Assembly (NCBI RefSeq): GCF_900113045.1
Contig: NZ_FONY01000004.1
Location: forward strand, 124,001 to 188,000
DNA from: Thermoflexibacter ruber
Lineage (GTDB): Bacteria > Bacteroidota > Bacteroidia > Cytophagales > Thermoflexibacteraceae
Direction: 5' to 3'
Length of the DNA stretch: 64,000 nucleotides
In this document: positions 1 to 64,000 of the stretch, piece after piece
Numbering within the stretch: the stretch's first letter is position 1
Layout of the letters: each line of letters begins with the position of its first letter
Notes under the pieces: generated by a model
Databases searched by the model: none
What the model saw: the letters and a program-made list of their open reading frames with translations, nothing else
Told to the model about the DNA's origin: nothing
Translations under genes and position numbers: made by a program

Positions 1-1286
1 CGAACCAACTCGCTTGGAGGGGTTTCCCCTTTTTTTGTTTGTTTGCGTTCATTCTCAAGCTGTTGTTTCTCTGCTTCTTTGAGCAGTTTTTTCAAGTTTT
101 TACGGGTGAGTTCTTGTCCATTTTTCAAGGCTTCCTCTAAGTCCTGCTCCCCTTTTTTGAGTTTCTCCTTGTTTTGCTTATTGACAACTGCCGCTTTTTC
201 TTTCTCTATTTTTTCATCTATTAGCTTTACCTCAGGGATAAAATTGGGATTGACTTTGAGTTTGTAGTTGCTGACCGAAGCCACATAAAACCCCTCTGCC
301 TCAAAGCCTAAATATTTTCCATATATCCTAATTTGGTGCGTTATTGGCATGAAAACGCCATCTTGCACTGGGGAGTAGTTTTGCTGCACACCAATCTTGA
401 TGCCCAATTTTTCAGTTTCCAACTGCAAACTGTGGATACACCACTTATTCTCTACAATGTAGATGTAGCCCTCCCAAACTCCATCTCCGCGAGAGCGAGG
501 CGTAACCTTGATTTTGTTTACCTCAAAACCTTGGTCGCGAAAAACAGACTCAAGCGAAAATTTGTAGTAAGCAAAGGCACTTGGCGAAAGAGGAGAAACG
601 ATGTCGGCAATGCTTGGGTCGTAAAAACTTGCCTCTACATAGTCCATGGGCGAGGCACTTTTGGGTTCTATATCGCTACTTCTCAGAGAGATTACTTTTT
701 TTACATACTTATTGGGCTGCTCAAAGTGCAAATCAGTAATATTTTCGGTCAAGTAGGTTTTCCCCTCTACTATACCTTCTTCTTTCAGTTTTTTTTCCAG
801 CAAAAAAGGAATATTCAAAATCCTTCCTGTTCCTTTCATGTAAATCCTTGCATCATAGGCATCTACCTGCAATTTATGCACCTTGCTCATCGCTATCGCC
901 TTCCGCATAATGGTATAGGCAGGGTCTTCTGCTCCTGCTTTTACCTCTACCTCTCTTAGCAAGTAAGTTTGTAGTTCCATTCGTATATCCAAATTGATAA
1001 ATTCCTTACCTATGACTACCTCTTTTTCAACGGTTTGATAGGAAAGATATTGGAAAACAATTTGGTACTTACCTTCTGCTAATTTGAGTTCGTAATAAGC
1101 ATCGTTGTTGCTGGCTGTACCGACTTGTGTATTTTTTACATAAATGGAAGCCAAAGGCAGTGGTTCTCCCTTGTCGTTACGTACATAGCCGCGAATCCCA
1201 CCTGTTTGGGCAAAAGATTGGAAACCAAGATGTAAGAATGAAAAAAGTAAAGAAAAGGAAAGGATACAGTTAATTTTGTTCAGCAT
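1..1286 (-). CDS. DUF5686 / carboxypeptidase-regulatory-like domain outer-membrane protein, 3' end cut by window edge
   Basis: This open frame has no stop before the window edge; 428 codons are visible. It starts at an ATG (1286-1284) with a signal peptide of about 26 residues ending SFAQ. Residues about 30-110 form a CarboxypepD_reg-like beta-sandwich (GGIRGYVRNDKGEPLPLASI), as found at the N-terminus of many Bacteroidota outer-membrane proteins. The sequence that follows (AEDPAYTIMRKAIAMSKVHK, then a conserved DAR-Y-KGTG block) fits the DUF5686 family, whose members usually run to about 800 residues and end in a beta-barrel, so roughly half the protein is missing here. Residues about 370-428 are a Lys/Glu-rich, probably helical linker. 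Its job is unknown; an outer-membrane or periplasmic location is inferred. It is divergent from the S9 peptidase gene. Confidence 0.8.
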   Translation of the reverse strand, partial: MLNKINCILSFSLLFSFLHLGFQSFAQTGGIRGYVRNDKGEPLPLASIYVKNTQVGTASNNDAYYELKLAEGKYQIVFQYLSYQTVEKEVVIGKEFINLDIRMELQTYLLREVEVKAGAEDPAYTIMRKAIAMSKVHKLQVDAYDARIYMKGTGRILNIPFLLEKKLKEEGIVEGKTYLTENITDLHFEQPNKYVKKVISLRSSDIEPKSASPMDYVEASFYDPSIADIVSPLSPSAFAYYKFSLESVFRDQGFEVNKIKVTPRSRGDGVWEGYIYIVENKWCIHSLQLETEKLGIKIGVQQNYSPVQDGVFMPITHQIRIYGKYLGFEAEGFYVASVSNYKLKVNPNFIPEVKLIDEKIEKEKAAVVNKQNKEKLKKGEQDLEEALKNGQELTRKNLKKLLKEAEKQQLENERKQTKKGETPPSELV

Positions 1287-1507
1287 TGGAGTTTAAGTTT
1301 TTTTGACGAATTGTTTTGATATAATAAAACGCAAAAACAGAGTTTTTGTTAGCAAGATATGTCTATTCGCTTGCAGGTAAAGATAATTTTTTATTCGGAA
1401 ACTTAGTAATTTCAAGTACTTTGCTCTATCTTTAACATAAGCATCTTGCAAACGCTGTGTTTTATAAATATTGCTTCTTTTTCACACTAACCTATTTGAT
1501 TGAAACT

Positions 1508-3589
1508 ATGAAACAACTTACCTTACTTACTTATTTTCTACTGATAAGTCTTTGTTTGTCAGCACAATCTTTTTCTATAGACCAAGTGCTTAGTTCCCCT
1601 TTTACCACAGAACTCAAAGCCTCTCCCAAAGGGAATAAAATTGCTTTGGTTATGAACAGGCAAGGGGAAAGAAATATTTGGCTGAGTGAAAACTCAGGAA
1701 GTAATTTTAAGCAAATTACGAGCTACCAAGGAGATAATGGGCAGGAAATCAGTAGCTTGGCTTTTACACCAGAAAGCAATGCTTTGATTTTTGTGCGTGG
1801 AGGCGCACCAAATGCTTCGGGCGAAATTCCTAATCCTGCCGAGTTACAAGAAAGTGTGGAAAGGGCAATTTGGAAAATAGATACTGATGGGAAAAACTTA
1901 AAAAAATTGGCTGTAGGCTTCTACCCCAAACTCTCGCCCAAAGGCGATATTTTGGCGTACCTCACGGGAGGGCAGGTTTGGACGATGCGTTTGGACAGCC
2001 TCAAAGCCAGCAAACTTTTCCAAACCAGAGGCTCGCAAAGTGCGATTCGTTGGTCGCCCGATGGAAGCAAATTAGCTTTTGTCAGTAGCAGAAATGACCA
2101 TAGCTTTGTAGGCATATATGATTTTAATACAAAGTCTATCAGCTTTTTAAGTCCAAGTACAGATTTGGATGGGCACCCTGTCTGGTCGCCTGACGGCAAG
2201 CAAATTGCCTTTATCAGGGTTCGCTCCAATAGAGATGCCTTGATTTTTGGACCTAAACGAGAAGGTTTGCCTTGGTCTATTTGGGTAGCAGAAGTTGCGA
2301 CAGGAAAAGCCAAAAAAGTATGGGAGGCTAAAAAAGGACGTGGTAGCAATTTTTTTTCCAATGCTCTTAACTCCTCCTCTCCTGAAAATCCCTTGTTTTG
2401 GACAAGCGACAATTATTTGATTTTCCCTTATGAGGGTGACGGGTGGCAACACCTGTACGCCGTTCCCGCCAATGGAGGCGAAGCGAAACTACTTACCGCA
2501 GGCGAAGGAGAAGTAGAGTTTGTTACTCTCGCTAAAGACGGAAAATCAGTTATTTACAATAGCAATATTGGCGATATAGATAGAAGGCACTTGTGGCAAG
2601 TTGCGGCAACCTCTGCCCCCAAACAACTCACCTCAGGTAATGGCATAGAATGGGGAATGGCGCAAGCCGAAGACGGTACGATTTTCTGTATTCGCTCCGA
2701 TGCCAAGATGCCCGCAAGACCTGCGGTACTAAAAAATGGGAAATTGGAAGACTTAGCTACAGAACTCATGCCCAAAGATTTCCCTGCAAATCAATTAGTT
2801 GAACCGCAAGCAGTGATGATTACGGCTACTGACGGCATGATGATTCCCTGCCAACTTTTTTTACCTAAGAACCACAAAGCAGGAGAAAAGCACCCTGGAG
2901 CTATCTTTTTCCATGGGGGTTCGCGCAGGCAGATGCTTTTGGGCTTTAATTACGGCGATTATTACCACAAGGCTTATGCACTCAATCAGTATTTGGCAAG
3001 TCAAGGCTATGTAGTGCTATCGGTCAATTACCGCAGTGGGATAGGCTATGGCATGGAGTTCCGAGAAGCCCTTAACTATGGAGCTACAGGAGCAAGCGAG
3101 TACGCAGACGTAGTAGGAGCGGGTTTGTATTTGAAAAGTAGAGATGATGTAAATGGTTCAAAAATAGGGCTTTGGGGTGGTTCTTATGGAGGCTATTTGA
3201 CAGCTTTGGGCTTGGCGAGGGCTTCTGATTTGTTTGCTTGCGGGGTGGATATTCACGGCGTTCACGATTGGAATGTGGTCGTGAGGAATTTTATCCCAAG
3301 CTATGATGCTGGTAAGCGTACCGATTGGGCAAAAAGAGCCTTTGAATCTTCGCCTATGCACTTTTTAGACGGTTGGAAATCGCCTGTATTGCTGATTCAT
3401 GGAGATGACGACCGCAATGTACCTTTTAGCGAAACGGTAACTTTGGCAGAACAGCTAAGTCATAGGAATATCTACTTTGAATATTTGATATTCCCTGATG
3501 AGGTACACAGTTTTTTACTGCATAAAAATTGGTTAGAAGCCTACAAAGCAACGGCAGACTTTTTTGATAGGTTTTTGAAAAACAAGTAG
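1508..3589 (+). CDS. S9 family prolyl oligopeptidase-type secreted peptidase
   Basis: This is a secreted serine peptidase of the dipeptidyl aminopeptidase/acylaminoacyl-peptidase group, 693 residues long. I chose the ATG at 1508 rather than an in-frame ATG at 1457 because it places a classical signal peptide (MKQLTLLTYFLLISLCLSAQ) at the N-terminus. Residues about 40-400 carry repeated WSPDG-K-AF blocks of a PD40/WD40-like beta-propeller that gates substrate access. The C-terminal alpha/beta-hydrolase domain has the nucleophile motif GGSYGG (Ser about 559), the acid in HGDDDRNVP (Asp about 635) and the histidine in DEVHSF (His about 667), so the triad is intact. The likely role is cleavage of short peptides in the periplasm. 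A bidirectional hairpin terminator follows 10 bases after the stop. Confidence 0.93.
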   Translation: MKQLTLLTYFLLISLCLSAQSFSIDQVLSSPFTTELKASPKGNKIALVMNRQGERNIWLSENSGSNFKQITSYQGDNGQEISSLAFTPESNALIFVRGGAPNASGEIPNPAELQESVERAIWKIDTDGKNLKKLAVGFYPKLSPKGDILAYLTGGQVWTMRLDSLKASKLFQTRGSQSAIRWSPDGSKLAFVSSRNDHSFVGIYDFNTKSISFLSPSTDLDGHPVWSPDGKQIAFIRVRSNRDALIFGPKREGLPWSIWVAEVATGKAKKVWEAKKGRGSNFFSNALNSSSPENPLFWTSDNYLIFPYEGDGWQHLYAVPANGGEAKLLTAGEGEVEFVTLAKDGKSVIYNSNIGDIDRRHLWQVAATSAPKQLTSGNGIEWGMAQAEDGTIFCIRSDAKMPARPAVLKNGKLEDLATELMPKDFPANQLVEPQAVMITATDGMMIPCQLFLPKNHKAGEKHPGAIFFHGGSRRQMLLGFNYGDYYHKAYALNQYLASQGYVVLSVNYRSGIGYGMEFREALNYGATGASEYADVVGAGLYLKSRDDVNGSKIGLWGGSYGGYLTALGLARASDLFACGVDIHGVHDWNVVVRNFIPSYDAGKRTDWAKRAFESSPMHFLDGWKSPVLLIHGDDDRNVPFSETVTLAEQLSHRNIYFEYLIFPDEVHSFLLHKNWLEAYKATADFFDRFLKNK

Positions 3590-3599
3590 GCAAATATAG

Positions 3600-3636
3600 A
3601 ATCTCCCTTTAAGAAAATAGTTTTCAAAGGGAGATT
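3600..3636. terminator. bidirectional intrinsic terminator between convergent genes
   Basis: An 11-bp perfect inverted repeat (AATCTCCCTTT at 3600-3610 and AAAGGGAGATT at 3626-3636) lies between the stop of the S9 peptidase and the stop of the convergent serine hydrolase. T-rich sequence follows on the plus strand, and an A-rich flank gives U residues on the minus strand. Confidence 0.8.
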
Positions 3637-5154
3637 TTACTTTCTCACAAACACATACGGGTCATATTCTATAAAATCATTGACTTTGACGATAGCAGAC
3701 TTAACTTTCCCACTTTCCACCTCGAAAGGCATCACATGAATCCCGTAAGTAGAAATATTGAAAGTACATAAAAAGTTATTTCCACCTTGGGCTTCTAATT
3801 TAGCTACCAAATCTGGGTGGTTAGAAAAGTAAGCATTCAGTTGGTCTTTTTCTAACTTTATTTCCATAGTGCCATAGACCTCGTTTTCATATTTCCCTGC
3901 ATAGGCAGCGAGGGGTAGAGTAGGCTTGTTTTTTTGTGCTACTTTGGCTCTTTCTATTTGGATTCTTTTGGTTTCTTGTTCTTGTTCTTGCTTATCTCCT
4001 GCATAGAAAATGCGATTGTAGTTTTTATAAGGCTGTTTCAAAAAAGCATCAACTATCTGATAACGAAGAGCTAAGTAAGCCGTGTTTTGGTCGGTATTAG
4101 TTAAAACCACTACACCTAATTTTTCTTCTGGAAGGAAGCAAGTAGAGGTAACAAAGCCATCTGCCCCTCCTGTATGGTCAAACATTTTTCTCCCTGCATA
4201 GTCTTGGATTACCCAACCTAATCCGTACATAGAGAACTGTCTTGGGTATAGCCAACTTTTGTTGGTAGAGATAATCGTATTCCCTGCCCAAGTTTTCAAA
4301 ATAGCTTGTTTTGCTACTACTTGTTTACCTTGAAACTTGCCAGTATCTAACTGCATGATTAGCCAGTTGGCTACATCTTTGACTGAGGAAACCATGCTTC
4401 CCGCAGGGGCAAGAGCATCTATCATAGGGAAGGAAATTTTAGTGATTTTTCCATCAATGAGCGAATGAGGCACGGCTGCGTTCTCCATTCTGGGCATCTC
4501 CGCAGAGAGCATGAGCGTTCTATTCATCTGCAAGGGCTTCACAAGGCTATCTCTAACAAAGTCCTCCCACTTTTTGCCTGTAACGGCAGGAATTACCTCT
4601 CCCGCAACCACAAAGCCTGCATTGCAATAACCATAACGAGTCCTGAAATCATGTATAGGTTTATTTTTACCAAAGCGTTCTATCACCTGTTTTCTACTCA
4701 AATTGCTTCGCCAATAGGTAAAATCTCCTTGAAAAGTTTTTAAGCCTACTCTATGGCAAAGCATATCCCGAATGGTTACCTCTTGGGTAATAAAGTTGTT
4801 AAATAGCTTAAAATCAGGAAAATACTTAATGACTTTATCATCTATGGAAAGTTGCTTGCTATACTCCAACATACACAAGGCAGTTGCCGTAAATGCCTTA
4901 GAATTAGAAGCTATCATAAATAAGGTGTTCTCGTCCACCTTGTCGGTTTTACCTATTTCTCTTACTCCATATCCCTTGCTAAAAATGACCTTACCGTCTT
5001 TGACCACTGCCACCGCCATAGCAGGAATTTGCCAAAGTTGCATGGCTTCATTAACATATTTATCTATGCTATCTTTTACAAAATCAGCAGTTTGCGCAAA
5101 AGAGAAAGAGAAGCAAGAAAAAGAAAAGAGAAAAAGTAGGCTAAATTTTTTCAT
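3637..5154 (-). CDS. secreted serine hydrolase, beta-lactamase class C / penicillin-binding-like, with C-terminal DUF3471-like domain
   Basis: The protein has 505 residues with a signal peptide (cleavage near SFAQ, residue 20-21). The class C beta-lactamase/DD-peptidase fold is shown by S-N-S-K at 83-86 (SxxK nucleophile motif), Y-C-N at 176-178 (YxN) and HTGG at 327-330, which replaces the KTG box as is usual in this superfamily. Residues about 400-505 (AYAGKYENEVYGTMEIKLE) match the DUF3471-type lipocalin-like tail. Such proteins include esterases, D-aminopeptidases and PBP-like hydrolases; the substrate cannot be told from sequence. It is convergent with the S9 peptidase and shares its terminator. 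The gene lies just downstream of tRNA-Leu on the same strand, so read-through is possible. Confidence 0.88.
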   Translation of the reverse strand: MKKFSLLFLFSFSCFSFSFAQTADFVKDSIDKYVNEAMQLWQIPAMAVAVVKDGKVIFSKGYGVREIGKTDKVDENTLFMIASNSKAFTATALCMLEYSKQLSIDDKVIKYFPDFKLFNNFITQEVTIRDMLCHRVGLKTFQGDFTYWRSNLSRKQVIERFGKNKPIHDFRTRYGYCNAGFVVAGEVIPAVTGKKWEDFVRDSLVKPLQMNRTLMLSAEMPRMENAAVPHSLIDGKITKISFPMIDALAPAGSMVSSVKDVANWLIMQLDTGKFQGKQVVAKQAILKTWAGNTIISTNKSWLYPRQFSMYGLGWVIQDYAGRKMFDHTGGADGFVTSTCFLPEEKLGVVVLTNTDQNTAYLALRYQIVDAFLKQPYKNYNRIFYAGDKQEQEQETKRIQIERAKVAQKNKPTLPLAAYAGKYENEVYGTMEIKLEKDQLNAYFSNHPDLVAKLEAQGGNNFLCTFNISTYGIHVMPFEVESGKVKSAIVKVNDFIEYDPYVFVRK

Positions 5155-5182
5155 ATTACCAGCGTGTTAAAGATTAAAAAAG

Positions 5183-5266
5183 TACCCAAAGAGGGACTCG
5201 AACCCCCATGCCACTGAAGGCACTACCACCTGAAGATAGCGTGTCTACCAATTCCACCATTTGGGC
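5183..5266 (-). tRNA. tRNA-Leu(CAG)
   Basis: On the minus strand an 84-nt type II tRNA folds with a 7-bp acceptor stem (GCCCAAA paired with TTTGGGT, ending in a G-U pair), a D-arm containing GGAATTGGTAGAC, an anticodon stem CTATC/GGTAG around the loop TTCAGGT (anticodon CAG), a long variable arm and a T-arm GGGGGTTCGAGTCCCCC. The long variable arm and discriminator A agree with leucine. The 3' CCA is not encoded. Confidence 0.97.
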
Positions 5267-5309
5267 AAGAAATCAAAATTTGTCTTGCTGGATTCTATCT
5301 GAAAGCATA

Positions 5310-5341
5310 CAAAATTAGAAAAGTATTGAGTAATTTGCAAA
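5310..5341 (-). promoter_or_regulatory. Bacteroidota-type promoter of tRNA-Leu
   Basis: On the minus strand a -33 box TTTG (complement of 5338-5341) is followed after 20 nt by TAATTTTG (complement of 5310-5317), matching the Bacteroidota consensus TTTG-N19-TAnnTTTG. Transcription would start near 5303, about 37 nt upstream of the mature tRNA 5' end. Confidence 0.75.
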
Positions 5342-5433
5342 GTTAATTTTAGTTTTTAAACATGAAAAAAAATTAGATAGGGCTTCTAAACTACTCATTA
5401 TTTCATATTTTAACACCGCCGCTAAATTGGATT

Positions 5434-7821
5434 ATGAGAAGATTAAATAGCATTGTTTACAAAAATTATATTTTGGATAGATTAAAAAAATACTTTTTTA
5501 AACCACAATACCGCAAGTATTGGACAGGAGTCATTGCTCTTATCATCTTATTCTTTATTCTACACTTCTCTTTCCCTATCAATACATACATTCCTTATTC
5601 TCAAATCATTATTTCCCAAGAAGGCAAGGTACTAAACGCATTTCTTTCCAAAGATGATAAGTGGCGCATGAAAACTGAAATACATGAAATTACCCCAGAG
5701 TTAGAAAAAGCATTTATTGAAAAGGAAGACCGCTACTTTTATTATCACTTAGGGATAAATCCTTTGGCAATTATGAGAGCAGGATTTTATAATGTCATCA
5801 AAGGGAAAAAAACATCAGGGGCTTCTACGATTACTATGCAGGTGGCTCGCCTCTTAGAACCTAAGGAACGCACTTATTGGAACAAAATAGTAGAGATGTT
5901 TAGAGCCTTGCAGTTGGAAGTTATGTTTTCTAAGAAAGAAATTTTGGCTTTATACCTCAATCTTGTTCCTTATGGAGGCAATGTAGAAGGCATTAAATCT
6001 GCTTCTTTGCTCTATTTTAATCGCTTACCTAACAAGCTAAGTTTGGCTCAGATTACTGCTTTGGCAATTATCCCTAATCGTCCTACCTCTTTGGCTTTAG
6101 GTAAACACAACGAAATCATTGAAAAAGAACGCAATAAGTGGCTCAATCGCTTCAAAGAAGATAAAATTTTTGATTTGCAACAAATAGAAGATGCCATCAA
6201 CGAACCCTTAGAAGCCAAACGCTTAGATGCCCCAGCCCTCGCTCCTCACTTTGCTAACTACCTTCATAGACAAATGCTTACTATAGACATCGTAAAGACA
6301 ACTATCCAAGCAGATATTCAAAGCAAGGTAGAGGATATTACCTATAATTTTACCAGAAAACTTAAAGGTTTTAATATTCACAATGCGGCGGTAATAGTCG
6401 TAGAAAATAAAACTCGTAATATTCTTGCTTATTTAGGCTCTCCTGACTTTAAAGATAGCGAAAACGCTGGACAAGTAGATAATGCCAGAGCTTTTCGCTC
6501 ACCAGGAAGTGCCTTGAAACCACTCATCTATGGAATCGCTTTTGATGAGGGCATCATTACGCCTAAGTCTGTCATATACGATGTCCCTGTAGATTTTTCT
6601 GGCTACGCTCCAGAAAATTATAATCGTACTTTTAACGGAACAGTCAGCGTAGAAACTGCCTTATCTCACTCGCTTAATGTGCCAGCCGTCAAGATTTTAG
6701 ACCAAGTTGGGGTAAAAAATGTGATAGACCTACTAAAAAAAGCGCAGTTTCAAGAAATTCGCAAAAAAGATAAAAACTTGGGGCTTTCACTTGCCTTAGG
6801 AGGCTGCGGAGTGAGTTTACTTGAAATGGCGGGATTGTACTGTGCCTTTGCTAATCAAGGAATTTTTGAACCTTTGAATATGATAGCCAAAGATTCTACC
6901 GATTTGTATAGAAGTAAAGATATTTCATTAGTGAAAATGCGAGGCGAACAGCTTATCTCTCCTTCGGCAACTTACATGCTGACAGAAATCTTGACCAAAG
7001 TTACACGTCCAGAGATGCCAAGTGATTACGAACACAACCCTCATATTCCTAAAATTGCTTGGAAAACAGGGACTTCCTATGGCAGGAGGGACGCATGGAG
7101 CATAGGCTACAATGCCAAATATACCATAGCAGTTTGGCTCGGGAATGCCAATGGGGTAGGTTCTCCTGAGTTAGTGGGTGCGGCAGTAGCTACTCCCTTG
7201 CTTTTCAAGTTGTTTAATATTATAGATTACAACTCATCTTTGGATTGGTTTTTTATTCCAGAGGAGTTAAAAACTCGCTTGGTTTGTACGGTTACAGGGG
7301 ACTTACCTTCGGACTTTTGTGAAAGCACGACTTCGGATTTTTTTATCCCCACTATTTCTCATACAAGACGTTGTGAACATTTACGATATGTATTTGTTTC
7401 TCCTGATGAGAAAATCAGCTACTGCTCGGAGTGCCTCCCTTCTAACGGCATCAAACGCAAACTGTTTCCTAATCTCTCTCCAGAAATGCTGGCTTTTTAT
7501 GAGAGCAATCAGATTGTTTTTGACAAAATCCCTCCTCATAATCCTCAGTGTACCAAACTTTTAGAAGGAAAACCGCCTAAGATAGTTTCACCTGTGGAGG
7601 GCAGGGAATACCTTACGATTGATGATGAACCTCTCGAGCTGTTGCTTCACGCCAACGTAGATAATGATGTGAAGAAAGTATTTTGGTATGTGAATGGGAA
7701 ATTTTACCAAGCCGCTAAGCCAACAGAAAGGGTATTTTTCAAGCCTAATCGCGGCGAAGTAGGCATTTCTTGCAGTGATGACAAAGGCAGAAATACAAAC
7801 ATAAAGATTTTGATAAAATAA
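5434..7821 (+). CDS. pbpC: penicillin-binding protein 1C
   Basis: This is a bifunctional peptidoglycan synthase of 795 residues. A short cytosolic N-terminus and one membrane segment (about 30-50) precede a GT51 glycosyltransferase domain (about 75-240) with EKEDRYFYYHLGINP, the GASTITMQVAR motif and YLNLVPYGG. The transpeptidase domain has S359-A-L-K (SxxK), S413-L-N (SxN) and K544-T-G-T-S (KTG), so both active sites look intact. The C-terminal ~90 residues (KIVSPVEGREYLTIDDEPLE) form the BiPBP_C beta domain that defines the PbpC subgroup. In many Bacteroidota pbpC sits beside an alpha-2-macroglobulin gene, but none is present here; its neighbours are tRNA-Leu and a DinB protein. Confidence 0.95.
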   Translation: MRRLNSIVYKNYILDRLKKYFFKPQYRKYWTGVIALIILFFILHFSFPINTYIPYSQIIISQEGKVLNAFLSKDDKWRMKTEIHEITPELEKAFIEKEDRYFYYHLGINPLAIMRAGFYNVIKGKKTSGASTITMQVARLLEPKERTYWNKIVEMFRALQLEVMFSKKEILALYLNLVPYGGNVEGIKSASLLYFNRLPNKLSLAQITALAIIPNRPTSLALGKHNEIIEKERNKWLNRFKEDKIFDLQQIEDAINEPLEAKRLDAPALAPHFANYLHRQMLTIDIVKTTIQADIQSKVEDITYNFTRKLKGFNIHNAAVIVVENKTRNILAYLGSPDFKDSENAGQVDNARAFRSPGSALKPLIYGIAFDEGIITPKSVIYDVPVDFSGYAPENYNRTFNGTVSVETALSHSLNVPAVKILDQVGVKNVIDLLKKAQFQEIRKKDKNLGLSLALGGCGVSLLEMAGLYCAFANQGIFEPLNMIAKDSTDLYRSKDISLVKMRGEQLISPSATYMLTEILTKVTRPEMPSDYEHNPHIPKIAWKTGTSYGRRDAWSIGYNAKYTIAVWLGNANGVGSPELVGAAVATPLLFKLFNIIDYNSSLDWFFIPEELKTRLVCTVTGDLPSDFCESTTSDFFIPTISHTRRCEHLRYVFVSPDEKISYCSECLPSNGIKRKLFPNLSPEMLAFYESNQIVFDKIPPHNPQCTKLLEGKPPKIVSPVEGREYLTIDDEPLELLLHANVDNDVKKVFWYVNGKFYQAAKPTERVFFKPNRGEVGISCSDDKGRNTNIKILIK

Positions 7822-7970
7822 GAAAATCTCAAGACCACTTTTTGATTTAGTATAATACATACATAAGTAAAAAATAAAGAGTAAAATCATAGCTAAGCAA
7901 CTACAATTACACAGAATTTCATTATTTTTGAAATAATAACCATTATTTCTTACTATATTTTTTATCTAAA

Positions 7971-8486
7971 ATGTTTATAGCCAAACCTTTGCCTTCGGAT
8001 TATGCAGCATTTTATGCGGGCTATATTAGCCAAGTACCAGAGGGAGATATTATCTCTACTTTGAAAACCAACCAACAAGCTACAAAAGCCTTGCTTGGGA
8101 GTTTAGCAGAAGAAAAAGCTAATTTTGCATACGCCCCTGAAAAATGGACTATCAAAGAGGTCATAGGACACATCATCGATACTGAGCGAATTTTTGCTTA
8201 TCGCTTCCTGAGAATGTATAGGGGAGATGCTACACCTTTGCCTTCTTTTGAACAAGATGATTACGTAAAAAACGCCAATACTCATAAGCGTACCTTAGCA
8301 TCTCTATCCCAAGAATTATATATAGTCAGAGAAAGTAACTTACTTATGTTAAGTGATTTAGATGAAAGTAAATTAGATTTTCAAGGTACAATGTCGGACA
8401 AGAAAGCAACTCCAAGAGCCTTACTATACATCTTAGCAGGGCATGAAGCTCATCACATCAAGATTCTAAAAGAACGATACCTTTAA
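7971..8486 (+). CDS. DinB family putative metal-dependent hydrolase/transferase
   Basis: This 171-residue four-helix-bundle protein belongs to the DinB/YfiT-like family. The metal-binding histidine triad is visible as His67 in EVIGHIIDTE and His158 plus His161/162 in AGHEAHHIK. The family includes thiol transferases that act with bacillithiol or mycothiol and many stress-linked members of unknown substrate, so no reaction is assigned here. It has no signal peptide and is cytosolic. The start ATG follows an AT-rich leader with no clear ribosome-binding site, as is usual in this phylum. The cytochrome c gene begins 33 bases after its stop on the same strand. Confidence 0.85.
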   Translation: MFIAKPLPSDYAAFYAGYISQVPEGDIISTLKTNQQATKALLGSLAEEKANFAYAPEKWTIKEVIGHIIDTERIFAYRFLRMYRGDATPLPSFEQDDYVKNANTHKRTLASLSQELYIVRESNLLMLSDLDESKLDFQGTMSDKKATPRALLYILAGHEAHHIKILKERYL

Positions 8487-8519
8487 AACTCAAAAATTTT
8501 CATTATAAACCCAATATCT

Positions 8520-9164
8520 ATGTTTACAGGACTTTTACACACACACAAATTAGTAGTTATCTTATTCATTTTGCTCTACTTGATAAAGACTACTCTCTTA
8601 CTGATAGGAAAAAAAGAAACTTTAGCTAATTTTTCCAAGAAAGCACGTATTCCTGAAATGATAATCAGCACCTTATTCTTGCTCACAGGGGCAGTAATGC
8701 TGTTTCAACTTCCAGAAATTAACCAATTTATGATTTTCAAAATAGTGGCTGTTTTTGCTTCTATTCCTTTGGCAGTGATTGGTTTTAAAAGGTATAACAA
8801 AGCATTAGCTATCCTTTCTTTTGTTTTACTGATAGGCTCTTATGGATTGGCAGAGATGAGCCGACGCTATGTTAAAAAAGTAGAAGTGGCTGATACCTCT
8901 GTGGCAAATGCCGCCGCGCCTAATTACGATGTAGTAGCACATGGAAAAGCCCTGTATGCGGCAAATTGTGTGGCTTGTCATGGCGAAGACGGTCAGGCAG
9001 GCATTGCAGGAGCGAAAAACTTGACTATTTCTCAGTTGGACGAGGTAGGCATCATCAATATTATTTCTAACGGCAAAAATGCCATGCCTCCTTACAAAAA
9101 AGTATTCAATGAGCAAGAAATCAGTGCTTTAGCTAAATACGTTCAAAGTATCAAATCAAATTAA
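8520..9164 (+). CDS. SirB2-like membrane domain fused to a cytochrome c domain
   Basis: The protein has 214 residues. Residues 1-115 contain four predicted membrane helices with the arrangement of SirB2/DUF-type small membrane proteins (MFTGLLHTHKLVVILFILLY at the start). Residues about 135-214 are a class I cytochrome c: CVACH at 150-154 binds the haem, and Met189 in NAMPPYK is the probable sixth ligand. The haem domain would face the periplasm, tethered by the membrane bundle. Only two bases separate it from the next gene, an NAD(P)-type oxidoreductase-fold lipoprotein, which suggests that the cytochrome accepts or delivers electrons for that enzyme (inference). The fusion is not a classical oxidase subunit. 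Confidence 0.85.
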   Translation: MFTGLLHTHKLVVILFILLYLIKTTLLLIGKKETLANFSKKARIPEMIISTLFLLTGAVMLFQLPEINQFMIFKIVAVFASIPLAVIGFKRYNKALAILSFVLLIGSYGLAEMSRRYVKKVEVADTSVANAAAPNYDVVAHGKALYAANCVACHGEDGQAGIAGAKNLTISQLDEVGIINIISNGKNAMPPYKKVFNEQEISALAKYVQSIKSN

Positions 9165-9166
9165 CG

Positions 9167-10540
9167 ATGAGAAAACTGTTTCCTATCATCTTACTAACTT
9201 TTCTTAGCTTACTTATGTCTTGTGAACCTGCTCAAAAGCCAGCCAATACCTTGAAAGTACGCTTGCTGGTGTTGAATCCAGGACATTTTCACGCCGCCTT
9301 GGTGCAAAAAACCATGTACCCTGAAATAGACTCTTTGGTGTATATCTATGGGCAAAAAGGCGGCGACCTCGACATGCACCTAAAAAGAATAGAAGGCTAC
9401 AATACACGCCAAGAAAATCCAACCCATTGGAAACAAGAAGTTTATACTCAAAGTGATTTCTTGGAAAAAATGCTTACTGAGAAAAAAGGCAATGTAGTGG
9501 TATTGGCAGGCAACAATCAAAAAAAGACAGATTACATTTTGGCTTCTTTGGAAAATGGCTTGCATGTATTTGCAGATAAGCCTATGGCAATAAATGAGGA
9601 AGGTTTTAAAAAACTAAAAAAAGCCTTTGAAGTAGCTGAGAAAAATAAGGTCTTGCTCTATGACATTATGACTGAGCGGTATGAAATCACTTCCATTTTA
9701 CAAAAAGAACTTTCCATGCTACCCGAGATTTTTGGAACGTTAGAGAAAGGAAGCCCTGAAAATCCTGCAGTAATCAAGGAAAGTGTGCATCACTTTTACA
9801 AATACGTGTCTGGCAATGTACTAACCCGACCCGCTTGGTTTTTAGATGTATCGCAACAAGGAGAGGGAATCGTAGATGTAACTACTCACTTGGTCGACTT
9901 GGTGCAGTGGGCGTGTTTTCCCGAGCAGCCCATTGACTATACCACTGATATTCAGATTTATACTGCCAAGCGTTGGACTACCGATATGGGCATTAGTGAT
10001 TTCAAAACCATTACTAAGTTAGATACTTTCCCTACTTATCTATCCAAGTACGTTGAGAAAGACACTTTGTTAAAAGTCTTTTGTAATGGAGAAATCAACT
10101 ATGCCCTCAAAGGAGTGCATGCCAAAGTCAAAGTAATTTGGAACTACAAAGCCCCAGAAGGAACAGGAGATACTCACTATTCAATCATGAGAGGTTCGAA
10201 AGCTAATTTGGTTATCAGACAAGGTGCAGAAGAAAACTATATTCCTACACTTTACATAGAGCCTCATGCTCCCAATAGCATGGAAGAGAGCGTAGTAATA
10301 GAGAAAATTCAAGAGTTAGCTAAAAAATATCAAGGCATAGCAGTAGAAAAATCTGCCCAAGGGTGGAAAGTACAAATCCCTGATGCTTTGAGAGAAAGCC
10401 ATGAAGCACATTTTGCTCGAGTAACAGAAAAGTTCCTTTCTTTTCTAAAAGAAGGAAAACTTCCATCTTGGGAAGTTCCTAATATGTTAGCTAAATATTA
10501 TACTACTACTCAAGCACTGAAATTAGCCAAAGAAAAGTAA
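9167..10540 (+). CDS. Gfo/Idh/MocA-like oxidoreductase lipoprotein
   Basis: The protein has 457 residues with a lipoprotein signal (LLMSCEP, lipid-modified Cys19). After it comes a Rossmann-like segment (VRLLVLNPGHFHAALVQK) in which the usual GxGxxG is degenerate, and a block LENGLHVFADKPMAINEEGF that corresponds to the EKP substrate/cofactor region of the Gfo/Idh/MocA family (ADKP here). Residues about 160-457 match the putative oxidoreductase C-terminal domain found in Bacteroidota and Planctomycetes members. It is translationally coupled to the cytochrome c upstream (2-base gap). A periplasmic, lipid-anchored sugar or polyol oxidoreductase is likely; the substrate is unknown. It is convergent with ffh, with only 9 bases between the stops. 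Confidence 0.82.
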   Translation: MRKLFPIILLTFLSLLMSCEPAQKPANTLKVRLLVLNPGHFHAALVQKTMYPEIDSLVYIYGQKGGDLDMHLKRIEGYNTRQENPTHWKQEVYTQSDFLEKMLTEKKGNVVVLAGNNQKKTDYILASLENGLHVFADKPMAINEEGFKKLKKAFEVAEKNKVLLYDIMTERYEITSILQKELSMLPEIFGTLEKGSPENPAVIKESVHHFYKYVSGNVLTRPAWFLDVSQQGEGIVDVTTHLVDLVQWACFPEQPIDYTTDIQIYTAKRWTTDMGISDFKTITKLDTFPTYLSKYVEKDTLLKVFCNGEINYALKGVHAKVKVIWNYKAPEGTGDTHYSIMRGSKANLVIRQGAEENYIPTLYIEPHAPNSMEESVVIEKIQELAKKYQGIAVEKSAQGWKVQIPDALRESHEAHFARVTEKFLSFLKEGKLPSWEVPNMLAKYYTTTQALKLAKEK

Positions 10541-10549
10541 AATCTTTGC

Positions 10550-11875
10550 TTATTTTCTTTTAGCTTTCATTTTTTGCAGTTGGGCAGGGTTAATTTGGTT
10601 CATTTTTTTCATCAATTGACGCATCTGCTCAAACTGCTTCAAAAGGTTGTTTACTTGCTGAACCGTAGTCCCACTTCCCTTAGCGATTCTTTGCTTTCGG
10701 CTACTATTGATAATTTCTGGCTTGGCTCTTTCTTGTTTGGTCATGGAGAAAATCATCGCTTCAATGGGCTTAAAAGAATCGTCGTCTATGTCTATCTCTT
10801 TCAAGGCTTTACCCATGCCTGGTATCATAGAAACCAAATCTTTCAAATTCCCCATGCGTTTAATTTGCTGGATTTGAGAAAGAAAGTCATTAAAGTCTAA
10901 TTGGTTTTTGCGAATCTTTGCTTCTATGCGTTTGGCTTCTTCTTCATCAAAAGCGCGTTGCGCTCTTTCTACTAAGGAAAGCACGTCCCCCATGCCTAAG
11001 ATACGCTGCGCCATACGGTCAGGGTAAAAATGGTCTATTGCTTCCATTTTTTCCCCTGTGCTGATGAATTTGATAGGTTTGTTTACCGTTTTTCGAATAG
11101 ACAGAGCCGCACCACCTCTGGCATCACCGTCCAACTTAGTAAGTACCACTCCATCATAATCTATTCTTTCATTAAAAGCAAGAGCAGTATTAACAGCGTC
11201 TTGTCCTGTCATCGCATCTACTACAAAAAGGGTTTCCGTAGGGTTAAGAGCCTTTTTGAGTGCGGCAATTTCCTTCATCAATACTTCATCTATCGCCAAG
11301 CGTCCAGCAGTATCCACAATCACAATCTTTTTATTATTAGCTTTAGCGTACTGAATGGCATTTTGAGCAATTTGGACAGCATCTTTACTTTCCATTTCTG
11401 TATAGACCTCTACCCCTATTTGCCCACCTAACACCTTTAGCTGCTCCATCGCTGCGGGTCTATATACGTCGCAAGCGGCTAATAACACTTGCCTGCCTTG
11501 ACTTTTTAAAAAGTTAGCTAATTTGCCAGAAAAAGTAGTTTTCCCTGCACCGTTCAAACCTGCAATCATCACTACGGCAGGGTCTCCTTTGATATTGATG
11601 TCTTGTTTCTGCCCACCCATCAACTCAGTCAGCTTATCATAGACAATCTTAATAAACATTTCTCTTGGAGAAACTGCTATCAATATCTTGCTCCCAATTG
11701 CTTGCTCTTTAATCTCATCGGTAATTTCTTTGGCAACTTTAAAGTTTACGTCGGCATCAAGCAGGGCGCGTCTGATTTCTTTTATCGTAGCGGCTACATT
11801 AATTTCGGTAATAGAGCCTTGCCCTTTGAGCATTTTTAATGCCTTATCTAACTTTTGGCTTAAATTTTCAAACAT
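10550..11875 (-). CDS. ffh: signal recognition particle protein Ffh
   Basis: This is the SRP54-type GTPase that binds signal peptides and 4.5S RNA and delivers ribosomes to FtsY. It has 441 residues. I set the start at the ATG at 11875 (MFENLSQKLDKALK), which is the conserved family start; an upstream in-frame ATG at 11917 would add an unconserved 14-residue extension. The N domain is followed by the G domain: G1 GLNGAGKTT at 107-114, G3 DTAGR at 188-192 and TKLDGDARGG at 246-255. The C-terminal M domain is methionine-rich (FEQMRQLMKKMNQ) and ends in a basic tail. Confidence 0.97.
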   Translation of the reverse strand: MFENLSQKLDKALKMLKGQGSITEINVAATIKEIRRALLDADVNFKVAKEITDEIKEQAIGSKILIAVSPREMFIKIVYDKLTELMGGQKQDINIKGDPAVVMIAGLNGAGKTTFSGKLANFLKSQGRQVLLAACDVYRPAAMEQLKVLGGQIGVEVYTEMESKDAVQIAQNAIQYAKANNKKIVIVDTAGRLAIDEVLMKEIAALKKALNPTETLFVVDAMTGQDAVNTALAFNERIDYDGVVLTKLDGDARGGAALSIRKTVNKPIKFISTGEKMEAIDHFYPDRMAQRILGMGDVLSLVERAQRAFDEEEAKRIEAKIRKNQLDFNDFLSQIQQIKRMGNLKDLVSMIPGMGKALKEIDIDDDSFKPIEAMIFSMTKQERAKPEIINSSRKQRIAKGSGTTVQQVNNLLKQFEQMRQLMKKMNQINPAQLQKMKAKRK

Positions 11876-11988
11876 AAATAGTAATCTGGAATTTAGAACC
11901 TGAAAATCTGGAATCAAAACTCAACCATATTCCAGAGGTGAATATTTTTTAAAAATCCTGCAAATATGCAAATAGATAAGGCGATTTA

Positions 11989-11996
11989 CAAAAGTA
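11989..11996 (-). promoter_or_regulatory. -7 promoter box upstream of ffh
   Basis: TACTTTTG on the minus strand matches TAnnTTTG. No good -33 TTTG lies at the expected spacing. Transcription would start near 11982, giving a leader of about 105 nt before ffh. Confidence 0.4.
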
Positions 11997-12009
11997 AGGA
12001 GTGATTTTT

Positions 12010-13155
12010 TTAGCTTTGTTTCATATTAGGAATTTCTAAGAAGAAAGTCGTGCCTTTATCCTCTTCGCTTTCCAAGCGAATAGTTGCATCGAGACGCTCT
12101 ATGGCTAATTTGACTATATAAAGTCCTAATCCTGAACCATTAGAATAATCATTGGCTCTGTAAAACATATCAAAAATCTTTTCTTGGTATTGCTTGGGGA
12201 TTCCGATGCCATTATCAGCAAATTGGATAGAGGCTTGGGCAGCATTTCCCTCAACGGAGATAGTAATGATATGTTCTGTTACATTAGATTTGGCGTATTT
12301 GATAGCGTTCTCAAGCAGGTTGCGAAAAACGGTCTTCAGCAAGCCTATATCAGAGAAAAATGGAGTAGAAATATGGATATGAGTGCGAATTTTGATTTTT
12401 TCGCTAATGCCTTGAGGGAAAAATTCTTTTACGCACTCATTGATAAGCTTTTCAAAATTGATTTCTTCTATTTGAGGTTCAAAATCCTTCGTAGCAGCAT
12501 ATTGTAACACTGAGCGAATAAAAATATCTAATTTGTTAATACTTTGCTCAATAAGCCTCAGGTAGTGCTTGATAGTTGCTATATCGTTTTCATTTTCAAG
12601 ATTTTTGAGTAGATAAAACAACCCCATGATAGAGGAAATAGGGGCGCGTACCTCATGAGAAATACGATAGACGTACTCGTCCAATTCTTTATTGCGTTGT
12701 TTCAAATCTTCATTGGCTTTGATGAGTTCTTCATTGGTACGTTGTAAATTAATGACCAAATCGCGATTTTGACGCTTGAGCATGTAGTTGTTGATGGCAC
12801 TTTTAATGGTCATGGTTAGGTCGTCTATGTCCCAAGGCTTCGTCAGGTAGCGGTAGATTCCTACTTTATTGATAGCTCTGATAATATCTGTTGTATCACT
12901 AAATGCGGTAAGGATAATACGTACAACATCAGGGAAGTCATTAACAATTTCTTCTAAAAATTCTACTCCTGTCTTGTCAGGCATACGTTGGTCTGAGATA
13001 ATGACGTGAATATCATTACCATAGAGTATTTCTTTGGCAATACTTGTATTAGACGCAATAAAAACATTAAATTCCCTTCGGAAAGAAGCCCTAAAGATTC
13101 TTAAATTGTCCTCCTCATCATCAACGTAGAGTATATTGAATTTTTCGTTTTCCAT
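12010..13155 (-). CDS. hybrid protein: N-terminal response-regulator receiver and C-terminal histidine kinase
   Basis: The start at 13155 (MENEKFNILYVDDEEDN) places the receiver at the N-terminus; an ATG at 13206 gives a non-homologous extension. The protein has 381 residues. The receiver (about 5-125) has the acidic pocket DDEE at 12-15, phospho-acceptor Asp55 in ISDQRMP and Lys106 in YLTKPWD. A coiled-coil linker (about 130-165) leads to a HisKA domain with His167 in RISHEVRAPISS and an HATPase_c domain with the N-box NLLENAIKY, DNGIGIP and GSGLGLYIVK. There is no membrane segment, so it is a cytosolic relay in which an external kinase may control the catalytic part through the receiver. 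No partner is encoded beside it. Confidence 0.92.
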   Translation of the reverse strand: MENEKFNILYVDDEEDNLRIFRASFRREFNVFIASNTSIAKEILYGNDIHVIISDQRMPDKTGVEFLEEIVNDFPDVVRIILTAFSDTTDIIRAINKVGIYRYLTKPWDIDDLTMTIKSAINNYMLKRQNRDLVINLQRTNEELIKANEDLKQRNKELDEYVYRISHEVRAPISSIMGLFYLLKNLENENDIATIKHYLRLIEQSINKLDIFIRSVLQYAATKDFEPQIEEINFEKLINECVKEFFPQGISEKIKIRTHIHISTPFFSDIGLLKTVFRNLLENAIKYAKSNVTEHIITISVEGNAAQASIQFADNGIGIPKQYQEKIFDMFYRANDYSNGSGLGLYIVKLAIERLDATIRLESEEDKGTTFFLEIPNMKQS

Positions 13156-13299
13156 GAACTGTTGTAAACGACTAAGTATTCTGCTGGCAAATAAGAGAGT
13201 AAACAAAAAATCTTTGAATCAAGTCAAAAAAAATTGTTTAACCAACTTTGATTTCTATTGTAAAATGTATATAGCTCGGTAAATATCGTGAATCATTGG

Positions 13300-13307
13300 C
13301 AAAGATA
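13300..13307 (-). promoter_or_regulatory. -7 box upstream of the receiver-kinase gene
   Basis: TATCTTTG on the minus strand matches TAnnTTTG exactly. A TTTG lies 24 nt further upstream (complement of 13332-13335), which is slightly long for a -33 box. The predicted leader is about 140 nt and the promoter abuts the 3' end of hflX. Confidence 0.45.
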
Positions 13308-13319
13308 TATGAAAATCTT

Positions 13320-14540
13320 TTAATCATTTGACAAATGATGAACCAAATTAGTATCTTCTTTTAAATAATTGGGGTAAATCGTGTAATATTTTTTAGCTAT
13401 TTCCTGTAGCATTAGGGTTCTCAAATCTTGTATATTTTCCTTTTTTGTTGCAGAAATAAAAATGGCTTTGGGTTGCTTCCCTAAGTACATCTGCTTTAAA
13501 TCTTGTAAGGAAGGCGTACCATTCATAGAAAAGTCAATCTCCTCATGGTCTTGTTTTTTGTACTGGTCTATTTTGTTAAAAACCAAAATCACAGTTTTAT
13601 CTGATGCACCTATCTCTGCTAAAGTTTTATTTACTACTTCTATCTGTTCCTCAAATGCTGGGTGCGAAATATCTACTACATGCAATAGAATATCTGCCTC
13701 AACCACTTCTGCCAAAGTGGATTTAAAAGCCTCAATAAGAGTAGTAGGGAGTTTACGAATAAAACCAACAGTATCAGCAAGTAAAAAAGGGATTCCCTCG
13801 AGAGTTACTTTGCGGACTGTGGCATCTACGGTAGCAAAAAGCTTGTTTTCAGCAAAAACTTCAGATTTGGAAAGTAGATTCATCAAAGTAGATTTGCCTA
13901 CATTGGTATAGCCTACCAAAGCTACACGCACCATTTTGTCGCGTGATTTTCTTTGTGTAAGATTTTGTTTCTCAATCTCTTTGAGTTTATTTTTCAAGAA
14001 AGCAATCCTGTCCCTAACGATACGGCGGTCAGTTTCTATCTCTTTTTCGCCTGGGCCTCCGCGAGTACCACGCCCCCCTTGCTGACGAGAAAGGTGCGTC
14101 CACATACGCGTCAATCTTGGAAGTACATATTCGTATTGGGCTAATTCTACTTGGGTGCGAGCCTGAGCGGTACGGGCGCGTTGCATGAAAATCTGAATAA
14201 TAAGCAAACTGCGGTCAAGAATAGAGCAAGTCAATAGCTTTTCTAAGTTGCGAATCTGTGAGCTACTCAAATCATCGTCAAAAATCACCATATCTGGCTT
14301 GTATTCTTTCACATACGCTACTATCTCTTCCATTTTTCCCTTCCCAACAAAATATTTTCCATCAGGTTTTTCTAATTTTTGCTTAAATTTATAAATAGTT
14401 CTCACCCCCGCAGTTTCTGCCAAAAACTCCAATTCATCAAGGTACTCTACAGCCTGTTCCTCTGTTTGCTTTTGAGTAATGACAGCTACTAAAACTGCTG
14501 TTTTTTGGATTTCTTTTGTTTCTATTAAATTGATTTTCAT
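13320..14540 (-). CDS. hflX: ribosome-splitting GTPase HflX
   Basis: HflX binds the 50S subunit and dissociates stalled or idle ribosomes under stress. The chosen start at 14540 (MKINLIETKEIQKTA) gives 406 residues and fits the family N-terminus; the ATG at 14591 would lie inside the leader hairpin. The N-terminal HflX domain includes GKYFVGKGKMEEI and the glycine-rich QQGGRGTRGGPGEKEIETDR, a hallmark of the family. The G domain has GYTNVGKST (G1), DTVGFI (G3) and NKID (G4). A 15-bp imperfect hairpin sits in the 5' leader. Confidence 0.96.
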   Translation of the reverse strand: MKINLIETKEIQKTAVLVAVITQKQTEEQAVEYLDELEFLAETAGVRTIYKFKQKLEKPDGKYFVGKGKMEEIVAYVKEYKPDMVIFDDDLSSSQIRNLEKLLTCSILDRSLLIIQIFMQRARTAQARTQVELAQYEYVLPRLTRMWTHLSRQQGGRGTRGGPGEKEIETDRRIVRDRIAFLKNKLKEIEKQNLTQRKSRDKMVRVALVGYTNVGKSTLMNLLSKSEVFAENKLFATVDATVRKVTLEGIPFLLADTVGFIRKLPTTLIEAFKSTLAEVVEADILLHVVDISHPAFEEQIEVVNKTLAEIGASDKTVILVFNKIDQYKKQDHEEIDFSMNGTPSLQDLKQMYLGKQPKAIFISATKKENIQDLRTLMLQEIAKKYYTIYPNYLKEDTNLVHHLSND

Positions 14541-14563
14541 GCAAATACATAAAAAATAAAAAA

Positions 14564-14600
14564 CAATACAATTTGAAAGTAAGTATTTCAAATTATATTG
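14564..14600 (-). promoter_or_regulatory. long inverted repeat in the hflX leader
   Basis: The sequence CAATACAATTTGAAA (14564-14578) is complementary to TTTCAAATTATATTG (14586-14600) with one mismatch, giving a 15-bp stem with a 7-nt loop. If the -7 box at 14605-14612 is used, the hairpin lies at the very 5' end of the hflX transcript. Confidence 0.6.
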
Positions 14601-14604
14601 TCTG

Positions 14605-14612
14605 CAAAGATA
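14605..14612 (-). promoter_or_regulatory. -7 box upstream of hflX
   Basis: TATCTTTG on the minus strand matches TAnnTTTG. No -33 TTTG is visible at standard spacing. The box lies in the 88-base gap between the second ompH gene and hflX, so hflX can be transcribed independently of the bamA operon. Confidence 0.5.
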
Positions 14613-14628
14613 AGAAAAAAAATTGGAT

Positions 14629-15174
14629 TTACTTTTTGTCCGTAGGAATAGGTGTACCTCCTAATTTAGTAATTACTTTGTTTGTAATGTTATGTTCTTC
14701 TTTGGCAAAAAGCAAGATAGGAGCGCCACCTGCTACATCTGTACTAAAAATAAAGTCAAAGTTTTCTGCTTTGGCAATATCATCTATGGCTTTTTGAATT
14801 TTGTCAAATACAGGTGCAAGTAAGTCTTGTTGCTTTTTTTGAGAGTCTGCTTGTGCTTTTTGCTGAAATTCTTGTAAGTTTTGCTGTAAAGACTGCAATT
14901 CTTTTTCTTTGGCTTCTCTTATCACAGGCGTAAAAGTTCCTTTTTGTACTCCCTCAGCGTATTCTTTATATTTTTTCTCAAACTCTGCTTGTTTTGTTTC
15001 TAACTCTTTGGAAAGTTGTGCGTTGTACGCTTTTAGTTCGGCTTCTATGGTTTTTGCTTCGGGCAACTGCGATAAGATAACATCTGCATTTGTATAACCA
15101 ACTTTTAATTGGGCAAAAGCCTGTCCACTCATCAGTACTACAGCAAACGCTACAAAGGTGAATAATTTTTTCAT
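14629..15174 (-). CDS. OmpH/Skp-family periplasmic chaperone (second copy)
   Basis: The protein has 181 residues with a signal peptide ending near GQAFAQ (residue 21). The mature part begins with LKVGYTNADVILSQLPEA, typical of OmpH/Skp, followed by about 100 residues of charged coiled coil (the tentacle helices) and a short C-terminal beta part. Skp-type chaperones hold unfolded outer-membrane proteins on their way to BamA. It lies downstream of bamA and a first ompH copy, separated from the latter by 205 bases, so it may have a promoter of its own. Confidence 0.9.
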   Translation of the reverse strand: MKKLFTFVAFAVVLMSGQAFAQLKVGYTNADVILSQLPEAKTIEAELKAYNAQLSKELETKQAEFEKKYKEYAEGVQKGTFTPVIREAKEKELQSLQQNLQEFQQKAQADSQKKQQDLLAPVFDKIQKAIDDIAKAENFDFIFSTDVAGGAPILLFAKEEHNITNKVITKLGGTPIPTDKK

Positions 15175-15379
15175 TGGAAATGCTTAATTTTTAAATGTTT
15201 ACTAAACTTCTTTGATTGTTACAACTTTAAGACAATGAGGAATCAAACGCTTGCTATTTTACTTTTATTGTATTGCTTGTCCTCAAAGATTTTTTTCGGC
15301 AAAGTTGCATATTTAACATCAAATCTGCAATTAACGAACCATTAATTTTATGCAAAGGAGATAGACATTGTAAAAATTG

Positions 15380-15901
15380 TTAATTGCCCTTGGGCTTCAA
15401 ACCAAGTTCCTCCATGACTATATCGGAGTAATCGTGGGTAGGGTCTGCATAGACGATGCTCAAATCGCTTGCTCTATCAAAAAGAAAACTCAACTTGCGC
15501 TTGCGGGCTACTCTCGCCATAGCTTCCGCTAATTTGTCTTGGATAGGTTTCATGAGTTCTACTCTTTTTTGGAAAAGTAAACCCTCAACTCCAAAGGTTT
15601 TCGTTTGGAAATCTCTAATTTCTCTTTCTTTAGCTTCCAGTTCGCTCATTCTTTGCCTTCTCATGTCATCGGTAAGCAGCAGTTTTTCAGTTTCAAAGTC
15701 CAGACGCATCTTGCTGAGGGCTTTCTGCTTGTCTTCTAATTCGCTTTGCCACTGTTGGGTCATTTTGTCCAACTCCCCTTGAGCAGTAGCGTACTCGGGC
15801 ATTTTCTCCACAATTTTTTGTGTGTCCACATACCCAAAACGTTGAGCAAAGGAGTTGATAGAAATAAGTATTAGTATGTAAGATAAAATCAGTTTTCTCA
15901 T
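15380..15901 (-). CDS. OmpH/Skp-family periplasmic chaperone (first copy)
   Basis: The protein has 173 residues. It has a signal peptide (INSFAQ, cleavage near residue 19), then RFGYVDTQKIVEKMPEYATA at the start of the mature chain and a long coiled-coil segment (about 40-130). The C-terminus (FLFDRASDLSIVYADPTHDY) resembles the core strand of Skp. It begins 19 bases after the bamA stop, so it is in the same operon. Paired OmpH genes after bamA are common in Bacteroidota; the two copies here differ in sequence and may handle different clients (inference). Confidence 0.9.
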   Translation of the reverse strand: MRKLILSYILILISINSFAQRFGYVDTQKIVEKMPEYATAQGELDKMTQQWQSELEDKQKALSKMRLDFETEKLLLTDDMRRQRMSELEAKEREIRDFQTKTFGVEGLLFQKRVELMKPIQDKLAEAMARVARKRKLSFLFDRASDLSIVYADPTHDYSDIVMEELGLKPKGN

Positions 15902-15920
15902 ATACTTATTATATTGCTAA

Positions 15921-18491
15921 TTACCTAATAGGTTGTCCGATAATGAAGTGAAACTGTCCACCGCCTACATTTTGTTGCGCCCCGGCGATGCTATCAAATC
16001 CATACGCCCAGTCAATCCCTAACATACCAAAGGCAGGCATGAATATTCTTGCCCCTACCCCTGTGGAGCGTTTCAAGTTAAAAGGATTAAAGTCTGAGAA
16101 GCGCGCCCAGTTGTTCCCCCCCTCGGCAAAAGCAAGCACAAAGATAGTGGCTGACTGAGCCAAAGACAGTGGATAGCGAAGTTCTACTACGTATTTGTTA
16201 TAGATAATACCTCCTTGTCCTCCTTGATTAGGGGTTCTGTATATCAACCCTCCGTTCTCGTTGGATTGCAGAGGAATCACCGATTGGTCTTGGTAGCCCC
16301 TCAAGGCAATGATTTCTGTACCTAAGAGGAAGTTGTTGAAAGTCATACCGCTACCTCCTAAAACAAACCTTTCAAATGGAGTAATACCTACATTAGGATT
16401 ATAAGAACCTATAAAGCCCATGTGCGCCCTTGCACTCAATACAAGATTTCCCACAATTTGTTGATACCAAGAGTTGTCAAACATCCATTTGTGGTATTCT
16501 ACCCACTTTACCCCTTCTGTTCTGTCAAATAAGTTTCTTCCTAAAAGAGAATAATAAGGGGGGGTTAGTGCTACACTTAAAGAAACTGTGGAGCCTGTGC
16601 GAGGGTACTGCACATTGTCAATACTATTTCGCGAAATGGTCGTATTAAAGGTAATACTGTTGTACCTTCCGTCTGCCAAGCCGAAGCCTTGATAATTGTT
16701 TAGGTTATAATGCTGAAAACCAAGAGAATTACTCATAGTAAACCAGTCGTCAGGGAAGGTCAAACGGCGAATCAAACTTGCTGTAACGCCACTGATTTGC
16801 AAAGAACCCGTAGTCCTTTGCGTGGTGAAGTCTATAAAACGGCTTACAGAGTGGTTCAAGCTAAAAGAAAAGCCATTGGGTTTTTTCCCACCTAACCAAG
16901 GCTCGGTAAAGGTCAGAGAGTAGTTTTGGAAACGGCGACCGTTTGCCTGTACCCTCAAAGCCAATCTCTGCCCGTCGCCTTGGGGTATGCCTTTCCAATC
17001 TTTGAACTTGGAAAATTTCTTCATGGAAAAGTTATTCAATACCAAGCCTACCGTACCCACAAAGCCAAAAAAGCCACCCCAGCCACCAGAAAGTTCTATT
17101 TGGTCGCTTGGTCTTTCTTCTAAGCCCCAAGTAATGTCCACTGTACCCTCTGCCACGTTGGGATTCATGTTAGGGGCTATTTTTTCAGGGTCAAAATAGT
17201 TGAGTGCGGCAATTTCTCTTTGAGTACGAATGACATCAGAGCGGCTAAACTTAGCACCAGGAATAGTACGGAGTTCTCTATGGACTACGTGGTCGCTGGT
17301 GCGTGTATTGCCTCTGAGGTTTACCTTATTAATATTGGCTTGTTCTCCTTCATAAATACGCATTTCTATATCTATGGAGTCTTCATCTACTTGGACTTCA
17401 ACAGGTTCTACATTGAAAAACAAATAGCCATCGTCCATGTAGAGCGAGGTAATATCCGTAGAAGTGGGGCTGTAATTGAGGCGTTTGCTCATCTCCTCTG
17501 GGTTGTAAACATCTCCCTTATTAATCCCAAGTACTTGTGTAAGAATGCTATCAGGATAAACTGTATTTCCTACCCAGTCTATGTTGCGGTAGTAAAACTT
17601 TTTACCTTCGTGTACTTTCAAACGTATATTAACTAACTTTTCGTTTTCGTCCCAAATAGAATCATCTTCTATCATGGCGTTCCTGTAGCCGTTCTTATTG
17701 TAGAAAGAAATAAGTTTTTCTTTATCTTTTTCAAATTCTTTCTGCACAAACTTAGAAGGTGCGAAAATCCTTCCAAATCTCTTTTCTTTGGTCTTTTTTA
17801 GCTTGCGTTTGAGGACTTTTTCAGGGAAAGCTCCTGCTATTCCCTCGAATTCTATCTTATTGATTTTTACTTTACTTCCTTTGTCTATATTGATGAGTAA
17901 ATAGGCAGTGTTGGAACGAGAAAGTAGTGTATCTTTTCTTTGAATAGTTCTTACTTTGGTATTCTTAAAGCCTTTTTCTGCGTAGTAATTAATAATGATG
18001 TTCTCAGCTCTTTTAATCATTGCATCAGTAACTATTTTACCTTTGACCAATTTGATTTTGTCAGCAAGGGTTTCATGTTGTCCTTTTGGCACACCCTCAA
18101 AGATAGTGCGTGAAAGTCTTGGTCTTTCTTTGACGGTTACTTCCAAAAATACCTTATCCCCTTCCACTTTAGCGATTTCCAATTTGGCATCGCCAATGAT
18201 ACCACTTTTCCAGAGTTTGCGCACTACATTGCTCGTCTCCTCGCTTGGGATTCTGATTTTATCTCCTTCTTTCAAACCTGTCATAGAGAGCAAGGCATTT
18301 CTGTCCAAGAACTCAGAACCGATAATGCTAATACCGCCAATGGTGTATTCTTTAGGACTTGCATAATCTACTTCTACTTTTTTAGGACGATTCAGACCAA
18401 TTCCCATGCGTTGAGCATGAACCAATAAGGAAGAATGAATGAATAATAAAATAAGAGGAATAGTGTAAGATAAAATTTTTTTAAACTTCAT
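15921..18491 (-). CDS. bamA: outer membrane protein assembly factor BamA
   Basis: This is the central pore of the beta-barrel assembly machinery, 856 residues long. A signal peptide (ending LVHAQ, about residue 27) is followed by POTRA domains across about 45-450 (YTIGGISIIGSEFLDRNALL is the first) and a C-terminal barrel (about 470-856), including SFTEPWLGGKK and the late FVLGGSGMTFNNFLLGTE with conserved glycines. The start overlaps the end of uppS by 11 bases (shared ATGAAGTTTAA), indicating translational coupling. A Skp-like chaperone gene follows after 19 bases. Confidence 0.96.
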   Translation of the reverse strand: MKFKKILSYTIPLILLFIHSSLLVHAQRMGIGLNRPKKVEVDYASPKEYTIGGISIIGSEFLDRNALLSMTGLKEGDKIRIPSEETSNVVRKLWKSGIIGDAKLEIAKVEGDKVFLEVTVKERPRLSRTIFEGVPKGQHETLADKIKLVKGKIVTDAMIKRAENIIINYYAEKGFKNTKVRTIQRKDTLLSRSNTAYLLINIDKGSKVKINKIEFEGIAGAFPEKVLKRKLKKTKEKRFGRIFAPSKFVQKEFEKDKEKLISFYNKNGYRNAMIEDDSIWDENEKLVNIRLKVHEGKKFYYRNIDWVGNTVYPDSILTQVLGINKGDVYNPEEMSKRLNYSPTSTDITSLYMDDGYLFFNVEPVEVQVDEDSIDIEMRIYEGEQANINKVNLRGNTRTSDHVVHRELRTIPGAKFSRSDVIRTQREIAALNYFDPEKIAPNMNPNVAEGTVDITWGLEERPSDQIELSGGWGGFFGFVGTVGLVLNNFSMKKFSKFKDWKGIPQGDGQRLALRVQANGRRFQNYSLTFTEPWLGGKKPNGFSFSLNHSVSRFIDFTTQRTTGSLQISGVTASLIRRLTFPDDWFTMSNSLGFQHYNLNNYQGFGLADGRYNSITFNTTISRNSIDNVQYPRTGSTVSLSVALTPPYYSLLGRNLFDRTEGVKWVEYHKWMFDNSWYQQIVGNLVLSARAHMGFIGSYNPNVGITPFERFVLGGSGMTFNNFLLGTEIIALRGYQDQSVIPLQSNENGGLIYRTPNQGGQGGIIYNKYVVELRYPLSLAQSATIFVLAFAEGGNNWARFSDFNPFNLKRSTGVGARIFMPAFGMLGIDWAYGFDSIAGAQQNVGGGQFHFIIGQPIR

Positions 18492-19251
18492 TGGTAGTTA
18501 CCTTTTGTAATTGTTCACTTGTTTTTCCAAATCTGCGTTCTCGTCTTTGATAATCTAAAATAGCTTCAAATAAATGTTTTTTTCTGAAATCAGGCCAGAA
18601 AACGTCTTCCATGATATACAGTTCTGCGTAAGCTAACTGCCAAAGCATGAAATTACTAATCCTGTGGTCGCCTCCTGTACGAATCATCAAGTCCACATCA
18701 GGAGCATAGTTAGTAGATAAATATTTAGCAAAAAGTTGCTCATCAATATCTTCAGTATGGATTTTGCCTTGTTTTACCTGTTCGGCTATTTTTTTAGTTG
18801 CCTCCACAATGTCCCATTTCCCACTGTAACTAAGGGCTATGATGAGATTCAGCCCTGTATTGTTCTTAGTTGTTTCTATGGCTTGGGCGAGTTGGTTTTG
18901 TGTAGAACTTGGCAAGCCCGAAATATCCCCAATGCTAAATAGTTTGACATTATTTTTCATCAATGTAGGCAACTCATCGCGAATGGCATTGACCAAAAGT
19001 TCCATTAAAGCCTCTACTTCTGAAACTGGACGACTCCAATTTTCAGTGGAAAAAGCATACAGAGTCAAATATTTGACCCCCAATTCCCCTGAACCTTCGG
19101 AGATTTCTCTCACCGCTTGAATAGCGTTTCTATGCCCAAATACCCTATTCATTCCCCTCTTTTTAGCCCACCTGCCATTGCCGTCCATGATGACAGCAAT
19201 GTGCTGAGGGACATGCGACTTATCTATCAGTTCTTCCATTGGCTTTCCCAT
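18481..19251 (-). CDS. uppS: isoprenyl transferase (undecaprenyl diphosphate synthase)
   Basis: The enzyme adds isopentenyl units in cis to farnesyl diphosphate to make the undecaprenyl carrier for cell-wall precursors. The length of 256 residues is typical. Conserved regions are IMDGNGRWAKKRG (catalytic Asp near 23), GHRNAIQAVRE, LTLYAFSTENW and LMIRTGGDHRISNFMLWQ. The last differs slightly from the usual GE-R-SNF, with GGDHR. An alternative start is four codons in (MEELIDK). The 3' end overlaps bamA by 11 bases. Confidence 0.95.
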   Translation of the reverse strand: MGKPMEELIDKSHVPQHIAVIMDGNGRWAKKRGMNRVFGHRNAIQAVREISEGSGELGVKYLTLYAFSTENWSRPVSEVEALMELLVNAIRDELPTLMKNNVKLFSIGDISGLPSSTQNQLAQAIETTKNNTGLNLIIALSYSGKWDIVEATKKIAEQVKQGKIHTEDIDEQLFAKYLSTNYAPDVDLMIRTGGDHRISNFMLWQLAYAELYIMEDVFWPDFRKKHLFEAILDYQRRERRFGKTSEQLQKVTTNEV

Positions 19252-19610
19252 ACCTTATTTTAAATCATCACGAAAAACGCCGCAATTTAGCAAAATATTC
19301 AGCAAAGGACAGGAAAATTTAGCCTAAAAACATCATTTTAAACTGTTAAAAGTGCATTTATTCACAAATAAAAAACGTTTGCTACTCATCAAAGTACTGT
19401 TTATGAATAATTTATCAAATCAAATTAGCTACTTCTTGTCCTGTGTAGTGTTTTGAATTTAACGAAATTTAACCTAAGATAATACTCCATACAGCCTACA
19501 TCAGTACGCACTGATGCTTTATTGGGTTGCAGATAATACACATTGGGGTGTTTTTTAGCTTAAAATCGCATATTTATCGTATTTTGCAAGACTTTTTCAC
19601 TTACTTCAAT
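19252..19610. other. intergenic region between divergent uppS and prmC
   Basis: No gene is visible in these 359 bases. It must hold the divergent promoters of uppS and prmC, but no full consensus match stands out. A perfect 7-bp hairpin (CATCAGT-ACGC-ACTGATG, 19499-19516) lies about 95 bases upstream of prmC. Confidence 0.6.
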
Positions 19611-20465
19611 ATGCCAAGTAAAGAAGTTTTTTCATACATTATTCATTCCCTCCAAGCGGTTTATGAGGAAAGAGAAGCGCAAAACATCGCTTTTTTGCTT
19701 ATCGCTTTTTTGTATCAAATGAAGAAGCGAGATATTCTTTTGAATAGGGAAATTAGTGATAGCCAATATAATGCAAAGAATCTTGATGCTTTTATTTATC
19801 GCTTACAGCAGCATGAGCCTATCCAGTATGTACTGGGAGAAGCTCATTTTTACGGACTCGACCTGCTGGTAACTCCTGAGGTGCTTATCCCAAGACCAGA
19901 AACTGAGGAATTGGTACATCTGATTATTCAAGAAAATAGACACATCTCGAGTCTAAATGTCTTGGACATAGGAACTGGAAGTGGCTGTATCCCGATTACC
20001 CTGAGTAAATATTTGAAAAATGCCCAGATTCATGCCATAGACATTAGCCAAGAGGCATTGGCAATCGCTCAGAAAAACGCCCAAGCCAATGAAGCCCATA
20101 TCATATTTCATCAGTTTGATATTTTATCTTCTGACTTAGAGGCTCTACCCTTATTTGACATTATTGTAAGTAATCCACCCTATATTAGGGAGATAGAAAA
20201 AAAATATATGCAAGCCAATGTACTTCGCTACGAACCTATACAGGCTTTGTTTGTACCTGATAATCAGCCATTATTGTTCTATGAACGTATTGCAATGCTT
20301 GCCTCAAAAAGACTGAAGAAAGGTGGGAGGCTCTACTTTGAAATTAATGAAAACTTTGGTAAACAAGTTACCGACCAACTTTTGTCTTTGCACTTCAAAG
20401 AAGTAAAAACCTTCAAGGATTTGCAAGGGAAAGACAGAATTGTCAGGGGGAATCTCTCTTTCTGA
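19611..20465 (+). CDS. prmC: peptide chain release factor N5-glutamine methyltransferase
   Basis: The enzyme methylates the glutamine of the GGQ motif in RF1/RF2 using S-adenosylmethionine. I set the start at the ATG at 19611 (MPSKEVFSYIIHSL), giving 284 residues; an ATG at 19527 adds 28 residues with no family support. The N-terminal helical part contains HEPIQYVLGEAHFYG and RPETEELV. The SAM site is DIGTGSGC at 119-126, and the substrate-binding NPPY motif is at 188-191. The C-terminal GGRLYFEINE is typical of the family. Confidence 0.95.
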   Translation: MPSKEVFSYIIHSLQAVYEEREAQNIAFLLIAFLYQMKKRDILLNREISDSQYNAKNLDAFIYRLQQHEPIQYVLGEAHFYGLDLLVTPEVLIPRPETEELVHLIIQENRHISSLNVLDIGTGSGCIPITLSKYLKNAQIHAIDISQEALAIAQKNAQANEAHIIFHQFDILSSDLEALPLFDIIVSNPPYIREIEKKYMQANVLRYEPIQALFVPDNQPLLFYERIAMLASKRLKKGGRLYFEINENFGKQVTDQLLSLHFKEVKTFKDLQGKDRIVRGNLSF

Positions 20466-20510
20466 AGAATAAAATCACTAAATTTGCCAGAAAATAGCCA
20501 CTTAATCAAG

Positions 20511-21044
20511 ATGATGCTTAATAAAATCTTTTTCTTCTATTTGTTTTGTATTTGTTTGCCGTGCTTATCAATATCCTCTTTTACAAGAGAATATCACCCT
20601 ATTCACCTTTCTATTACTGATGTGGAACACAATCCCAAAGACCAATCATTAGAGATAGTCCATAAGGTATTTATAGATGATTTGGAGAAAATTTTGGAAA
20701 GTACTTATCGTACTCGCTTGCACCTTGCTACTGACAAAGAACACGCTGATACAGACAAGTTCATTGTAGATTATCTAAAAAAACATTTTACCTTAGAAAT
20801 AGATGGAAAGAGCTATGTGCCTGATTTTCACGGAAAATTTGTAAATGCAAAAGAAGATATTTTTGCAGTTTGGATATTAGCCAAAGTAGAGGGAATTGCC
20901 CAAATCAAAACTATCAAACATAGCAATACTATCCTGATGGACTTATATGACGACCAAGAAAACTTTACACACTTCAAATATCTGGGCAAACGCAAAAGTA
21001 CCAGATTTAAGTATCAAGAAAAAATAGATGAAATTAGCTTTTAA
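20511..21044 (+). CDS. DUF6702-like conserved hypothetical protein
   Basis: The protein has 177 residues from the ATG at 20511 (MMLNKIFFFYLFCICLPC, a signal-like N-terminus); an ATG at 20484 is also in frame but would spoil the signal sequence. The mature part begins HPIHLSITDVEHNPKDQSLEI and contains RTRLHLATDKEHADTDKFIV, which I associate with the DUF6702 family of Bacteroidota. Its function is unknown. It is probably exported, and the fold looks like an all-beta domain with a few helices. It starts 45 bases after prmC and is convergent with the MFS gene (18 bases between stops). Confidence 0.7.
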   Translation: MMLNKIFFFYLFCICLPCLSISSFTREYHPIHLSITDVEHNPKDQSLEIVHKVFIDDLEKILESTYRTRLHLATDKEHADTDKFIVDYLKKHFTLEIDGKSYVPDFHGKFVNAKEDIFAVWILAKVEGIAQIKTIKHSNTILMDLYDDQENFTHFKYLGKRKSTRFKYQEKIDEISF

Positions 21045-21062
21045 ATAAGGTTAGCGCAGAGG

Positions 21063-22352
21063 TTAATGCCTCTCAGTCCCCGTAGATAACGAAGTAGTGT
21101 TGGTTTTATCCTCCTTTACACTAAACCATATTAGAGAAGAAATGGCTAAGGTAATAGCACAGATAACAAAGATAATGCTCTTGTCAGAAGCATTTTCAAT
21201 AATTTTCCCGAAGAAAAGACTTACAGCTAATTGAGGTAGTACCACAGAGAGATTAAAAATGCCCATGAACAAGCCCATTTTATTTTTATCAATCTTTTCA
21301 CTCATAATCGCAAAGGGAAGACTAACTGTTGCTGCCCAACCTATGCCTACCACAGCCATAAAAAGGTAAAATAATGAAGGTGATGCTCCAAAGAAAACAA
21401 TAGCTAAGTAACCTAAAGCCATAACAACAAGGGCTAAACTGTGTGTGTTTACCCGACCTATTTTGCGCGAAAGCGGCTCTAAAACGACAGAGGGAAGCAG
21501 AAAACCTACAGTATTTAAAACAGCAAAAGAAATACCTATCATTTGCCCTAATGCTGCATCAGATAAGGGAGCATCAAAAGGATTCATCTTTTGTTTGAAA
21601 TATGCAAAAACAAATACAAACATGGTTTGTACCCCTAACCAAGTAAAAGCATGGGCAAGATAAATCTGAAAAAGCGTTTTTATTTGTGTTCTGTTAGCTT
21701 TGTTTCTATGCTCATCTGCTTGTATATTATTATCTTCTAATGCGATTGGTTCTTTGATAAAAAAGGGAGGGATAAAAGAAAAAACAAATACCAAAAATAC
21801 GCTTAAATAGATAAGTAAGTAGTTCCCCCAGGCTACACTAATCAGATACGCCAAAACGCCAAACATGCCTGAGATAGTTTGCATCCAAGTATAGCCTTTG
21901 GTGCGTTGTTCTCCTGCGGGAGTTACATCGGCGATGATAGCACGTGTAGGATTAAAACTAATGTTGATAGACAAATCTAATATCAAAGCAATAACAATCG
22001 CAATCCACAGTATGTCTATAAAATTTAGTATATTGCTCAACTTGCCTATATTAGGTAAGGCTAAAAGCATAAGCGAAGCCAATATTCCCCCTATCAAAAT
22101 AAAAGGTCGCCTTCTACCTCCCCAAAGCCAAACCTTGTCACTGACTACTCCCACAACCAACTGCCCTATGATACCTGCTAAAGGTCCTGAAGCCCATACG
22201 TACCCTACACTTTCTATGTCTAAGTTGTACTGAGTAGTCATGAGCCAACTTAAAGAAGCTATCTGCACGGACAAAGCAAAACCCATGGCAGTAGCGGGTA
22301 GGCTCAGCAATACATAAAAGGAATTGGTTAGTTTTTTTTGAATCTCAAGCAT
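21063..22352 (-). CDS. MFS transporter, SLC45/GPH-like putative sugar symporter
   Basis: The protein has 429 residues with 12 predicted membrane helices. The loop after the second helix carries WGGRRRPFILIGG, the RRRPF signature of the sucrose/H+ symporter-like (SLC45/SUC) branch of the major facilitator superfamily, and the opening FALSVQIASLSWLMTTQYNL also fits. Import of a disaccharide such as maltose or sucrose is the usual role in this branch; here it is an inference because no sugar hydrolase or kinase lies next to it. The gene stands alone. Confidence 0.85.
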   Translation of the reverse strand: MLEIQKKLTNSFYVLLSLPATAMGFALSVQIASLSWLMTTQYNLDIESVGYVWASGPLAGIIGQLVVGVVSDKVWLWGGRRRPFILIGGILASLMLLALPNIGKLSNILNFIDILWIAIVIALILDLSINISFNPTRAIIADVTPAGEQRTKGYTWMQTISGMFGVLAYLISVAWGNYLLIYLSVFLVFVFSFIPPFFIKEPIALEDNNIQADEHRNKANRTQIKTLFQIYLAHAFTWLGVQTMFVFVFAYFKQKMNPFDAPLSDAALGQMIGISFAVLNTVGFLLPSVVLEPLSRKIGRVNTHSLALVVMALGYLAIVFFGASPSLFYLFMAVVGIGWAATVSLPFAIMSEKIDKNKMGLFMGIFNLSVVLPQLAVSLFFGKIIENASDKSIIFVICAITLAISSLIWFSVKEDKTNTTSLSTGTERH

Positions 22353-22672
22353 AACAAAGCTAATTACATTCTATTTGAGCAAAGGTATAAACTTTGTTCA
22401 TACAAACAAGCAAGAAAGCTAAAATTCACTTGATAGATAAGTAGTTATGATAAAAAAATAAATTTTGGTTAAAATATTTTTATTTTAATGAACCTATTTG
22501 TAACTTGTAATCGTTATAGAGACAGGTTCTAAATATATAAGATATACTTGGCATTAGGAAGTCCTTAGTTTTGTTACAGATGCTTGGCTATTGTTCTTGC
22601 TAATGTTCCCTTTACCCCACACTTCATTTTACTAACTCACTTGCTTTTGTTTACCTACATTTCTAATTTTAA
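22353..22672. other. intergenic region upstream of the MFS gene
   Basis: In these 320 AT-rich bases I see no gene and no tRNA. It separates the divergent MFS gene (minus) and the small secreted protein (plus). I did not find a promoter with both boxes. Confidence 0.5.
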
Positions 22673-23125
22673 ATGAGTAAAATTGCTACTCTTTGCCAAA
22701 AAGCCATAGCATACACATTTTTTATTATGCTATTGTTATTTTCTTTGTCAGTACAATCACAGTCTAAGGTTTTTGTTTCCCAAGACAAAAACTTGAATGG
22801 TAATCAAAAAATAGATTACTACTATGCCTATGGAGCTTCTGAAGACGAGCTTGCTTCTATTATGGAAGACCGCTTGTATGAAAGAGGAATTACATCACCT
22901 AAACCGTCAAGTCATGTAAGCACTTCGCAAAAAGGGTACGGAATAATCATTCAAAGTGCCTATACCAGCGAGTCAGGAAAAGTTTTGATTGCTCATGGAG
23001 TAGCCTTAGGCTGCAAAAATTCTGAAGATGCCAAGCGAAAAGCCTTAGAGGATTTGCAAAAAAGTAATCCCGAGTGGAAACCTATGGCTAAGTTTGAAGT
23101 AGTGGCTAAATTTGAAGATAAGTAA
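22673..23125 (+). CDS. small secreted protein of unknown function
   Basis: The protein has 150 residues with a clear signal peptide (helix FFIMLLLFSLSV, cleavage near SVQSQ). I do not recognise the family. The mature chain of about 120 residues is soluble and mixed alpha/beta, with a conserved-looking centre KGYGIIIQSAYTSESGKVLI and a basic C-terminal helix (SEDAKRKALEDLQKSNPEW) followed by a final beta strand. It has no cysteine pair or metal motif; one Cys (GCKNSE) remains in the mature part. It is monocistronic and ends at a strong hairpin terminator, which supports a real transcription unit. Confidence 0.7.
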   Translation: MSKIATLCQKAIAYTFFIMLLLFSLSVQSQSKVFVSQDKNLNGNQKIDYYYAYGASEDELASIMEDRLYERGITSPKPSSHVSTSQKGYGIIIQSAYTSESGKVLIAHGVALGCKNSEDAKRKALEDLQKSNPEWKPMAKFEVVAKFEDK

Positions 23126-23180
23126 TTCTTCACCGCCGCTGCATTGATAAACAATTAGGTTTACATATTATTGATATTTA

Positions 23181-23213
23181 GACTTCTCAATAAATTTTTG
23201 GGAAGTCTTTTTT
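23181..23213 (+). terminator. intrinsic terminator after the small secreted protein
   Basis: A 9-bp stem with one G-U pair (GACTTCTCA and TGGGAAGTC, 23181-23207) is followed by a run of six or more T. Nearly the same hairpin ends the susD gene at 45789. Confidence 0.85.
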
Positions 23214-23306
23214 ATTTTCTAATCTACATAAAGCGTAATTTTAAGAGAAAATTGCCTTACTTCGCATCGTGGAAATGAATACAGCCCAATATAAAATTGA
23301 TACTAT

Positions 23307-24836
23307 ATGAAAATACTTACTTTACTTTTTACTTTATTGACTTGCCAAGTGTATGCTCAGGAAGTAATCGAGAAAGTGCAAAACTACCGCAAAGCCAACG
23401 AGCATAAGTTATTAAAAGAATATTTGCAACTACTCTCCATTCCCAACATTGCCTCTGACAGCGCACATATCTTGAAAAATGCTGATTTCATTATGGGACT
23501 AATGCGAGAGAAAGGCATTGAAAAAGTACAATTATTAGATGCTGGGAAAACAGAAACTTTTGCGCCTCCTGCTATCTACGGCGAGGTCAATGTGCCTAAT
23601 GCTAAACGCACTATTATTTTTTATGCTCACTATGACGGACAGCCTGTCAATCCCTTGCAGTGGTCGCAAGGATTATCTCCCTTCTCTCCTGTTTTTACCG
23701 ACCAATCTCTTGAAAAAGAGGGCAAAATTATTCCCATTCCAACAGAGAATGAAGCTATCAATCCTGAATGGCGTATTTATGCCCGCTCTACTTCTGACGA
23801 TAAAGGAGGGGTGTTTAGCATTTTGAATGCTTATTATGCTCTTGTAAAAAGTGGAATCAAGCCTACTTCAAACATCAAGTTTTTCTTTGAAGGAGAGGAA
23901 GAGGCTGGCTCCGCTCACTTAGGAAAAATCTTAGAAAAATACAAAAACCTACTTAAATCTGACTTATGGATTATCTTAGATGGTCCCGTCCACCAATCAG
24001 GTCGCAAGCAAGTCGTTTTTGGCGTAAGAGGAGATGTTAATATGAGTATCAAAGTTTTTGCTTCTAAAAGACCCTTGCACAGTGGGCATTATGGCAACTG
24101 GGCACCCAACCCTGCTATGCAGCTGGTTCATCTGCTTGCTTCTATGAAAGATGAAACAGGCAAGGTGCTAATAGACGGATTTTATGACGATGTTACACCG
24201 CTCTCAGCAACAGAAAAGCAAGCACTCGCCCAAGTGCCTTCGGTAGATGAGCAGATGCGCTCAGAATTGGGCTTTGCTAAGCCTGAGGGAGGGGGAATAT
24301 CGCTGGTAGAGGCAATTAGCCTGCCTTCGCTAAATATCAACGGAATACAAAGTGCTAATGTGGGACCTATGGCGGCTAATGTGATTCCTACTACTGCAAC
24401 CGTGGTTTTAGATTTACGTTTGGTGAAAGGCAATGATTATGTAAGACAAGTGGAAAAAGTAGTCAATCATATTCGCAAGCAAGGATTTTTTGTAACAGAA
24501 GAAGACCCTACTGAGGAGGAGCGTATGAAATACCCACTCATCGCCAAAGTAAGCACCAAAGGAGGCTACAATGCCCAAAGAACGCCTATGGACTTGCCTA
24601 TTGCTCAGCAAGTAGTCAAAGCCGTGCAGTCGACTTCCAAAGAACCCATAGTCCTTTTGCCGAGTTCAGGTGGAAGCCTGCCTTTGTATCTCTTTGAAAA
24701 ACATTTGAATACTCCTACGATTACCGTAGGAATCCCTAACCATGACAACAACCAACACGCAGAAAACGAAAATATCAGAATACAAAACTTGTGGAATGGC
24801 ATAGAAACCGTTGCCGCCCTCATGACCATGAAGTAA
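23307..24836 (+). CDS. secreted M20 family dizinc peptidase/dipeptidase
   Basis: The protein has 509 residues with a signal peptide (ending VYAQ, about residue 17). Zinc ligands and catalytic residues of the M20 family are visible: FYAHYDGQPV (His108, Asp110), the bridging aspartate in STSDDKGG (164-168), EGEEEAGS at about 195-202 (general base Glu and ligand Glu), and a late His in GIPNHDNNQHAENE. The middle lid domain (about 225-370) has RPLHSGHYGNWAPNPA. It probably trims dipeptides in the periplasm. lysA follows after 21 bases on the same strand and may be cotranscribed. Confidence 0.92.
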   Translation: MKILTLLFTLLTCQVYAQEVIEKVQNYRKANEHKLLKEYLQLLSIPNIASDSAHILKNADFIMGLMREKGIEKVQLLDAGKTETFAPPAIYGEVNVPNAKRTIIFYAHYDGQPVNPLQWSQGLSPFSPVFTDQSLEKEGKIIPIPTENEAINPEWRIYARSTSDDKGGVFSILNAYYALVKSGIKPTSNIKFFFEGEEEAGSAHLGKILEKYKNLLKSDLWIILDGPVHQSGRKQVVFGVRGDVNMSIKVFASKRPLHSGHYGNWAPNPAMQLVHLLASMKDETGKVLIDGFYDDVTPLSATEKQALAQVPSVDEQMRSELGFAKPEGGGISLVEAISLPSLNINGIQSANVGPMAANVIPTTATVVLDLRLVKGNDYVRQVEKVVNHIRKQGFFVTEEDPTEEERMKYPLIAKVSTKGGYNAQRTPMDLPIAQQVVKAVQSTSKEPIVLLPSSGGSLPLYLFEKHLNTPTITVGIPNHDNNQHAENENIRIQNLWNGIETVAALMTMK

Positions 24837-24857
24837 TCTAAAACTAACAATAAAAAT

Positions 24858-26012
24858 ATGTTTGATAATCAATTAATTGAAAAATTTAAAACCCTTGAAA
24901 CCCCTTTTTATTACTATGATTTGGCTTTGCTTCATCGCACTTTGGCAAAGGTCAAAGAATTGGCAGAGAAATACCGTTTTCATGTTCACTATGCTTTGAA
25001 AGCCAATAGCAACGACAAGATTTTAAAAATTATTAGTAGTTATGGATTAGGGGCAGACTGCGTCAGCGGGAACGAAGTGCTAAAAGCCTTAGCTACAGGC
25101 TTTCAAGCAGACCACGTTGTATTTGCTGGGGTGGGCAAATCTGACAAAGAAATTCTCACTGCTTTAGAAAAAGATATTTTTTGTTTCAACTGCGAATCCT
25201 TGCAAGAAATTCAAGTAATCAATGAGTTAGCTGAGAAATCAAATAAAATTGCTTCTATTGCTATTCGCATCAACCCCAATGTAGAGGCAAATACGCACCA
25301 ATACATTACTACGGGTAAGGAGGAGAATAAGTTTGGGGTGAATATGGCAGAACTGAACGAAATTTTGGAAGTGCTTAAAAACAGTACTTTCATCAAATTA
25401 GTAGGGATTCACTTTCACATCGGTTCGCAAATTCAAGATTTAGAGAACTTTAAAAACTTGTGTTTCAGGGTAAACGAAATTCAAGAATGGTTTACTGCAC
25501 AAAACATCAGACTGACAGAAATCAATGTAGGTGGAGGTTTAGGTATCAACTACCATCAACCCGACCTCGAGAATATCGCAGACTTTGATAGTTATTTTAG
25601 TATTTTTAATCAATACCTCAAAGTAAAGCCTTCCCAACGCATACACTTTGAGCTTGGTCGTTCTATTGTTGCCCAATGCGGCTCATTGATTAGCAAGGTG
25701 TTATATGTAAAAAAAGGAACAAACAAGCAGTTTGCTATCCTTGATGCAGGCATGAACGTACTAATTCGCCCCGCGCTTTATCAAGCCTATCATAAAATAG
25801 AAAATATTACTTCAACATCTTCTGAAAGAGCAACTTATGATGTAGTAGGTCCCATTTGCGAGTCAGCAGACTTCTTTGGCAAAGAGGTAAGTTTGCCCAT
25901 TACTCAGAGAGGCGATTTGATAGCTATTCGCTCCGCAGGGGCTTACGGCGAAGTGATGATGTCCGATTACAACTTGAAAGAGCAAGCAAAGAGTGTGTTA
26001 TTGGCTATGTAA
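24858..26012 (+). CDS. lysA: diaminopimelate decarboxylase
   Basis: This PLP enzyme converts meso-diaminopimelate to L-lysine, the last step of lysine synthesis. The length of 384 residues is slightly short for the family. The PLP lysine is Lys48 in HYALKANSN; other family blocks are GADCVSGNEV, GIHFHIGSQI, INVGGGLGINY (phosphate-binding glycines), ELGRSIVAQCG and GPICESADFF with the substrate-binding Cys. It lies 21 bases downstream of the M20 peptidase. Confidence 0.94.
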   Translation: MFDNQLIEKFKTLETPFYYYDLALLHRTLAKVKELAEKYRFHVHYALKANSNDKILKIISSYGLGADCVSGNEVLKALATGFQADHVVFAGVGKSDKEILTALEKDIFCFNCESLQEIQVINELAEKSNKIASIAIRINPNVEANTHQYITTGKEENKFGVNMAELNEILEVLKNSTFIKLVGIHFHIGSQIQDLENFKNLCFRVNEIQEWFTAQNIRLTEINVGGGLGINYHQPDLENIADFDSYFSIFNQYLKVKPSQRIHFELGRSIVAQCGSLISKVLYVKKGTNKQFAILDAGMNVLIRPALYQAYHKIENITSTSSERATYDVVGPICESADFFGKEVSLPITQRGDLIAIRSAGAYGEVMMSDYNLKEQAKSVLLAM

Positions 26013-26194
26013 AGATATCGCTACTCTCGGGTTCTTGCGACCAATCGGCTTAGATTACTACAAAAATATTACTCCTCTGGGGGCAGTTTATACATACCCA
26101 ACATCAAGGGTATGCTACATTTAAAAGTGATTGCTTGACTAACTCCGAAGGAGTGAAATCTGACTTATAACGCATAGTTGAAGTTTTCTTTTGC

Positions 26195-26254
26195 AAAGTT
26201 TATCCTTATTATTGGTAACATATTCGTAAAAATGTAAATCTTGCCAGGTAATTA
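26195..26254 (+). repeat. dispersed intergenic repeat, copy A
   Basis: The stretch AAAGTTTATCCTTATTA ... ATTCGTAAAAATGTAAATCT ... AGGTAATT is matched closely by 47390-47439, in the same orientation. Both copies are intergenic. Confidence 0.6.
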
Positions 26255-26391
26255 TCTATAAATAGTAAAAAATCTATTACCTGAGTAATTAATTTCAAAA
26301 CATTACTCAAAATAAGATTTATAGAGTAAGATAGATTTCATAACAACTATGAGTATTCTTTATAACAACGCAAAATGTATAACTTTTGCAC

Positions 26392-26399
26392 TATCTTTG
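26392..26399 (+). promoter_or_regulatory. -7 box upstream of the glycine-rich T9SS protein gene
   Basis: TATCTTTG matches TAnnTTTG and is followed by GCGTAC, a common context for Bacteroidota promoters. The predicted transcript starts about 30 bases before the ATG at 26435. No -33 TTTG is seen at the usual spacing. Confidence 0.55.
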
Positions 26400-26434
26400 C
26401 GTACTATATAAGTAAGTAAAATAGTTTAGGATAT

Positions 26435-29422
26435 ATGTTTTTTCATATTTATAGGCTTGTGAAGTTTTTTGTGAGTCTACCTTTTATTTTTATCAATTTT
26501 TTATGTCTTGCTCAAATCAATATAAGTGGTATTATTAACACTTATGCTCCTGTTACAGCTATCAGTTTTAATACAGGCACCGGGGTTACTAACTGTACGA
26601 ATGTCAGACTTACTATTGGTGCAACCAGAGGAAGTGCCACTCCCTTTGCTGTAGGTGACAGAGTACTGATTATACAAATGCAGGGAAGCCGTCCCAATTT
26701 ATCGAATAGTGCAAGTTTTGGACAAGTGCCTGCTACTCCGAGTGTTGATGCTTTGCTAAGTAGTGCAGGCAACTTTGAGTTTAGTACTATTTCTGCTGTT
26801 TCTGGAAGTAATATTACACTAAGTACCCCTCTTTCAAATGTTTATGACGTTTTTGGTAGTGTCCAGTTAGTCAGAGTACCTGTTTATACTTCCCTTACTA
26901 ACGTAACCGTTGGTGGTCTAACGGCAAGCAATTGGGACGGAAGTTCAGGAGGTATCATTGCACTGATTTGTACTAATACTTTGAATTTAATAGGAAATAT
27001 CAATGCTGATGCTGTAGGTTTTGCAGGAGGTGCCCCCGTTGGAGGTGGTACAACCACTTGTAGAACCAATTTTTTCTTTAACTCTGCTACAGCCCAAGGT
27101 GCAGAAAAAGGTGATGGGGTAGCGGTGGAAAACCCCAACTTTGCTCGTGGGAAAGGTGCATGGGCAAATGGAGGTGGAGGCGGGAATGGAGATAATAGTG
27201 TAGCAAGTGGCGGTGGAGGCGGTGGAAATGGTGGTGCAGGGGGAAATGGTGGACAGGGAAGTGGCTGTAATAACCCGGGCGTAGGAGGCTACGCGCTTGC
27301 TCCTTCCAATACAAGAATTTATATGGGAGGTGGAGGCGGTGGCGGATTTGGCACTAACGGAGGCACAGGAGGTGGAGGTGGCGGTATCGTCATTATTCAA
27401 ACACAAAATTTAGTAGGTTTAGGGAATATTTTTGCAAGAGGTGCCAATGGTACGAATGGGGCAAGCAATGGTGCGGGTGCAGGTGGCGGTGCGGGTGGCT
27501 CTGTTTATTTGACTGTCAATAGTGGGACAAATACAGGTGCAAAGATTATCAATGTATCTGGCGGAAATGGCGGAAACGGCAACGGTACTGGTGGTGGTGG
27601 CGGCGGTGGTGGCGGCGGAGTCATTCGTACTAATGCTATTGGAGGTGATGCAATTACTCGAATTACTACTGCTGGAGCATTAGGTAATAGAGGTGGAAGT
27701 GGCTCCTCTGCTAATGGAGTGGCTGGTTCTGCTGGAGTAAATCAAACCACTTTATCTATTAATACTAATCCTACTTGTACAGCAACTATTACTGACATTG
27801 CGGCTTTATGCTCGCCTATAGCCACGGTAGGTGATGAGGCTTATCCTGCGGGTAGCTTTGGAGGAGTAACGGGTGTAGATGAAGTAGTTGCTACAAGTGG
27901 AGGGTTTAGCAATAATTGGAATGGAACAAGGTTCAAAACCAATGTAGCACCTTGGAATACCTTTGCTCCGGGCTATACATTTAGGACCCCCGCAGGAACA
28001 GTAATGACTACCCCTGCTGACGGCGAGTTTGCTATTGCTACTAATTGCGTTAACTCATACAGCAGTGATTTGTGGATTAATATGCCTGACAGGAGCGGTA
28101 ACGGTTTTATGATGTTGGTGAATTGTTCATATCAGCCAAGTGTTATTTTTAACCAAAACATTTCGGGCTTGTGCGAAGGAGTAAAATACCAGTTCAGCGT
28201 TTGGTTACGTAACTTAGACCCAGGAAATAGAAGAAGTGTTACTAATCCCACAGGAAGTGCAGATTACGGACCTATTATTACAGGGTTGCCTGCAAACATC
28301 GCTGATGTTCAGAAAGTTTTTTCCCCCAACTATACAGGACAAGGAGGGTCGGGTAGCAGAGTATGTCCAGAAATAGAGTTTTTGATTAATGGAGCAGTAG
28401 TAGCTATTACAGGTCCCGTACCCAATAACTCTAACGGAGTAAATGGGGCTGGCGGGGCAAATACACAATGGACACAATATGGAGTAACTTTCAAGCCTAT
28501 TACAAGCGGGACAATCAATCTTCAGCTACGTAATAAAGCACCGGGAGGTGGCGGGAATGATATTGCTGTAGATGATATTTCTTTTAGACCTTGCGGACCT
28601 GTAGTAGGGTTAGTGAGTAACGCTCCAAGCTGTGTACCACCTACGATTACGGCTAATGTAAGTATGGATTATGACACTCCCCAATTCCAATGGCAGAGTA
28701 GCGTTGATGGAGGTATTACATGGACTAATGTAGGTACGAATAGTAGCTCTTATATTATTCCTACCCCCAGTGACCAAAGTACTATTTTCAGAGTCATTGT
28801 GGCAAATTCCTTGTCCAGTTTAGCTTTACCTTCCTGTAGGGTGGTTACGCCAAGTATTGGTAACTTTTGTAACTTACTGCTTCCTGTGGAGCTGCTTTAT
28901 TTTGATGCCCAAAAACAGGAAAATAAGGTCAAAGTTACTTGGGCTACTGCTATGGCAAAAGAAAATGATATTTTTGTAGTTGAGAGAGCTATAGATGGGG
29001 TAAATTTTATACCTATTGGGCAGGTAAAAGGGAAAGGCGACTCTAAGGCAAAGCAAGAATATAGTTTTTTGGATACCTCTCCTCTAAAAGGGATAAACTA
29101 TTATCGTTTGAAACAAATAGATAAAAATGGGCAATTCACTTACTCTAAAATTGTAGCAGTGAATATGGATTGCTTAGATTGTATTGAAATGAATATCTAT
29201 CCAAACCCAAGTAGCTCAGGGATTTTCAAACTTACTCATAATAGTTATGCCTTAGAAAAAGTAAATATTTGGGTTACAAACGCATTGGGTATGATTGTTT
29301 ATGAAGGAAGCATGAATGAAAATAGTTACTTGCTAAACCTTTCTACTCAATCTAAGGGAGTTTATTTGCTTTCTTTACAATTCCCGCAAGAAACAAAAAC
29401 CTACAAACTTATTATTGAATAA
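26435..29422 (+). CDS. glycine-rich secreted surface protein with type IX secretion sorting domain
   Basis: The protein has 995 residues. A signal peptide (helix FVSLPFIFINFLCLAQ, cleavage about residue 27) precedes an N-terminal region of about 200 residues. Residues about 240-405 are a glycine/asparagine-rich tract with runs such as GGGGGNG and GGGGGGG, probably an extended polyglycine-type structure. A beta-rich domain follows (about 500-720), with SDLWINMPDRSGNGFMMLVN and WTQYGVTFKPITSGTINLQL, resembling galactose-binding-like adhesion modules, then an Ig-like segment. The last ~75 residues (NIYPNPSSSGIFKL, then a terminal KTYKLIIE) form a T9SS type A sorting domain, so it is exported through the type IX system and attached or released at the surface. 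An adhesin or matrix role is inferred. Confidence 0.85.
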   Translation: MFFHIYRLVKFFVSLPFIFINFLCLAQINISGIINTYAPVTAISFNTGTGVTNCTNVRLTIGATRGSATPFAVGDRVLIIQMQGSRPNLSNSASFGQVPATPSVDALLSSAGNFEFSTISAVSGSNITLSTPLSNVYDVFGSVQLVRVPVYTSLTNVTVGGLTASNWDGSSGGIIALICTNTLNLIGNINADAVGFAGGAPVGGGTTTCRTNFFFNSATAQGAEKGDGVAVENPNFARGKGAWANGGGGGNGDNSVASGGGGGGNGGAGGNGGQGSGCNNPGVGGYALAPSNTRIYMGGGGGGGFGTNGGTGGGGGGIVIIQTQNLVGLGNIFARGANGTNGASNGAGAGGGAGGSVYLTVNSGTNTGAKIINVSGGNGGNGNGTGGGGGGGGGGVIRTNAIGGDAITRITTAGALGNRGGSGSSANGVAGSAGVNQTTLSINTNPTCTATITDIAALCSPIATVGDEAYPAGSFGGVTGVDEVVATSGGFSNNWNGTRFKTNVAPWNTFAPGYTFRTPAGTVMTTPADGEFAIATNCVNSYSSDLWINMPDRSGNGFMMLVNCSYQPSVIFNQNISGLCEGVKYQFSVWLRNLDPGNRRSVTNPTGSADYGPIITGLPANIADVQKVFSPNYTGQGGSGSRVCPEIEFLINGAVVAITGPVPNNSNGVNGAGGANTQWTQYGVTFKPITSGTINLQLRNKAPGGGGNDIAVDDISFRPCGPVVGLVSNAPSCVPPTITANVSMDYDTPQFQWQSSVDGGITWTNVGTNSSSYIIPTPSDQSTIFRVIVANSLSSLALPSCRVVTPSIGNFCNLLLPVELLYFDAQKQENKVKVTWATAMAKENDIFVVERAIDGVNFIPIGQVKGKGDSKAKQEYSFLDTSPLKGINYYRLKQIDKNGQFTYSKIVAVNMDCLDCIEMNIYPNPSSSGIFKLTHNSYALEKVNIWVTNALGMIVYEGSMNENSYLLNLSTQSKGVYLLSLQFPQETKTYKLIIE

Positions 29423-29737
29423 TTGCTGTTCTTGGGTGTCCAACCCTTTGTTTGTGTGCCTGAAAAATTGCAATGGTCTATTGCATGTTAGAGTGTTTAC
29501 TTATTCATAATCAATGAGTTAAACAGAATACTTTTTAAAATAATAATTTTAGAACACCGATTTTGTAGATTAGATAGATTTTCGCTGATGAATTACTTAA
29601 AAGTAATTGAACAATAAAACTAACATTAAAGTTAGTTTACAAAAAATCCATCTGCAACTCTTGCATAGTAAAAAGTTTAAAACCCCAAAGGTGCTAAAAA
29701 CCTTCAGGGTTTGGATAGAAGCTAATAACAAAGCTAA
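29423..29737. other. intergenic region with palindromes between convergent genes
   Basis: No gene is visible in 315 bases. It contains two perfect 8-bp palindromic hairpins (AATTACTT/AAGTAATT at 29591-29608 and AAACTAAC/GTTAGTTT at 29617-29638), followed by the terminator of the receptor gene at 29680-29712. Confidence 0.6.
29680..29712 (-). terminator. intrinsic terminator of the receptor gene
   Basis: On the minus strand AAACCCTGAAGGT and ACCTTTGGGGTTT pair around a 7-nt loop with a small internal mismatch, followed by a T-rich tail. It lies 25 bases after the stop of the receptor gene. Confidence 0.75.
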
Positions 29738-32557
29738 TCAATTTCTAATCATTCTCATCATTCCACCTCTTCTGCCTGCGGCTGGGTTCATGGCTTTGTT
29801 GAGCGCATAAGTAAAGCTCACCATAAAGTAGCGTCCTAAAGAGCGTATTACTGTTTGCTCTAAGTAGTTTATCTGTGCTTGTTGGCTTGCTCCTACGTTT
29901 TGGTTCAGTACGTTATTCACTGCAAACTTCAACTCACCTGCATTGGCTTTGAGGAAAGTTTTGGCTACGGAAAGATTTAAAATGGGAATTTCTTGTTTGA
30001 AGTCCGTAGTTTGGCTTTTGTAAATCAAATAATCAAAGTCTGTATTCAAGCTAAATCCTTGGGGGAAAGTAAAGTTTCCATCGGCAGTATAAGTCTGATT
30101 GACAAATACTTGATTTTGTCTTTCGTTAAATTCATATTTGGTTTCTTGCTTGCTGATGTCCGCACTCAGCCCTAAGTTTACCCATTCTTTCCAAGAAAAA
30201 TCGTAACGCACTCTCCCTGAAATAGTTTGTTGGTTAAATTTATTTTCTACTTCGTTCAATACGTTGATACCCTGCATCAACGTATTATTAGAACTGATAT
30301 TGAAGCGGCTATTCAGTTTTTTGATAGGGAAACCAAAAGAAACATTGCTTGTTAGCATCAGATTATCTTTGACGTTCACAGGCGTAGTTGTTCTTACAAA
30401 CTGCCTATCTATGTTTTGGGCAGTAGTAATGAAGTTAGTCGTATAGACTGCATTGACAAAGGCAAAGAAATTGATAAACTTAATAGGGTCAAAGGTAAAG
30501 AAGTTCATACGTACATTGTGCTGATAAGCGGGGCGTAAGTTAGGATTCCCTACATAGATATTGAGTGGGTCGCGGTTATCCACCACAGGTTGTAGCTGAG
30601 TAATGCTTGGCTCTTGGATATTGGTTTCGTAGTCCAAGTTAAAGCGTTTGGCATTGCTAAAATTATAATTAAAGTGCGCATTGGGCAATAGGTTAGTAAA
30701 TGTTCTATTGATTTCTGTATTTCTCAATAAAAGTTTGCCATTGATTTGGGAGTTTTGCAAACTCAAACCCGTAGAAAAGTTGTATTTCTTTTCATTCATG
30801 CGGTAGTTTACGCCTAATCTATTGTAAATAAAGTTATTATCAAATTTATTTGTCAGATTTTCATTGAGGATTTGCTCGTTATCCCTCAAATCATAGACTT
30901 CCTGATTGACCTTATTGATGTTATTGCGGAAATTGTAGTTTACTTCTAAGTATTTTCTTTTGGCGATAGGTTCGGTATAAGAAACCGTAGTCCCCAAAGT
31001 ATAGGTATCATTTTCAGTATTACTTTTCTGATTGATATTTTGGATTTGCCCTAAGTTTCCATTGGGGAGGTAGTATTTATTCACCGCTTTCAAATCGCCT
31101 TTGCTATCCTGCTCATTGGCATTGAAGGTAAAGTTGGCGGAGAGTGTTCTCCCTTTTTTAGCAAAACGGTGGCGATAAAGCAAGTCGTTATTGAATCTCA
31201 GCGTATTTCCTGTTCTAAAATTGGTACGTTCTCCTTCGTTTTGCAACGAGTTTCTATCGTCTAAGGTTTTATTATAACTGTCTGTAAATGCTTCTGTTTG
31301 GTTATAAGTAAAAGCAGAAGTTAGCTTGAAAGAGTTGGCAGAGTCGAGTTTATGCTCTGCAATAAGATTGAGTCTGTGGTTGTTATTGGTATTGTTTTGC
31401 AGGGTATTTTGAGTAGCCGTAAAAGTACCCGTTGGCAAAAAGTTTTTCCTATCTACATCTTGTTCTGTTCTCTGACTCAGCCAATTGTAAAAATAGTTTC
31501 CTGTAATTTCAGTTTTAGGATTGAAGGTTTTATTAAAATTTACCCCAGCCGCCCAATTGGTCATAAATCCGTAGTTTCTCCCTCCAAAGTTCAAAGGAAC
31601 ACCTCCATTGTCTGAGTTAAACTCGAGGCGGACTGTCCCTCCGCTCATCATATTGCGAGAGTTGCCAGAGAAATTCATGTAATCGTCTATGGAGAATCCT
31701 TGCTGGTTTACATTGTTGCCCATGCCTAAAACAGAAAACTGACTTGTTTTAGAAAAGCGGTTGTAACTCAGTCGGTTTTCGTATCTTGCAGGTTTTGCCT
31801 CAGTATCTTTTCCCAATCCAAGCATGGCGTTTCCAAAGCCTCCATTTTTGTACTTTTCCTTTAATTCCAAGTTGATAGTTTTTTCTCTTTGCCCATCGTC
31901 TATGCCTGTAAAAGCAGTTTGGTCAGATTTTCTGTCATAGACTTGCACCTTCTCGATGGACTCGGCAGGGAGATTGCGCGTAGCAATTTTTGGGTCTCTG
32001 CCAAAAAAATCCTTTCCATTGACCGTAACCCGCTGCACTGTTTCTCCTTGTGCTTTGATAGTTCCATCTCTTTGCACTTCTACTCCCGGAAGTTTTTTTA
32101 GCAAGTCTTCTACCACTGCGTTTTGCTTAGTTTTAAAAGATTCCGCATTGAACTCCAAAGTATCTTTCTTAAAAGTAACGGGGGATTTTTCTGCTTGTAC
32201 GGTTACACCAGCCAATTCTTTGATGAAAACCTCCATTTGAATTTTTCCAAGATTCAACTCACTCTGTTCGCTACCAACTGTAATCAGTTTATTAAAATTT
32301 TTATATCCTATGTAAGTAATTTTGAGCAAGTAAGTGTCAGGATTGACGTTTTTCATTTCAAACTCACCGTTTTCATTGGTGCGAGCAAAAGTCGTCAGCG
32401 TAGAATCTTTTGCTTGTAAGAGCATGACCGTAGCCACTTCCAAAGGTTTAGAAGTAGAGTCCACTACTGTACCTTTGACTGTTACTTTTTGAGCCACAGC
32501 AATTTGTGAAAGAAATAATAAGGAAATAAGTGCTTGTAAAAAGAATAACTTTTTCAT
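29738..32557 (-). CDS. TonB-dependent-receptor-like outer membrane beta-barrel protein (OMP_b-brl_3 type)
   Basis: The protein has 939 residues with a signal peptide ending in IAVAQ (about residue 22). Residues about 24-110 form a carboxypeptidase-regulatory-like domain (KGTVVDSTSKPLEVATVMLL). A plug-like domain (about 125-230) includes VEDLLKKLPGVEVQRDGTI and VTVNGKDFFGRDPKIATRNL, and the rest is a large barrel of the outer-membrane beta-barrel family 3. The C-terminus is unusual in being basic and Met/Arg-rich (AGRRGGMMRMIRN), a feature shared by many members of this branch. No SusD partner is adjacent, so the substrate may be a siderophore, metal or peptide (inference). Confidence 0.88.
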   Translation of the reverse strand: MKKLFFLQALISLLFLSQIAVAQKVTVKGTVVDSTSKPLEVATVMLLQAKDSTLTTFARTNENGEFEMKNVNPDTYLLKITYIGYKNFNKLITVGSEQSELNLGKIQMEVFIKELAGVTVQAEKSPVTFKKDTLEFNAESFKTKQNAVVEDLLKKLPGVEVQRDGTIKAQGETVQRVTVNGKDFFGRDPKIATRNLPAESIEKVQVYDRKSDQTAFTGIDDGQREKTINLELKEKYKNGGFGNAMLGLGKDTEAKPARYENRLSYNRFSKTSQFSVLGMGNNVNQQGFSIDDYMNFSGNSRNMMSGGTVRLEFNSDNGGVPLNFGGRNYGFMTNWAAGVNFNKTFNPKTEITGNYFYNWLSQRTEQDVDRKNFLPTGTFTATQNTLQNNTNNNHRLNLIAEHKLDSANSFKLTSAFTYNQTEAFTDSYNKTLDDRNSLQNEGERTNFRTGNTLRFNNDLLYRHRFAKKGRTLSANFTFNANEQDSKGDLKAVNKYYLPNGNLGQIQNINQKSNTENDTYTLGTTVSYTEPIAKRKYLEVNYNFRNNINKVNQEVYDLRDNEQILNENLTNKFDNNFIYNRLGVNYRMNEKKYNFSTGLSLQNSQINGKLLLRNTEINRTFTNLLPNAHFNYNFSNAKRFNLDYETNIQEPSITQLQPVVDNRDPLNIYVGNPNLRPAYQHNVRMNFFTFDPIKFINFFAFVNAVYTTNFITTAQNIDRQFVRTTTPVNVKDNLMLTSNVSFGFPIKKLNSRFNISSNNTLMQGINVLNEVENKFNQQTISGRVRYDFSWKEWVNLGLSADISKQETKYEFNERQNQVFVNQTYTADGNFTFPQGFSLNTDFDYLIYKSQTTDFKQEIPILNLSVAKTFLKANAGELKFAVNNVLNQNVGASQQAQINYLEQTVIRSLGRYFMVSFTYALNKAMNPAAGRRGGMMRMIRN

Positions 32558-33051
32558 TGAAGTCGTTTTTTGAGATGAAACAAAAAGTTTAAGTATGTTA
32601 CTTTATCATGATTTGACACTCAAAATTATGCTTAAAAAGGATTAAAGTAGGTTAATACCTCTTGCAAAGATGTTAAGAAATGTAAAATAGGTATAGGCAT
32701 GCCTCCTTCTAAGAGGGGAAATAGGTACTTTCGCAAGAACTCTATTGCATAGTCTTAGGGTCGTAACTCCTAAGACGTTCCTCCCTCCCGCAGGCAAAAT
32801 TATTGGTGAATCTATAACCCTGTCAGAGCCACTCTACAAGGCTCTCACGAGTGTAATCCCACGCGTAGATTTTATCTTTTCTGCATCGTTTAGCGAAGTG
32901 TCTCTACATAGCACAAGGGATAGTTTTACTTTCTTTTCCAGAGTGAACCACTTTGCAAACTTACACGAATATTAGCCTTATTCGTCTAAGTAAGAAGTCT
33001 ATTGGGAGAGTTTTTTAAATCTGATTAAAACGTTTACTAACTTTGTAGCGT
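32558..33051. other. intergenic region with several GC-richer hairpins; possible structured RNA
   Basis: No convincing protein gene is seen. Between about 32690 and 32960 base composition is richer in G+C than the flanks and there are compact inverted repeats: GTCTTAGG/CCTAAGAC (32752-32776) and AGAGCC/GGCTCT (32825-32845). A TAAGTTTG box on the minus strand (32957-32964) could start a minus-strand transcript across them. A TAATTTTG box at 32621-32628 (minus) is the probable -7 element of the receptor gene. I found no match to tmRNA, RNase P RNA or SRP RNA signatures. Confidence 0.4.
33038..33045 (+). promoter_or_regulatory. -7 box upstream of the 51-residue small ORF
   Basis: TAACTTTG matches TAnnTTTG exactly. 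The position expected for the -33 box holds TTTA, a partial match. Transcription would begin near 33052, giving a leader of about 69 nt before the small ORF. Confidence 0.5.
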
Positions 33052-33056
33052 AAAAT

Positions 33057-33140
33057 CTCTTAGGAAACTCAGCAAGGTATGTTGAGATAAGGACTTAAAA
33101 AAGAACACAGTAAAACTAAAATGATTAATTTCCCTAAGAG
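33057..33140 (+). promoter_or_regulatory. leader structure able to mask the start of the small ORF
   Basis: CTCTTAGG in the leader (33057-33064) is perfectly complementary to CCTAAGAG (33133-33140), which is inside codons 5-7 of the small ORF. AAA and TTT next to the stem extend it across a single bulged base. The leader also contains a small hairpin CTCA/TGAG (33068-33086). Pairing would enclose the translation start in the loop of a long stem. Confidence 0.4.
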
Positions 33141-33276
33141 TTTAAAAAACGTAAAACGTTATTATGCAGTAGTTCATTCGTTAAGCGAAGCAAGTAAAAA
33201 CATAAGTTTGAAAAATTCGCAAAGTAGTATTCAAGGGCATCAAAATAAGCATAAAGATAATAGTAAGTTTTCATAA
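33121..33276 (+). CDS. small basic protein of unknown function (51 residues)
   Basis: This ATG-to-TAA frame begins MINFPKSLKNVKRYYAVV and ends with a hydrophilic, Lys/Ser/Asn/Gln-rich tail (HQNKHKDNSKFS). I do not recognise it. What supports a real gene is its setting: a TAnnTTTG promoter box 75 bases upstream, an A-rich leader (ACTAAA directly before the ATG) like other genes here, and an intrinsic terminator 32 bases downstream. It lies between two minus-strand genes, so it is a separate transcription unit. The alternative is a noncoding RNA of about 290 nt spanning 33052 to 33340 with a chance ORF. There is no signal peptide or membrane helix. Confidence 0.45.
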   Translation: MINFPKSLKNVKRYYAVVHSLSEASKNISLKNSQSSIQGHQNKHKDNSKFS

Positions 33277-33307
33277 GATTTGTAGGATTAACTTAATTTG
33301 ACGTTTG

Positions 33308-33340
33308 AAAAAAGGTATCTTCTTTGGGGATACCTTTTTT
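33308..33340. terminator. bidirectional intrinsic terminator
   Basis: A 12-bp stem (AAAAAAGGTATC and GATACCTTTTTT) with a 9-nt loop separates the small ORF (plus) from the convergent NUC nuclease gene (minus). T runs occur on both strands. Confidence 0.85.
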
Positions 33341-33351
33341 GTTTTACTTGT

Positions 33352-34239
33352 TTATCGTCTGGATTTGAACCACTTATTGATGTCAATACTTGCTTCTAAG
33401 CGATTTTCTAACTCGTCAGGGAGGGCAGGGAAAAAATCTATGCCTGTGATTCGCTCTATCTCATCTATACTTACTACAAAACTTTGTAAGGGCTGATTAG
33501 AGCCTTCATTTTTCATCAGAAAAGCAATCGCTTTGATTTCAGGCTCTTGTAAGTCCAAAATGATTTTATAAAACCGCTCAGGCACACTGATTTTATTTTT
33601 TTTCCCAATTTTTGGCAAGTCATTTTTAAGCACTGCTCCAGTAACAATATGGAGTTGTTTTTCTTTTTTTGCCCAGAATCTTACTCTTTGCTCTAAATCG
33701 CTCCAGATACCTCGATTAAATTGGGGGGCTTGTGGGCTTATATTACTCATAAAAAAGGTTTCGTCTAAAGCATTTTGTGCAAACTTAAAATCTGCCGCAG
33801 GGGCTAAATGCCCTCTATCATATCCTGAACCTGTATAGTCAGCGGGAAGGGCAGAGCCTGTGCTTACTTTCTCATCGGGTTTGAACTGGTTGCCTTCTCT
33901 GCTGGTATTTTTCTCAAGATAGCTATCAAGCAGTACATAGGCTACCCAGGCGGGTTGCTCATGTTTTTCATCATAGCAAACAGTATAATAGGTCTGTATA
34001 ATAATTTGGCAAGTAGCAAGAGAAACAGGAAAAATTACATCATCTTGTTTTTTTATATTTTGTCCTTTGTTGATATTATCAATTTTTTCTCCAATGATTT
34101 CTTGATACAGGTTCAAAAATTCTGTTAAAAAGTCTTTTTGATAAGTAAAATATAAAAATGCACCTATCAATAGCACTACTATCCATTTTTTAATTTGTAT
34201 GCCAAAAAATGAACCTTTAGTTTTTCTTCTTCTCGCCAT
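33352..34239 (-). CDS. membrane-anchored DNA/RNA non-specific endonuclease (NUC family)
   Basis: The protein has 295 residues. A basic N-terminus (MARRRKTKGS) and a single hydrophobic helix (about 19-33) anchor it, with the rest predicted outside the cytoplasm. The catalytic motif DRGH is at 141-144 in GSGYDRGHLAPAADF, followed by the metal-binding Asn in FMSNISPQAPQFNRGIW (about 163-179), so the beta-beta-alpha-metal site is complete. Two cysteines (77 and 88) could form a disulfide. Such nucleases digest extracellular or periplasmic DNA and RNA for nutrients or defence. It starts 17 bases after a TPR histidine kinase gene and is probably cotranscribed with it. Confidence 0.92.
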   Translation of the reverse strand: MARRRKTKGSFFGIQIKKWIVVLLIGAFLYFTYQKDFLTEFLNLYQEIIGEKIDNINKGQNIKKQDDVIFPVSLATCQIIIQTYYTVCYDEKHEQPAWVAYVLLDSYLEKNTSREGNQFKPDEKVSTGSALPADYTGSGYDRGHLAPAADFKFAQNALDETFFMSNISPQAPQFNRGIWSDLEQRVRFWAKKEKQLHIVTGAVLKNDLPKIGKKNKISVPERFYKIILDLQEPEIKAIAFLMKNEGSNQPLQSFVVSIDEIERITGIDFFPALPDELENRLEASIDINKWFKSRR

Positions 34240-34256
34240 TCGTTTTTAAGGGGGTA

Positions 34257-36260
34257 TTACTCATTTTTTAACTTAAATTCGACAATAAAGTTCGCACCGT
34301 TGTCTATTTCGCTCTCACACCACACTTTCCCGTTCATAGCTTCTACATATTTTTTGACAATAGATAAGCCTAAGCCAATGGATTTTTCGCCTTGAGTGGG
34401 TCTGGCACTTAGCTGTTGGAATTTCCCAAACATCTTTTTCTTATCCTCCTCGCTGATACCTTGTCCTTGGTCTTGCACCTCAATTCTGGCAATATTTTCG
34501 TGCTTATAAACTCGCAAAAATACTTTTTTATTTGAGGGAGAGTACTTTATTGCATTGGAAACTAAGTTTTCAAATATCTGAGTAAGATAGTTTTTATCTA
34601 AGTTAGGAACGATAACCTGTGGATGGAGGTCTTTGATGATTTCTATGTTTTTAGCTTTTGCGTTGTCCTCAAAGTTTTTTGCTACACTTTCCATAATCAC
34701 GGAAATATTGAGGTCTTCCCTTTGCAGGTTCACTTTTTGTGCGTCTATAGCATTGACATCTAAGGTTTTGTTTATCATCAATGTCATGCGCTCTATTGCT
34801 CCTTTGATAAGCCTGATGTATTCCTCTTTTTCTTCTGGGCTTACTTCATTCTCACTCATTTGCAGGACATTGACTAAGCCTTTGATTTGGCTAAGAGGGT
34901 TACGGAGGTCGTGAGCGACTATACCTATCAGATGATTTTTTTCTTCATTGAGGTAGGAAAGTTCATGATTTTTCTGCTCCAATTCCATGTTTTGCAGAGC
35001 AATGTTTTCTTTTTGAGAGCTGATTTCTTCTTGTTGGTACAGGATTTCCAAATTCTTCTTTTCTAAAAGCCGGTTTATCTTATTTTTACTTTTTATCCCT
35101 CTATACAAAATAAAGGCAATCAAACAGATAAGCAAAAAACTCACTAATAAAAAAATATTCAAATAGCGTTGCTGCGCAAGGTTCTCTTCCCTCATCTGTT
35201 CGTTTTTCTTTAAAAGTTCTATTTCTTTGTCTTTACTTTCTGCATCGTGAATAGACTGCATTCCTGCTATTTGACGCGACATACTCTCATTCAGCACCGA
35301 ATCCTTGTAGGCATGATACAATTTGTAATAGTCAAAAGCTAAGTTAGAGTTGCCTACTCTCTCTGCCGTCAGGTAAAGCTGTCTATAGGCTTCAGCTATA
35401 TCAGCCTTAGAACCAAGCTGTTGCGAAAGTGTTAAAGCATCTTTAAACCAATCAAAGGATTTTTCAAATCTATTTTTTTCTCTAAAAACAATGCCTGTTA
35501 GAAGAAGGCTGGCAGCGGCATCGTATCGGTTATCTATGCTAATGAGGTACTTGTAAGCACTGCTCAAAAATGGTAAAGCCTCCAGATATTTGCCTTGGTC
35601 TATGTAAATTTGACCTTTGGTCATCAGGGCAAGTCCTTTATCATTGATATTCTCAAATTTTTGAGCAAGAAAAAAGGCTTTGTCCACGTAAAAAAGCGCA
35701 CTATCCAATTTTTTTTCTTTTCTATAAAACTCACCCAAATGTAGATAGAGTTGGGTCAGTTCCTTATTAGCATTGAGTTTCTCAGAAAGGGTTATGGCTT
35801 TCAATCTGTATCCTAATACTTTTTTTCTGTAAGTAGTATCATGCTCGCTTAGATGAAAGTTAAACAAAGCTACTTTGTCTAAAAGCCCAATGGTTAATGT
35901 ATCATATTTTTTCGCCTCAGCTATCCTTAGCCCTTCTAAGGCGTATTCTAATCCTTTGGAGTAATCACCCAAAATATGGTAAATTGACGCTAAGTTTTGA
36001 TAGGCAATCGCTAACTGATAGGGATCATCTATTTTTTTGGCAAGTTCGGTAGCTTGCTTAGCGTATTTGAATGCTTGTTGGGGAAAATTTTTTATCAAAA
36101 CCATGCTTAATCTATTGGCTATTAATAACTTAGCCCTGTCATTGTTAGTACGGTGCAAAGCACTAATCAGGCTATCAGCTACTACGGTCTGTGCTTGAGC
36201 ATGAGAGGCAGAGATAAAGAAAAATAATATGAAAATGATATGTTTGGAATGGATAAGCAA
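34257..36260 (-). CDS. TPR-repeat sensor histidine kinase
   Basis: The protein has 667 residues. A signal sequence (about 1-23) precedes a periplasmic array of tetratricopeptide repeats over about 45-330 (QLAIAYQNLASIYHILGDYS is one), then one membrane helix (about 367-387), a coiled coil (about 390-440), a HisKA domain with His450 in GIVAHDLRNPLSQ, and HATPase_c with NLVSNAIKY, DQGQGIS and GLGLSIVKKY. It senses something outside the membrane through the TPR domain. No response regulator gene is adjacent, so it is an orphan kinase. The NUC nuclease gene follows after 17 bases on the same strand. Confidence 0.92.
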   Translation of the reverse strand: MLIHSKHIIFILFFFISASHAQAQTVVADSLISALHRTNNDRAKLLIANRLSMVLIKNFPQQAFKYAKQATELAKKIDDPYQLAIAYQNLASIYHILGDYSKGLEYALEGLRIAEAKKYDTLTIGLLDKVALFNFHLSEHDTTYRKKVLGYRLKAITLSEKLNANKELTQLYLHLGEFYRKEKKLDSALFYVDKAFFLAQKFENINDKGLALMTKGQIYIDQGKYLEALPFLSSAYKYLISIDNRYDAAASLLLTGIVFREKNRFEKSFDWFKDALTLSQQLGSKADIAEAYRQLYLTAERVGNSNLAFDYYKLYHAYKDSVLNESMSRQIAGMQSIHDAESKDKEIELLKKNEQMREENLAQQRYLNIFLLVSFLLICLIAFILYRGIKSKNKINRLLEKKNLEILYQQEEISSQKENIALQNMELEQKNHELSYLNEEKNHLIGIVAHDLRNPLSQIKGLVNVLQMSENEVSPEEKEEYIRLIKGAIERMTLMINKTLDVNAIDAQKVNLQREDLNISVIMESVAKNFEDNAKAKNIEIIKDLHPQVIVPNLDKNYLTQIFENLVSNAIKYSPSNKKVFLRVYKHENIARIEVQDQGQGISEEDKKKMFGKFQQLSARPTQGEKSIGLGLSIVKKYVEAMNGKVWCESEIDNGANFIVEFKLKNE

Positions 36261-36403
36261 AGGTGTATATTTTAAATGATGCTAAAATAGCAATCACTTA
36301 TTTGATGAGGAAATAAAAAAGAAAAAAAGTAAAAAAGACTTGATATTGTAAAATCAAAATCTTGATTTTATACTATTAAAGAGGCTCTAAACGGAAAATA
36401 TTT

Positions 36404-37681
36404 CTATATCGGTTTTTCCAAAGCAAACTCGAAACGCATCACTACCCCATTGCGTTGGACGCTGATAACGATTTTTCTACCTGCCTTGCTCTGGAAAAGG
36501 GCTATGATTTCATTGAGGGAGTATTGGAAAGCAAGTTTATTGTTCAGATAAAGCAGTTGGTCGCCTTTCTTTAGTCCGGCTCTCTCGGCAGGCGAGTCTT
36601 CCTCGATGTCCGAAATTACATATAGGGGCAGTCCCGGCACAGGGGTAGAGATTTCTATGCCACTCATATTATAGACAAAAGGTTTTTTGAAGTATGCGTT
36701 AGGGCGTACAATCATGCGCTGATTGAGATAATCAAAAGTGAGGTGAAAGCGTTTGAGAATCTCTGCTCCTACGTTCCCATTGCGGCGCTCTGCTACATCG
36801 ACCACGTGCCGCAAAGAAGCAGAATCAGGAAAAGAAGTAAGGATATTGTCCAATTCAAACCCCCCTAAATGAAAGGATTTGATTCTACCAATTTTGCCGC
36901 GAATATCCCCGTTTAGCCCACGCCCTAAATAAGCATCTCTGATTTTGGAGGGTAATCTTATGTTTGCATTAGAAAATATATCCAAAGAAAGTGCATGACT
37001 TGCTCCTGTATCTACAATCAGTTTTACATCCACCCAATTATTATCATCTGACATTATTTTTGCTTTGACATAGGGTTTGCCTTCTTCTACTGAGATAGGG
37101 ATTACATTATCCTTTTTTTTGATTTTGAATCGGCTATGATGTCTAAGCAGTAGTTCTTTGCGCTCATAGTTGATGTCCACTACAAAATTTTTAAACATGT
37201 CATATCCTAAAATCCCGTGAATCCTCATACCCAGCTTGGAGGAGAAAAAGAATACATCTTGCAACAAAATGAGTATGTCTTGATTGATGCCATAGATGCC
37301 GGGAAGGTCTATACGATTTCCAAAAGAGTGGATAGCTTCTACGTCTTCTCCCTCACCCAGTCCTTTGATTTTAATTTTTCTGGCATATTTTAATTGCAAT
37401 GAGTCGCCTGTCCGCAAGCCAATCAGCAGGGCAGTCCTCACCCCCGTATCCAATATAAAATTCATAGTATCTGACTTATTTAGTCGCAAAGGAATGATAA
37501 TCAGATTATTGACCATTTTGAAGGGAATGGTAGAAAACTTGCGACCATTAGAAAAATACAGAGAATTATCATAGGGATTGATAGGAGTTTCTATAGTCTT
37601 ACATGCAGAAAAAAAGACAATGATGCACAAAAAAGGCATAAACCTTTTCCATAGGAAAAAGCATGTCAAAGCTACATTCAT
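36404..37681 (-). CDS. retropepsin-like aspartyl protease with C-terminal PDZ domain, lipoprotein
   Basis: The protein has 425 residues. I keep the ATG at 37681 because its basic WKR followed by a hydrophobic run and FFSACKT makes a good lipoprotein signal (Cys27). Two aspartic protease half-domains are present in a single chain, with D78-T-G in NFILDTGVRT and D224-T-G-A in LIVDTGASHA, each followed by a hydrophobic ILGYD or AEIL element. Residues about 345-425 form a PDZ domain (EEDSPAERAGLKKGDQLLYL). Proteins of this design occur widely in Bacteroidota with unknown substrates. A role in envelope protein processing is inferred. Confidence 0.9.
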   Translation of the reverse strand: MNVALTCFFLWKRFMPFLCIIVFFSACKTIETPINPYDNSLYFSNGRKFSTIPFKMVNNLIIIPLRLNKSDTMNFILDTGVRTALLIGLRTGDSLQLKYARKIKIKGLGEGEDVEAIHSFGNRIDLPGIYGINQDILILLQDVFFFSSKLGMRIHGILGYDMFKNFVVDINYERKELLLRHHSRFKIKKKDNVIPISVEEGKPYVKAKIMSDDNNWVDVKLIVDTGASHALSLDIFSNANIRLPSKIRDAYLGRGLNGDIRGKIGRIKSFHLGGFELDNILTSFPDSASLRHVVDVAERRNGNVGAEILKRFHLTFDYLNQRMIVRPNAYFKKPFVYNMSGIEISTPVPGLPLYVISDIEEDSPAERAGLKKGDQLLYLNNKLAFQYSLNEIIALFQSKAGRKIVISVQRNGVVMRFEFALEKPI

Positions 37682-37710
37682 AAATTTATCTTACGTCGTT
37701 ATTCATTAGG

Positions 37711-38259
37711 TTAAGTACTTTTCAAAAACACAAAATAGTAGATAGCAATAGCCAGTCCTACTAAAATTACACCCGCAATGAAGCCCCAAATCCACATTTG
37801 AGTACTTTTGGCTCTATATTTTGCCTCTAAAGCATTCATTTTTTTCTCATAGTCCTTTTTGAGCTTCTCAGCGTGCTGAGCGATTAACTGCTCCATAGGC
37901 ATACTAGCTAACTGCTTTTCCAACTCATTCATATAAGCAGTTTTCTCCTCAATTTGTTGTCTTTTTTGTTCAATTTGGACTTCTAATTTTTCAATAATGT
38001 TTTGGCTCTCGTTAGCCACCTGCTTCAATTGGTTGAGAAATTCCTTAGTGGCTTGGTCATCTACTGAAAATGCAGGCGCATAAGTGGCTGTTCCCATAGT
38101 TGGCATAGAGGGAGAAGCACTCATCGCTGCTTGTTTGCGTGCTGAAAGACTTTTGATGAAAAGAAAAGTTAGCAAAATGATAAATAATAAGCCCACAATC
38201 ACATAACCCGCTAACATTCTATTTTCTTGTAAAATACGCAATATCTCCTCGAGGCTCAT
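37711..38259 (-). CDS. coiled-coil protein with two membrane helices, unknown function
   Basis: The protein has 182 residues and I do not recognise the family. A hydrophobic helix (about 17-36, YVIVGLLFIILLTFLFIKSL) is followed by a linker, a charged coiled coil over about 60-150 with regular heptads (NIIEKLEVQIEQKRQQIEEK), and a second membrane helix (about 155-178). Both ends of the coiled coil would therefore be tethered to the same membrane, giving a hairpin or arch. It precedes the aspartyl protease gene by 29 bases on the same strand, so the two are likely cotranscribed. Confidence 0.7.
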   Translation of the reverse strand: MSLEEILRILQENRMLAGYVIVGLLFIILLTFLFIKSLSARKQAAMSASPSMPTMGTATYAPAFSVDDQATKEFLNQLKQVANESQNIIEKLEVQIEQKRQQIEEKTAYMNELEKQLASMPMEQLIAQHAEKLKKDYEKKMNALEAKYRAKSTQMWIWGFIAGVILVGLAIAIYYFVFLKST

Positions 38260-38430
38260 AATGAATAAAATTTGTAAAAGTTAGATGTAAAGAAAAATTT
38301 GAATACTTGCTAAAGCAAACTGTTCTCTATGAGAATGTTTGTTTAATTTAACTTTAAAATTAGCAAAAAATTAAATGTAAATTCATAAATGCCAAAGAAA
38401 AATCGGAAAGATAATAAGTAGGATGGTAAA
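38260..38430. other. intergenic sequence next to transposase relics
   Basis: This AT-rich stretch lies between the coiled-coil protein gene and the transposase relic. No open frame or RNA is supported. Confidence 0.4.
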
Positions 38431-38431
38431 T

Positions 38432-38700
38432 TTATTGAAAACATCTCAACAGAGGGTGGTGCTTCTTTGCCTTTGTTGGTATTGAACGCGGTGGTATGCG
38501 ACACCAACAAGCATTTTTCATTGGTAAACAGCAAGTTATAAAGTAAAAAGGGGCAAGCTTTATTATTTGAGCAGTGAATTTCATAAAACTCAACTGCACC
38601 TCTTGGAGAGTATAGGGAGGCATGATTTTCCATAACAGATGGATATGATTCCACATCATAACAAAGCCTACCTACTGACTACCTGATTGGTCAATACCTG
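38432..38700 (-). pseudogene. fragment of an IS200/REP-associated (RAYT-like) HUH transposase
   Basis: On the minus strand the frame reads MMWNHIHLLWKIMPPYTLQE followed by VQLSFMKFTAQIIK. This is the HUH-motif core (NHIHLLW, with the metal-binding histidines) and the following helix of Y1 transposases of the IS200/RAYT class. The fragment covers only about 40 residues. The sequence upstream has a stop codon directly before it, and downstream the frame runs into unrelated sequence. The tyrosine helix is missing, so the gene is dead. Confidence 0.65.
38473..38510. repeat. hairpin beside the transposase relic, possible REP-like element
   Basis: TTGTTGGT (38473-38480) and ACCAACAA (38503-38510) form a perfect 8-bp stem enclosing a GC-richer loop (ACGCGGTGGTATGCG). 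RAYT transposases act on such hairpins, so this may be the cognate repeat (inference). Confidence 0.4.
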
Positions 38701-38739
38701 CAACTCTTTGTAAAATATGGACATGATAAAGGGCATACA

Positions 38740-38863
38740 AGTAATTAATTTGCTCGGTATTCTTCACTTGCAACTTATTATTCTTCTATCCCAAAGCAGC
38801 TAACTTGGCAAGTACATCTCAAAGCAGGTCTTGTAAACTTGTTATGTCATCAGGTAATTTCAT
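38740..38863 (-). pseudogene. 5' fragment of an IS66-type transposase gene with internal stops
   Basis: On the minus strand, from an ATG at 38863, the frame reads MKLPDDITSLQDLL, then a TGA at 38821-38819, then DVLAKLAALG, a TAG, and KNNKLQVKNTEQINYL. The N-terminal pattern of a short acidic helix followed by Leu/Asn/Glu heptads resembles the leader of IS66 TnpC transposases. Two in-frame stops and the absence of the rest of the gene show that it is a relic. It directly adjoins the RAYT-like fragment. Confidence 0.45.
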
Positions 38864-38887
38864 AGCGTTAAACTAAAACTTTTTTCC

Positions 38888-38895
38888 TAATTTTG
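38888..38895 (+). promoter_or_regulatory. -7 box upstream of gatB
   Basis: TAATTTTG matches TAnnTTTG. The predicted start is near 38902, giving a leader of about 74 nt. No -33 TTTG is at the usual spacing. Confidence 0.45.
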
Positions 38896-38975
38896 CGAGT
38901 AATTAAATAGTTACAAAAATTTTGCTGCTAAAAAACAGATTAACAAAAACTTACAAACTAAAACCCATCAAAGAT

Positions 38976-40469
38976 ATGGTAAAAGAGCAGAAGAAGCAAA
39001 CACTGATTACAGACCCTACTATTTTGGATAGATACGAGTTAATCGTTGGCTTGGAAGTTCATGCCCAGCTACTTACCAAAAGTAAAATATTTTCTACTGA
39101 TGCTACTATTTTTGGGCAAGCGCCAAATACCAATATCAGTGTAGTAACTTTGGCTCATCCTGGTACCTTGCCAAAACTCAATAAAAAAGCCGTAGAACTC
39201 GCAATCAAAATGGGTTTGGCTTGTGGTTGTGAAATCTCTCGCTACAATATTTTTGATAGAAAAAACTATTTTTATCCTGACTTGCCCAAAGGCTATCAAA
39301 TCACCCAAGATAAAACGCCTATCTGTAAAGGAGGATTCATAGAAGTGAAAACAAAGGAAGGCTCAGTTTCACGGATTCGCTTAAATCGCATTCATTTAGA
39401 GGAAGATGCAGGAAAATCTATTCACTTGGAAGGGGGTAATGAATCGCTCATAGACCTCAATCGCGCAGGGACTGCTCTGATAGAGATAGTTTCTGAACCT
39501 GACATTCGCCTATCAGAAGAAGCCTATGTTTACATGACTGAGATTCGCCGCTTGGTGCGTTACTTGGAGATTTGCGATGGCAATATGGAGGAGGGTTCTA
39601 TGCGTTGCGATGCCAATGTGTCAGTACGCTTGAAAGGAGAAAAGAAATTAGGCAAAAAAGTAGAAGTCAAAAACATGAACTCAGTTCGCAATGTGCAAAG
39701 AGCGATAGATTATGAGTTTGTGCGACAGGTTACTTTGATAGAAAATGGGGAAAACATCGTTTCAGAAACGAGAACTTTTGATGCAGACACAGGAAAAACT
39801 TACAGCATGAGAGAAAAAGAAGAAATGAATGACTACCGCTATTTCCCTGAGCCAGACCTTGCCCCTTTTGTAGTTACAGAAGAATATTTAGCAAGTATCA
39901 AAGCCCAAATGCCACCACTCCCTGCCGAACTTTTTGAGAAGTTTACCAAAGTGTACGGCTTGCCAGAATACGATGCAGGTGTCCTTACTGACGAAAAAAA
40001 TATAGCTCTTTATTTTGAGGCAATTTGCTCAAAAACAAAGAATTATAAAGCTGCCTCTAATTGGCTTATGGGTTCGGTCAAATACCACCTCAATAAATTA
40101 GAGATTGATATAGCAGATTTTCCTTTGAAGCCAGAGAGAATCGTAGAACTCATTGATTTAGTAGATGCGAACAGGATTAGCTTTTCTATTGCCTCGAGTA
40201 GGTTATTCAATATCATGGTCGAGAATCCAGAAAAAACTGCCTTAGCATTGGCAGAGAAACACAATCTTTTGCAGGAAAGCGATGACAATGCGATTTTGCC
40301 TATCATCGAAGAGGTTTTGGCAAAATATCCTGACAAAGTACTTGCCTATCAGAAAGGGAGTAAAAATCTTTTGGGAATGTTTATGGGAGAGGTCATGCAA
40401 TTAGGCAAGGGGAAAATAGACCCTAAAAAAGCCAATGAGTTGATTAGAAGTGCCTTAGAAAAAAAGTAG
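38976..40469 (+). CDS. gatB: aspartyl/glutamyl-tRNA amidotransferase subunit B
   Basis: GatB is the kinase and tRNA-binding subunit of the GatCAB complex, which converts Glu-tRNA(Gln) and Asp-tRNA(Asn) to their amide forms. I chose the ATG at 38976 (MVKEQKKQTLI), giving 497 residues; an upstream ATG at 38922 adds residues not seen in the family. Conserved blocks are YELIVGLEVHAQLLTKSKIF, the PGTLPKLN region, DRKNYFYPDLPKGYQITQ and GSMRCDANVSVR. The C-terminal YqeY-like tail is complete (KGSKNLLGMFMGEVMQLGKG). gatA and gatC are not in this window. Confidence 0.97.
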   Translation: MVKEQKKQTLITDPTILDRYELIVGLEVHAQLLTKSKIFSTDATIFGQAPNTNISVVTLAHPGTLPKLNKKAVELAIKMGLACGCEISRYNIFDRKNYFYPDLPKGYQITQDKTPICKGGFIEVKTKEGSVSRIRLNRIHLEEDAGKSIHLEGGNESLIDLNRAGTALIEIVSEPDIRLSEEAYVYMTEIRRLVRYLEICDGNMEEGSMRCDANVSVRLKGEKKLGKKVEVKNMNSVRNVQRAIDYEFVRQVTLIENGENIVSETRTFDADTGKTYSMREKEEMNDYRYFPEPDLAPFVVTEEYLASIKAQMPPLPAELFEKFTKVYGLPEYDAGVLTDEKNIALYFEAICSKTKNYKAASNWLMGSVKYHLNKLEIDIADFPLKPERIVELIDLVDANRISFSIASSRLFNIMVENPEKTALALAEKHNLLQESDDNAILPIIEEVLAKYPDKVLAYQKGSKNLLGMFMGEVMQLGKGKIDPKKANELIRSALEKK

Positions 40470-40929
40470 GATATTAGCTCAAACAAGATTGCTTGCATCT
40501 TGTAATCAAAAGTAATATTTCTCAATTTTAAGCAAAAATTAAGCGATATATTTTGGAAGCAAGTTATTTTGAACCTTGTTTATCAATAACTTGTATTTCT
40601 GCTTTCTTTTATAGAAAGCAGATAAACTATGTAATAAATTAGAATCATATAATATTTGATTAACATCTTTTTAGCAAAATTTTGTTATGAAAACTAAAAA
40701 AAGTATAATTTTTAGCCTTCTGCTCAATCGTTAAATTGCTATGGATTAGCTTCTTTGATTACTTCCACATCTCCTTTTCTAAGTTTTCTCATAAAAAGCT
40801 ACTTGAATTTGTTTTTTCCCAACTTCACAATACGATAAAAATTCGGTTACGCCTAATACATCTTAGCTACCTACCTTTGAATCTTGGAATAAAACAAAAT
40901 TTCCTTAGAAAAACAAAAATCAAAACTTT
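40470..40929. other. intergenic region between gatB and the SusC gene
   Basis: No gene is supported in 460 AT-rich bases. An 8-bp hairpin CTGCTTTC/GAAAGCAG (40599-40621) without a strong T tail may be a weak gatB terminator. A -7 box TACCTTTG (40872-40879) lies about 50 bases before the SusC start. Confidence 0.6.
40872..40879 (+). promoter_or_regulatory. -7 box upstream of the SusC/SusD operon
   Basis: TACCTTTG matches TAnnTTTG, with an expected leader of about 45 nt before the ATG at 40930. The -33 region shows no TTTG. Confidence 0.45.
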
Positions 40930-43900
40930 ATGAAAAACAATTTTTACAGATTTTTTCTATTCTTAGGAGTAGCAATAGGTTTGCTATTTTCTATGAATAT
41001 GCAAGCACAGGATAAAATGCTTCGCGGCAAGGTTACTATCGCCTCTACAGGTGAGGAGTTTCCTGGTGTGAGTGTTTTTATTAAAGGCACTACCGTAGGT
41101 ACAGTTACAGGGACAGACGGCACGTATAGTTTGAAACTACCTACTAATGCAAATATCGTTGTTTTTTCCTTTGTAGGTTACAAAAGTGTAGAAGTAGCTA
41201 TTGGCGGGCAAAGCACCATAGACGCCCAATTAGTAGAAGACGTACAAAGTCTTAATGAGGTGGTGGTTACAGCCTTAGGGGTAGAGAAAGAAAAGAAAGC
41301 CTTAGGCTATGCTACGCAAACGATTCAAAGCAATGATTTGATTCAGGCACGCGAAACCAACTTGGTAAACTCCTTGGCTGGAAAAATAGCTGGGGTTACA
41401 GTAGTGGGCAATCCCACAGGAATAGGTGGCTCAGCAAGGGTGATTATCAGGGGAGAACGCTCTTTGAATATCAACAACAACCAACCCTTGTTTGTAGTGG
41501 ACGGTGTTCCAATCAGTAACAATAACTACGGTTCGTCTGGCAGGAGCAACCAAGAGGCAGACTATGGCAACGGGGCAGGTTTCATCAATCCTGACGACAT
41601 AGAGTCCATGACTGTACTCAAAGGCGGTGCTGCCTCCGCTTTGTATGGCTCTCGTGCTAATAATGGTGTAATTGTCATTAAAACGAAGTCTGGCAGAGGA
41701 ACCAAAGGCATCGGGGCAACAGTAAACTCTACACTTACTTTTGAAAACGTATTGCGGCTGCCTGAATATCAAAATGTTTACGGTCAAGGTTTAGGGGGCG
41801 TATTTGAGTTTAGGGATGGCAATGGTGGCGGTCTGGCTGACGGGGTAGATGAAAGTTGGGGACCTGCCTACAACGGACAACTTATTAGACAATTTGATTC
41901 GCCAACTTCTAATGGTCGTCGTGGTGGTGATGTAGGAAACTTGAATACAAGAATAGGACCCGTAAACTTAGCAGCGCAGTTAGCTGCGAGAGGAGAAATC
42001 CAACCAACACCTTGGGTAGCCAGACCTGACAACGTGAAAAACTTTTTCCAAACAGGACTAACTTTTACCCAAAATGTAGCTTTAGCAGGAAGTAATGAAA
42101 ACGGAGATTTTCGTGTTTCTTATACTTACTTAGACCAAAAAGGAATTGTGCCTAATACAGATTTGAATAGAAATACTTTTGCCTTTGCAGGCGGTTACAA
42201 CCTAAGCAAGCGATTGAAGGCACGTGCTGTAATCAATTACATAAAAAATACAAGTGGCAACAGACCTAATTTGAGCTATGGTACGGAAAATATCATGTAT
42301 CTGTTCAACTGTTGGTTAGGCAGACAAGTAGATGTGCAAGCCATGAGAGATTACTGGCAGTTTGGTCGCGAAGGGCTAAATCAGTTTGGTTTTAACTACA
42401 ACTATCACGACAACCCCTATTTCAACGTTTTTGAAAATACCAACGGACAAAGTTTGGACAGGGTATATGGCAATCTTTCCTTGACTTACCAGTTTACAGA
42501 TTGGCTAAACTTGATGGTGCGTAGTGGCACAGACTTCAGCAATGAGTTCCGCGACCGCCGCCGTGCTTACAGCACACAAAGATTTCCATTGGGAAGTTAT
42601 AGAGAAGAAAAAATATTTTACGAAGAGCGTAACACCGATTTCTTGCTAAGTGCCAATAAAAATCTGAGCGAAACTATCTCACTTACAGCAAGCGTAGGAG
42701 GGAATACACTCACGCAAGTATTTAATACTTCTGATGTTTCTGCCCCTGAATTGGCGGTACCGGGCGTGTATAGCTTAGGTAACTCTCGCGTAGCTATCCA
42801 AGCCTCCGCTTTCCGCTCTAAAAAACGCATCAATAGTTTGTATGCTTCCGCTCAGTTAGGGTATAAAAATTTCTTGTACTTAGACCTCTCAGCCCGTAAC
42901 GACTGGTCAAGTACTTTACCCAAAGGAGAGTGGAGTTATTTCTATCCTGCGGCGAATCTAAGTGCAGTTATCAGTGATATGGTAGAACTACCTAAGTTGA
43001 TTTCTTTTGCCAAAGCACGCGTAGGTATTGCTCAGGTAGGTAACGATACACAACCCTATCAGTTACAAGCAGTTTATAATGCAGAAACTCCTGTAAAAGG
43101 GCTTCCTGCTTACGGAGAATCCTCTGTTATTCCTAATTTGAACTTAAAACCTGAGCTAAGTACCTCGTTTGAAGCGGGGATAGATGTACGATTATTAGAA
43201 GGTCGCATTGGCATAGACTTTACCTATTACAACACTCGCAGCAGAAACCAAATCATTGGTATTCCTTTGTCTAATACTACGGGGTATTCTTCTCGCATCA
43301 TCAACGCAGGTCTGATAGAAAATAGAGGGATAGAATTGATGCTTAATGTAGTACCTATCCAATTAGACAATAGCATAAGATGGTCAATAGATTTTAACTT
43401 TTCTCGCAATCGCAGCGAAGTAAAAGAATTAGCCGAGGGAATCCAAAATTTTGTGATGGCAAGCCGTTACCTAAGCGTAGAAGCAAGAGTAGGCGGTAGA
43501 ATGGGCGATATGTACGGTATTGGATTTGCCCGCGTGCAAAATACTGACCCTAACGGCAAATACTACGACCCTACAGGGCAGTTCGTAGGGCAGGTAGTTT
43601 ATAACACAGCAGGTAAACCTATCCCAACTGACCAAGTCATTAACTTAGGCAACTACAACCCTGACTGGATGTTGGGTATTACCAATACGTTGAGTTACAA
43701 AGGAATTAATTTTAGTTTCTTGTTTGACATTCGCCAAGGTGGAAAAGTGTATTCACACACACAAACTGTTGGTCGCGAAGGTGGTATGATTATCGAGACC
43801 TTAGAAGGTCGTGCCAATGGATACGATTTGAGCCTACCGGGAAACGGGGTAATTGGACAAGGAGTAGTGCAAAATGCTGATGGCTCTTTCAGACCTAACG

Positions 43901-44223
43901 ACTTCAAACTCTCTGCCCGCGAATGGCATACCTCTATAACGCTTGGAAGAAGACTATTGGAGGGTATGGTTTACGATGCCTCTTTTGTGAAGCTAAGAGA
44001 AGTCAAATTGGGCTATACTTTGCCTAACAAGTTTATGGGAAGGCTACCTTTCAGAGATGTAAATATCTCTTTTGTAGGTCGTAACCTGTTCCTCTGGACA
44101 AATGTGCCGCACATAGACCCAGAAACTGCCTCTACCGCAGGCGGAACGATTATACCCGGAATAGAATCAGTGGCTCTACCTTCTACGCGTAGCTATGGTT
44201 TCAATCTTGGCTTCAAATTCTAA
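40930..44223 (+). CDS. SusC/RagA family TonB-linked outer membrane receptor
   Basis: The protein has 1097 residues. A signal peptide (ending NMQAQ, about residue 27) is followed by a CarboxypepD_reg-like domain (about 30-110), then the SusC signature LNEVVVTALGVEKEKKALGY, the plug (about 125-240) with VVDGVPISNNNYG and ALYGSRANNGVIVI, and a 22-strand-type barrel ending in a terminal aromatic (GFKF). It imports glycans or peptides together with the SusD lipoprotein encoded 45 bases downstream. No glycoside hydrolase, sulfatase or regulator is linked, so the substrate cannot be assigned. Confidence 0.95.
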   Translation: MKNNFYRFFLFLGVAIGLLFSMNMQAQDKMLRGKVTIASTGEEFPGVSVFIKGTTVGTVTGTDGTYSLKLPTNANIVVFSFVGYKSVEVAIGGQSTIDAQLVEDVQSLNEVVVTALGVEKEKKALGYATQTIQSNDLIQARETNLVNSLAGKIAGVTVVGNPTGIGGSARVIIRGERSLNINNNQPLFVVDGVPISNNNYGSSGRSNQEADYGNGAGFINPDDIESMTVLKGGAASALYGSRANNGVIVIKTKSGRGTKGIGATVNSTLTFENVLRLPEYQNVYGQGLGGVFEFRDGNGGGLADGVDESWGPAYNGQLIRQFDSPTSNGRRGGDVGNLNTRIGPVNLAAQLAARGEIQPTPWVARPDNVKNFFQTGLTFTQNVALAGSNENGDFRVSYTYLDQKGIVPNTDLNRNTFAFAGGYNLSKRLKARAVINYIKNTSGNRPNLSYGTENIMYLFNCWLGRQVDVQAMRDYWQFGREGLNQFGFNYNYHDNPYFNVFENTNGQSLDRVYGNLSLTYQFTDWLNLMVRSGTDFSNEFRDRRRAYSTQRFPLGSYREEKIFYEERNTDFLLSANKNLSETISLTASVGGNTLTQVFNTSDVSAPELAVPGVYSLGNSRVAIQASAFRSKKRINSLYASAQLGYKNFLYLDLSARNDWSSTLPKGEWSYFYPAANLSAVISDMVELPKLISFAKARVGIAQVGNDTQPYQLQAVYNAETPVKGLPAYGESSVIPNLNLKPELSTSFEAGIDVRLLEGRIGIDFTYYNTRSRNQIIGIPLSNTTGYSSRIINAGLIENRGIELMLNVVPIQLDNSIRWSIDFNFSRNRSEVKELAEGIQNFVMASRYLSVEARVGGRMGDMYGIGFARVQNTDPNGKYYDPTGQFVGQVVYNTAGKPIPTDQVINLGNYNPDWMLGITNTLSYKGINFSFLFDIRQGGKVYSHTQTVGREGGMIIETLEGRANGYDLSLPGNGVIGQGVVQNADGSFRPNDFKLSAREWHTSITLGRRLLEGMVYDASFVKLREVKLGYTLPNKFMGRLPFRDVNISFVGRNLFLWTNVPHIDPETASTAGGTIIPGIESVALPSTRSYGFNLGFKF

Positions 44224-44268
44224 AAAACTCATACATCAGATTAATTCACCTTTTATAAAAATATACTT

Positions 44269-45753
44269 ATGAAAGTAATCATAAAAAAATTGACAGTTTT
44301 GGTATTTGTACTTACTGCTTTTAGTGCTTGTACCAACCGTTTTGAGGAAATCAATACTAATCCCAATGCACCTATTTCCGTAACTTCCAGTTTATTGCTT
44401 CCTCAAATTATCAGAGATATGGTAAATGCTACCTTGGGCGAGGCATGGGGAATTGGAAACATTGTTATTCAACACACAGCAAAAAACCAGTTCGTAAACG
44501 AAGACCGCTACCTCTGGGGCGAGCTAAACTCTATTTGGAACAACGTGTATAGCAATATGCGCGATTTAAAAATCGTTCTTGACCAAAGCGAAGCGAGCAA
44601 TCAGAGAAATTATAAAGGCATTGCCCTCATCTTAAAATCTTGGATGTTTTCTTTGGCAACTGATTGCTACGGTGATATTCCCTACAGCGAGGCTATCAGA
44701 GGGAAAAGTGATGGCATTAACTTTCCCAAATACGACACCCAAGAAAGTATTTATGCAGGGATTTTGGCAGATTTGGCAGAGGCAAACAGCATTTTAGGAA
44801 CTACAGGAGAAATAGTAGCTGGCGACCCTATTTTCAATGGAGATGTTACCAAATGGAAAAAATTAGCTAACTCCTTGCGTTTACGCTACCTTATGCGTAT
44901 TTCTAACAAAAGAAATGTAGCGGCAGACATGGCATCAATAGTAAATAATCCTAATGCCAATCCAATCATGACAGGCAACAGCGACAATGCCAATTACACC
45001 TACTTGTCAAATGCCCCTGACCAATTTCCCTTGTTTACTACGCGTATCGGTTCTTTCAATGAATTTCGTGCAAGTAAGACTTTGATGGACGTACTAACAG
45101 GTTTTAATGACCCTCGTAGAAACATCTTTTTCCGCCCCACACCTGCGACCGAACTTACCCCTGATACCTCTGACGACCAGTATGTTGGTATTCCTAACGG
45201 TTTAGGGGACGTAGAGGCTTTGCAGTTCAACGGAGGTCCTCAAAACCAATCTCGTATAGGTGCTTTGTTCTATGAAGCAGCCAATAGCTCGTTAGGGCTT
45301 TCTATTGCCAAAGGAGTCATCATGAACTATTCGGAGTTGCAGTTTATTTTAGCGGAAGCGGCAAAGAAAGGTTTGATAGCAGGAGGCGATGCTCAAGCCA
45401 AAACCTACTACGAAAATGGTATTAATGCTTCTTTTGCTTACTACGGTTTATCTACGCCCGCAGGGTATTTAGCTCAAACAGGTGTTGCTTATAATCCAGC
45501 TAATGCCTTAGTACAAATTGGGACGCAAAAATGGATTTCCTTCTTCTTCCAAGGACTGGAAGCTTGGTTTGACTGGCGTAGAACCAATATTCCTGCCCTC
45601 AGACCTGCGGCAACTAATCAAACCAATGGCATTATTCCTACTCGTTTTATCTATCCTTTGAGCGAGCAGTCCTTAAATACACAAAACAGAGTGGAAGCCG
45701 TTACCCGCCAAGGAGCAGATGCTATCACTACCAAAGTTTGGTGGAATAAGTAA
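44269..45753 (+). CDS. SusD/RagB family nutrient-binding lipoprotein (SusD-like_2 type)
   Basis: The protein has 494 residues with a lipoprotein signal (LTAFSACTN, Cys21) followed by FEEINTNPNAP, the typical start of SusD-like_2 members. Helical TPR-like segments (SLATDCYGDIPYSEA, WKKLANSLRLRYLMRIS) and the C-terminal GLEAWFDWRRTNIPAL and RFIYPLSEQ blocks are standard for the family. It forms the lid of the SusC barrel upstream. A strong terminator follows the gene, closing a two-gene operon. Confidence 0.94.
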   Translation: MKVIIKKLTVLVFVLTAFSACTNRFEEINTNPNAPISVTSSLLLPQIIRDMVNATLGEAWGIGNIVIQHTAKNQFVNEDRYLWGELNSIWNNVYSNMRDLKIVLDQSEASNQRNYKGIALILKSWMFSLATDCYGDIPYSEAIRGKSDGINFPKYDTQESIYAGILADLAEANSILGTTGEIVAGDPIFNGDVTKWKKLANSLRLRYLMRISNKRNVAADMASIVNNPNANPIMTGNSDNANYTYLSNAPDQFPLFTTRIGSFNEFRASKTLMDVLTGFNDPRRNIFFRPTPATELTPDTSDDQYVGIPNGLGDVEALQFNGGPQNQSRIGALFYEAANSSLGLSIAKGVIMNYSELQFILAEAAKKGLIAGGDAQAKTYYENGINASFAYYGLSTPAGYLAQTGVAYNPANALVQIGTQKWISFFFQGLEAWFDWRRTNIPALRPAATNQTNGIIPTRFIYPLSEQSLNTQNRVEAVTRQGADAITTKVWWNK

Positions 45754-45788
45754 AAACCTTATCTTTTCTTTCTACTTACAAGATGTTA

Positions 45789-45821
45789 GACTTCTCAAAA
45801 TTTTTTTGGGAAGTCTTTTTT
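45789..45821 (+). terminator. intrinsic terminator after susD
   Basis: The stem GACTTCTCA/TGGGAAGTC (45789-45815) with an AT-rich loop and a trailing T run closes the SusC/SusD operon. Stem and flanks nearly equal the terminator at 23181. Confidence 0.85.
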
Positions 45822-45865
45822 CTTTTTTGAGAAAAAACTAATACATTTTTGTTAGTAAGTTACAC

Positions 45866-45896
45866 TTTGAATTGTATGAAAAATTGACTTACTTTG
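45866..45896 (+). promoter_or_regulatory. promoter of ilvE
   Basis: A -33 box TTTG (45866-45869) is followed after 19 nt by TTACTTTG (45889-45896), one mismatch from TAnnTTTG. The spacing is ideal. The ATG of ilvE lies 28 bases downstream. Confidence 0.6.
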
Positions 45897-45923
45897 AAAA
45901 CTTAAACTATAAAATTTTTAAAT

Positions 45924-46997
45924 ATGACAGCCACAGATTTAGCCTTAGACATTTCAGTTCGCAGAGTTGCTCAATCTCGCTTACCTGAAATAGACTTCAA
46001 TCATCTTCCATTTGGTAGAATCATGACTGACCACATCTTTGTTGCTGATTATAACGGCAAAGAGTGGACAGATTTGCGTATAGAGCCTTTTGCAAAAATG
46101 AGTATTAGCCCAGCTAATCTTACTCTTCACTATGGACAAACTATTTTTGAAGGTCTAAAAGCCTATAAAACAGGCAACCATGAGATTTTAGTATTTCGTC
46201 CAGACCAAAACGCAAAACGCATGAACAAATCTGCGGTCAGAATGTATATGCCTGAGATTCCAGAAGAAATATTTTTGGCAGGATTAAAGGAGCTATTAGA
46301 GATAGACCGCAATTGGATACCTACTACTCAGGGCAGTTCGCTATATATCAGACCTTTGATGTTTGCTACTGATGAGTATGTAGGTTTGCAACCTTCTCAA
46401 ACTTATCGCTTTATTATTATGTGTTCGCCTGTAGGGGCTTACTACAATAAACCCGTCAAGGTGAAGGTAGAAACCCATTTTACCAGAGCAGTAGAAGGAG
46501 GAATAGGATATGCCAAAACCGCAGGAAACTATGCCGCCTCTATGCTGCCTACCCAATTAGCCATAGAAGAAGGCTACGACCAACTTATTTGGACAGACGG
46601 AAAGGAGCATAAGTACGTAGAAGAAGCTGGCTCTATGAATCTCATGTTTGTTATTAATGGAAAACTTATCACAGCAAGTACAGGGGACAGCATTTTAGAC
46701 GGTATTACTCGTAAAAGCGTTATCCAAGTAGCTAAAGATATGGGCATAGAAGTAGAAGAACGCAAACTGGCAATCAGTGAACTCATAGAGGCTATCCAAA
46801 AAGGTACTTTACAGGAAGCCTTTGGAGCAGGCACAGCCGCAACTATTGCTCAAATCATTCAAATAGGTTATGAAGGAATCCGCTACGAGCTTCCTCCAGT
46901 TGAAACACGCAAGATTTCTAACGCTATTTACAAAGAATTAGAAGACCTCAAATACGGCAGAATCCCAGACCAAAGAGGCTGGATGATGAAAATATAA
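45924..46997 (+). CDS. ilvE: branched-chain amino acid aminotransferase
   Basis: This fold-type IV PLP enzyme interconverts Leu, Ile and Val with their 2-keto acids, using 2-oxoglutarate/glutamate. The length of 357 residues fits the larger (type II) BCAT class. The catalytic lysine is Lys198 in GYAKTAGNYAAS, Glu234 lies in EEAGSMNLMFV, and LTLHYGQTIFEGLKAYK and TRKSVIQVAKD are further family blocks, with the phosphate-binding GTAATI near the C-terminus. It is monocistronic, with its own promoter, and ends near a hairpin. Confidence 0.95.
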   Translation: MTATDLALDISVRRVAQSRLPEIDFNHLPFGRIMTDHIFVADYNGKEWTDLRIEPFAKMSISPANLTLHYGQTIFEGLKAYKTGNHEILVFRPDQNAKRMNKSAVRMYMPEIPEEIFLAGLKELLEIDRNWIPTTQGSSLYIRPLMFATDEYVGLQPSQTYRFIIMCSPVGAYYNKPVKVKVETHFTRAVEGGIGYAKTAGNYAASMLPTQLAIEEGYDQLIWTDGKEHKYVEEAGSMNLMFVINGKLITASTGDSILDGITRKSVIQVAKDMGIEVEERKLAISELIEAIQKGTLQEAFGAGTAATIAQIIQIGYEGIRYELPPVETRKISNAIYKELEDLKYGRIPDQRGWMMKI

Positions 46998-47029
46998 ATC
47001 ATAAAATAGCTTACTTTCTCGGTCAATTG

Positions 47030-47060
47030 AGAGATTTTACTTGTATCAGGTAAAATCTCT
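47030..47060. terminator. hairpin between convergent ilvE and a small gene
   Basis: An 11-bp perfect stem AGAGATTTTAC/GTAAAATCTCT with a 9-nt loop lies between the two stops. The trailing T run is short on both strands, so termination strength is uncertain. Confidence 0.65.
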
Positions 47061-47067
47061 TAGCTAA

Positions 47068-47352
47068 CTACAGTAATTCTTCTACTATTTTTTCCCATTC
47101 CTCTGCCAAAGAATAGCTCGGCATGTTTCTTTTAGCTCGCCTGTACCAATACTGTGCATTCCACTCATCGCCTTCTTTGCGATGTAAGTAAGCATGAACA
47201 AGACAATACTGCTGACTTTCTTGGCTTTGTGCTATCTCGTGTGCCTTGTGCCAATCTCCTTTGGCATCGTACCAAAGTGCTTTGAGCAATTCTGAAATGT
47301 CAGAAGGAACTTGTTTTTGGCTTAAACTTTCTTTAAATTGGTTAAAGGTCAT
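47068..47352 (-). CDS. conserved hypothetical protein, 94 residues
   Basis: This short cytosolic helical protein contains ALWYDAKGDWHKAHEIAQ and VHAYLHRKEGDEWNAQYWYR, a pattern I recognise from a widespread uncharacterised family of similar length found next to unrelated genes in many bacteria. The Trp/Tyr/His-rich central part suggests a small helical repeat resembling a single TPR pair. No catalytic motif is evident. It is convergent with ilvE, and its upstream side holds copy B of a dispersed repeat. Confidence 0.75.
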   Translation of the reverse strand: MTFNQFKESLSQKQVPSDISELLKALWYDAKGDWHKAHEIAQSQESQQYCLVHAYLHRKEGDEWNAQYWYRRAKRNMPSYSLAEEWEKIVEELL

Positions 47353-47389
47353 AATACTTCTAAATTAGCTATTTGCTTTATGAATTGGT

Positions 47390-47439
47390 AAAGTTTGTCC
47401 TTGTTATGATTCGTAAAAATATAAATCTTGTAGGTAATT
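47390..47439 (+). repeat. dispersed intergenic repeat, copy B
   Basis: AAAGTTTGTCCTTGTTATG, ATTCGTAAAAATATAAATCT and AGGTAATT line up in order with copy A at 26195, with a small insertion difference between blocks. Confidence 0.6.
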
Positions 47440-47473
47440 GGTTATAATACCTTTACGCAGTTAAAGTATTTTA

Positions 47474-48658
47474 CTATCTCCAGCAACTTCTCAAAGGTTC
47501 AAATTCGTCTAACATCGTAAAAAATTTCAGGGCAAATGCTTTTCCTGAACGCTCTTGAGCTATTTTTTTCCCTTTACTAATAAGTTCATTTTTGAGGTTC
47601 TCATCATTTGCCAAAGTAATCACTGCTTGGGCGATTTCTTGCGGAGAACTTGGATTGACTAAGATAGCTCCTTCGCCTAACTGTTCCTCTGCTCCTGCTA
47701 CCTTGCTGGCTATCACCGCACAACCCAAAGCAAAGGCTTCTAAAGGAGGCAGATTCTCAGGACCGAAATAAGTTACATAAGTTAAAGCAAAAGCATTTTG
47801 GTATAAGGCAATGAGGTGCTGGGTAGAAACAAAGCCTAAGCAGTGTACTTGATGCGCTAAGCCCAAACTTTTGGCTTTTTGCATCACAAATGACTGATTT
47901 CCTTTATCAGAGCCTACCAGCACTAAGTCAAATTCTTGTTGAAAATCTCGCTTGAGCAAATGTAGTGCGTTCAATAAGCCGATGTGATTCTTATGCGCCC
48001 AGAACTGAGCAGGGTAAAACAGATATGGACGCTGAGGTATAAAACCCTGTGGCAGAGGCGGCTTTGGGTCTGTATGTTCTAAGGCAAAAGCAGGGGTAGG
48101 GTGTGGAATGAGAAATATGCGTTCTTTGGGAATGTGGTAAAACTGATGAATTTCCTCTCTTCCTGCTTCATTGCCAATAATCACTCGGCTGGCTTGAGGG
48201 AGATTAGCACTATAAAATTTTTCTCGCTTTGCCCACTCTCCTTTGGCAGAAACCTCTGGGAAGTACGGCTGTAAGCGATGTTGCAAGTCCCAAACCATGC
48301 TGAAGTAGGGAATATCTAAAAAGAAATTCTCCCAAGGTGAAAGGTAGAAAATAGCATCTATTTCTTCTCGTAGGATTCTTTTTTGAAGGGGATTGAGCAG
48401 GTCTTTTTTTCTACTTCCTCTTAGTTTAGCTATCTGCTCTGAAAGTTTATAGTTAATTTTTTCAGAGATACTTATATCGATGTTTTTGATTTCAAAGCCC
48501 ATTCTACGAAGTTGGGGCATGTCAAACCAAGAAAAAAGGACAAATTCGTGATGTGTAAGGTCTTTGTATTGGCTGATAGAGCTAATGATTTCTTTTTCAA
48601 TGGTATATCCACCTCCCTCCTCTGGGCGTAGGCTTCCTGAAAACAGTCCTATTTTCAT
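47474..48658 (-). CDS. glycosyltransferase family 4 (GT-B) protein
   Basis: The protein has 394 residues with the GT-B fold. The N-terminal half starts MKIGLFSGSLRPEEGGGYTI, and the C-terminal nucleotide-sugar half has FDLVLVGSDKGN and the EX7E-type region LPPLEAFALGCAVIASKVAG, where the second Glu is replaced as in several GT4 members. The pattern matches family 4 (glycosyltransferase family 1 in Pfam). The acceptor is unknown; lipopolysaccharide or capsule synthesis is a plausible role. It follows the acidic secreted protein gene by 15 bases on the same strand, but the functional link is unclear. Confidence 0.88.
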   Translation of the reverse strand: MKIGLFSGSLRPEEGGGYTIEKEIISSISQYKDLTHHEFVLFSWFDMPQLRRMGFEIKNIDISISEKINYKLSEQIAKLRGSRKKDLLNPLQKRILREEIDAIFYLSPWENFFLDIPYFSMVWDLQHRLQPYFPEVSAKGEWAKREKFYSANLPQASRVIIGNEAGREEIHQFYHIPKERIFLIPHPTPAFALEHTDPKPPLPQGFIPQRPYLFYPAQFWAHKNHIGLLNALHLLKRDFQQEFDLVLVGSDKGNQSFVMQKAKSLGLAHQVHCLGFVSTQHLIALYQNAFALTYVTYFGPENLPPLEAFALGCAVIASKVAGAEEQLGEGAILVNPSSPQEIAQAVITLANDENLKNELISKGKKIAQERSGKAFALKFFTMLDEFEPLRSCWR

Positions 48659-48673
48659 TGACTTTATATAAGT

Positions 48674-50053
48674 TTACTTGATTATTTTAACAGCATCAAA
48701 GGCATTTAATCCTTCTCTGACTACCATTTTGCGAATATTGGGGTCATACTCTTGTTTGAGTGCTTTTTTACGAAGGATAGCGATAATCTGCTCATCTGGA
48801 AGTTTTAAAATTACTAAGTTACATTCTTCTCCTAAACCTATTGTATAGCCTACACAACCTGTTCTTAAAAATGTTCCTACATCGCCTCCTGCTACAGCTT
48901 TGATTTCTTCCTCTGGCAAGCCGTTCAGAAAAACACCAATGCCTCCTTTGCAATCTATGTTAGGATTTTTTTCACTATAAAAAATATTGTTTTTCAGGGT
49001 TTTAATTCTATCCAATACATCAGGGTTATTAAGTGCGTTAATAACTTCATCGTATTTGAAGTGCAAAAAATCTGTAACTATTGCATCAAAATCTGCGGCG
49101 GCTTCCCTACCCAAGGGTTTAGTGACATCTTCTAACTTATAGTAAATTTTTACCCATTCTTTCCTGATTTCATAAGCTAAGTTTTTTACAGGCTTTAGAT
49201 TCTTTCGCATAATCTCTACAGAATCCTCAGAGGCTTTGAGTTCTGCCTCAAACTGCGCCAAAGAGTCTTGCATGAAAGATAAATTATCCGCCATTTTAAG
49301 CGAATCTTCTTGGCTCTGCTCCAAAAATTCTTGCTCTCTCTTAATAAACTTTTCTTGTGCTTTGAGTTGCTTAGATTTTAGCTTTTCTTCAAGTTTCTTT
49401 TTTTCCTGTTCTTTTTTCAGTTGTTCTTGCTCTTGTTTCTCTTTGGCTTTCTGCTCGGCTGTTTTTTTGGATTTATTTTTACTGTTTGTTTCTTCTTCTT
49501 CCTCTTCTGACTCCCCCCAGCCGTCATCTTCTTCCTCTTCCTCTTTATTGACATTTCCTGTATCAGACGCAGAAGTATCCGCCTCCTCTTCCGAAGATTT
49601 AAGGAGTTCATCTAAGGCTTTTAACCTTTTTTCTCTTTCTGCATTAAATTCTTTTTGAGAGGCTTCCATATCCTTAATTTCTTTCAACAACTTTACCCTA
49701 TATGCCTCTTTTTCTTTGTTTTCTGCCACTTTTCTTTGGATAGGGTCTTCCATGAATCGCACTAATAACCAAGCTGTATCCCTGAGATTGCGTAATTTTT
49801 TTTCTCTTTGGCGAAGAAAGTCTAAGGAAGCATTCTCAGGATAGCTTTTCAACTGCTCGAAAACAGCCATTAGCTCTTCATATTGCATTCCAACATAAAT
49901 GCGTGGAGCAGTAGAATCATTAGGTACGTCCTCTATTTCTCTCTCCTTAGGGGCTAAAGTTCCTTTGGGTTGTGCAGAAACAGCCGCTAAACCAAGCAGA
50001 AAAGTAAAAACTATGCTAATGTATATATATTTGAAAGAGAAATATTGAATCAT
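48674..50053 (-). CDS. secreted protein with acidic and coiled-coil central region, unknown function
   Basis: The protein has 459 residues and its family is not recognised. A signal peptide (ending AAVSAQ, about residue 27) precedes an N-terminal helical region. Residues about 165-190 are almost entirely acidic (EEEEEDDGWGESEEEEEE), and about 190-290 are a Lys/Glu-rich coiled coil. A C-terminal globular domain (about 300-459) includes YYKLEDVTKPLGREAAADFD and a Cys-containing segment (GCVGYTIGLGEECNLVILKL). The low-complexity centre would be an extended, highly charged rod. A periplasmic spacer or scaffold is one guess, without direct support. Confidence 0.65.
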   Translation of the reverse strand: MIQYFSFKYIYISIVFTFLLGLAAVSAQPKGTLAPKEREIEDVPNDSTAPRIYVGMQYEELMAVFEQLKSYPENASLDFLRQREKKLRNLRDTAWLLVRFMEDPIQRKVAENKEKEAYRVKLLKEIKDMEASQKEFNAEREKRLKALDELLKSSEEEADTSASDTGNVNKEEEEEDDGWGESEEEEEETNSKNKSKKTAEQKAKEKQEQEQLKKEQEKKKLEEKLKSKQLKAQEKFIKREQEFLEQSQEDSLKMADNLSFMQDSLAQFEAELKASEDSVEIMRKNLKPVKNLAYEIRKEWVKIYYKLEDVTKPLGREAAADFDAIVTDFLHFKYDEVINALNNPDVLDRIKTLKNNIFYSEKNPNIDCKGGIGVFLNGLPEEEIKAVAGGDVGTFLRTGCVGYTIGLGEECNLVILKLPDEQIIAILRKKALKQEYDPNIRKMVVREGLNAFDAVKIIK

Positions 50054-50105
50054 ATCTTGTTGATTTTACTTTTTTCCCTCAAAATACTTACCAAAAATTT
50101 AACAA

Positions 50106-51374
50106 CTATCTGGCTTGTTGCTGTGCTACCTCCATTACTTTATTCCAAACTCTAAATACGTTTTTGTAACAAATCTTAGCGATGTCTTCCTCTGAATATC
50201 CTCTTTTGAGCAAAACGTAAATCAAATTGGGATAGCCTGTTACATCTTTTAGTCCTGTGGGTAAGGTATCCCCTACGCCGTCAAAATCTGAACCCAGACC
50301 TACATGGTCTATACCTGCTATTTTGACTACATGGTCTATGTGGTCGGCGACTTTCTCTACCGTGCTAAAAAGTGCAGGATTGTCTTTGGCAAACTGCTCT
50401 ATAATGGGCTTAGCTGCGGAGTCTTGTGGAGATAAGCCCTTTTCTTTTAGCAAGTTAGCGAGTTTTGCATCTAATGCTTTGTTTTGCTTATTGATTTCTG
50501 CATCTAAAAAATCTGAACCAAAGTTGATTTGTATCACTCCTCCATTTTTGGCTAAAACTTTTATCATGTCATCGGACATATTGCGAATAAAATCAGGAGT
50601 AAAAGCTCTGCACGAAGAATGAGAAGCAATGCAAGGAGCTTTGCTGAGCCGCATAACTTGATAAAAAGTACTATCTGATACATGAGAAATGTCTATCATC
50701 ATGCCTACATTGTTCATCTCAGCAACTACTTCTCTTCCAAAAGGACTCAATCCATTCCAAGTGCGAGTAGTATCATAAGAGGAATCACAAATTTGATTGT
50801 CTAAGGCGTGAGTAAGGGTAATATAACGAATACCTCTGTCATAAAAATACTTGACATTAGCGAGGTCATTTTCAATGGGTGCGCCATTTTCCATGCCCAT
50901 AGGTAAGGAAATAAGACCTTTGTTAAAATTAGCTTCTACTTCCGCAGGCGTACCTGCCAAAGCAAATTTATCAGGATTGGCCTCAGCGATTGCCCTGACC
51001 ATATTAATTAAGGTATCTGCATAGCTTTTTGCGCCTCCTGTTTTTTGGTAATAAGAAGGTATATAGATGGACATGAAAGGAGCATCTAAACCTCCTATTT
51101 TTGCTCTTTCGTAATCAAAATCTCCCTCTTTGGAACTTATAGGAATGCCTAAAAATTGCTTTTCAAAGCGAAATCCTTTGGTAATGAGGCGATAAGGCAA
51201 ATCCACATGCCCATCGGTCAAGATAAACTTATGAGCCAGCTCATCAGCCCGCTTTCTTAGTTCTTCATCAGTCTTTGGTTTTTCTTTGGGCGAGCAAGCC
51301 AAAAGTAAAAAACACAACCATAGGAAAGTCAAATATGCCCAATAGTTTGTAGGTTTACGGGTAATTTTTTGCAT
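50106..51374 (-). CDS. M19 family membrane dipeptidase lipoprotein
   Basis: The protein has 422 residues with a lipoprotein signal (LLLACSPK, Cys27). It has the TIM-barrel renal-dipeptidase fold: zinc ligands His56 and Asp58 in TDGHVDLPYR, a Glu near MGMENG, and the histidines in DISHVSDSTFY and ASHSSCRAF; DHVGLGSDFDGVGD is the C-terminal signature. M19 enzymes accept dipeptides with a C-terminal D-amino acid. Together with the upstream DUF1611 and mpl genes this suggests handling of cell-wall peptides (inference). It starts 55 bases after DUF1611. Confidence 0.93.
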   Translation of the reverse strand: MQKITRKPTNYWAYLTFLWLCFLLLACSPKEKPKTDEELRKRADELAHKFILTDGHVDLPYRLITKGFRFEKQFLGIPISSKEGDFDYERAKIGGLDAPFMSIYIPSYYQKTGGAKSYADTLINMVRAIAEANPDKFALAGTPAEVEANFNKGLISLPMGMENGAPIENDLANVKYFYDRGIRYITLTHALDNQICDSSYDTTRTWNGLSPFGREVVAEMNNVGMMIDISHVSDSTFYQVMRLSKAPCIASHSSCRAFTPDFIRNMSDDMIKVLAKNGGVIQINFGSDFLDAEINKQNKALDAKLANLLKEKGLSPQDSAAKPIIEQFAKDNPALFSTVEKVADHIDHVVKIAGIDHVGLGSDFDGVGDTLPTGLKDVTGYPNLIYVLLKRGYSEEDIAKICYKNVFRVWNKVMEVAQQQAR

Positions 51375-51429
51375 GAGAAAAAAGTTTGCGTTAAAAAATT
51401 AGCCCTCCAAATTAAAAATAATATCTCCC

Positions 51430-52509
51430 TTATACAAACTCTTTTTCTACTTTTAGCTTATATTTTTCTGAGAGCATTTCTATAATACGCTCTACGCCAT
51501 CAGACAGAGGAAAAACTACGGGAATACCCAACTCAGCTTCGTACTCTTCTTTGTACCGCAATGCTTGTGCTTTGGAAAGTCCATCGCCGTTCAGGGTAAT
51601 TGCTAAGGTTTCTACTCCAAACATTTTTATTAAAGCTACTTCGCTTTGCAAAGAAGGAATCATAACGGGCATCTCTTCGGTGTCGTGGTAGTACTCTCTG
51701 GAAGGTTTGTGCTGCAAAATAACTCCGTTGGCTTGTCCAGAGATTAGAAACTCTCCTCCGCAAGGTCCGATAGGATTACGCAGCGCAGACTGCCCTTCCA
51801 TAAAGATAATTTGAGGGTTAGTTTCGCGATAGCAAGTTACTATAGCGTGTTCTAATTCTCCAGTAATGAAGTCATTGACCGTTGCATCTAAGATAAAACC
51901 ATATTTGTTGCCAAGTAGCCAGCCTGTTTGTCCTGTATAAATCATTTCTGCATGTAAGCCCATGTATTTTGCTGTTTCAGTAAGCAAGGAACAGGTAGTT
52001 CGTTTCCCAATGGCACTATCTGTGCCTAAAACGGCTATCTTGGGAGTTTTGACTTGGCGGATTTTTCCTGTCCAATAGTGCAGGGCTGATTTAGGTTTGG
52101 GCTTTCTAATGTCTATTAGCGAAACATCACAAGATTTAGCCAAACTTACTAATTCTGGTATATCATTTAAAAATTGATGCAAGCCGTTTACGATAGACAT
52201 ACCTGATTGGATAGCGGCTTTGATAATTGGTAAAATATCAAGTGGAATTCTTCCTCCTGCAAAGGCAATTCCAATGATAAAATAATCTATCTTTTCATCT
52301 ATCATATTCAAGGCGGTGCCTATGCTATCATAAATAGGAATGCTTGGCACTTCTCCCCCCAGCAGATCTCCTAACTCCATTCCTGCAAACTTATGGTCAA
52401 TGATAGCTAAAATATTGTATCGTTCAGTCCCTCTAATAAGCCCATGAGCAGTTTTAGCAAACTCTGTATTAAGCAAGCCATGTGTAAGGACTATTGCTGT
52501 GCCGTCCAT
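51430..52509 (-). CDS. DUF1611 family protein, DgcN-like putative D-glutamate N-acetyltransferase
   Basis: The protein has 359 residues. The N-terminal Rossmann-like half (VLTHGLLNTEFAKTAHGLIR, IIGIAFAGGRIPLDI) is followed by a P-loop domain with GTDSAIGKRTT at about 162-172 and by FMEGQSALRNPIGPCGGEF. This is the full DUF1611 architecture. The family member DgcN has been shown to N-acetylate D-glutamate in a D-Glu catabolic route, and in Bacteroidota DUF1611 genes often lie beside dipeptide epimerases and dipeptidases. No epimerase is present here, but an M19 dipeptidase follows and mpl precedes. Assignment to D-Glu chemistry is inference. Confidence 0.85.
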   Translation of the reverse strand: MDGTAIVLTHGLLNTEFAKTAHGLIRGTERYNILAIIDHKFAGMELGDLLGGEVPSIPIYDSIGTALNMIDEKIDYFIIGIAFAGGRIPLDILPIIKAAIQSGMSIVNGLHQFLNDIPELVSLAKSCDVSLIDIRKPKPKSALHYWTGKIRQVKTPKIAVLGTDSAIGKRTTCSLLTETAKYMGLHAEMIYTGQTGWLLGNKYGFILDATVNDFITGELEHAIVTCYRETNPQIIFMEGQSALRNPIGPCGGEFLISGQANGVILQHKPSREYYHDTEEMPVMIPSLQSEVALIKMFGVETLAITLNGDGLSKAQALRYKEEYEAELGIPVVFPLSDGVERIIEMLSEKYKLKVEKEFV

Positions 52510-52610
52510 AATCTATTTATGTTAAGTCTGAATATTATATGTATATGAAAGCACATAGGCTTATTTTAACTTTATTTAAAAAATCTATGTACTCATTGCA
52601 AACTCATTTA

Positions 52611-52618
52611 CAAAGATA
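52611..52618 (-). promoter_or_regulatory. -7 box upstream of the DUF1611 gene
   Basis: TATCTTTG on the minus strand matches TAnnTTTG and lies in the 157-base gap after mpl. The predicted leader is about 95 nt. The nearby run of T and A (52622-52648) could form an AT-only stem that ends the mpl transcript. Confidence 0.45.
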
Positions 52619-52666
52619 ATATTTTTTTTCTTTTTTTTAAAAAAAATAAGCTGTTATATGAATTTG

Positions 52667-54031
52667 TTATCCTATGACCTTTGCCGCTAATTCTTTGATG
52701 TCCATGTTATCATAAGTTCCTGAACTCATCATGAGTAAGTTGGTGTCTTTCCAAGATTGTCCAAGCAAAAAATTTTTGAGTTTTTCTGCATCAGTAAAGA
52801 CATGAATTGCATGATTGTTGAATGCTTGTTTGATTTCCTGCTCAGAAATTGGGGAAAGTCTTTTATGTGCCACAGTTTTGGGATTGTAATATACAATGCC
52901 CAAGTCCGCTTTGTCTAAGGTATTTTGGTATTCAGGGATAAATTCTTTATTGAGGCTACTATACGTATGCAATTCTGCACAAGCGATTAGCTTCCTATGA
53001 GGGAACTGTTCTTTGACGGCTTTGGTCGTAGCTTCTATCTTGGAAGGAGCATGAGCGAAATCTCTAAAAAATGCAGTATGCTCATTCTTTCCTACCAACT
53101 CCAAGCGTTTTGCTGCTCCTTTAAAACTTTGAATGGCTTGGTAAAATTTTTCCTCATCAATACCTATTCTACTACATACAGTTTTGGAGGCATTGACATT
53201 CTGCATGTTGTGCGCCCCGAAAAAAGGAACGGCAATTTTGGTGTGGTCTATGATTAAATAAGTAATGCCATTTTTAACTTCGTAAGGGTGAGTATTGTAA
53301 GCAATCTTATTTACATCATCTCTCATATTGTTCGAGGTACAGGCTACTGTGGCTAAGTCGTCCTCTTCGCAGTAAATAATTGTTCCTGCTTTGGGTGTAC
53401 TTGCGGCGAAGAGTTCAAACTGGTGTACGTAATCCTCGAAGTTAGGAAAAATGTTGTAGTGGTCCCAAGCAATGCCACTCACTAAGCCAATATGGTGCTG
53501 ATAACGCATGAATTTAGGAGTAGGGTCTATCGGGGAGGAGAAATATTCATCTCCCTCTATGACGATGAGAGGGGCTTCTTCAGTAAGTCTGACTGTTCCG
53601 TCTAAACCTTCCAAAGTTGCTCCTACTGCGTAGTCAAACTTTTTCTGATGAAAGTTCAATACATGTATTATCATAGCAGTAATGGTGGTTTTCCCATGAC
53701 TGCCTGCAATTACTATTCTTTCTTTATTTTTACTCTGTTCGTAGATGTACTCTGGGAAAGAATATACTTGCAGTCCAAGTTCCTGTGCCTTGAGCAGTTC
53801 AGGATTATCTTTTCTTGCGTGCATTCCTAAAATCACCGCATCTAAAGCTGCATGGATTTTTTCTGGAAACCAACCTTCCTCCGCAGGTAGCAAGCCAAAA
53901 CTTTTGAGTCTGCTTGCAGAAGGCTCATAAATTTCGTCATCTGAACCTGTAACTTGGTATCCTTTTTGGGCAAGAGTAATTGCCAGATTGTGCATGATGC
54001 TACCACCTATTGCGATAAAATGAACTTTCAT
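52667..54031 (-). CDS. mpl: Mpl-type Mur ligase (UDP-MurNAc:L-Ala-gamma-D-Glu-meso-DAP ligase)
   Basis: The start at 54031 (MKVHFIAIGGSIMHN) gives 454 residues; an ATG at 54109 adds a non-homologous extension. The N-terminal GGSIMHNLAITLAQKGYQVT and GSDDEIYEP are typical of the MurC/Mpl branch. The ATP site is GSHGKTT, later motifs are EGDEYFSSP, GIAWDHYNIF and NVNASKTVCSRIG, and DFAHAPSKIEATTKA is the Mpl-type equivalent of the DFAHHPT box. Mpl attaches recycled murein tripeptide to UDP-MurNAc. A plain MurC is less likely because of the H-A-P-S change and the start IAIGGSIMHNLA. Confidence 0.82.
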   Translation of the reverse strand: MKVHFIAIGGSIMHNLAITLAQKGYQVTGSDDEIYEPSASRLKSFGLLPAEEGWFPEKIHAALDAVILGMHARKDNPELLKAQELGLQVYSFPEYIYEQSKNKERIVIAGSHGKTTITAMIIHVLNFHQKKFDYAVGATLEGLDGTVRLTEEAPLIVIEGDEYFSSPIDPTPKFMRYQHHIGLVSGIAWDHYNIFPNFEDYVHQFELFAASTPKAGTIIYCEEDDLATVACTSNNMRDDVNKIAYNTHPYEVKNGITYLIIDHTKIAVPFFGAHNMQNVNASKTVCSRIGIDEEKFYQAIQSFKGAAKRLELVGKNEHTAFFRDFAHAPSKIEATTKAVKEQFPHRKLIACAELHTYSSLNKEFIPEYQNTLDKADLGIVYYNPKTVAHKRLSPISEQEIKQAFNNHAIHVFTDAEKLKNFLLGQSWKDTNLLMMSSGTYDNMDIKELAAKVIG

Positions 54032-54087
54032 TAGGTAAAGACTTAATATAATGCTTTGAGATACAATTTTTTCATCAATCCAACTTG

Positions 54088-54095
54088 CAAAATTA
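54088..54095 (-). promoter_or_regulatory. -7 box upstream of mpl
   Basis: TAATTTTG on the minus strand matches TAnnTTTG; the predicted start is about 50 nt before the ATG at 54031. No -33 box is recognised. Confidence 0.4.
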
Positions 54096-54193
54096 TTTTG
54101 TTTTTGCAAAAATGAGCATATCTTAGGCTTTCTTTATGTAAATATTTCTTAAACTATCAGGTTTTTGAAAATCTTACTTAGCATATCTGTCCT

Positions 54194-55504
54194 CTAATGC
54201 TCCATCTCTTCTTGCATTTCTATCATATCTATCTCTTCCTCTACTTTCCCAAATTCGCCTTCCCATTTGGCTACGACTACCGTTGCTAAGCAGTTTCCAA
54301 TCACATTGACCGAAGTTCTCCCCATATCCATCAGGGCATCTATGCCTAAAATCACCATGATAGGCTCGGCAGGCAGATTAAAGGAAGCTACTGTACCAGA
54401 GAGAATCACCAAAGAAGCACGCGCTACCCCCGCTACTCCTTTGCTTGTCAGCATGAGCGTCAGGCACATCACTATCTGGGTTTCCAGAGGTAAGTCTATG
54501 CCCGCCGCCTGAGCCACAAAAATAGAAGCTAAAGAAAGATACAAAGTTGTGCCGTCAAGGTTAAAACTGTAGCCTGTTGGCATAACAAAAGCCACAATTT
54601 TTTGAGGTACACCTATGGATTGCATCGCTTTCATTGCTTTAGGCAGTGCTGCCTCCGAACTTGCCGTAGCAAAAGCAAGTGAAACAGGCTCGGCAATTGC
54701 TTGTAAAAACTGTTTCAAAGGAACTTTGACAGCCAAAGCAATGGGCAGCAACACCAAAAATACAAATACCAACAAAGCACCATAAAGCGTAAGGAGTAAC
54801 ATAATGAGGTTTTTAAAAATATCTAAGCCCATCGTTCCGATAGTATAGGCGATAGCTCCTCCTACTGCAAATGGGGCAAAATACATGATGATGTTGGTAA
54901 ACTTGAACATGACCTCCGATAGGGTTTCCAAAAAGCCTATCATGACTTTGCGATGATGAGGAGCAACCATAGTCAAGCCAATAGCAAATAAAATACTGAA
55001 AACCACTATTTGTAAGACCTCGCCGTTAGCAATAGCTTTGGCAATGTTTTCAGGGAAAATGTGTAAAACTATCTGTTTCCAATCTTGGTGAGCGACTTCT
55101 GCCAACTTTTCTCCTGTTTTTTGAGCGGCGGAGAGGTCTATGCCTTCGCCTGCTTTGGTAAAATTGATGGCGATTAGTCCTACGACCAAGGCTATCGTAG
55201 TTACTACTTCAAAATATACGAGGGCTTTAACCCCCATTCTACCCACTTGCTTCATGTCGGAGTGTCCCGCAATCCCTACTACCAATGTGCCTATTAAAAG
55301 TGGGGCAATAATGGTTTTGATAAGTTTTAAGAAAATATCACTGAGGATTTTAAGTTCCTTGGCAAAGGTAGGGAAGTCATAGCCAATCTCAGCACCTATA
55401 GCCATACTTACTAATATCCAAGTGGTTAGGTCTTTCTTTTTGTATCCATAGAAACACAGGGCAAGCACCACTACCCAGCGCAAAGACATCATTGCAATTT
55501 CCAT
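54194..55504 (-). CDS. dicarboxylate/amino acid:cation symporter (DAACS family)
   Basis: The protein has 436 residues with about eight membrane helices plus two re-entrant loops. Family signatures include ASSEAALPKAM (serine-rich HP1 loop), GYSFNLDGTTLYLS (the NMDGT-type motif, NLDGT here), LTSKGVAGVARASL (HP2) and DALMDMGRTSVNVIGN (substrate-binding helix 8). It moves glutamate, aspartate or C4-dicarboxylates with Na+ or H+. The substrate is not fixed by sequence. An acidic C-terminal tail (EEEIDMIEMQEEMEH) is notable. Confidence 0.93.
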   Translation of the reverse strand: MEIAMMSLRWVVVLALCFYGYKKKDLTTWILVSMAIGAEIGYDFPTFAKELKILSDIFLKLIKTIIAPLLIGTLVVGIAGHSDMKQVGRMGVKALVYFEVVTTIALVVGLIAINFTKAGEGIDLSAAQKTGEKLAEVAHQDWKQIVLHIFPENIAKAIANGEVLQIVVFSILFAIGLTMVAPHHRKVMIGFLETLSEVMFKFTNIIMYFAPFAVGGAIAYTIGTMGLDIFKNLIMLLLTLYGALLVFVFLVLLPIALAVKVPLKQFLQAIAEPVSLAFATASSEAALPKAMKAMQSIGVPQKIVAFVMPTGYSFNLDGTTLYLSLASIFVAQAAGIDLPLETQIVMCLTLMLTSKGVAGVARASLVILSGTVASFNLPAEPIMVILGIDALMDMGRTSVNVIGNCLATVVVAKWEGEFGKVEEEIDMIEMQEEMEH

Positions 55505-55586
55505 ATTTGTAAAATTTCTTTCGTTGTAAATCTAAATAATTGAGAGTAGATAGACAAAAAGCCTATTAATCACAAAGATTAGAAAA

Positions 55587-55594
55587 CAAAGATA
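55587..55594 (-). promoter_or_regulatory. -7 box upstream of the symporter gene
   Basis: TATCTTTG on the minus strand, between rdgB and the symporter, matches TAnnTTTG. The predicted leader is about 75 nt. No -33 box is recognised. Confidence 0.4.
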
Positions 55595-55620
55595 AAAATT
55601 TTACGCTTTAAGCACATTTT

Positions 55621-56202
55621 TTAGGAAATTTGATTCAAAAAATCTACTAATTTAGCTACAGCCTTTGCTCTATGGCTAATTGCATTTTTCTCGGCTAAGG
55701 TCATTTCCGCAAAAGTGCGGTCATAACCCTCTGGGATAAAAATAGGGTCATAGCCAAAGCCGTTGGCCCCTTTTCTTTCACGAATTAGCCTTCCTCTAAT
55801 AATTCCATGAAAATAATAGACTTGCCCTTCTAAAATCAAGGCAATACAAGTATGAAATTGCGCACTTGTATCAGTATAATTTTTTAGATTTTCTAAAAGC
55901 AAGTCTATATTGTTTTTATCACTTTTTTGCAAACCTGCATACCTTGCTGAGTGTACGCCCGGTGCGCCTCCTAAGGCATCTACTTCTAAGCCTGAGTCAT
56001 CAGCAAAACAACTCATACCAAACTTGTTCCAGATGTATTGTGCTTTTAAAAGAGCATTGCCCTCGAAAGTATCTGCCGTCTCGGGAATTTCCTCTGCTAT
56101 GTCTAAGTCTGATAAACTAATGAGTGCATATCTATCCGCAAGTTTGGCTTGTATTTCTTTGATTTTGTTTTTATTATGCGTTGCAAAAACCAGATTTTTC
56201 AT
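55621..56202 (-). CDS. rdgB: RdgB/HAM1 non-canonical purine NTP pyrophosphatase
   Basis: The enzyme hydrolyses dITP, XTP and ITP to monophosphates, keeping deaminated purines out of DNA and RNA. The length of 193 residues is typical. FATHNKNKIKEI at the N-terminus is the substrate-binding box, FADDSGLEVDALGGAPGVHS is the catalytic centre, and NGFGYDPIFIP and ISHRAKA (nucleotide-binding) complete the fold. It starts one base after the stop of the outer-membrane barrel gene, so the two are translationally coupled. Confidence 0.96.
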   Translation of the reverse strand: MKNLVFATHNKNKIKEIQAKLADRYALISLSDLDIAEEIPETADTFEGNALLKAQYIWNKFGMSCFADDSGLEVDALGGAPGVHSARYAGLQKSDKNNIDLLLENLKNYTDTSAQFHTCIALILEGQVYYFHGIIRGRLIRERKGANGFGYDPIFIPEGYDRTFAEMTLAEKNAISHRAKAVAKLVDFLNQIS

Positions 56203-56203
56203 G

Positions 56204-56803
56204 CTAAAAAGTGTATCCTATGCCTATTTGAATTGCTTGATTTTTCCATTTTTCCGAACTGCTGACCTCATTGAGATTGCTTAGCCCTATAAGGTAGCGT
56301 CCTGTTAGATTTACTTTGCCCAACTGTACCCATACTCCACCGACTAAGGCAAAATCCCCAGATTTAAATGCTTCTCTCCCGTTCTGGAAAAGGTTTTGAT
56401 TTTGATTGAGCAAAATACTATACTGAGGTCCTACTTGGAAAGACAGTTTGTTGATACCAAAATTAGCTAAAATAGGAATACTCAAATAGTTCAGCCGCAC
56501 ATTTTGAATGTCTGTATTCGCTCCTGAGTAAATCTGACTGAATCGCTGTACTGTCCTGCCCGTAGATTGATTGAAAATGAGTTCGGGCTGTATGCCCCAG
56601 TACTCCCCTATGTTGAATTTGAGAAAACCGCCCAAATGATAGTTGAACTTAAATTCCTCATCGTAACCTACGCCTTGTATTTTGTTTAGGTTTGCTCCTA
56701 ACTTGACTCCTGCTTGTATGAAAGGGGCATCTTCGTAACGCTGGGCAAAGGCAAAAAAGGGAACGAGTATAAAAATGATAGCTAAATTATTTATTTTCTT
56801 CAT
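56204..56803 (-). CDS. small outer membrane beta-barrel protein (PorT/OMP_b-brl_2-like)
   Basis: The protein has 199 residues with a signal peptide (ending FAFAQ, about residue 20). The mature protein is a predicted eight-stranded barrel with alternating hydrophobic strands: FIQAGVKLGANLNKIQG, YHLGGFLKFNIGEYWGIQPE, then LNYLSIPILANFGINKLSFQ and a terminal AIQIGIGYTF ending in Phe, the recognition residue for BamA. It resembles porin-family proteins of the PorT type. Its function is unknown. It is upstream of rdgB with a 1-base gap. Confidence 0.85.
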   Translation of the reverse strand: MKKINNLAIIFILVPFFAFAQRYEDAPFIQAGVKLGANLNKIQGVGYDEEFKFNYHLGGFLKFNIGEYWGIQPELIFNQSTGRTVQRFSQIYSGANTDIQNVRLNYLSIPILANFGINKLSFQVGPQYSILLNQNQNLFQNGREAFKSGDFALVGGVWVQLGKVNLTGRYLIGLSNLNEVSSSEKWKNQAIQIGIGYTF

Positions 56804-56971
56804 TTTTCTTATCGATGTTTAGTTTAGCAATAGAGTAACAAATCCTTACAAGATATTTTTTTAAACTCTTGCTGGACTTTGAATAACTGATATGAACGGA
56901 AGCAAATGAACTAATGTTACCTTCCTAACACTTCTTATCAAATCTTACCAAAAATTAGGATAAAATTTTTC

Positions 56972-57946
56972 TTATTGTTTCCCTTGCTGATGGGGCGGGT
57001 GCTGTGCCTCAAACTTATCATACGCCATGACAATCTTCTTGACTAACTGGTGGCGAATCACATCTTTGCTTTCCATGCGTACAAAGCCTATGCCCTCAGT
57101 ATCTCTCAGAATATCAGCAGCATGGATTAATCCTGATTTTTGATTTCTTGGCAAGTCTATCTGCGACTCGTCCCCTGTAATGACCATTTTTGAATGTTCT
57201 CCCAAGCGAGTCAGTACCATTTTCATTTGCATTTGGGTAGTATTTTGGGCTTCGTCTAAGAGTACAAAGGCGTTAGAGAGCGTCCTTCCCCTCATATAGG
57301 CAAGTGGAGCAATCTCTATGACATTTTTTTCCTGATAAAACTTCAGTTTTTCTGAGGGAATCATATCCTCTAAGGCATCGTAAATAGGTCGCAAGTAAGG
57401 GTCTATCTTTTCTTTTAAATCCCCCGGCAAAAAGCCTAAGTTTTCCCCAGCTTCCACTGCGGGGCGGGTGATTATCAGCTTTTTGACCATTTTATTTTTC
57501 AAAGCCCTGACCGCCATCGCTACGGCAATGTAGGTTTTTCCTGTACCTGCGGGACCTAAGGCAAATACCAAATCGTTGTTGTAAATCGCTTGTACGAGTT
57601 TGAGTTGATTATGTCCACGGGGTTTGATAGCCGTACCTTTCGCTCCATAGAGAATGATGTCGTCTGCCAAATCGTGTAAGGGAATCTGGTCGGGGCGAGC
57701 ATGGAGGTACACCTGCACGTTGTCTAAGGTAACTTTGCTATATTTATTATAATGCTCTAATAATGAGTTGATAATCTCATTAATCCTTACGATTTCTGTA
57801 TCGTTGCCTTTGATGCGGATTTCACTTCCTCGTGCAATAATTTTGCTATTAGGGAAAGCCTGTGCTATTTCCTTGATGTTGGCGTTTTCTACGCCCAAAA
57901 AATCTACTAAGGAGATTTCTTCTAATTGTATAACTTTTTCTACCAA
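56972..57946 (-). CDS. PhoH-family ATPase (YbeZ-like)
   Basis: The protein has 324 residues. An N-terminal KH-like RNA-binding segment (about 20-80, KIIARGSEIRIKGND) precedes the P-loop ATPase domain: Walker A GPAGTGKT at 131-138, RPAVEAGENLGFLPGDLKEK as the PhoH signature, and Walker B VLLDEAQN at about 228-234 with ITGDESQIDL. YbeZ-like PhoH proteins are linked to rRNA processing, usually with YbeY, which is not in this window. It begins 20 bases after the stop of the large metallohydrolase gene. Confidence 0.93.
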   Translation of the reverse strand: MVEKVIQLEEISLVDFLGVENANIKEIAQAFPNSKIIARGSEIRIKGNDTEIVRINEIINSLLEHYNKYSKVTLDNVQVYLHARPDQIPLHDLADDIILYGAKGTAIKPRGHNQLKLVQAIYNNDLVFALGPAGTGKTYIAVAMAVRALKNKMVKKLIITRPAVEAGENLGFLPGDLKEKIDPYLRPIYDALEDMIPSEKLKFYQEKNVIEIAPLAYMRGRTLSNAFVLLDEAQNTTQMQMKMVLTRLGEHSKMVITGDESQIDLPRNQKSGLIHAADILRDTEGIGFVRMESKDVIRHQLVKKIVMAYDKFEAQHPPHQQGKQ

Positions 57947-57966
57947 GTTTTTCTCTTACTTATGGT

Positions 57967-60237
57967 TTATTGAACTTCGTTATAAATAGCCCTGATTCGT
58001 TTATTGTAGGTTTCTAAAAGTTTCCAATGCACAATCGGAATATCTTTCATCACAGTAGCAGTAATAGCAAATAAGCAAGTGTCTTTGGGCAAAATGGCTT
58101 TGACATTTTTCAAATCAAACTTGCGATGATGCCCTAATATAGTCCTGTCCCCTCCAAAAAAATCTGCCTTTTCCAGCCTTCCTATCTCATTGTCTATGTG
58201 CTTAATAGCGACTTCACCGTCAGCAATGATATGCAACATATCCTCATCTGCATTTCCATTAGCCGAAAAAGGATTGTTGAGGTATTTTTCACTTTGGAAC
58301 AGAGGAATCTGATAGTTATGAGAAAGCTGAATTTTCTGCATTTTTTTTGCTACCTGTGCCAAATTTGGAAAAGAAACCACATCGCCAAAGAGCCAAGTAC
58401 TTTGCAAAAATAAGATATTTTCCTCCATTCGTTTCAGTTCGCTGTAAAGATTATTTCGCGATACAAACTCCCTGTAAGAACTGCTTGGAATCTGCAAAAC
58501 GTGTATGTTGCAAGATGCCCAATAAGTTTCAGGCGAATGTAAGCCTAAATAGCCCGCATAAAACCCAATAAATGAACCTGCGGGAAGCGTATCGTGCTTA
58601 CCTGTTTTAGCATGTAGGAACTCCACTGAGCCTGTAATAAGCAAATACACATACTTAGATTCCTGTCCTTTCTTGAGCAAGAGCGAACCTGCATTATAAC
58701 TTACAATAGGATGATTGAGCAAATAGTTCAATTCATGCTCAGAAGCATTAGGAAAATAATTTTTCAGATGGTTATGCGCAAAAGTAATCAAATAATCATG
58801 GTTAGTAGGAATCAACACATCTACCATTCCAAAAGCAGAAGACGAGCCTATTTCCCTTTGCGAGAGAGTTAAGGGTTTGGAGGTGTGTGCCAAGACGATT
58901 TTATGCGATTTGTCTTCTCTGAAATCCTCTGCGTTGCCGTGAATCATTCCCCCACCTACGTCTATCTTTTTCAAGTGAGCGGGATACATATACTTGGCTT
59001 TGATTTGCTCAAACTGCTCCTCTGTAATACCGTTTTCCTTAGGATTGTTGGTAATCATTTTTCGTAAAACCTCATCGGAGGTTACATCGGCTAAGTGTGC
59101 ATATACCTTGTAGCCATCAATCCAATTTGCCCTGAAAAAGAAAATATTTGTTTCTACGGGGTGAGGCGAATAAACTGGCTTTACCTCCAAGCCATCTACA
59201 TCAGTCCACTCGTCAAAAGGCAAATCGTGAATATCAAAAAAACTGCTAAAACTTTCCTCTTGCATGGACATCAAAGCACATAGCTTTTTTGTTACGGCTG
59301 TGCGCACCAAGGGCGTAGCGTAATATTTGAACCTTCTATCTGTTCTGATGAGCGTAGTCAACCCTGCAAAGTGGTCGTCATGGGCATGGGTATGAAAAAT
59401 CCCTTCAATTTCGTTTACACTGATACCCAAATAGTTAAGGCTTGCTAAGATATTAGGTCCTGCATCTATAATATAAATCCTTCCTTGAAAAATAATGACG
59501 CTTGCCATGCAAGGACGGTGCAAATCCCAACCATCTCCCTCGCCTGAGTGAATGATGGCAAAGTATTCTCTATCAATGAAGTGATAACCAAGTTGATACG
59601 GAGGGTCGTAGAGTTCTCCCGCACCCAAATTCAAATCTACCTGTACTTTTTCATCTTGATAGCTTATTTGGTATTTATTAAAACTAATGCGTCTGATAAA
59701 AACACCATTGCGAATTTCTATATTCGTATTTTTTACAATTCGGCTGTCTATCAACTCATTAGAAGGGGTAATTTTCCCAAAAGCAAATTTTAGCTTTATT
59801 TTCATCATTTCTTGAGCCTCAGCCCAAGTTGCCCCAGCTTCTATCATTTCATCAATACTTACCAATCCGTAGTTCCCCCTATAAATATATTCCATTTGTG
59901 CTTTTACCTGCTCTTCTGTGCCTATGAGCATGGGCTTCATGCCCGTATTGTTAGGGTGATTGGGAATAATCATGCCTTGGAGGTAAAGCATTTGCAAGAC
60001 AGGAAACTCTGTGAGATTGGAAAAACTGCTGTTTTGCATCAGTACATCAGAAAGTAGAATTACATTGGGTCCTGTTTCGTAAACTACTCCCTCTTTTTCA
60101 ACTTCTTCTATTAACCCTCTCTTTTTTAGATGCTTTACTGTATCCGCAGGACAGCCACACAAGATATAGAGTTCTGCCTCTTTTATCTCTACCCAGTAAA
60201 CACCATTAATAACTTTAATTTTTTTGATTTTAGACAT
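57967..60237 (-). CDS. metallo-beta-lactamase-fold hydrolase fused to two cyclic-nucleotide-binding-like domains
   Basis: The protein has 756 residues. Residues about 1-60 resemble a small regulatory module (KEAELYILCGCPADTVKHLK). Residues about 220-455 are a metallo-beta-lactamase-fold domain: IDAGPN near 258-262, HTHAHDDHFAG with metal ligands His284, His286, Asp288 and His289, the later YAHLADV and the C-terminal VLAHTSKP (His451). Residues about 480-610 and 640-745 each look like a CNMP-binding beta-barrel (YLLITGSVEFLHAKTG, HIIADGEVAIKHIDNE), but the canonical phosphate-binding Arg and Ala cassette is degenerate. It is cytosolic. A ligand-controlled cyclic-nucleotide phosphodiesterase or other phosphohydrolase is plausible; the substrate is unproven. 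The phoH gene follows. Confidence 0.8.
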   Translation of the reverse strand: MSKIKKIKVINGVYWVEIKEAELYILCGCPADTVKHLKKRGLIEEVEKEGVVYETGPNVILLSDVLMQNSSFSNLTEFPVLQMLYLQGMIIPNHPNNTGMKPMLIGTEEQVKAQMEYIYRGNYGLVSIDEMIEAGATWAEAQEMMKIKLKFAFGKITPSNELIDSRIVKNTNIEIRNGVFIRRISFNKYQISYQDEKVQVDLNLGAGELYDPPYQLGYHFIDREYFAIIHSGEGDGWDLHRPCMASVIIFQGRIYIIDAGPNILASLNYLGISVNEIEGIFHTHAHDDHFAGLTTLIRTDRRFKYYATPLVRTAVTKKLCALMSMQEESFSSFFDIHDLPFDEWTDVDGLEVKPVYSPHPVETNIFFFRANWIDGYKVYAHLADVTSDEVLRKMITNNPKENGITEEQFEQIKAKYMYPAHLKKIDVGGGMIHGNAEDFREDKSHKIVLAHTSKPLTLSQREIGSSSAFGMVDVLIPTNHDYLITFAHNHLKNYFPNASEHELNYLLNHPIVSYNAGSLLLKKGQESKYVYLLITGSVEFLHAKTGKHDTLPAGSFIGFYAGYLGLHSPETYWASCNIHVLQIPSSSYREFVSRNNLYSELKRMEENILFLQSTWLFGDVVSFPNLAQVAKKMQKIQLSHNYQIPLFQSEKYLNNPFSANGNADEDMLHIIADGEVAIKHIDNEIGRLEKADFFGGDRTILGHHRKFDLKNVKAILPKDTCLFAITATVMKDIPIVHWKLLETYNKRIRAIYNEVQ

Positions 60238-60451
60238 ATTTAATCCAACAAGTTCTACTAAAAAGTAAAATGCTCATACAAACAAATGAATAAAAATGCA
60301 CAATGCCAAATACAATGAGTTCAATATCTAAGAGGGTTATTAGATGCCTTTATGCTAAAGTTTATAAAAAGTCTGGAATTCAATATAATAAATAAGTGTA
60401 GCAAATTATTACTTTATTCTTAAAATAAGAAAATTTAATGCCAAAAAATAC

Positions 60452-60485
60452 AAAAGCCCTTTAGAAAAAGTTTCCAAAAGGCTTT
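60452..60485 (-). terminator. intrinsic terminator of the DUF4136 gene
   Basis: CAAAGCC-TTTT and AAAGGGCTTTTG form a stem on the minus strand, followed by a T-rich tail, 30 bases after the stop of the DUF4136 gene. Confidence 0.75.
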
Positions 60486-60514
60486 GATAGCAAAGTTTGC
60501 AAATAAATAGTGCA

Positions 60515-61117
60515 TTACTTTACTGGTTTGTCTTTATCGTCATAAGCAAAGCCATCTGCCAAAAATTTATATTTATCAAAAATGAGGCGGACAGGTTTTT
60601 TCAAATATCTAGAACTATTGAAAAAGGCGTTGCCAAAGATTCCTGAGGCATAACCCTGCCAAATAGCTTTCTCCTGTTTGCCGTCAAAAAATACAATCAG
60701 CAAAGTCCCTTCACGTAAATTGTACTTGATAGGGTCATACTTTTGGTCTTTTTCGTCAAGGTACTCTTCATTTTTCACAAAAACCTCGATTTCGGGCTGG
60801 CTATATCCTGTAAAGCGGAGATTGTCATAAAATATTTTATAAGAAACAAGGAGATGAGGATTTTTTTCTACCATCTTATAGCCCAACAATTCCATGCGAA
60901 ATTTTATTTCCTCCTCGATGACTTGGTTTTGAAGGCTTGTATCGGCATTAGTATCTTTCAAAAAGGCATAAGTCTTGTATTTTTTAAACTTGCCTTGGTA
61001 GCTATAATCACTTTCCACGCTGTATTTTCGCGAACTCATACATGCTGTACCCACAAGAGCAAATACACTTATAATACTTAATAGTTTGAAAATCAGGCAA
61101 TAGTTTTGTTTCATCAT
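60515..61117 (-). CDS. DUF4136 domain lipoprotein
   Basis: The protein has 200 residues with a lipoprotein signal (LVGTACMSS, Cys26). Residues about 40-185 fit the DUF4136 domain: FKKYKTYAFLKD, QNQVIEEEIKFRMELLGYKM, HLLVSYKIFYDN and AIWQGYASGIFG. The domain is common in envelope lipoproteins of Gram-negative bacteria and has no defined activity. The gene has its own promoter and terminator, so it is a complete single-gene unit. Confidence 0.9.
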   Translation of the reverse strand: MMKQNYCLIFKLLSIISVFALVGTACMSSRKYSVESDYSYQGKFKKYKTYAFLKDTNADTSLQNQVIEEEIKFRMELLGYKMVEKNPHLLVSYKIFYDNLRFTGYSQPEIEVFVKNEEYLDEKDQKYDPIKYNLREGTLLIVFFDGKQEKAIWQGYASGIFGNAFFNSSRYLKKPVRLIFDKYKFLADGFAYDDKDKPVK

Positions 61118-61433
61118 AGTTATTTAGCGTTAATAGAGAGATGATTGATTGATAAATAAGATAGAGTGTAGCGTTGTTTTCGCAGTAGTATCAAAGTTAA
61201 GATAAATTTTTCGTAAAATCAAACTCTTTGTTGAAAGTATTTTGTTTTGTAAAATTTTGATTTTCAAAATATTTTTCTATTTATATTTTTTATTTACCTA
61301 AAATTTTTCACACATACCTTTTGTTGTGTAATTTCGTTGTTGCAAAAACATTAAATCAAGCCTATAACAATATTAAATCTTAAACAAAGCACATTTTTAC
61401 TTGTTTTTAGAGGTATTCAAATTAAAAAATATC
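61118..61433. other. divergent promoter region between the DUF4136 and proline dehydrogenase genes
   Basis: No gene is visible in 316 bases. It contains the strong minus-strand promoter listed separately and, near 61328, a weak plus-strand match TAATTTCG that could serve proline dehydrogenase. Confidence 0.6.
61192..61223 (-). promoter_or_regulatory. promoter of the DUF4136 lipoprotein gene
   Basis: On the minus strand a -33 box TTTG (complement of 61220-61223) is followed after 20 nt by TAACTTTG (complement of 61192-61199), a full consensus match. The leader would be about 68 nt. Confidence 0.75.
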
Positions 61434-62669
61434 ATGCAATCTTCTGCTCTTTCTGAGAAAAAAATATTCAAAGACCTTTCTTTTGAAGATACGCAAGTTG
61501 CTTTTTCCTATCGTTCAGATACCGATTTGTGGAAAAGCTACCTTCTGTTTGCTTCTATCAATCGCAATTGGCTGGTAAGTAGTGGCACCAAACTCATTAG
61601 GTTTGCTCTCAAATCAGGCATTCCTATTGACCCTTTGCTCAAATCTACTTTGTTTAAGCATTTTTGTGGAGGAGAAAATATAGAGGACTGTGAAAAAACT
61701 ATCCAAATGCTTGCCCAGTATCATGTAGGGACGATTTTGGATTATTCGGTAGAAGGCGAAAAAACGGAACAGGCTTTCGATGAAACCGAACAAGAAACCA
61801 TCGCTACCATTCACAAAGCGGCGAGCAATCCTGCTGCCATTCCATTTACTGTGTTCAAAACCACGGGCTTAGCCCCGTTTGAGTTATTGGAAAAAGTATC
61901 TGCTTTTATCAACAACCCCAATCTTTCTCTAAGCGAAAGCGAAGAAGCTATGTTACAGAAACTTATAAAAAGGGTAGATAATATCTGTAAGACAGCACAT
62001 CAGCACGGGGTAAAAGTATTCATAGATGCAGAGGAAACTTGGATTCAAGATGCAATAGACTCTCTTGCTTATCAGATGATGGAAAAATATAATCTTCAAA
62101 GCGTGATTGTGTATAACACTTATCAACTCTATACCTTAGCAGGTTTGGGCAAGCTAAAAATTGCCAAAGAAAAAGGCTTAGACAAGGGATTCAAAGTCGG
62201 GGCAAAGATAGTCAGAGGGGCTTATATGGAAAAAGAGCGCGCTCGTGCCAAAGCATTAGGATATGCTGACCCTATCCAACCCAACAAGTCCGCTACCGAC
62301 AAAGCATTTAACGAAGCCTTGCTTTTCTGTGTAGAAAACAAAGCTATGATTGATTTTTGCGCAGGTACGCACAACGAGCAGAGTTGCCTCTACTTAGCCA
62401 AACTCATGGAACAACACCAAATAGCTAAAAAGGATGCAGGGGTTTGGTTTGCCCAACTTTACGGCATGAGCGACCATATTTCTTTCAACTTAGCTAAAGC
62501 AGGCTACAATGTAGCCAAATACGTACCTTACGGACCTTTGAAGTCTGTCATGCCTTATCTTTTCCGTAGAGCCGCAGAAAACACCTCCGTAGCTGGGCAA
62601 AGCAGTCGTGAGTTTACCCTGATAAGCAAGGAGATAGCAAGACGAAAACGAGCCAAAGGAAAATTGTAA
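61434..62669 (+). CDS. proline dehydrogenase (monofunctional)
   Basis: The enzyme oxidises L-proline to pyrroline-5-carboxylate with FAD. I use the ATG at 61434 (MQSSALSEKKIFK), giving 411 residues; an ATG at 61401 is also in frame. The TIM-barrel motifs of the PutA proline dehydrogenase domain are seen: VKVFIDAEETW, GAKIVRGAYMEKERARAK, GTHNEQS, FAQLYGMSDHISF, YVPYG and LFRRAAENTSV (substrate-binding Arg pair). Only the dehydrogenase is present; the P5C dehydrogenase domain is absent, so another gene must supply it. The VWA gene follows after 37 bases. Confidence 0.95.
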   Translation: MQSSALSEKKIFKDLSFEDTQVAFSYRSDTDLWKSYLLFASINRNWLVSSGTKLIRFALKSGIPIDPLLKSTLFKHFCGGENIEDCEKTIQMLAQYHVGTILDYSVEGEKTEQAFDETEQETIATIHKAASNPAAIPFTVFKTTGLAPFELLEKVSAFINNPNLSLSESEEAMLQKLIKRVDNICKTAHQHGVKVFIDAEETWIQDAIDSLAYQMMEKYNLQSVIVYNTYQLYTLAGLGKLKIAKEKGLDKGFKVGAKIVRGAYMEKERARAKALGYADPIQPNKSATDKAFNEALLFCVENKAMIDFCAGTHNEQSCLYLAKLMEQHQIAKKDAGVWFAQLYGMSDHISFNLAKAGYNVAKYVPYGPLKSVMPYLFRRAAENTSVAGQSSREFTLISKEIARRKRAKGKL

Positions 62670-62706
62670 GAGAGTATCTTAAACAAGGAAATTATTAGCC
62701 AATCTC

Positions 62707-63843
62707 ATGGATTCATTGATTCAAAGACATACGGCTCTTTCTGCAAATATCGTTGCGTTTTGTAGGTATCTGAGAAATCACGATTTTAATTTGGGGGTAG
62801 CAGAGGAAAAAGATGCCCTGCAAGCTCTTGCTTGTTTGCCTTTGGAGAATCAGGAAATCATGAAATTGGTCTTGCAATCTACTTTGGTCAAAAATTTACA
62901 TCAACTCACCCAATTTGAGAAACTTTACCAAAACTATTGGAAAGAGTTAGAAAAAGCCGTAGATTCCAAAATCACAGGAGGTAAACCTGAGGAAGCACCA
63001 CCTAAACCTACTCGTAACCAACAACCTTCTTTGTTGGCTTTAAAAAATTGGCTTTATGGGAACAAAAATGAAGAAATTACAGAAATAGCGACCTACAGCC
63101 CTACGGAAGTACTCAGCAAAAAAGATTTTGCCTTATTTACCCCCCAAGAAATGCAAGAGGTAAGTAAAATTATCCAGCTTTTAGCTAAAAATCTGTCCTC
63201 TCACCTAAGTAGAAGGAAACAAAGGTCAAAAAAACATCAAACCTTAGATTTGAGGCGAACTCTTTATCTGAATAAAAATTATCAAGGCGAAGTGTTAAAA
63301 TTGGCTTACCAAGAGCCAAAACCCAAAAAGTTCAAGTTATTGCTCATTTGCGATGTAAGTAAGTCTATGGATTTGTATAGTCGCTTCCTGATTCAATTCA
63401 TGTATGCTTTCCAAACGGCTTATCAACGCATAGAAACCTTTGTATTTAGTACCTCCTTGCAACACATCACCGAAGAACTTAAGCGAAAAAATATTAATCA
63501 AACCCTGCAAGAATTATCAGAAAAAATACCTCAATGGTCTGGAGGTACGCAAATAGGACAATCACTCTACAATCTTTGTCAGACACACCGAAGATTGTTA
63601 GATAAAAAAACTTCTATAATTATCGTGAGCGATGGCTGGGATACTGGCAAGATGGAACTCCTCGAGGAGAGTATGGCAAGCATACAAAAAAAGTCAAAAA
63701 ATGTCATTTGGCTCAATCCCTTAGCAGGCAATCCTGATTACAAGCCAGCTACCCAAGCCATGATTGCCGCTATGCCTTATATAGACATTTTCGCTCCTAT
63801 CCACAACTTAGAAAGCCTAAGAAGTCTTTTGCAAAGGTTGTAG
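62707..63843 (+). CDS. CoxE-like von Willebrand factor A protein
   Basis: The protein has 378 residues. The N-terminal region (about 1-170) is helical, and the C-terminal half is a VWA domain of the CoxE type with the MIDAS motif D216-x-S218-x-S220 in LLICDVSKSM, a following SGGTQIGQSL (threonine ligand) and IIIVSDGWDTG (aspartate ligand). CoxE/VWA proteins usually work with a MoxR AAA ATPase in metal-cofactor insertion or complex assembly, and such a partner gene is absent here unless it lies beyond the window. It follows proline dehydrogenase closely. Cytosolic. Confidence 0.9.
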   Translation: MDSLIQRHTALSANIVAFCRYLRNHDFNLGVAEEKDALQALACLPLENQEIMKLVLQSTLVKNLHQLTQFEKLYQNYWKELEKAVDSKITGGKPEEAPPKPTRNQQPSLLALKNWLYGNKNEEITEIATYSPTEVLSKKDFALFTPQEMQEVSKIIQLLAKNLSSHLSRRKQRSKKHQTLDLRRTLYLNKNYQGEVLKLAYQEPKPKKFKLLLICDVSKSMDLYSRFLIQFMYAFQTAYQRIETFVFSTSLQHITEELKRKNINQTLQELSEKIPQWSGGTQIGQSLYNLCQTHRRLLDKKTSIIIVSDGWDTGKMELLEESMASIQKKSKNVIWLNPLAGNPDYKPATQAMIAAMPYIDIFAPIHNLESLRSLLQRL

Positions 63844-64000
63844 AAAGTTGGCAACGCCGCTTAGGACTATCAAACGAAGAAGGGGAAGCAGTGAAAGGGA
63901 AGCAGTATATCGTTATTGATGACGACATAACGTTCAATTGGTTTTATTACTTAGTTTAGGTAAATAAAAGAGCATTTTAAACCGCCTAAATTTTACTTTT
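63844..64000. other. window end, no gene supported
   Basis: The remaining 157 bases after the VWA gene contain no frame I can support. A 22-codon GTG frame at 63891-63959 is too short to call. Confidence 0.5.

Follow-up and report, generated by a model that had tools for sequence, protein, structure and literature searches.

A predicted cyclic-mononucleotide phosphodiesterase of the metallo-beta-lactamase type with two cyclic-nucleotide-binding domains in Thermoflexibacter ruber

Described relatives and domain layout

In Dictyostelium, the proteins GbpA and GbpB carry a metallo-beta-lactamase (MBL) domain followed by two cyclic-nucleotide-binding domains (CNBs), and according to PMC11988041 the binding of cyclic nucleotide to those domains activates the MBL phosphodiesterase. 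Apyc1 and YhfI, both homodimers, likewise hydrolyse cyclic mononucleotides (PMC9117128); together with Rv1339 they are short MBL enzymes with an HxHxDH motif and a PF12706-type domain (PMC9117128, PMC9293780). A bacterial phosphodiesterase under CNB control is also known in Bdellovibrio Bd1971, which has an N-terminal sensor and an EAL catalytic domain that cleaves c-di-GMP and is activated by cAMP (PMC6717892). Tandem CNBs are otherwise found in the regulatory (R) subunit of PKA and in PKG, where kinases are controlled and not a hydrolase.

We analysed a stretch of 64,000 nucleotides from Thermoflexibacter ruber (contig NZ_FONY01000004.1, positions 124,001 to 188,000), referred to here as the window. 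It encodes a 756-residue protein, present as a single copy in the 5.5-Mb genome, whose reading frame has the position, strand and length given in the initial annotation. The features discussed below are as follows.

57967..60237, minus strand: whole gene, 756 aa, predicted cAMP phosphodiesterase (pseudo-MBL, MBL and two CNBs)
59563..60237, minus strand: N-terminal module, residues 1-225, predicted MBL-like fold without the HxHxDH motif
58798..59562, minus strand: catalytic MBL domain, residues 226-480 (PF12706, PF00753 and PDB matches)
59371..59388, minus strand: HAHDDH, the HxHxDH metal motif, residues 284-289; further ligands H359, D384 and H451
58399..58797, minus strand: CNB1, residues 481-613 (PF00027; PKG and CRP profile matches; column comparison)
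57970..58398, minus strand: CNB2, residues 614-756 (second PF00027 stretch; tandem CNB structural match; column comparison)
56972..57946, minus strand: phoH, downstream neighbour (PF02562, E 5.9e-95), 20 bases from the 756-residue gene

As in GbpA and GbpB, a single chain carries an MBL domain and then two CNBs. The Dictyostelium enzymes, in the same source, are tied to cAMP or cGMP, whereas the 756-residue protein is bacterial, is often clustered with adenylyl cyclase and has non-canonical CNB cassettes. It is reasonable to suppose that it works as GbpA and GbpB do, a likeness drawn from the published layout and not from sequence. With Apyc1, YhfI and Rv1339 it shares the MBL fold, HxHxDH and the PF12706-type domain, and to these short enzymes it adds an MBL-like N-terminus and the two CNBs. 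In the literature searched, with most subscription papers outside its scope, we found no description of a bacterial phosphodiesterase combining an MBL domain with two CNBs; an earlier report is possible. Bacterial proteins with this layout bear on the origin of the Dictyostelium enzymes.

The N-terminal module had been annotated as about 200 residues without a clear match, which stands for sequence (residues 1-225 matched nothing in Pfam or the PDB) but not for structure, where the predicted fold is MBL-like. Modelled separately (pLDDT 72, pTM 0.71), the module found mostly MBL enzymes as its best Foldseek matches (PqqB, 1.0e-3; Apyc1, 2.4e-3), with lactonases, PNGM-1 and tRNase Z among the further ones, at TM-scores of no more than about 0.3-0.4. 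Because hhalign, run against the MBL domain of the same family, gave no sequence homology (probability 0.1), the assignment rests on structure, and with moderate confidence we regard the module as MBL-like by structure and devoid of metal ligands.

Long-form tRNase Z (ELAC2) also joins a metal-free, MBL-like N-terminal half to an active C-terminal MBL half. The 756-residue protein resembles it in having such an N-terminus, here taken from a predicted structure, before an active-type MBL domain, but it lies outside the RNase Z family, carries CNBs and belongs to a cyclase context. Mean column identity among the homologues is 73% in the N-terminal module, 72% in the MBL domain, 57% in CNB1 and 50% in CNB2. 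At this level of conservation, equal to that of the catalytic domain, the module probably has a part in catalysis or assembly; it probably packs on the catalytic domain, and perhaps substitutes for half of the dimer found in other class II enzymes.

The metal site and the adenylyl cyclases beside homologues

The catalytic domain matched PF12706 (Lactamase_B_2, 3.4e-10) and PF00753 (6.7e-7). The intact HxHxDH motif was annotated with exact residue numbers (His284, His286, Asp288, His289), as HAHDDH begins at residue 284, and the rest of the two-metal site is also there (H359, D384 and H451), completing the HxHxDH plus His, Asp, His set of the MBL-fold (class II type) cyclic-nucleotide phosphodiesterases. 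All seven ligands are invariant in an alignment of 39 homologues from Cytophagales, Desulfobacterales, Lentisphaerae, Neomarinimicrobiota, Magnetococcales and Alphaproteobacteria, apart from one truncated homologue that stops short of H451; the loss of metal ligands across orthologues, named beforehand as grounds for abandoning the annotation, was thus not seen. By profile, the nearest solved relatives of the domain in the PDB include Apyc1 (E 3.8e-5) and RNase Z/ELAC1-type enzymes. By itself, the metal site does not separate a phosphodiesterase from other MBL hydrolases.

The neighbours of the gene are more informative on this point. Of 34 homologous loci, 17, drawn from six genera and three families, have a class III cyclase (PF00211) as the next gene upstream in the same orientation (genus g27 contributes seven loci, g5 four, g43 and g238 two each, and g35 and g245 one each). 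At nine loci (L045, L046, L103, L107, L111, L112, L116, L051 and L110) two class III cyclases stand in tandem upstream. All 26 adjoining cyclases carry a K...D pair (K in IKT[I/M]GD, D in YD[I/V]WG), which we take to denote the adenylyl type, its meaning having been established from mammalian cyclases; the three cyclases of the window genome also have K and D at the base-recognition positions. The window gene itself is not beside a cyclase. On the protein tree, cyclase adjacency needs at least five changes, and has therefore been gained or lost repeatedly.

The three adenylyl-type class III cyclases of the window genome (G000 contigs C47, C84 (40793) and C106) all lie outside the window, one of them on the same contig as the gene and about 140 kb away. 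At another locus, the upstream adenylyl cyclase (L052:6691-7908) has a CNB domain of its own (PF00027, 7.3e-18).

Genus g5 (L053, L054, L055 and L056) offers the simplest cyclase/phosphodiesterase pair to test. There the cyclase and phosphodiesterase genes share about 4 bases, the homologue stops after the MBL domain without either CNB, and the adjoining cyclase is the only strong one in the genome. TPR repeats were present in both of the two g5 adjoining cyclases that were scanned. An adenylyl cyclase and a dedicated phosphodiesterase with sensors of its own, often in one cluster, would make a directly testable circuit. To our knowledge, cAMP removal in Bacteroidota has been little described.

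The presence of phoH 20 bases from the gene, on its downstream side, was correctly recorded in the initial annotation; the link to nucleotide or RNA stress signalling proposed from it did not survive comparison of the homologous loci. Neither phoH nor any other adjoining window gene has a counterpart beside the homologues in any of the loci compared, and in two other members of the genus, with a protein 85% identical, the same neighbours, phoH included, are absent beside the gene. We therefore exclude phoH from the system: the conserved partner that emerged from the survey of neighbours is the upstream adenylyl cyclase.

Co-occurrence points the same way. Among 291 genomes sampled evenly across the order, 34 carry the gene, and every one of these has a strong cyclase, compared with 40 of the 257 non-carriers (Fisher 5e-24, kinship ignored), where a strong cyclase is one with E below 1e-40, a cut-off set after the scores were seen. 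As the cut-off was post hoc, kinship was ignored and the carriers in this sample are confined to four families, we give adjacency more weight than this figure. Class III cyclases are likewise encoded by each of the seven carriers found outside Bacteroidota. In a wider Bacteroidota sample (n=395) the gene was found in the window genome alone. The family is real, well conserved and narrowly distributed in bacteria.

Our favoured reading, to which we give a probability of about 0.72, makes the 756-residue protein a class II (MBL-type) phosphodiesterase that acts on cyclic mononucleotides, with cAMP as its likeliest substrate, and that is regulated through its CNBs. We favour it because the MBL ligands are invariant, the domain is kin to Apyc1, adenylyl cyclases stand upstream and co-occur with the gene, genus g5 has its overlapping pair, a separate RNase Z exists in the genome, and an MBL domain with two CNBs is the layout of GbpA and GbpB. 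The upstream cyclases and the Apyc1 kinship thus lend support to one option of the initial annotation, a predicted cyclic-nucleotide phosphodiesterase with feedback control. We infer that the two-metal site (H284/H286/D288/H289/H359/D384/H451) would hydrolyse the 3',5'-cyclic phosphate of cAMP supplied by the class III adenylyl cyclases of the cell, and that nucleotide binding to the two C-terminal CNBs would alter catalytic activity, an allosteric control whose direction is likewise a matter of prediction.

Two other readings concern the substrate. A nucleotide-controlled MBL hydrolase that processes nucleic acids, whether as an RNase or otherwise, would fit the phoH neighbour but seems to us highly improbable. 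Among NCBIfam models, RNase Z (TIGR02651, E 2.9e-10) does fit the MBL segment best, but at 39.7 bits the match falls far under the cut-off of 292.95 and is confined to the motif region, and a bona fide RNase Z that passes the cut-off (295.7 bits) is encoded elsewhere in the genome; identity as RNase Z was rejected on these grounds, and the conserved neighbour is adenylyl cyclase rather than phoH. It is also distinctly unlikely that another cyclic nucleotide (cGMP, cCMP/cUMP or a cyclic dinucleotide) is degraded, for example in an anti-phage setting. Apyc1 acts on many cyclic mononucleotides (PMC9117128), and its Pfam model PF23023 matches here, weakly and below threshold (E 0.0025; 17.8 bits against a cut-off of 50). 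However, the partner cyclases have adenylyl-type residues, and a search of phages, plasmids and viral contigs found no relative that would point to an origin there.

The CNB domains and their candidate ligands

The two C-terminal barrels were recovered as PF00027 matched twice (E 1.5e-10), and structural matches agree. A full-protein AF2 model, built from an input of ten sequences, reached a mean pLDDT of 79 and a pTM of 0.82, and its best PDB matches were tandem CNB structures, from PKG and from the PKA R subunit (Foldseek E 2e-14 to 5e-14, probability 1.00; 2.4e-14 against the PKG tandem CNB). Because tandem CNB structures are the best matches of the model, we take the barrels, as the initial annotation had supposed, to be CNB folds; the outcome that would have spoken against it, barrels of some other fold, was not observed.

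The phosphate cassettes are another matter. Alignment to Plasmodium PKG places the canonical Arg nine residues past the Glu. In CNB1 the ungapped Arg position is occupied by S568, and every full-length homologue lacks Arg at this column. The CNB1 Glu is replaced by Phe in the window genus and most related copies (IGF...S568); across the Cytophagales copies another residue stands in for the cassette Glu. The 'RA' of TYRAAS, found in CNB1 of several homologues, was considered as the cassette Arg and rejected, since it falls five positions too late in the PKG alignment. In CNB2, R705 stands at the Arg position in the window genus only, homologues outside the genus being without Arg there; the Glu is Gly, and K-F follows the Arg in place of R-(S/T)-A (FGG...R705-K). 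The earlier statement that both barrels lack the classic Arg therefore holds for CNB1 and is not wholly correct for CNB2 of the window genus, where R705 is present but its partner Glu is missing. Neither domain has a canonical phosphate-binding cassette (FGE with R-(S/T/A)-A).

With cassette residues altered in both domains, canonical cAMP binding by the CNBs is doubtful, and cAMP is perhaps not their ligand, as the canonical phosphate contacts are missing. Control by a ligand other than cAMP, the other option of the initial annotation, is possible for the CNBs, given the missing cassette Arg. There is a precedent: trypanosome PKA regulatory subunits (PKAR), which have lost the same phosphate Arg, bind inosine, guanosine and adenosine and not cAMP, and this nucleoside binding further requires a ribose-binding Glu (PMC10959531).

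Two alternatives follow from these domains, both of which keep the MBL domain as a phosphodiesterase. The MBL domain may act on cAMP while the CNBs sense a non-cyclic ligand such as 5'-AMP or a nucleoside, so that the product or another purine feeds back on the enzyme; we consider this a genuine but minority possibility. It agrees with the absence of the CNB1 Arg from all full-length homologues, with the replaced Glu in Cytophagales and with the appearance of the Arg-less, nucleoside-binding trypanosome PKAR among the structural matches. However, the ribose-binding Glu residues of the trypanosome proteins were not identified in these CNBs, loss of the Arg may equally mean weak cAMP binding or no ligand, and the GE part of the CNB1 cassette is kept in some copies outside Bacteroidota (Lentisphaerae and two alphaproteobacterial copies). 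Alternatively, and in our view unlikely, the CNBs may not be ligand sensors, serving only to hold a dimer or dock partners beside a constitutive phosphodiesterase. Genus g5 manages without CNBs, and the lower conservation of these domains than of the other two would agree with such a role; against it, full-length copies across several phyla keep both CNB folds, joined by an invariant TWLFG linker. If the CNBs have been retuned, the enzyme that ends a cAMP signal would be gated by a different purine, and the altered cassettes would be a possible case beyond trypanosomes of a CNB serving a ligand other than a cyclic nucleotide.

Receiver-fused copies and other control variants

In the copies from Desulfobacterales and Magnetococcales (L033:1712-4423 and L038:5497-8184) the N-terminus is a receiver domain of the response-regulator kind (PF00072, 3.6e-17 and 1.1e-26); both copies adjoin histidine kinase genes, and they cluster on the protein tree (87/94). 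We read this layout as phosphorelay control of the predicted phosphodiesterase, which would be alike in logic to Dictyostelium RegA and unlike it in catalytic domain. Since copies with CNBs only, with receiver and CNBs, and without CNBs are all present, one predicted phosphodiesterase core is joined to CNBs alone, to CNBs and a receiver, or to neither.

As well as the favoured reading, we put forward a broader and more tentative proposal, which we think rather unlikely: that these are cAMP phosphodiesterases whose tandem CNBs have been retuned from cyclic nucleotides and are gated by another purine (5'-AMP or a nucleoside), with the core shuffled among its own CNBs, a fused receiver and neither. 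Within the window, a TPR-containing histidine kinase (34257-36260) matches one of the TPR-containing cyclases upstream of homologues (28% over 167 residues), which perhaps reflects a sensor layout shared in these bacteria.
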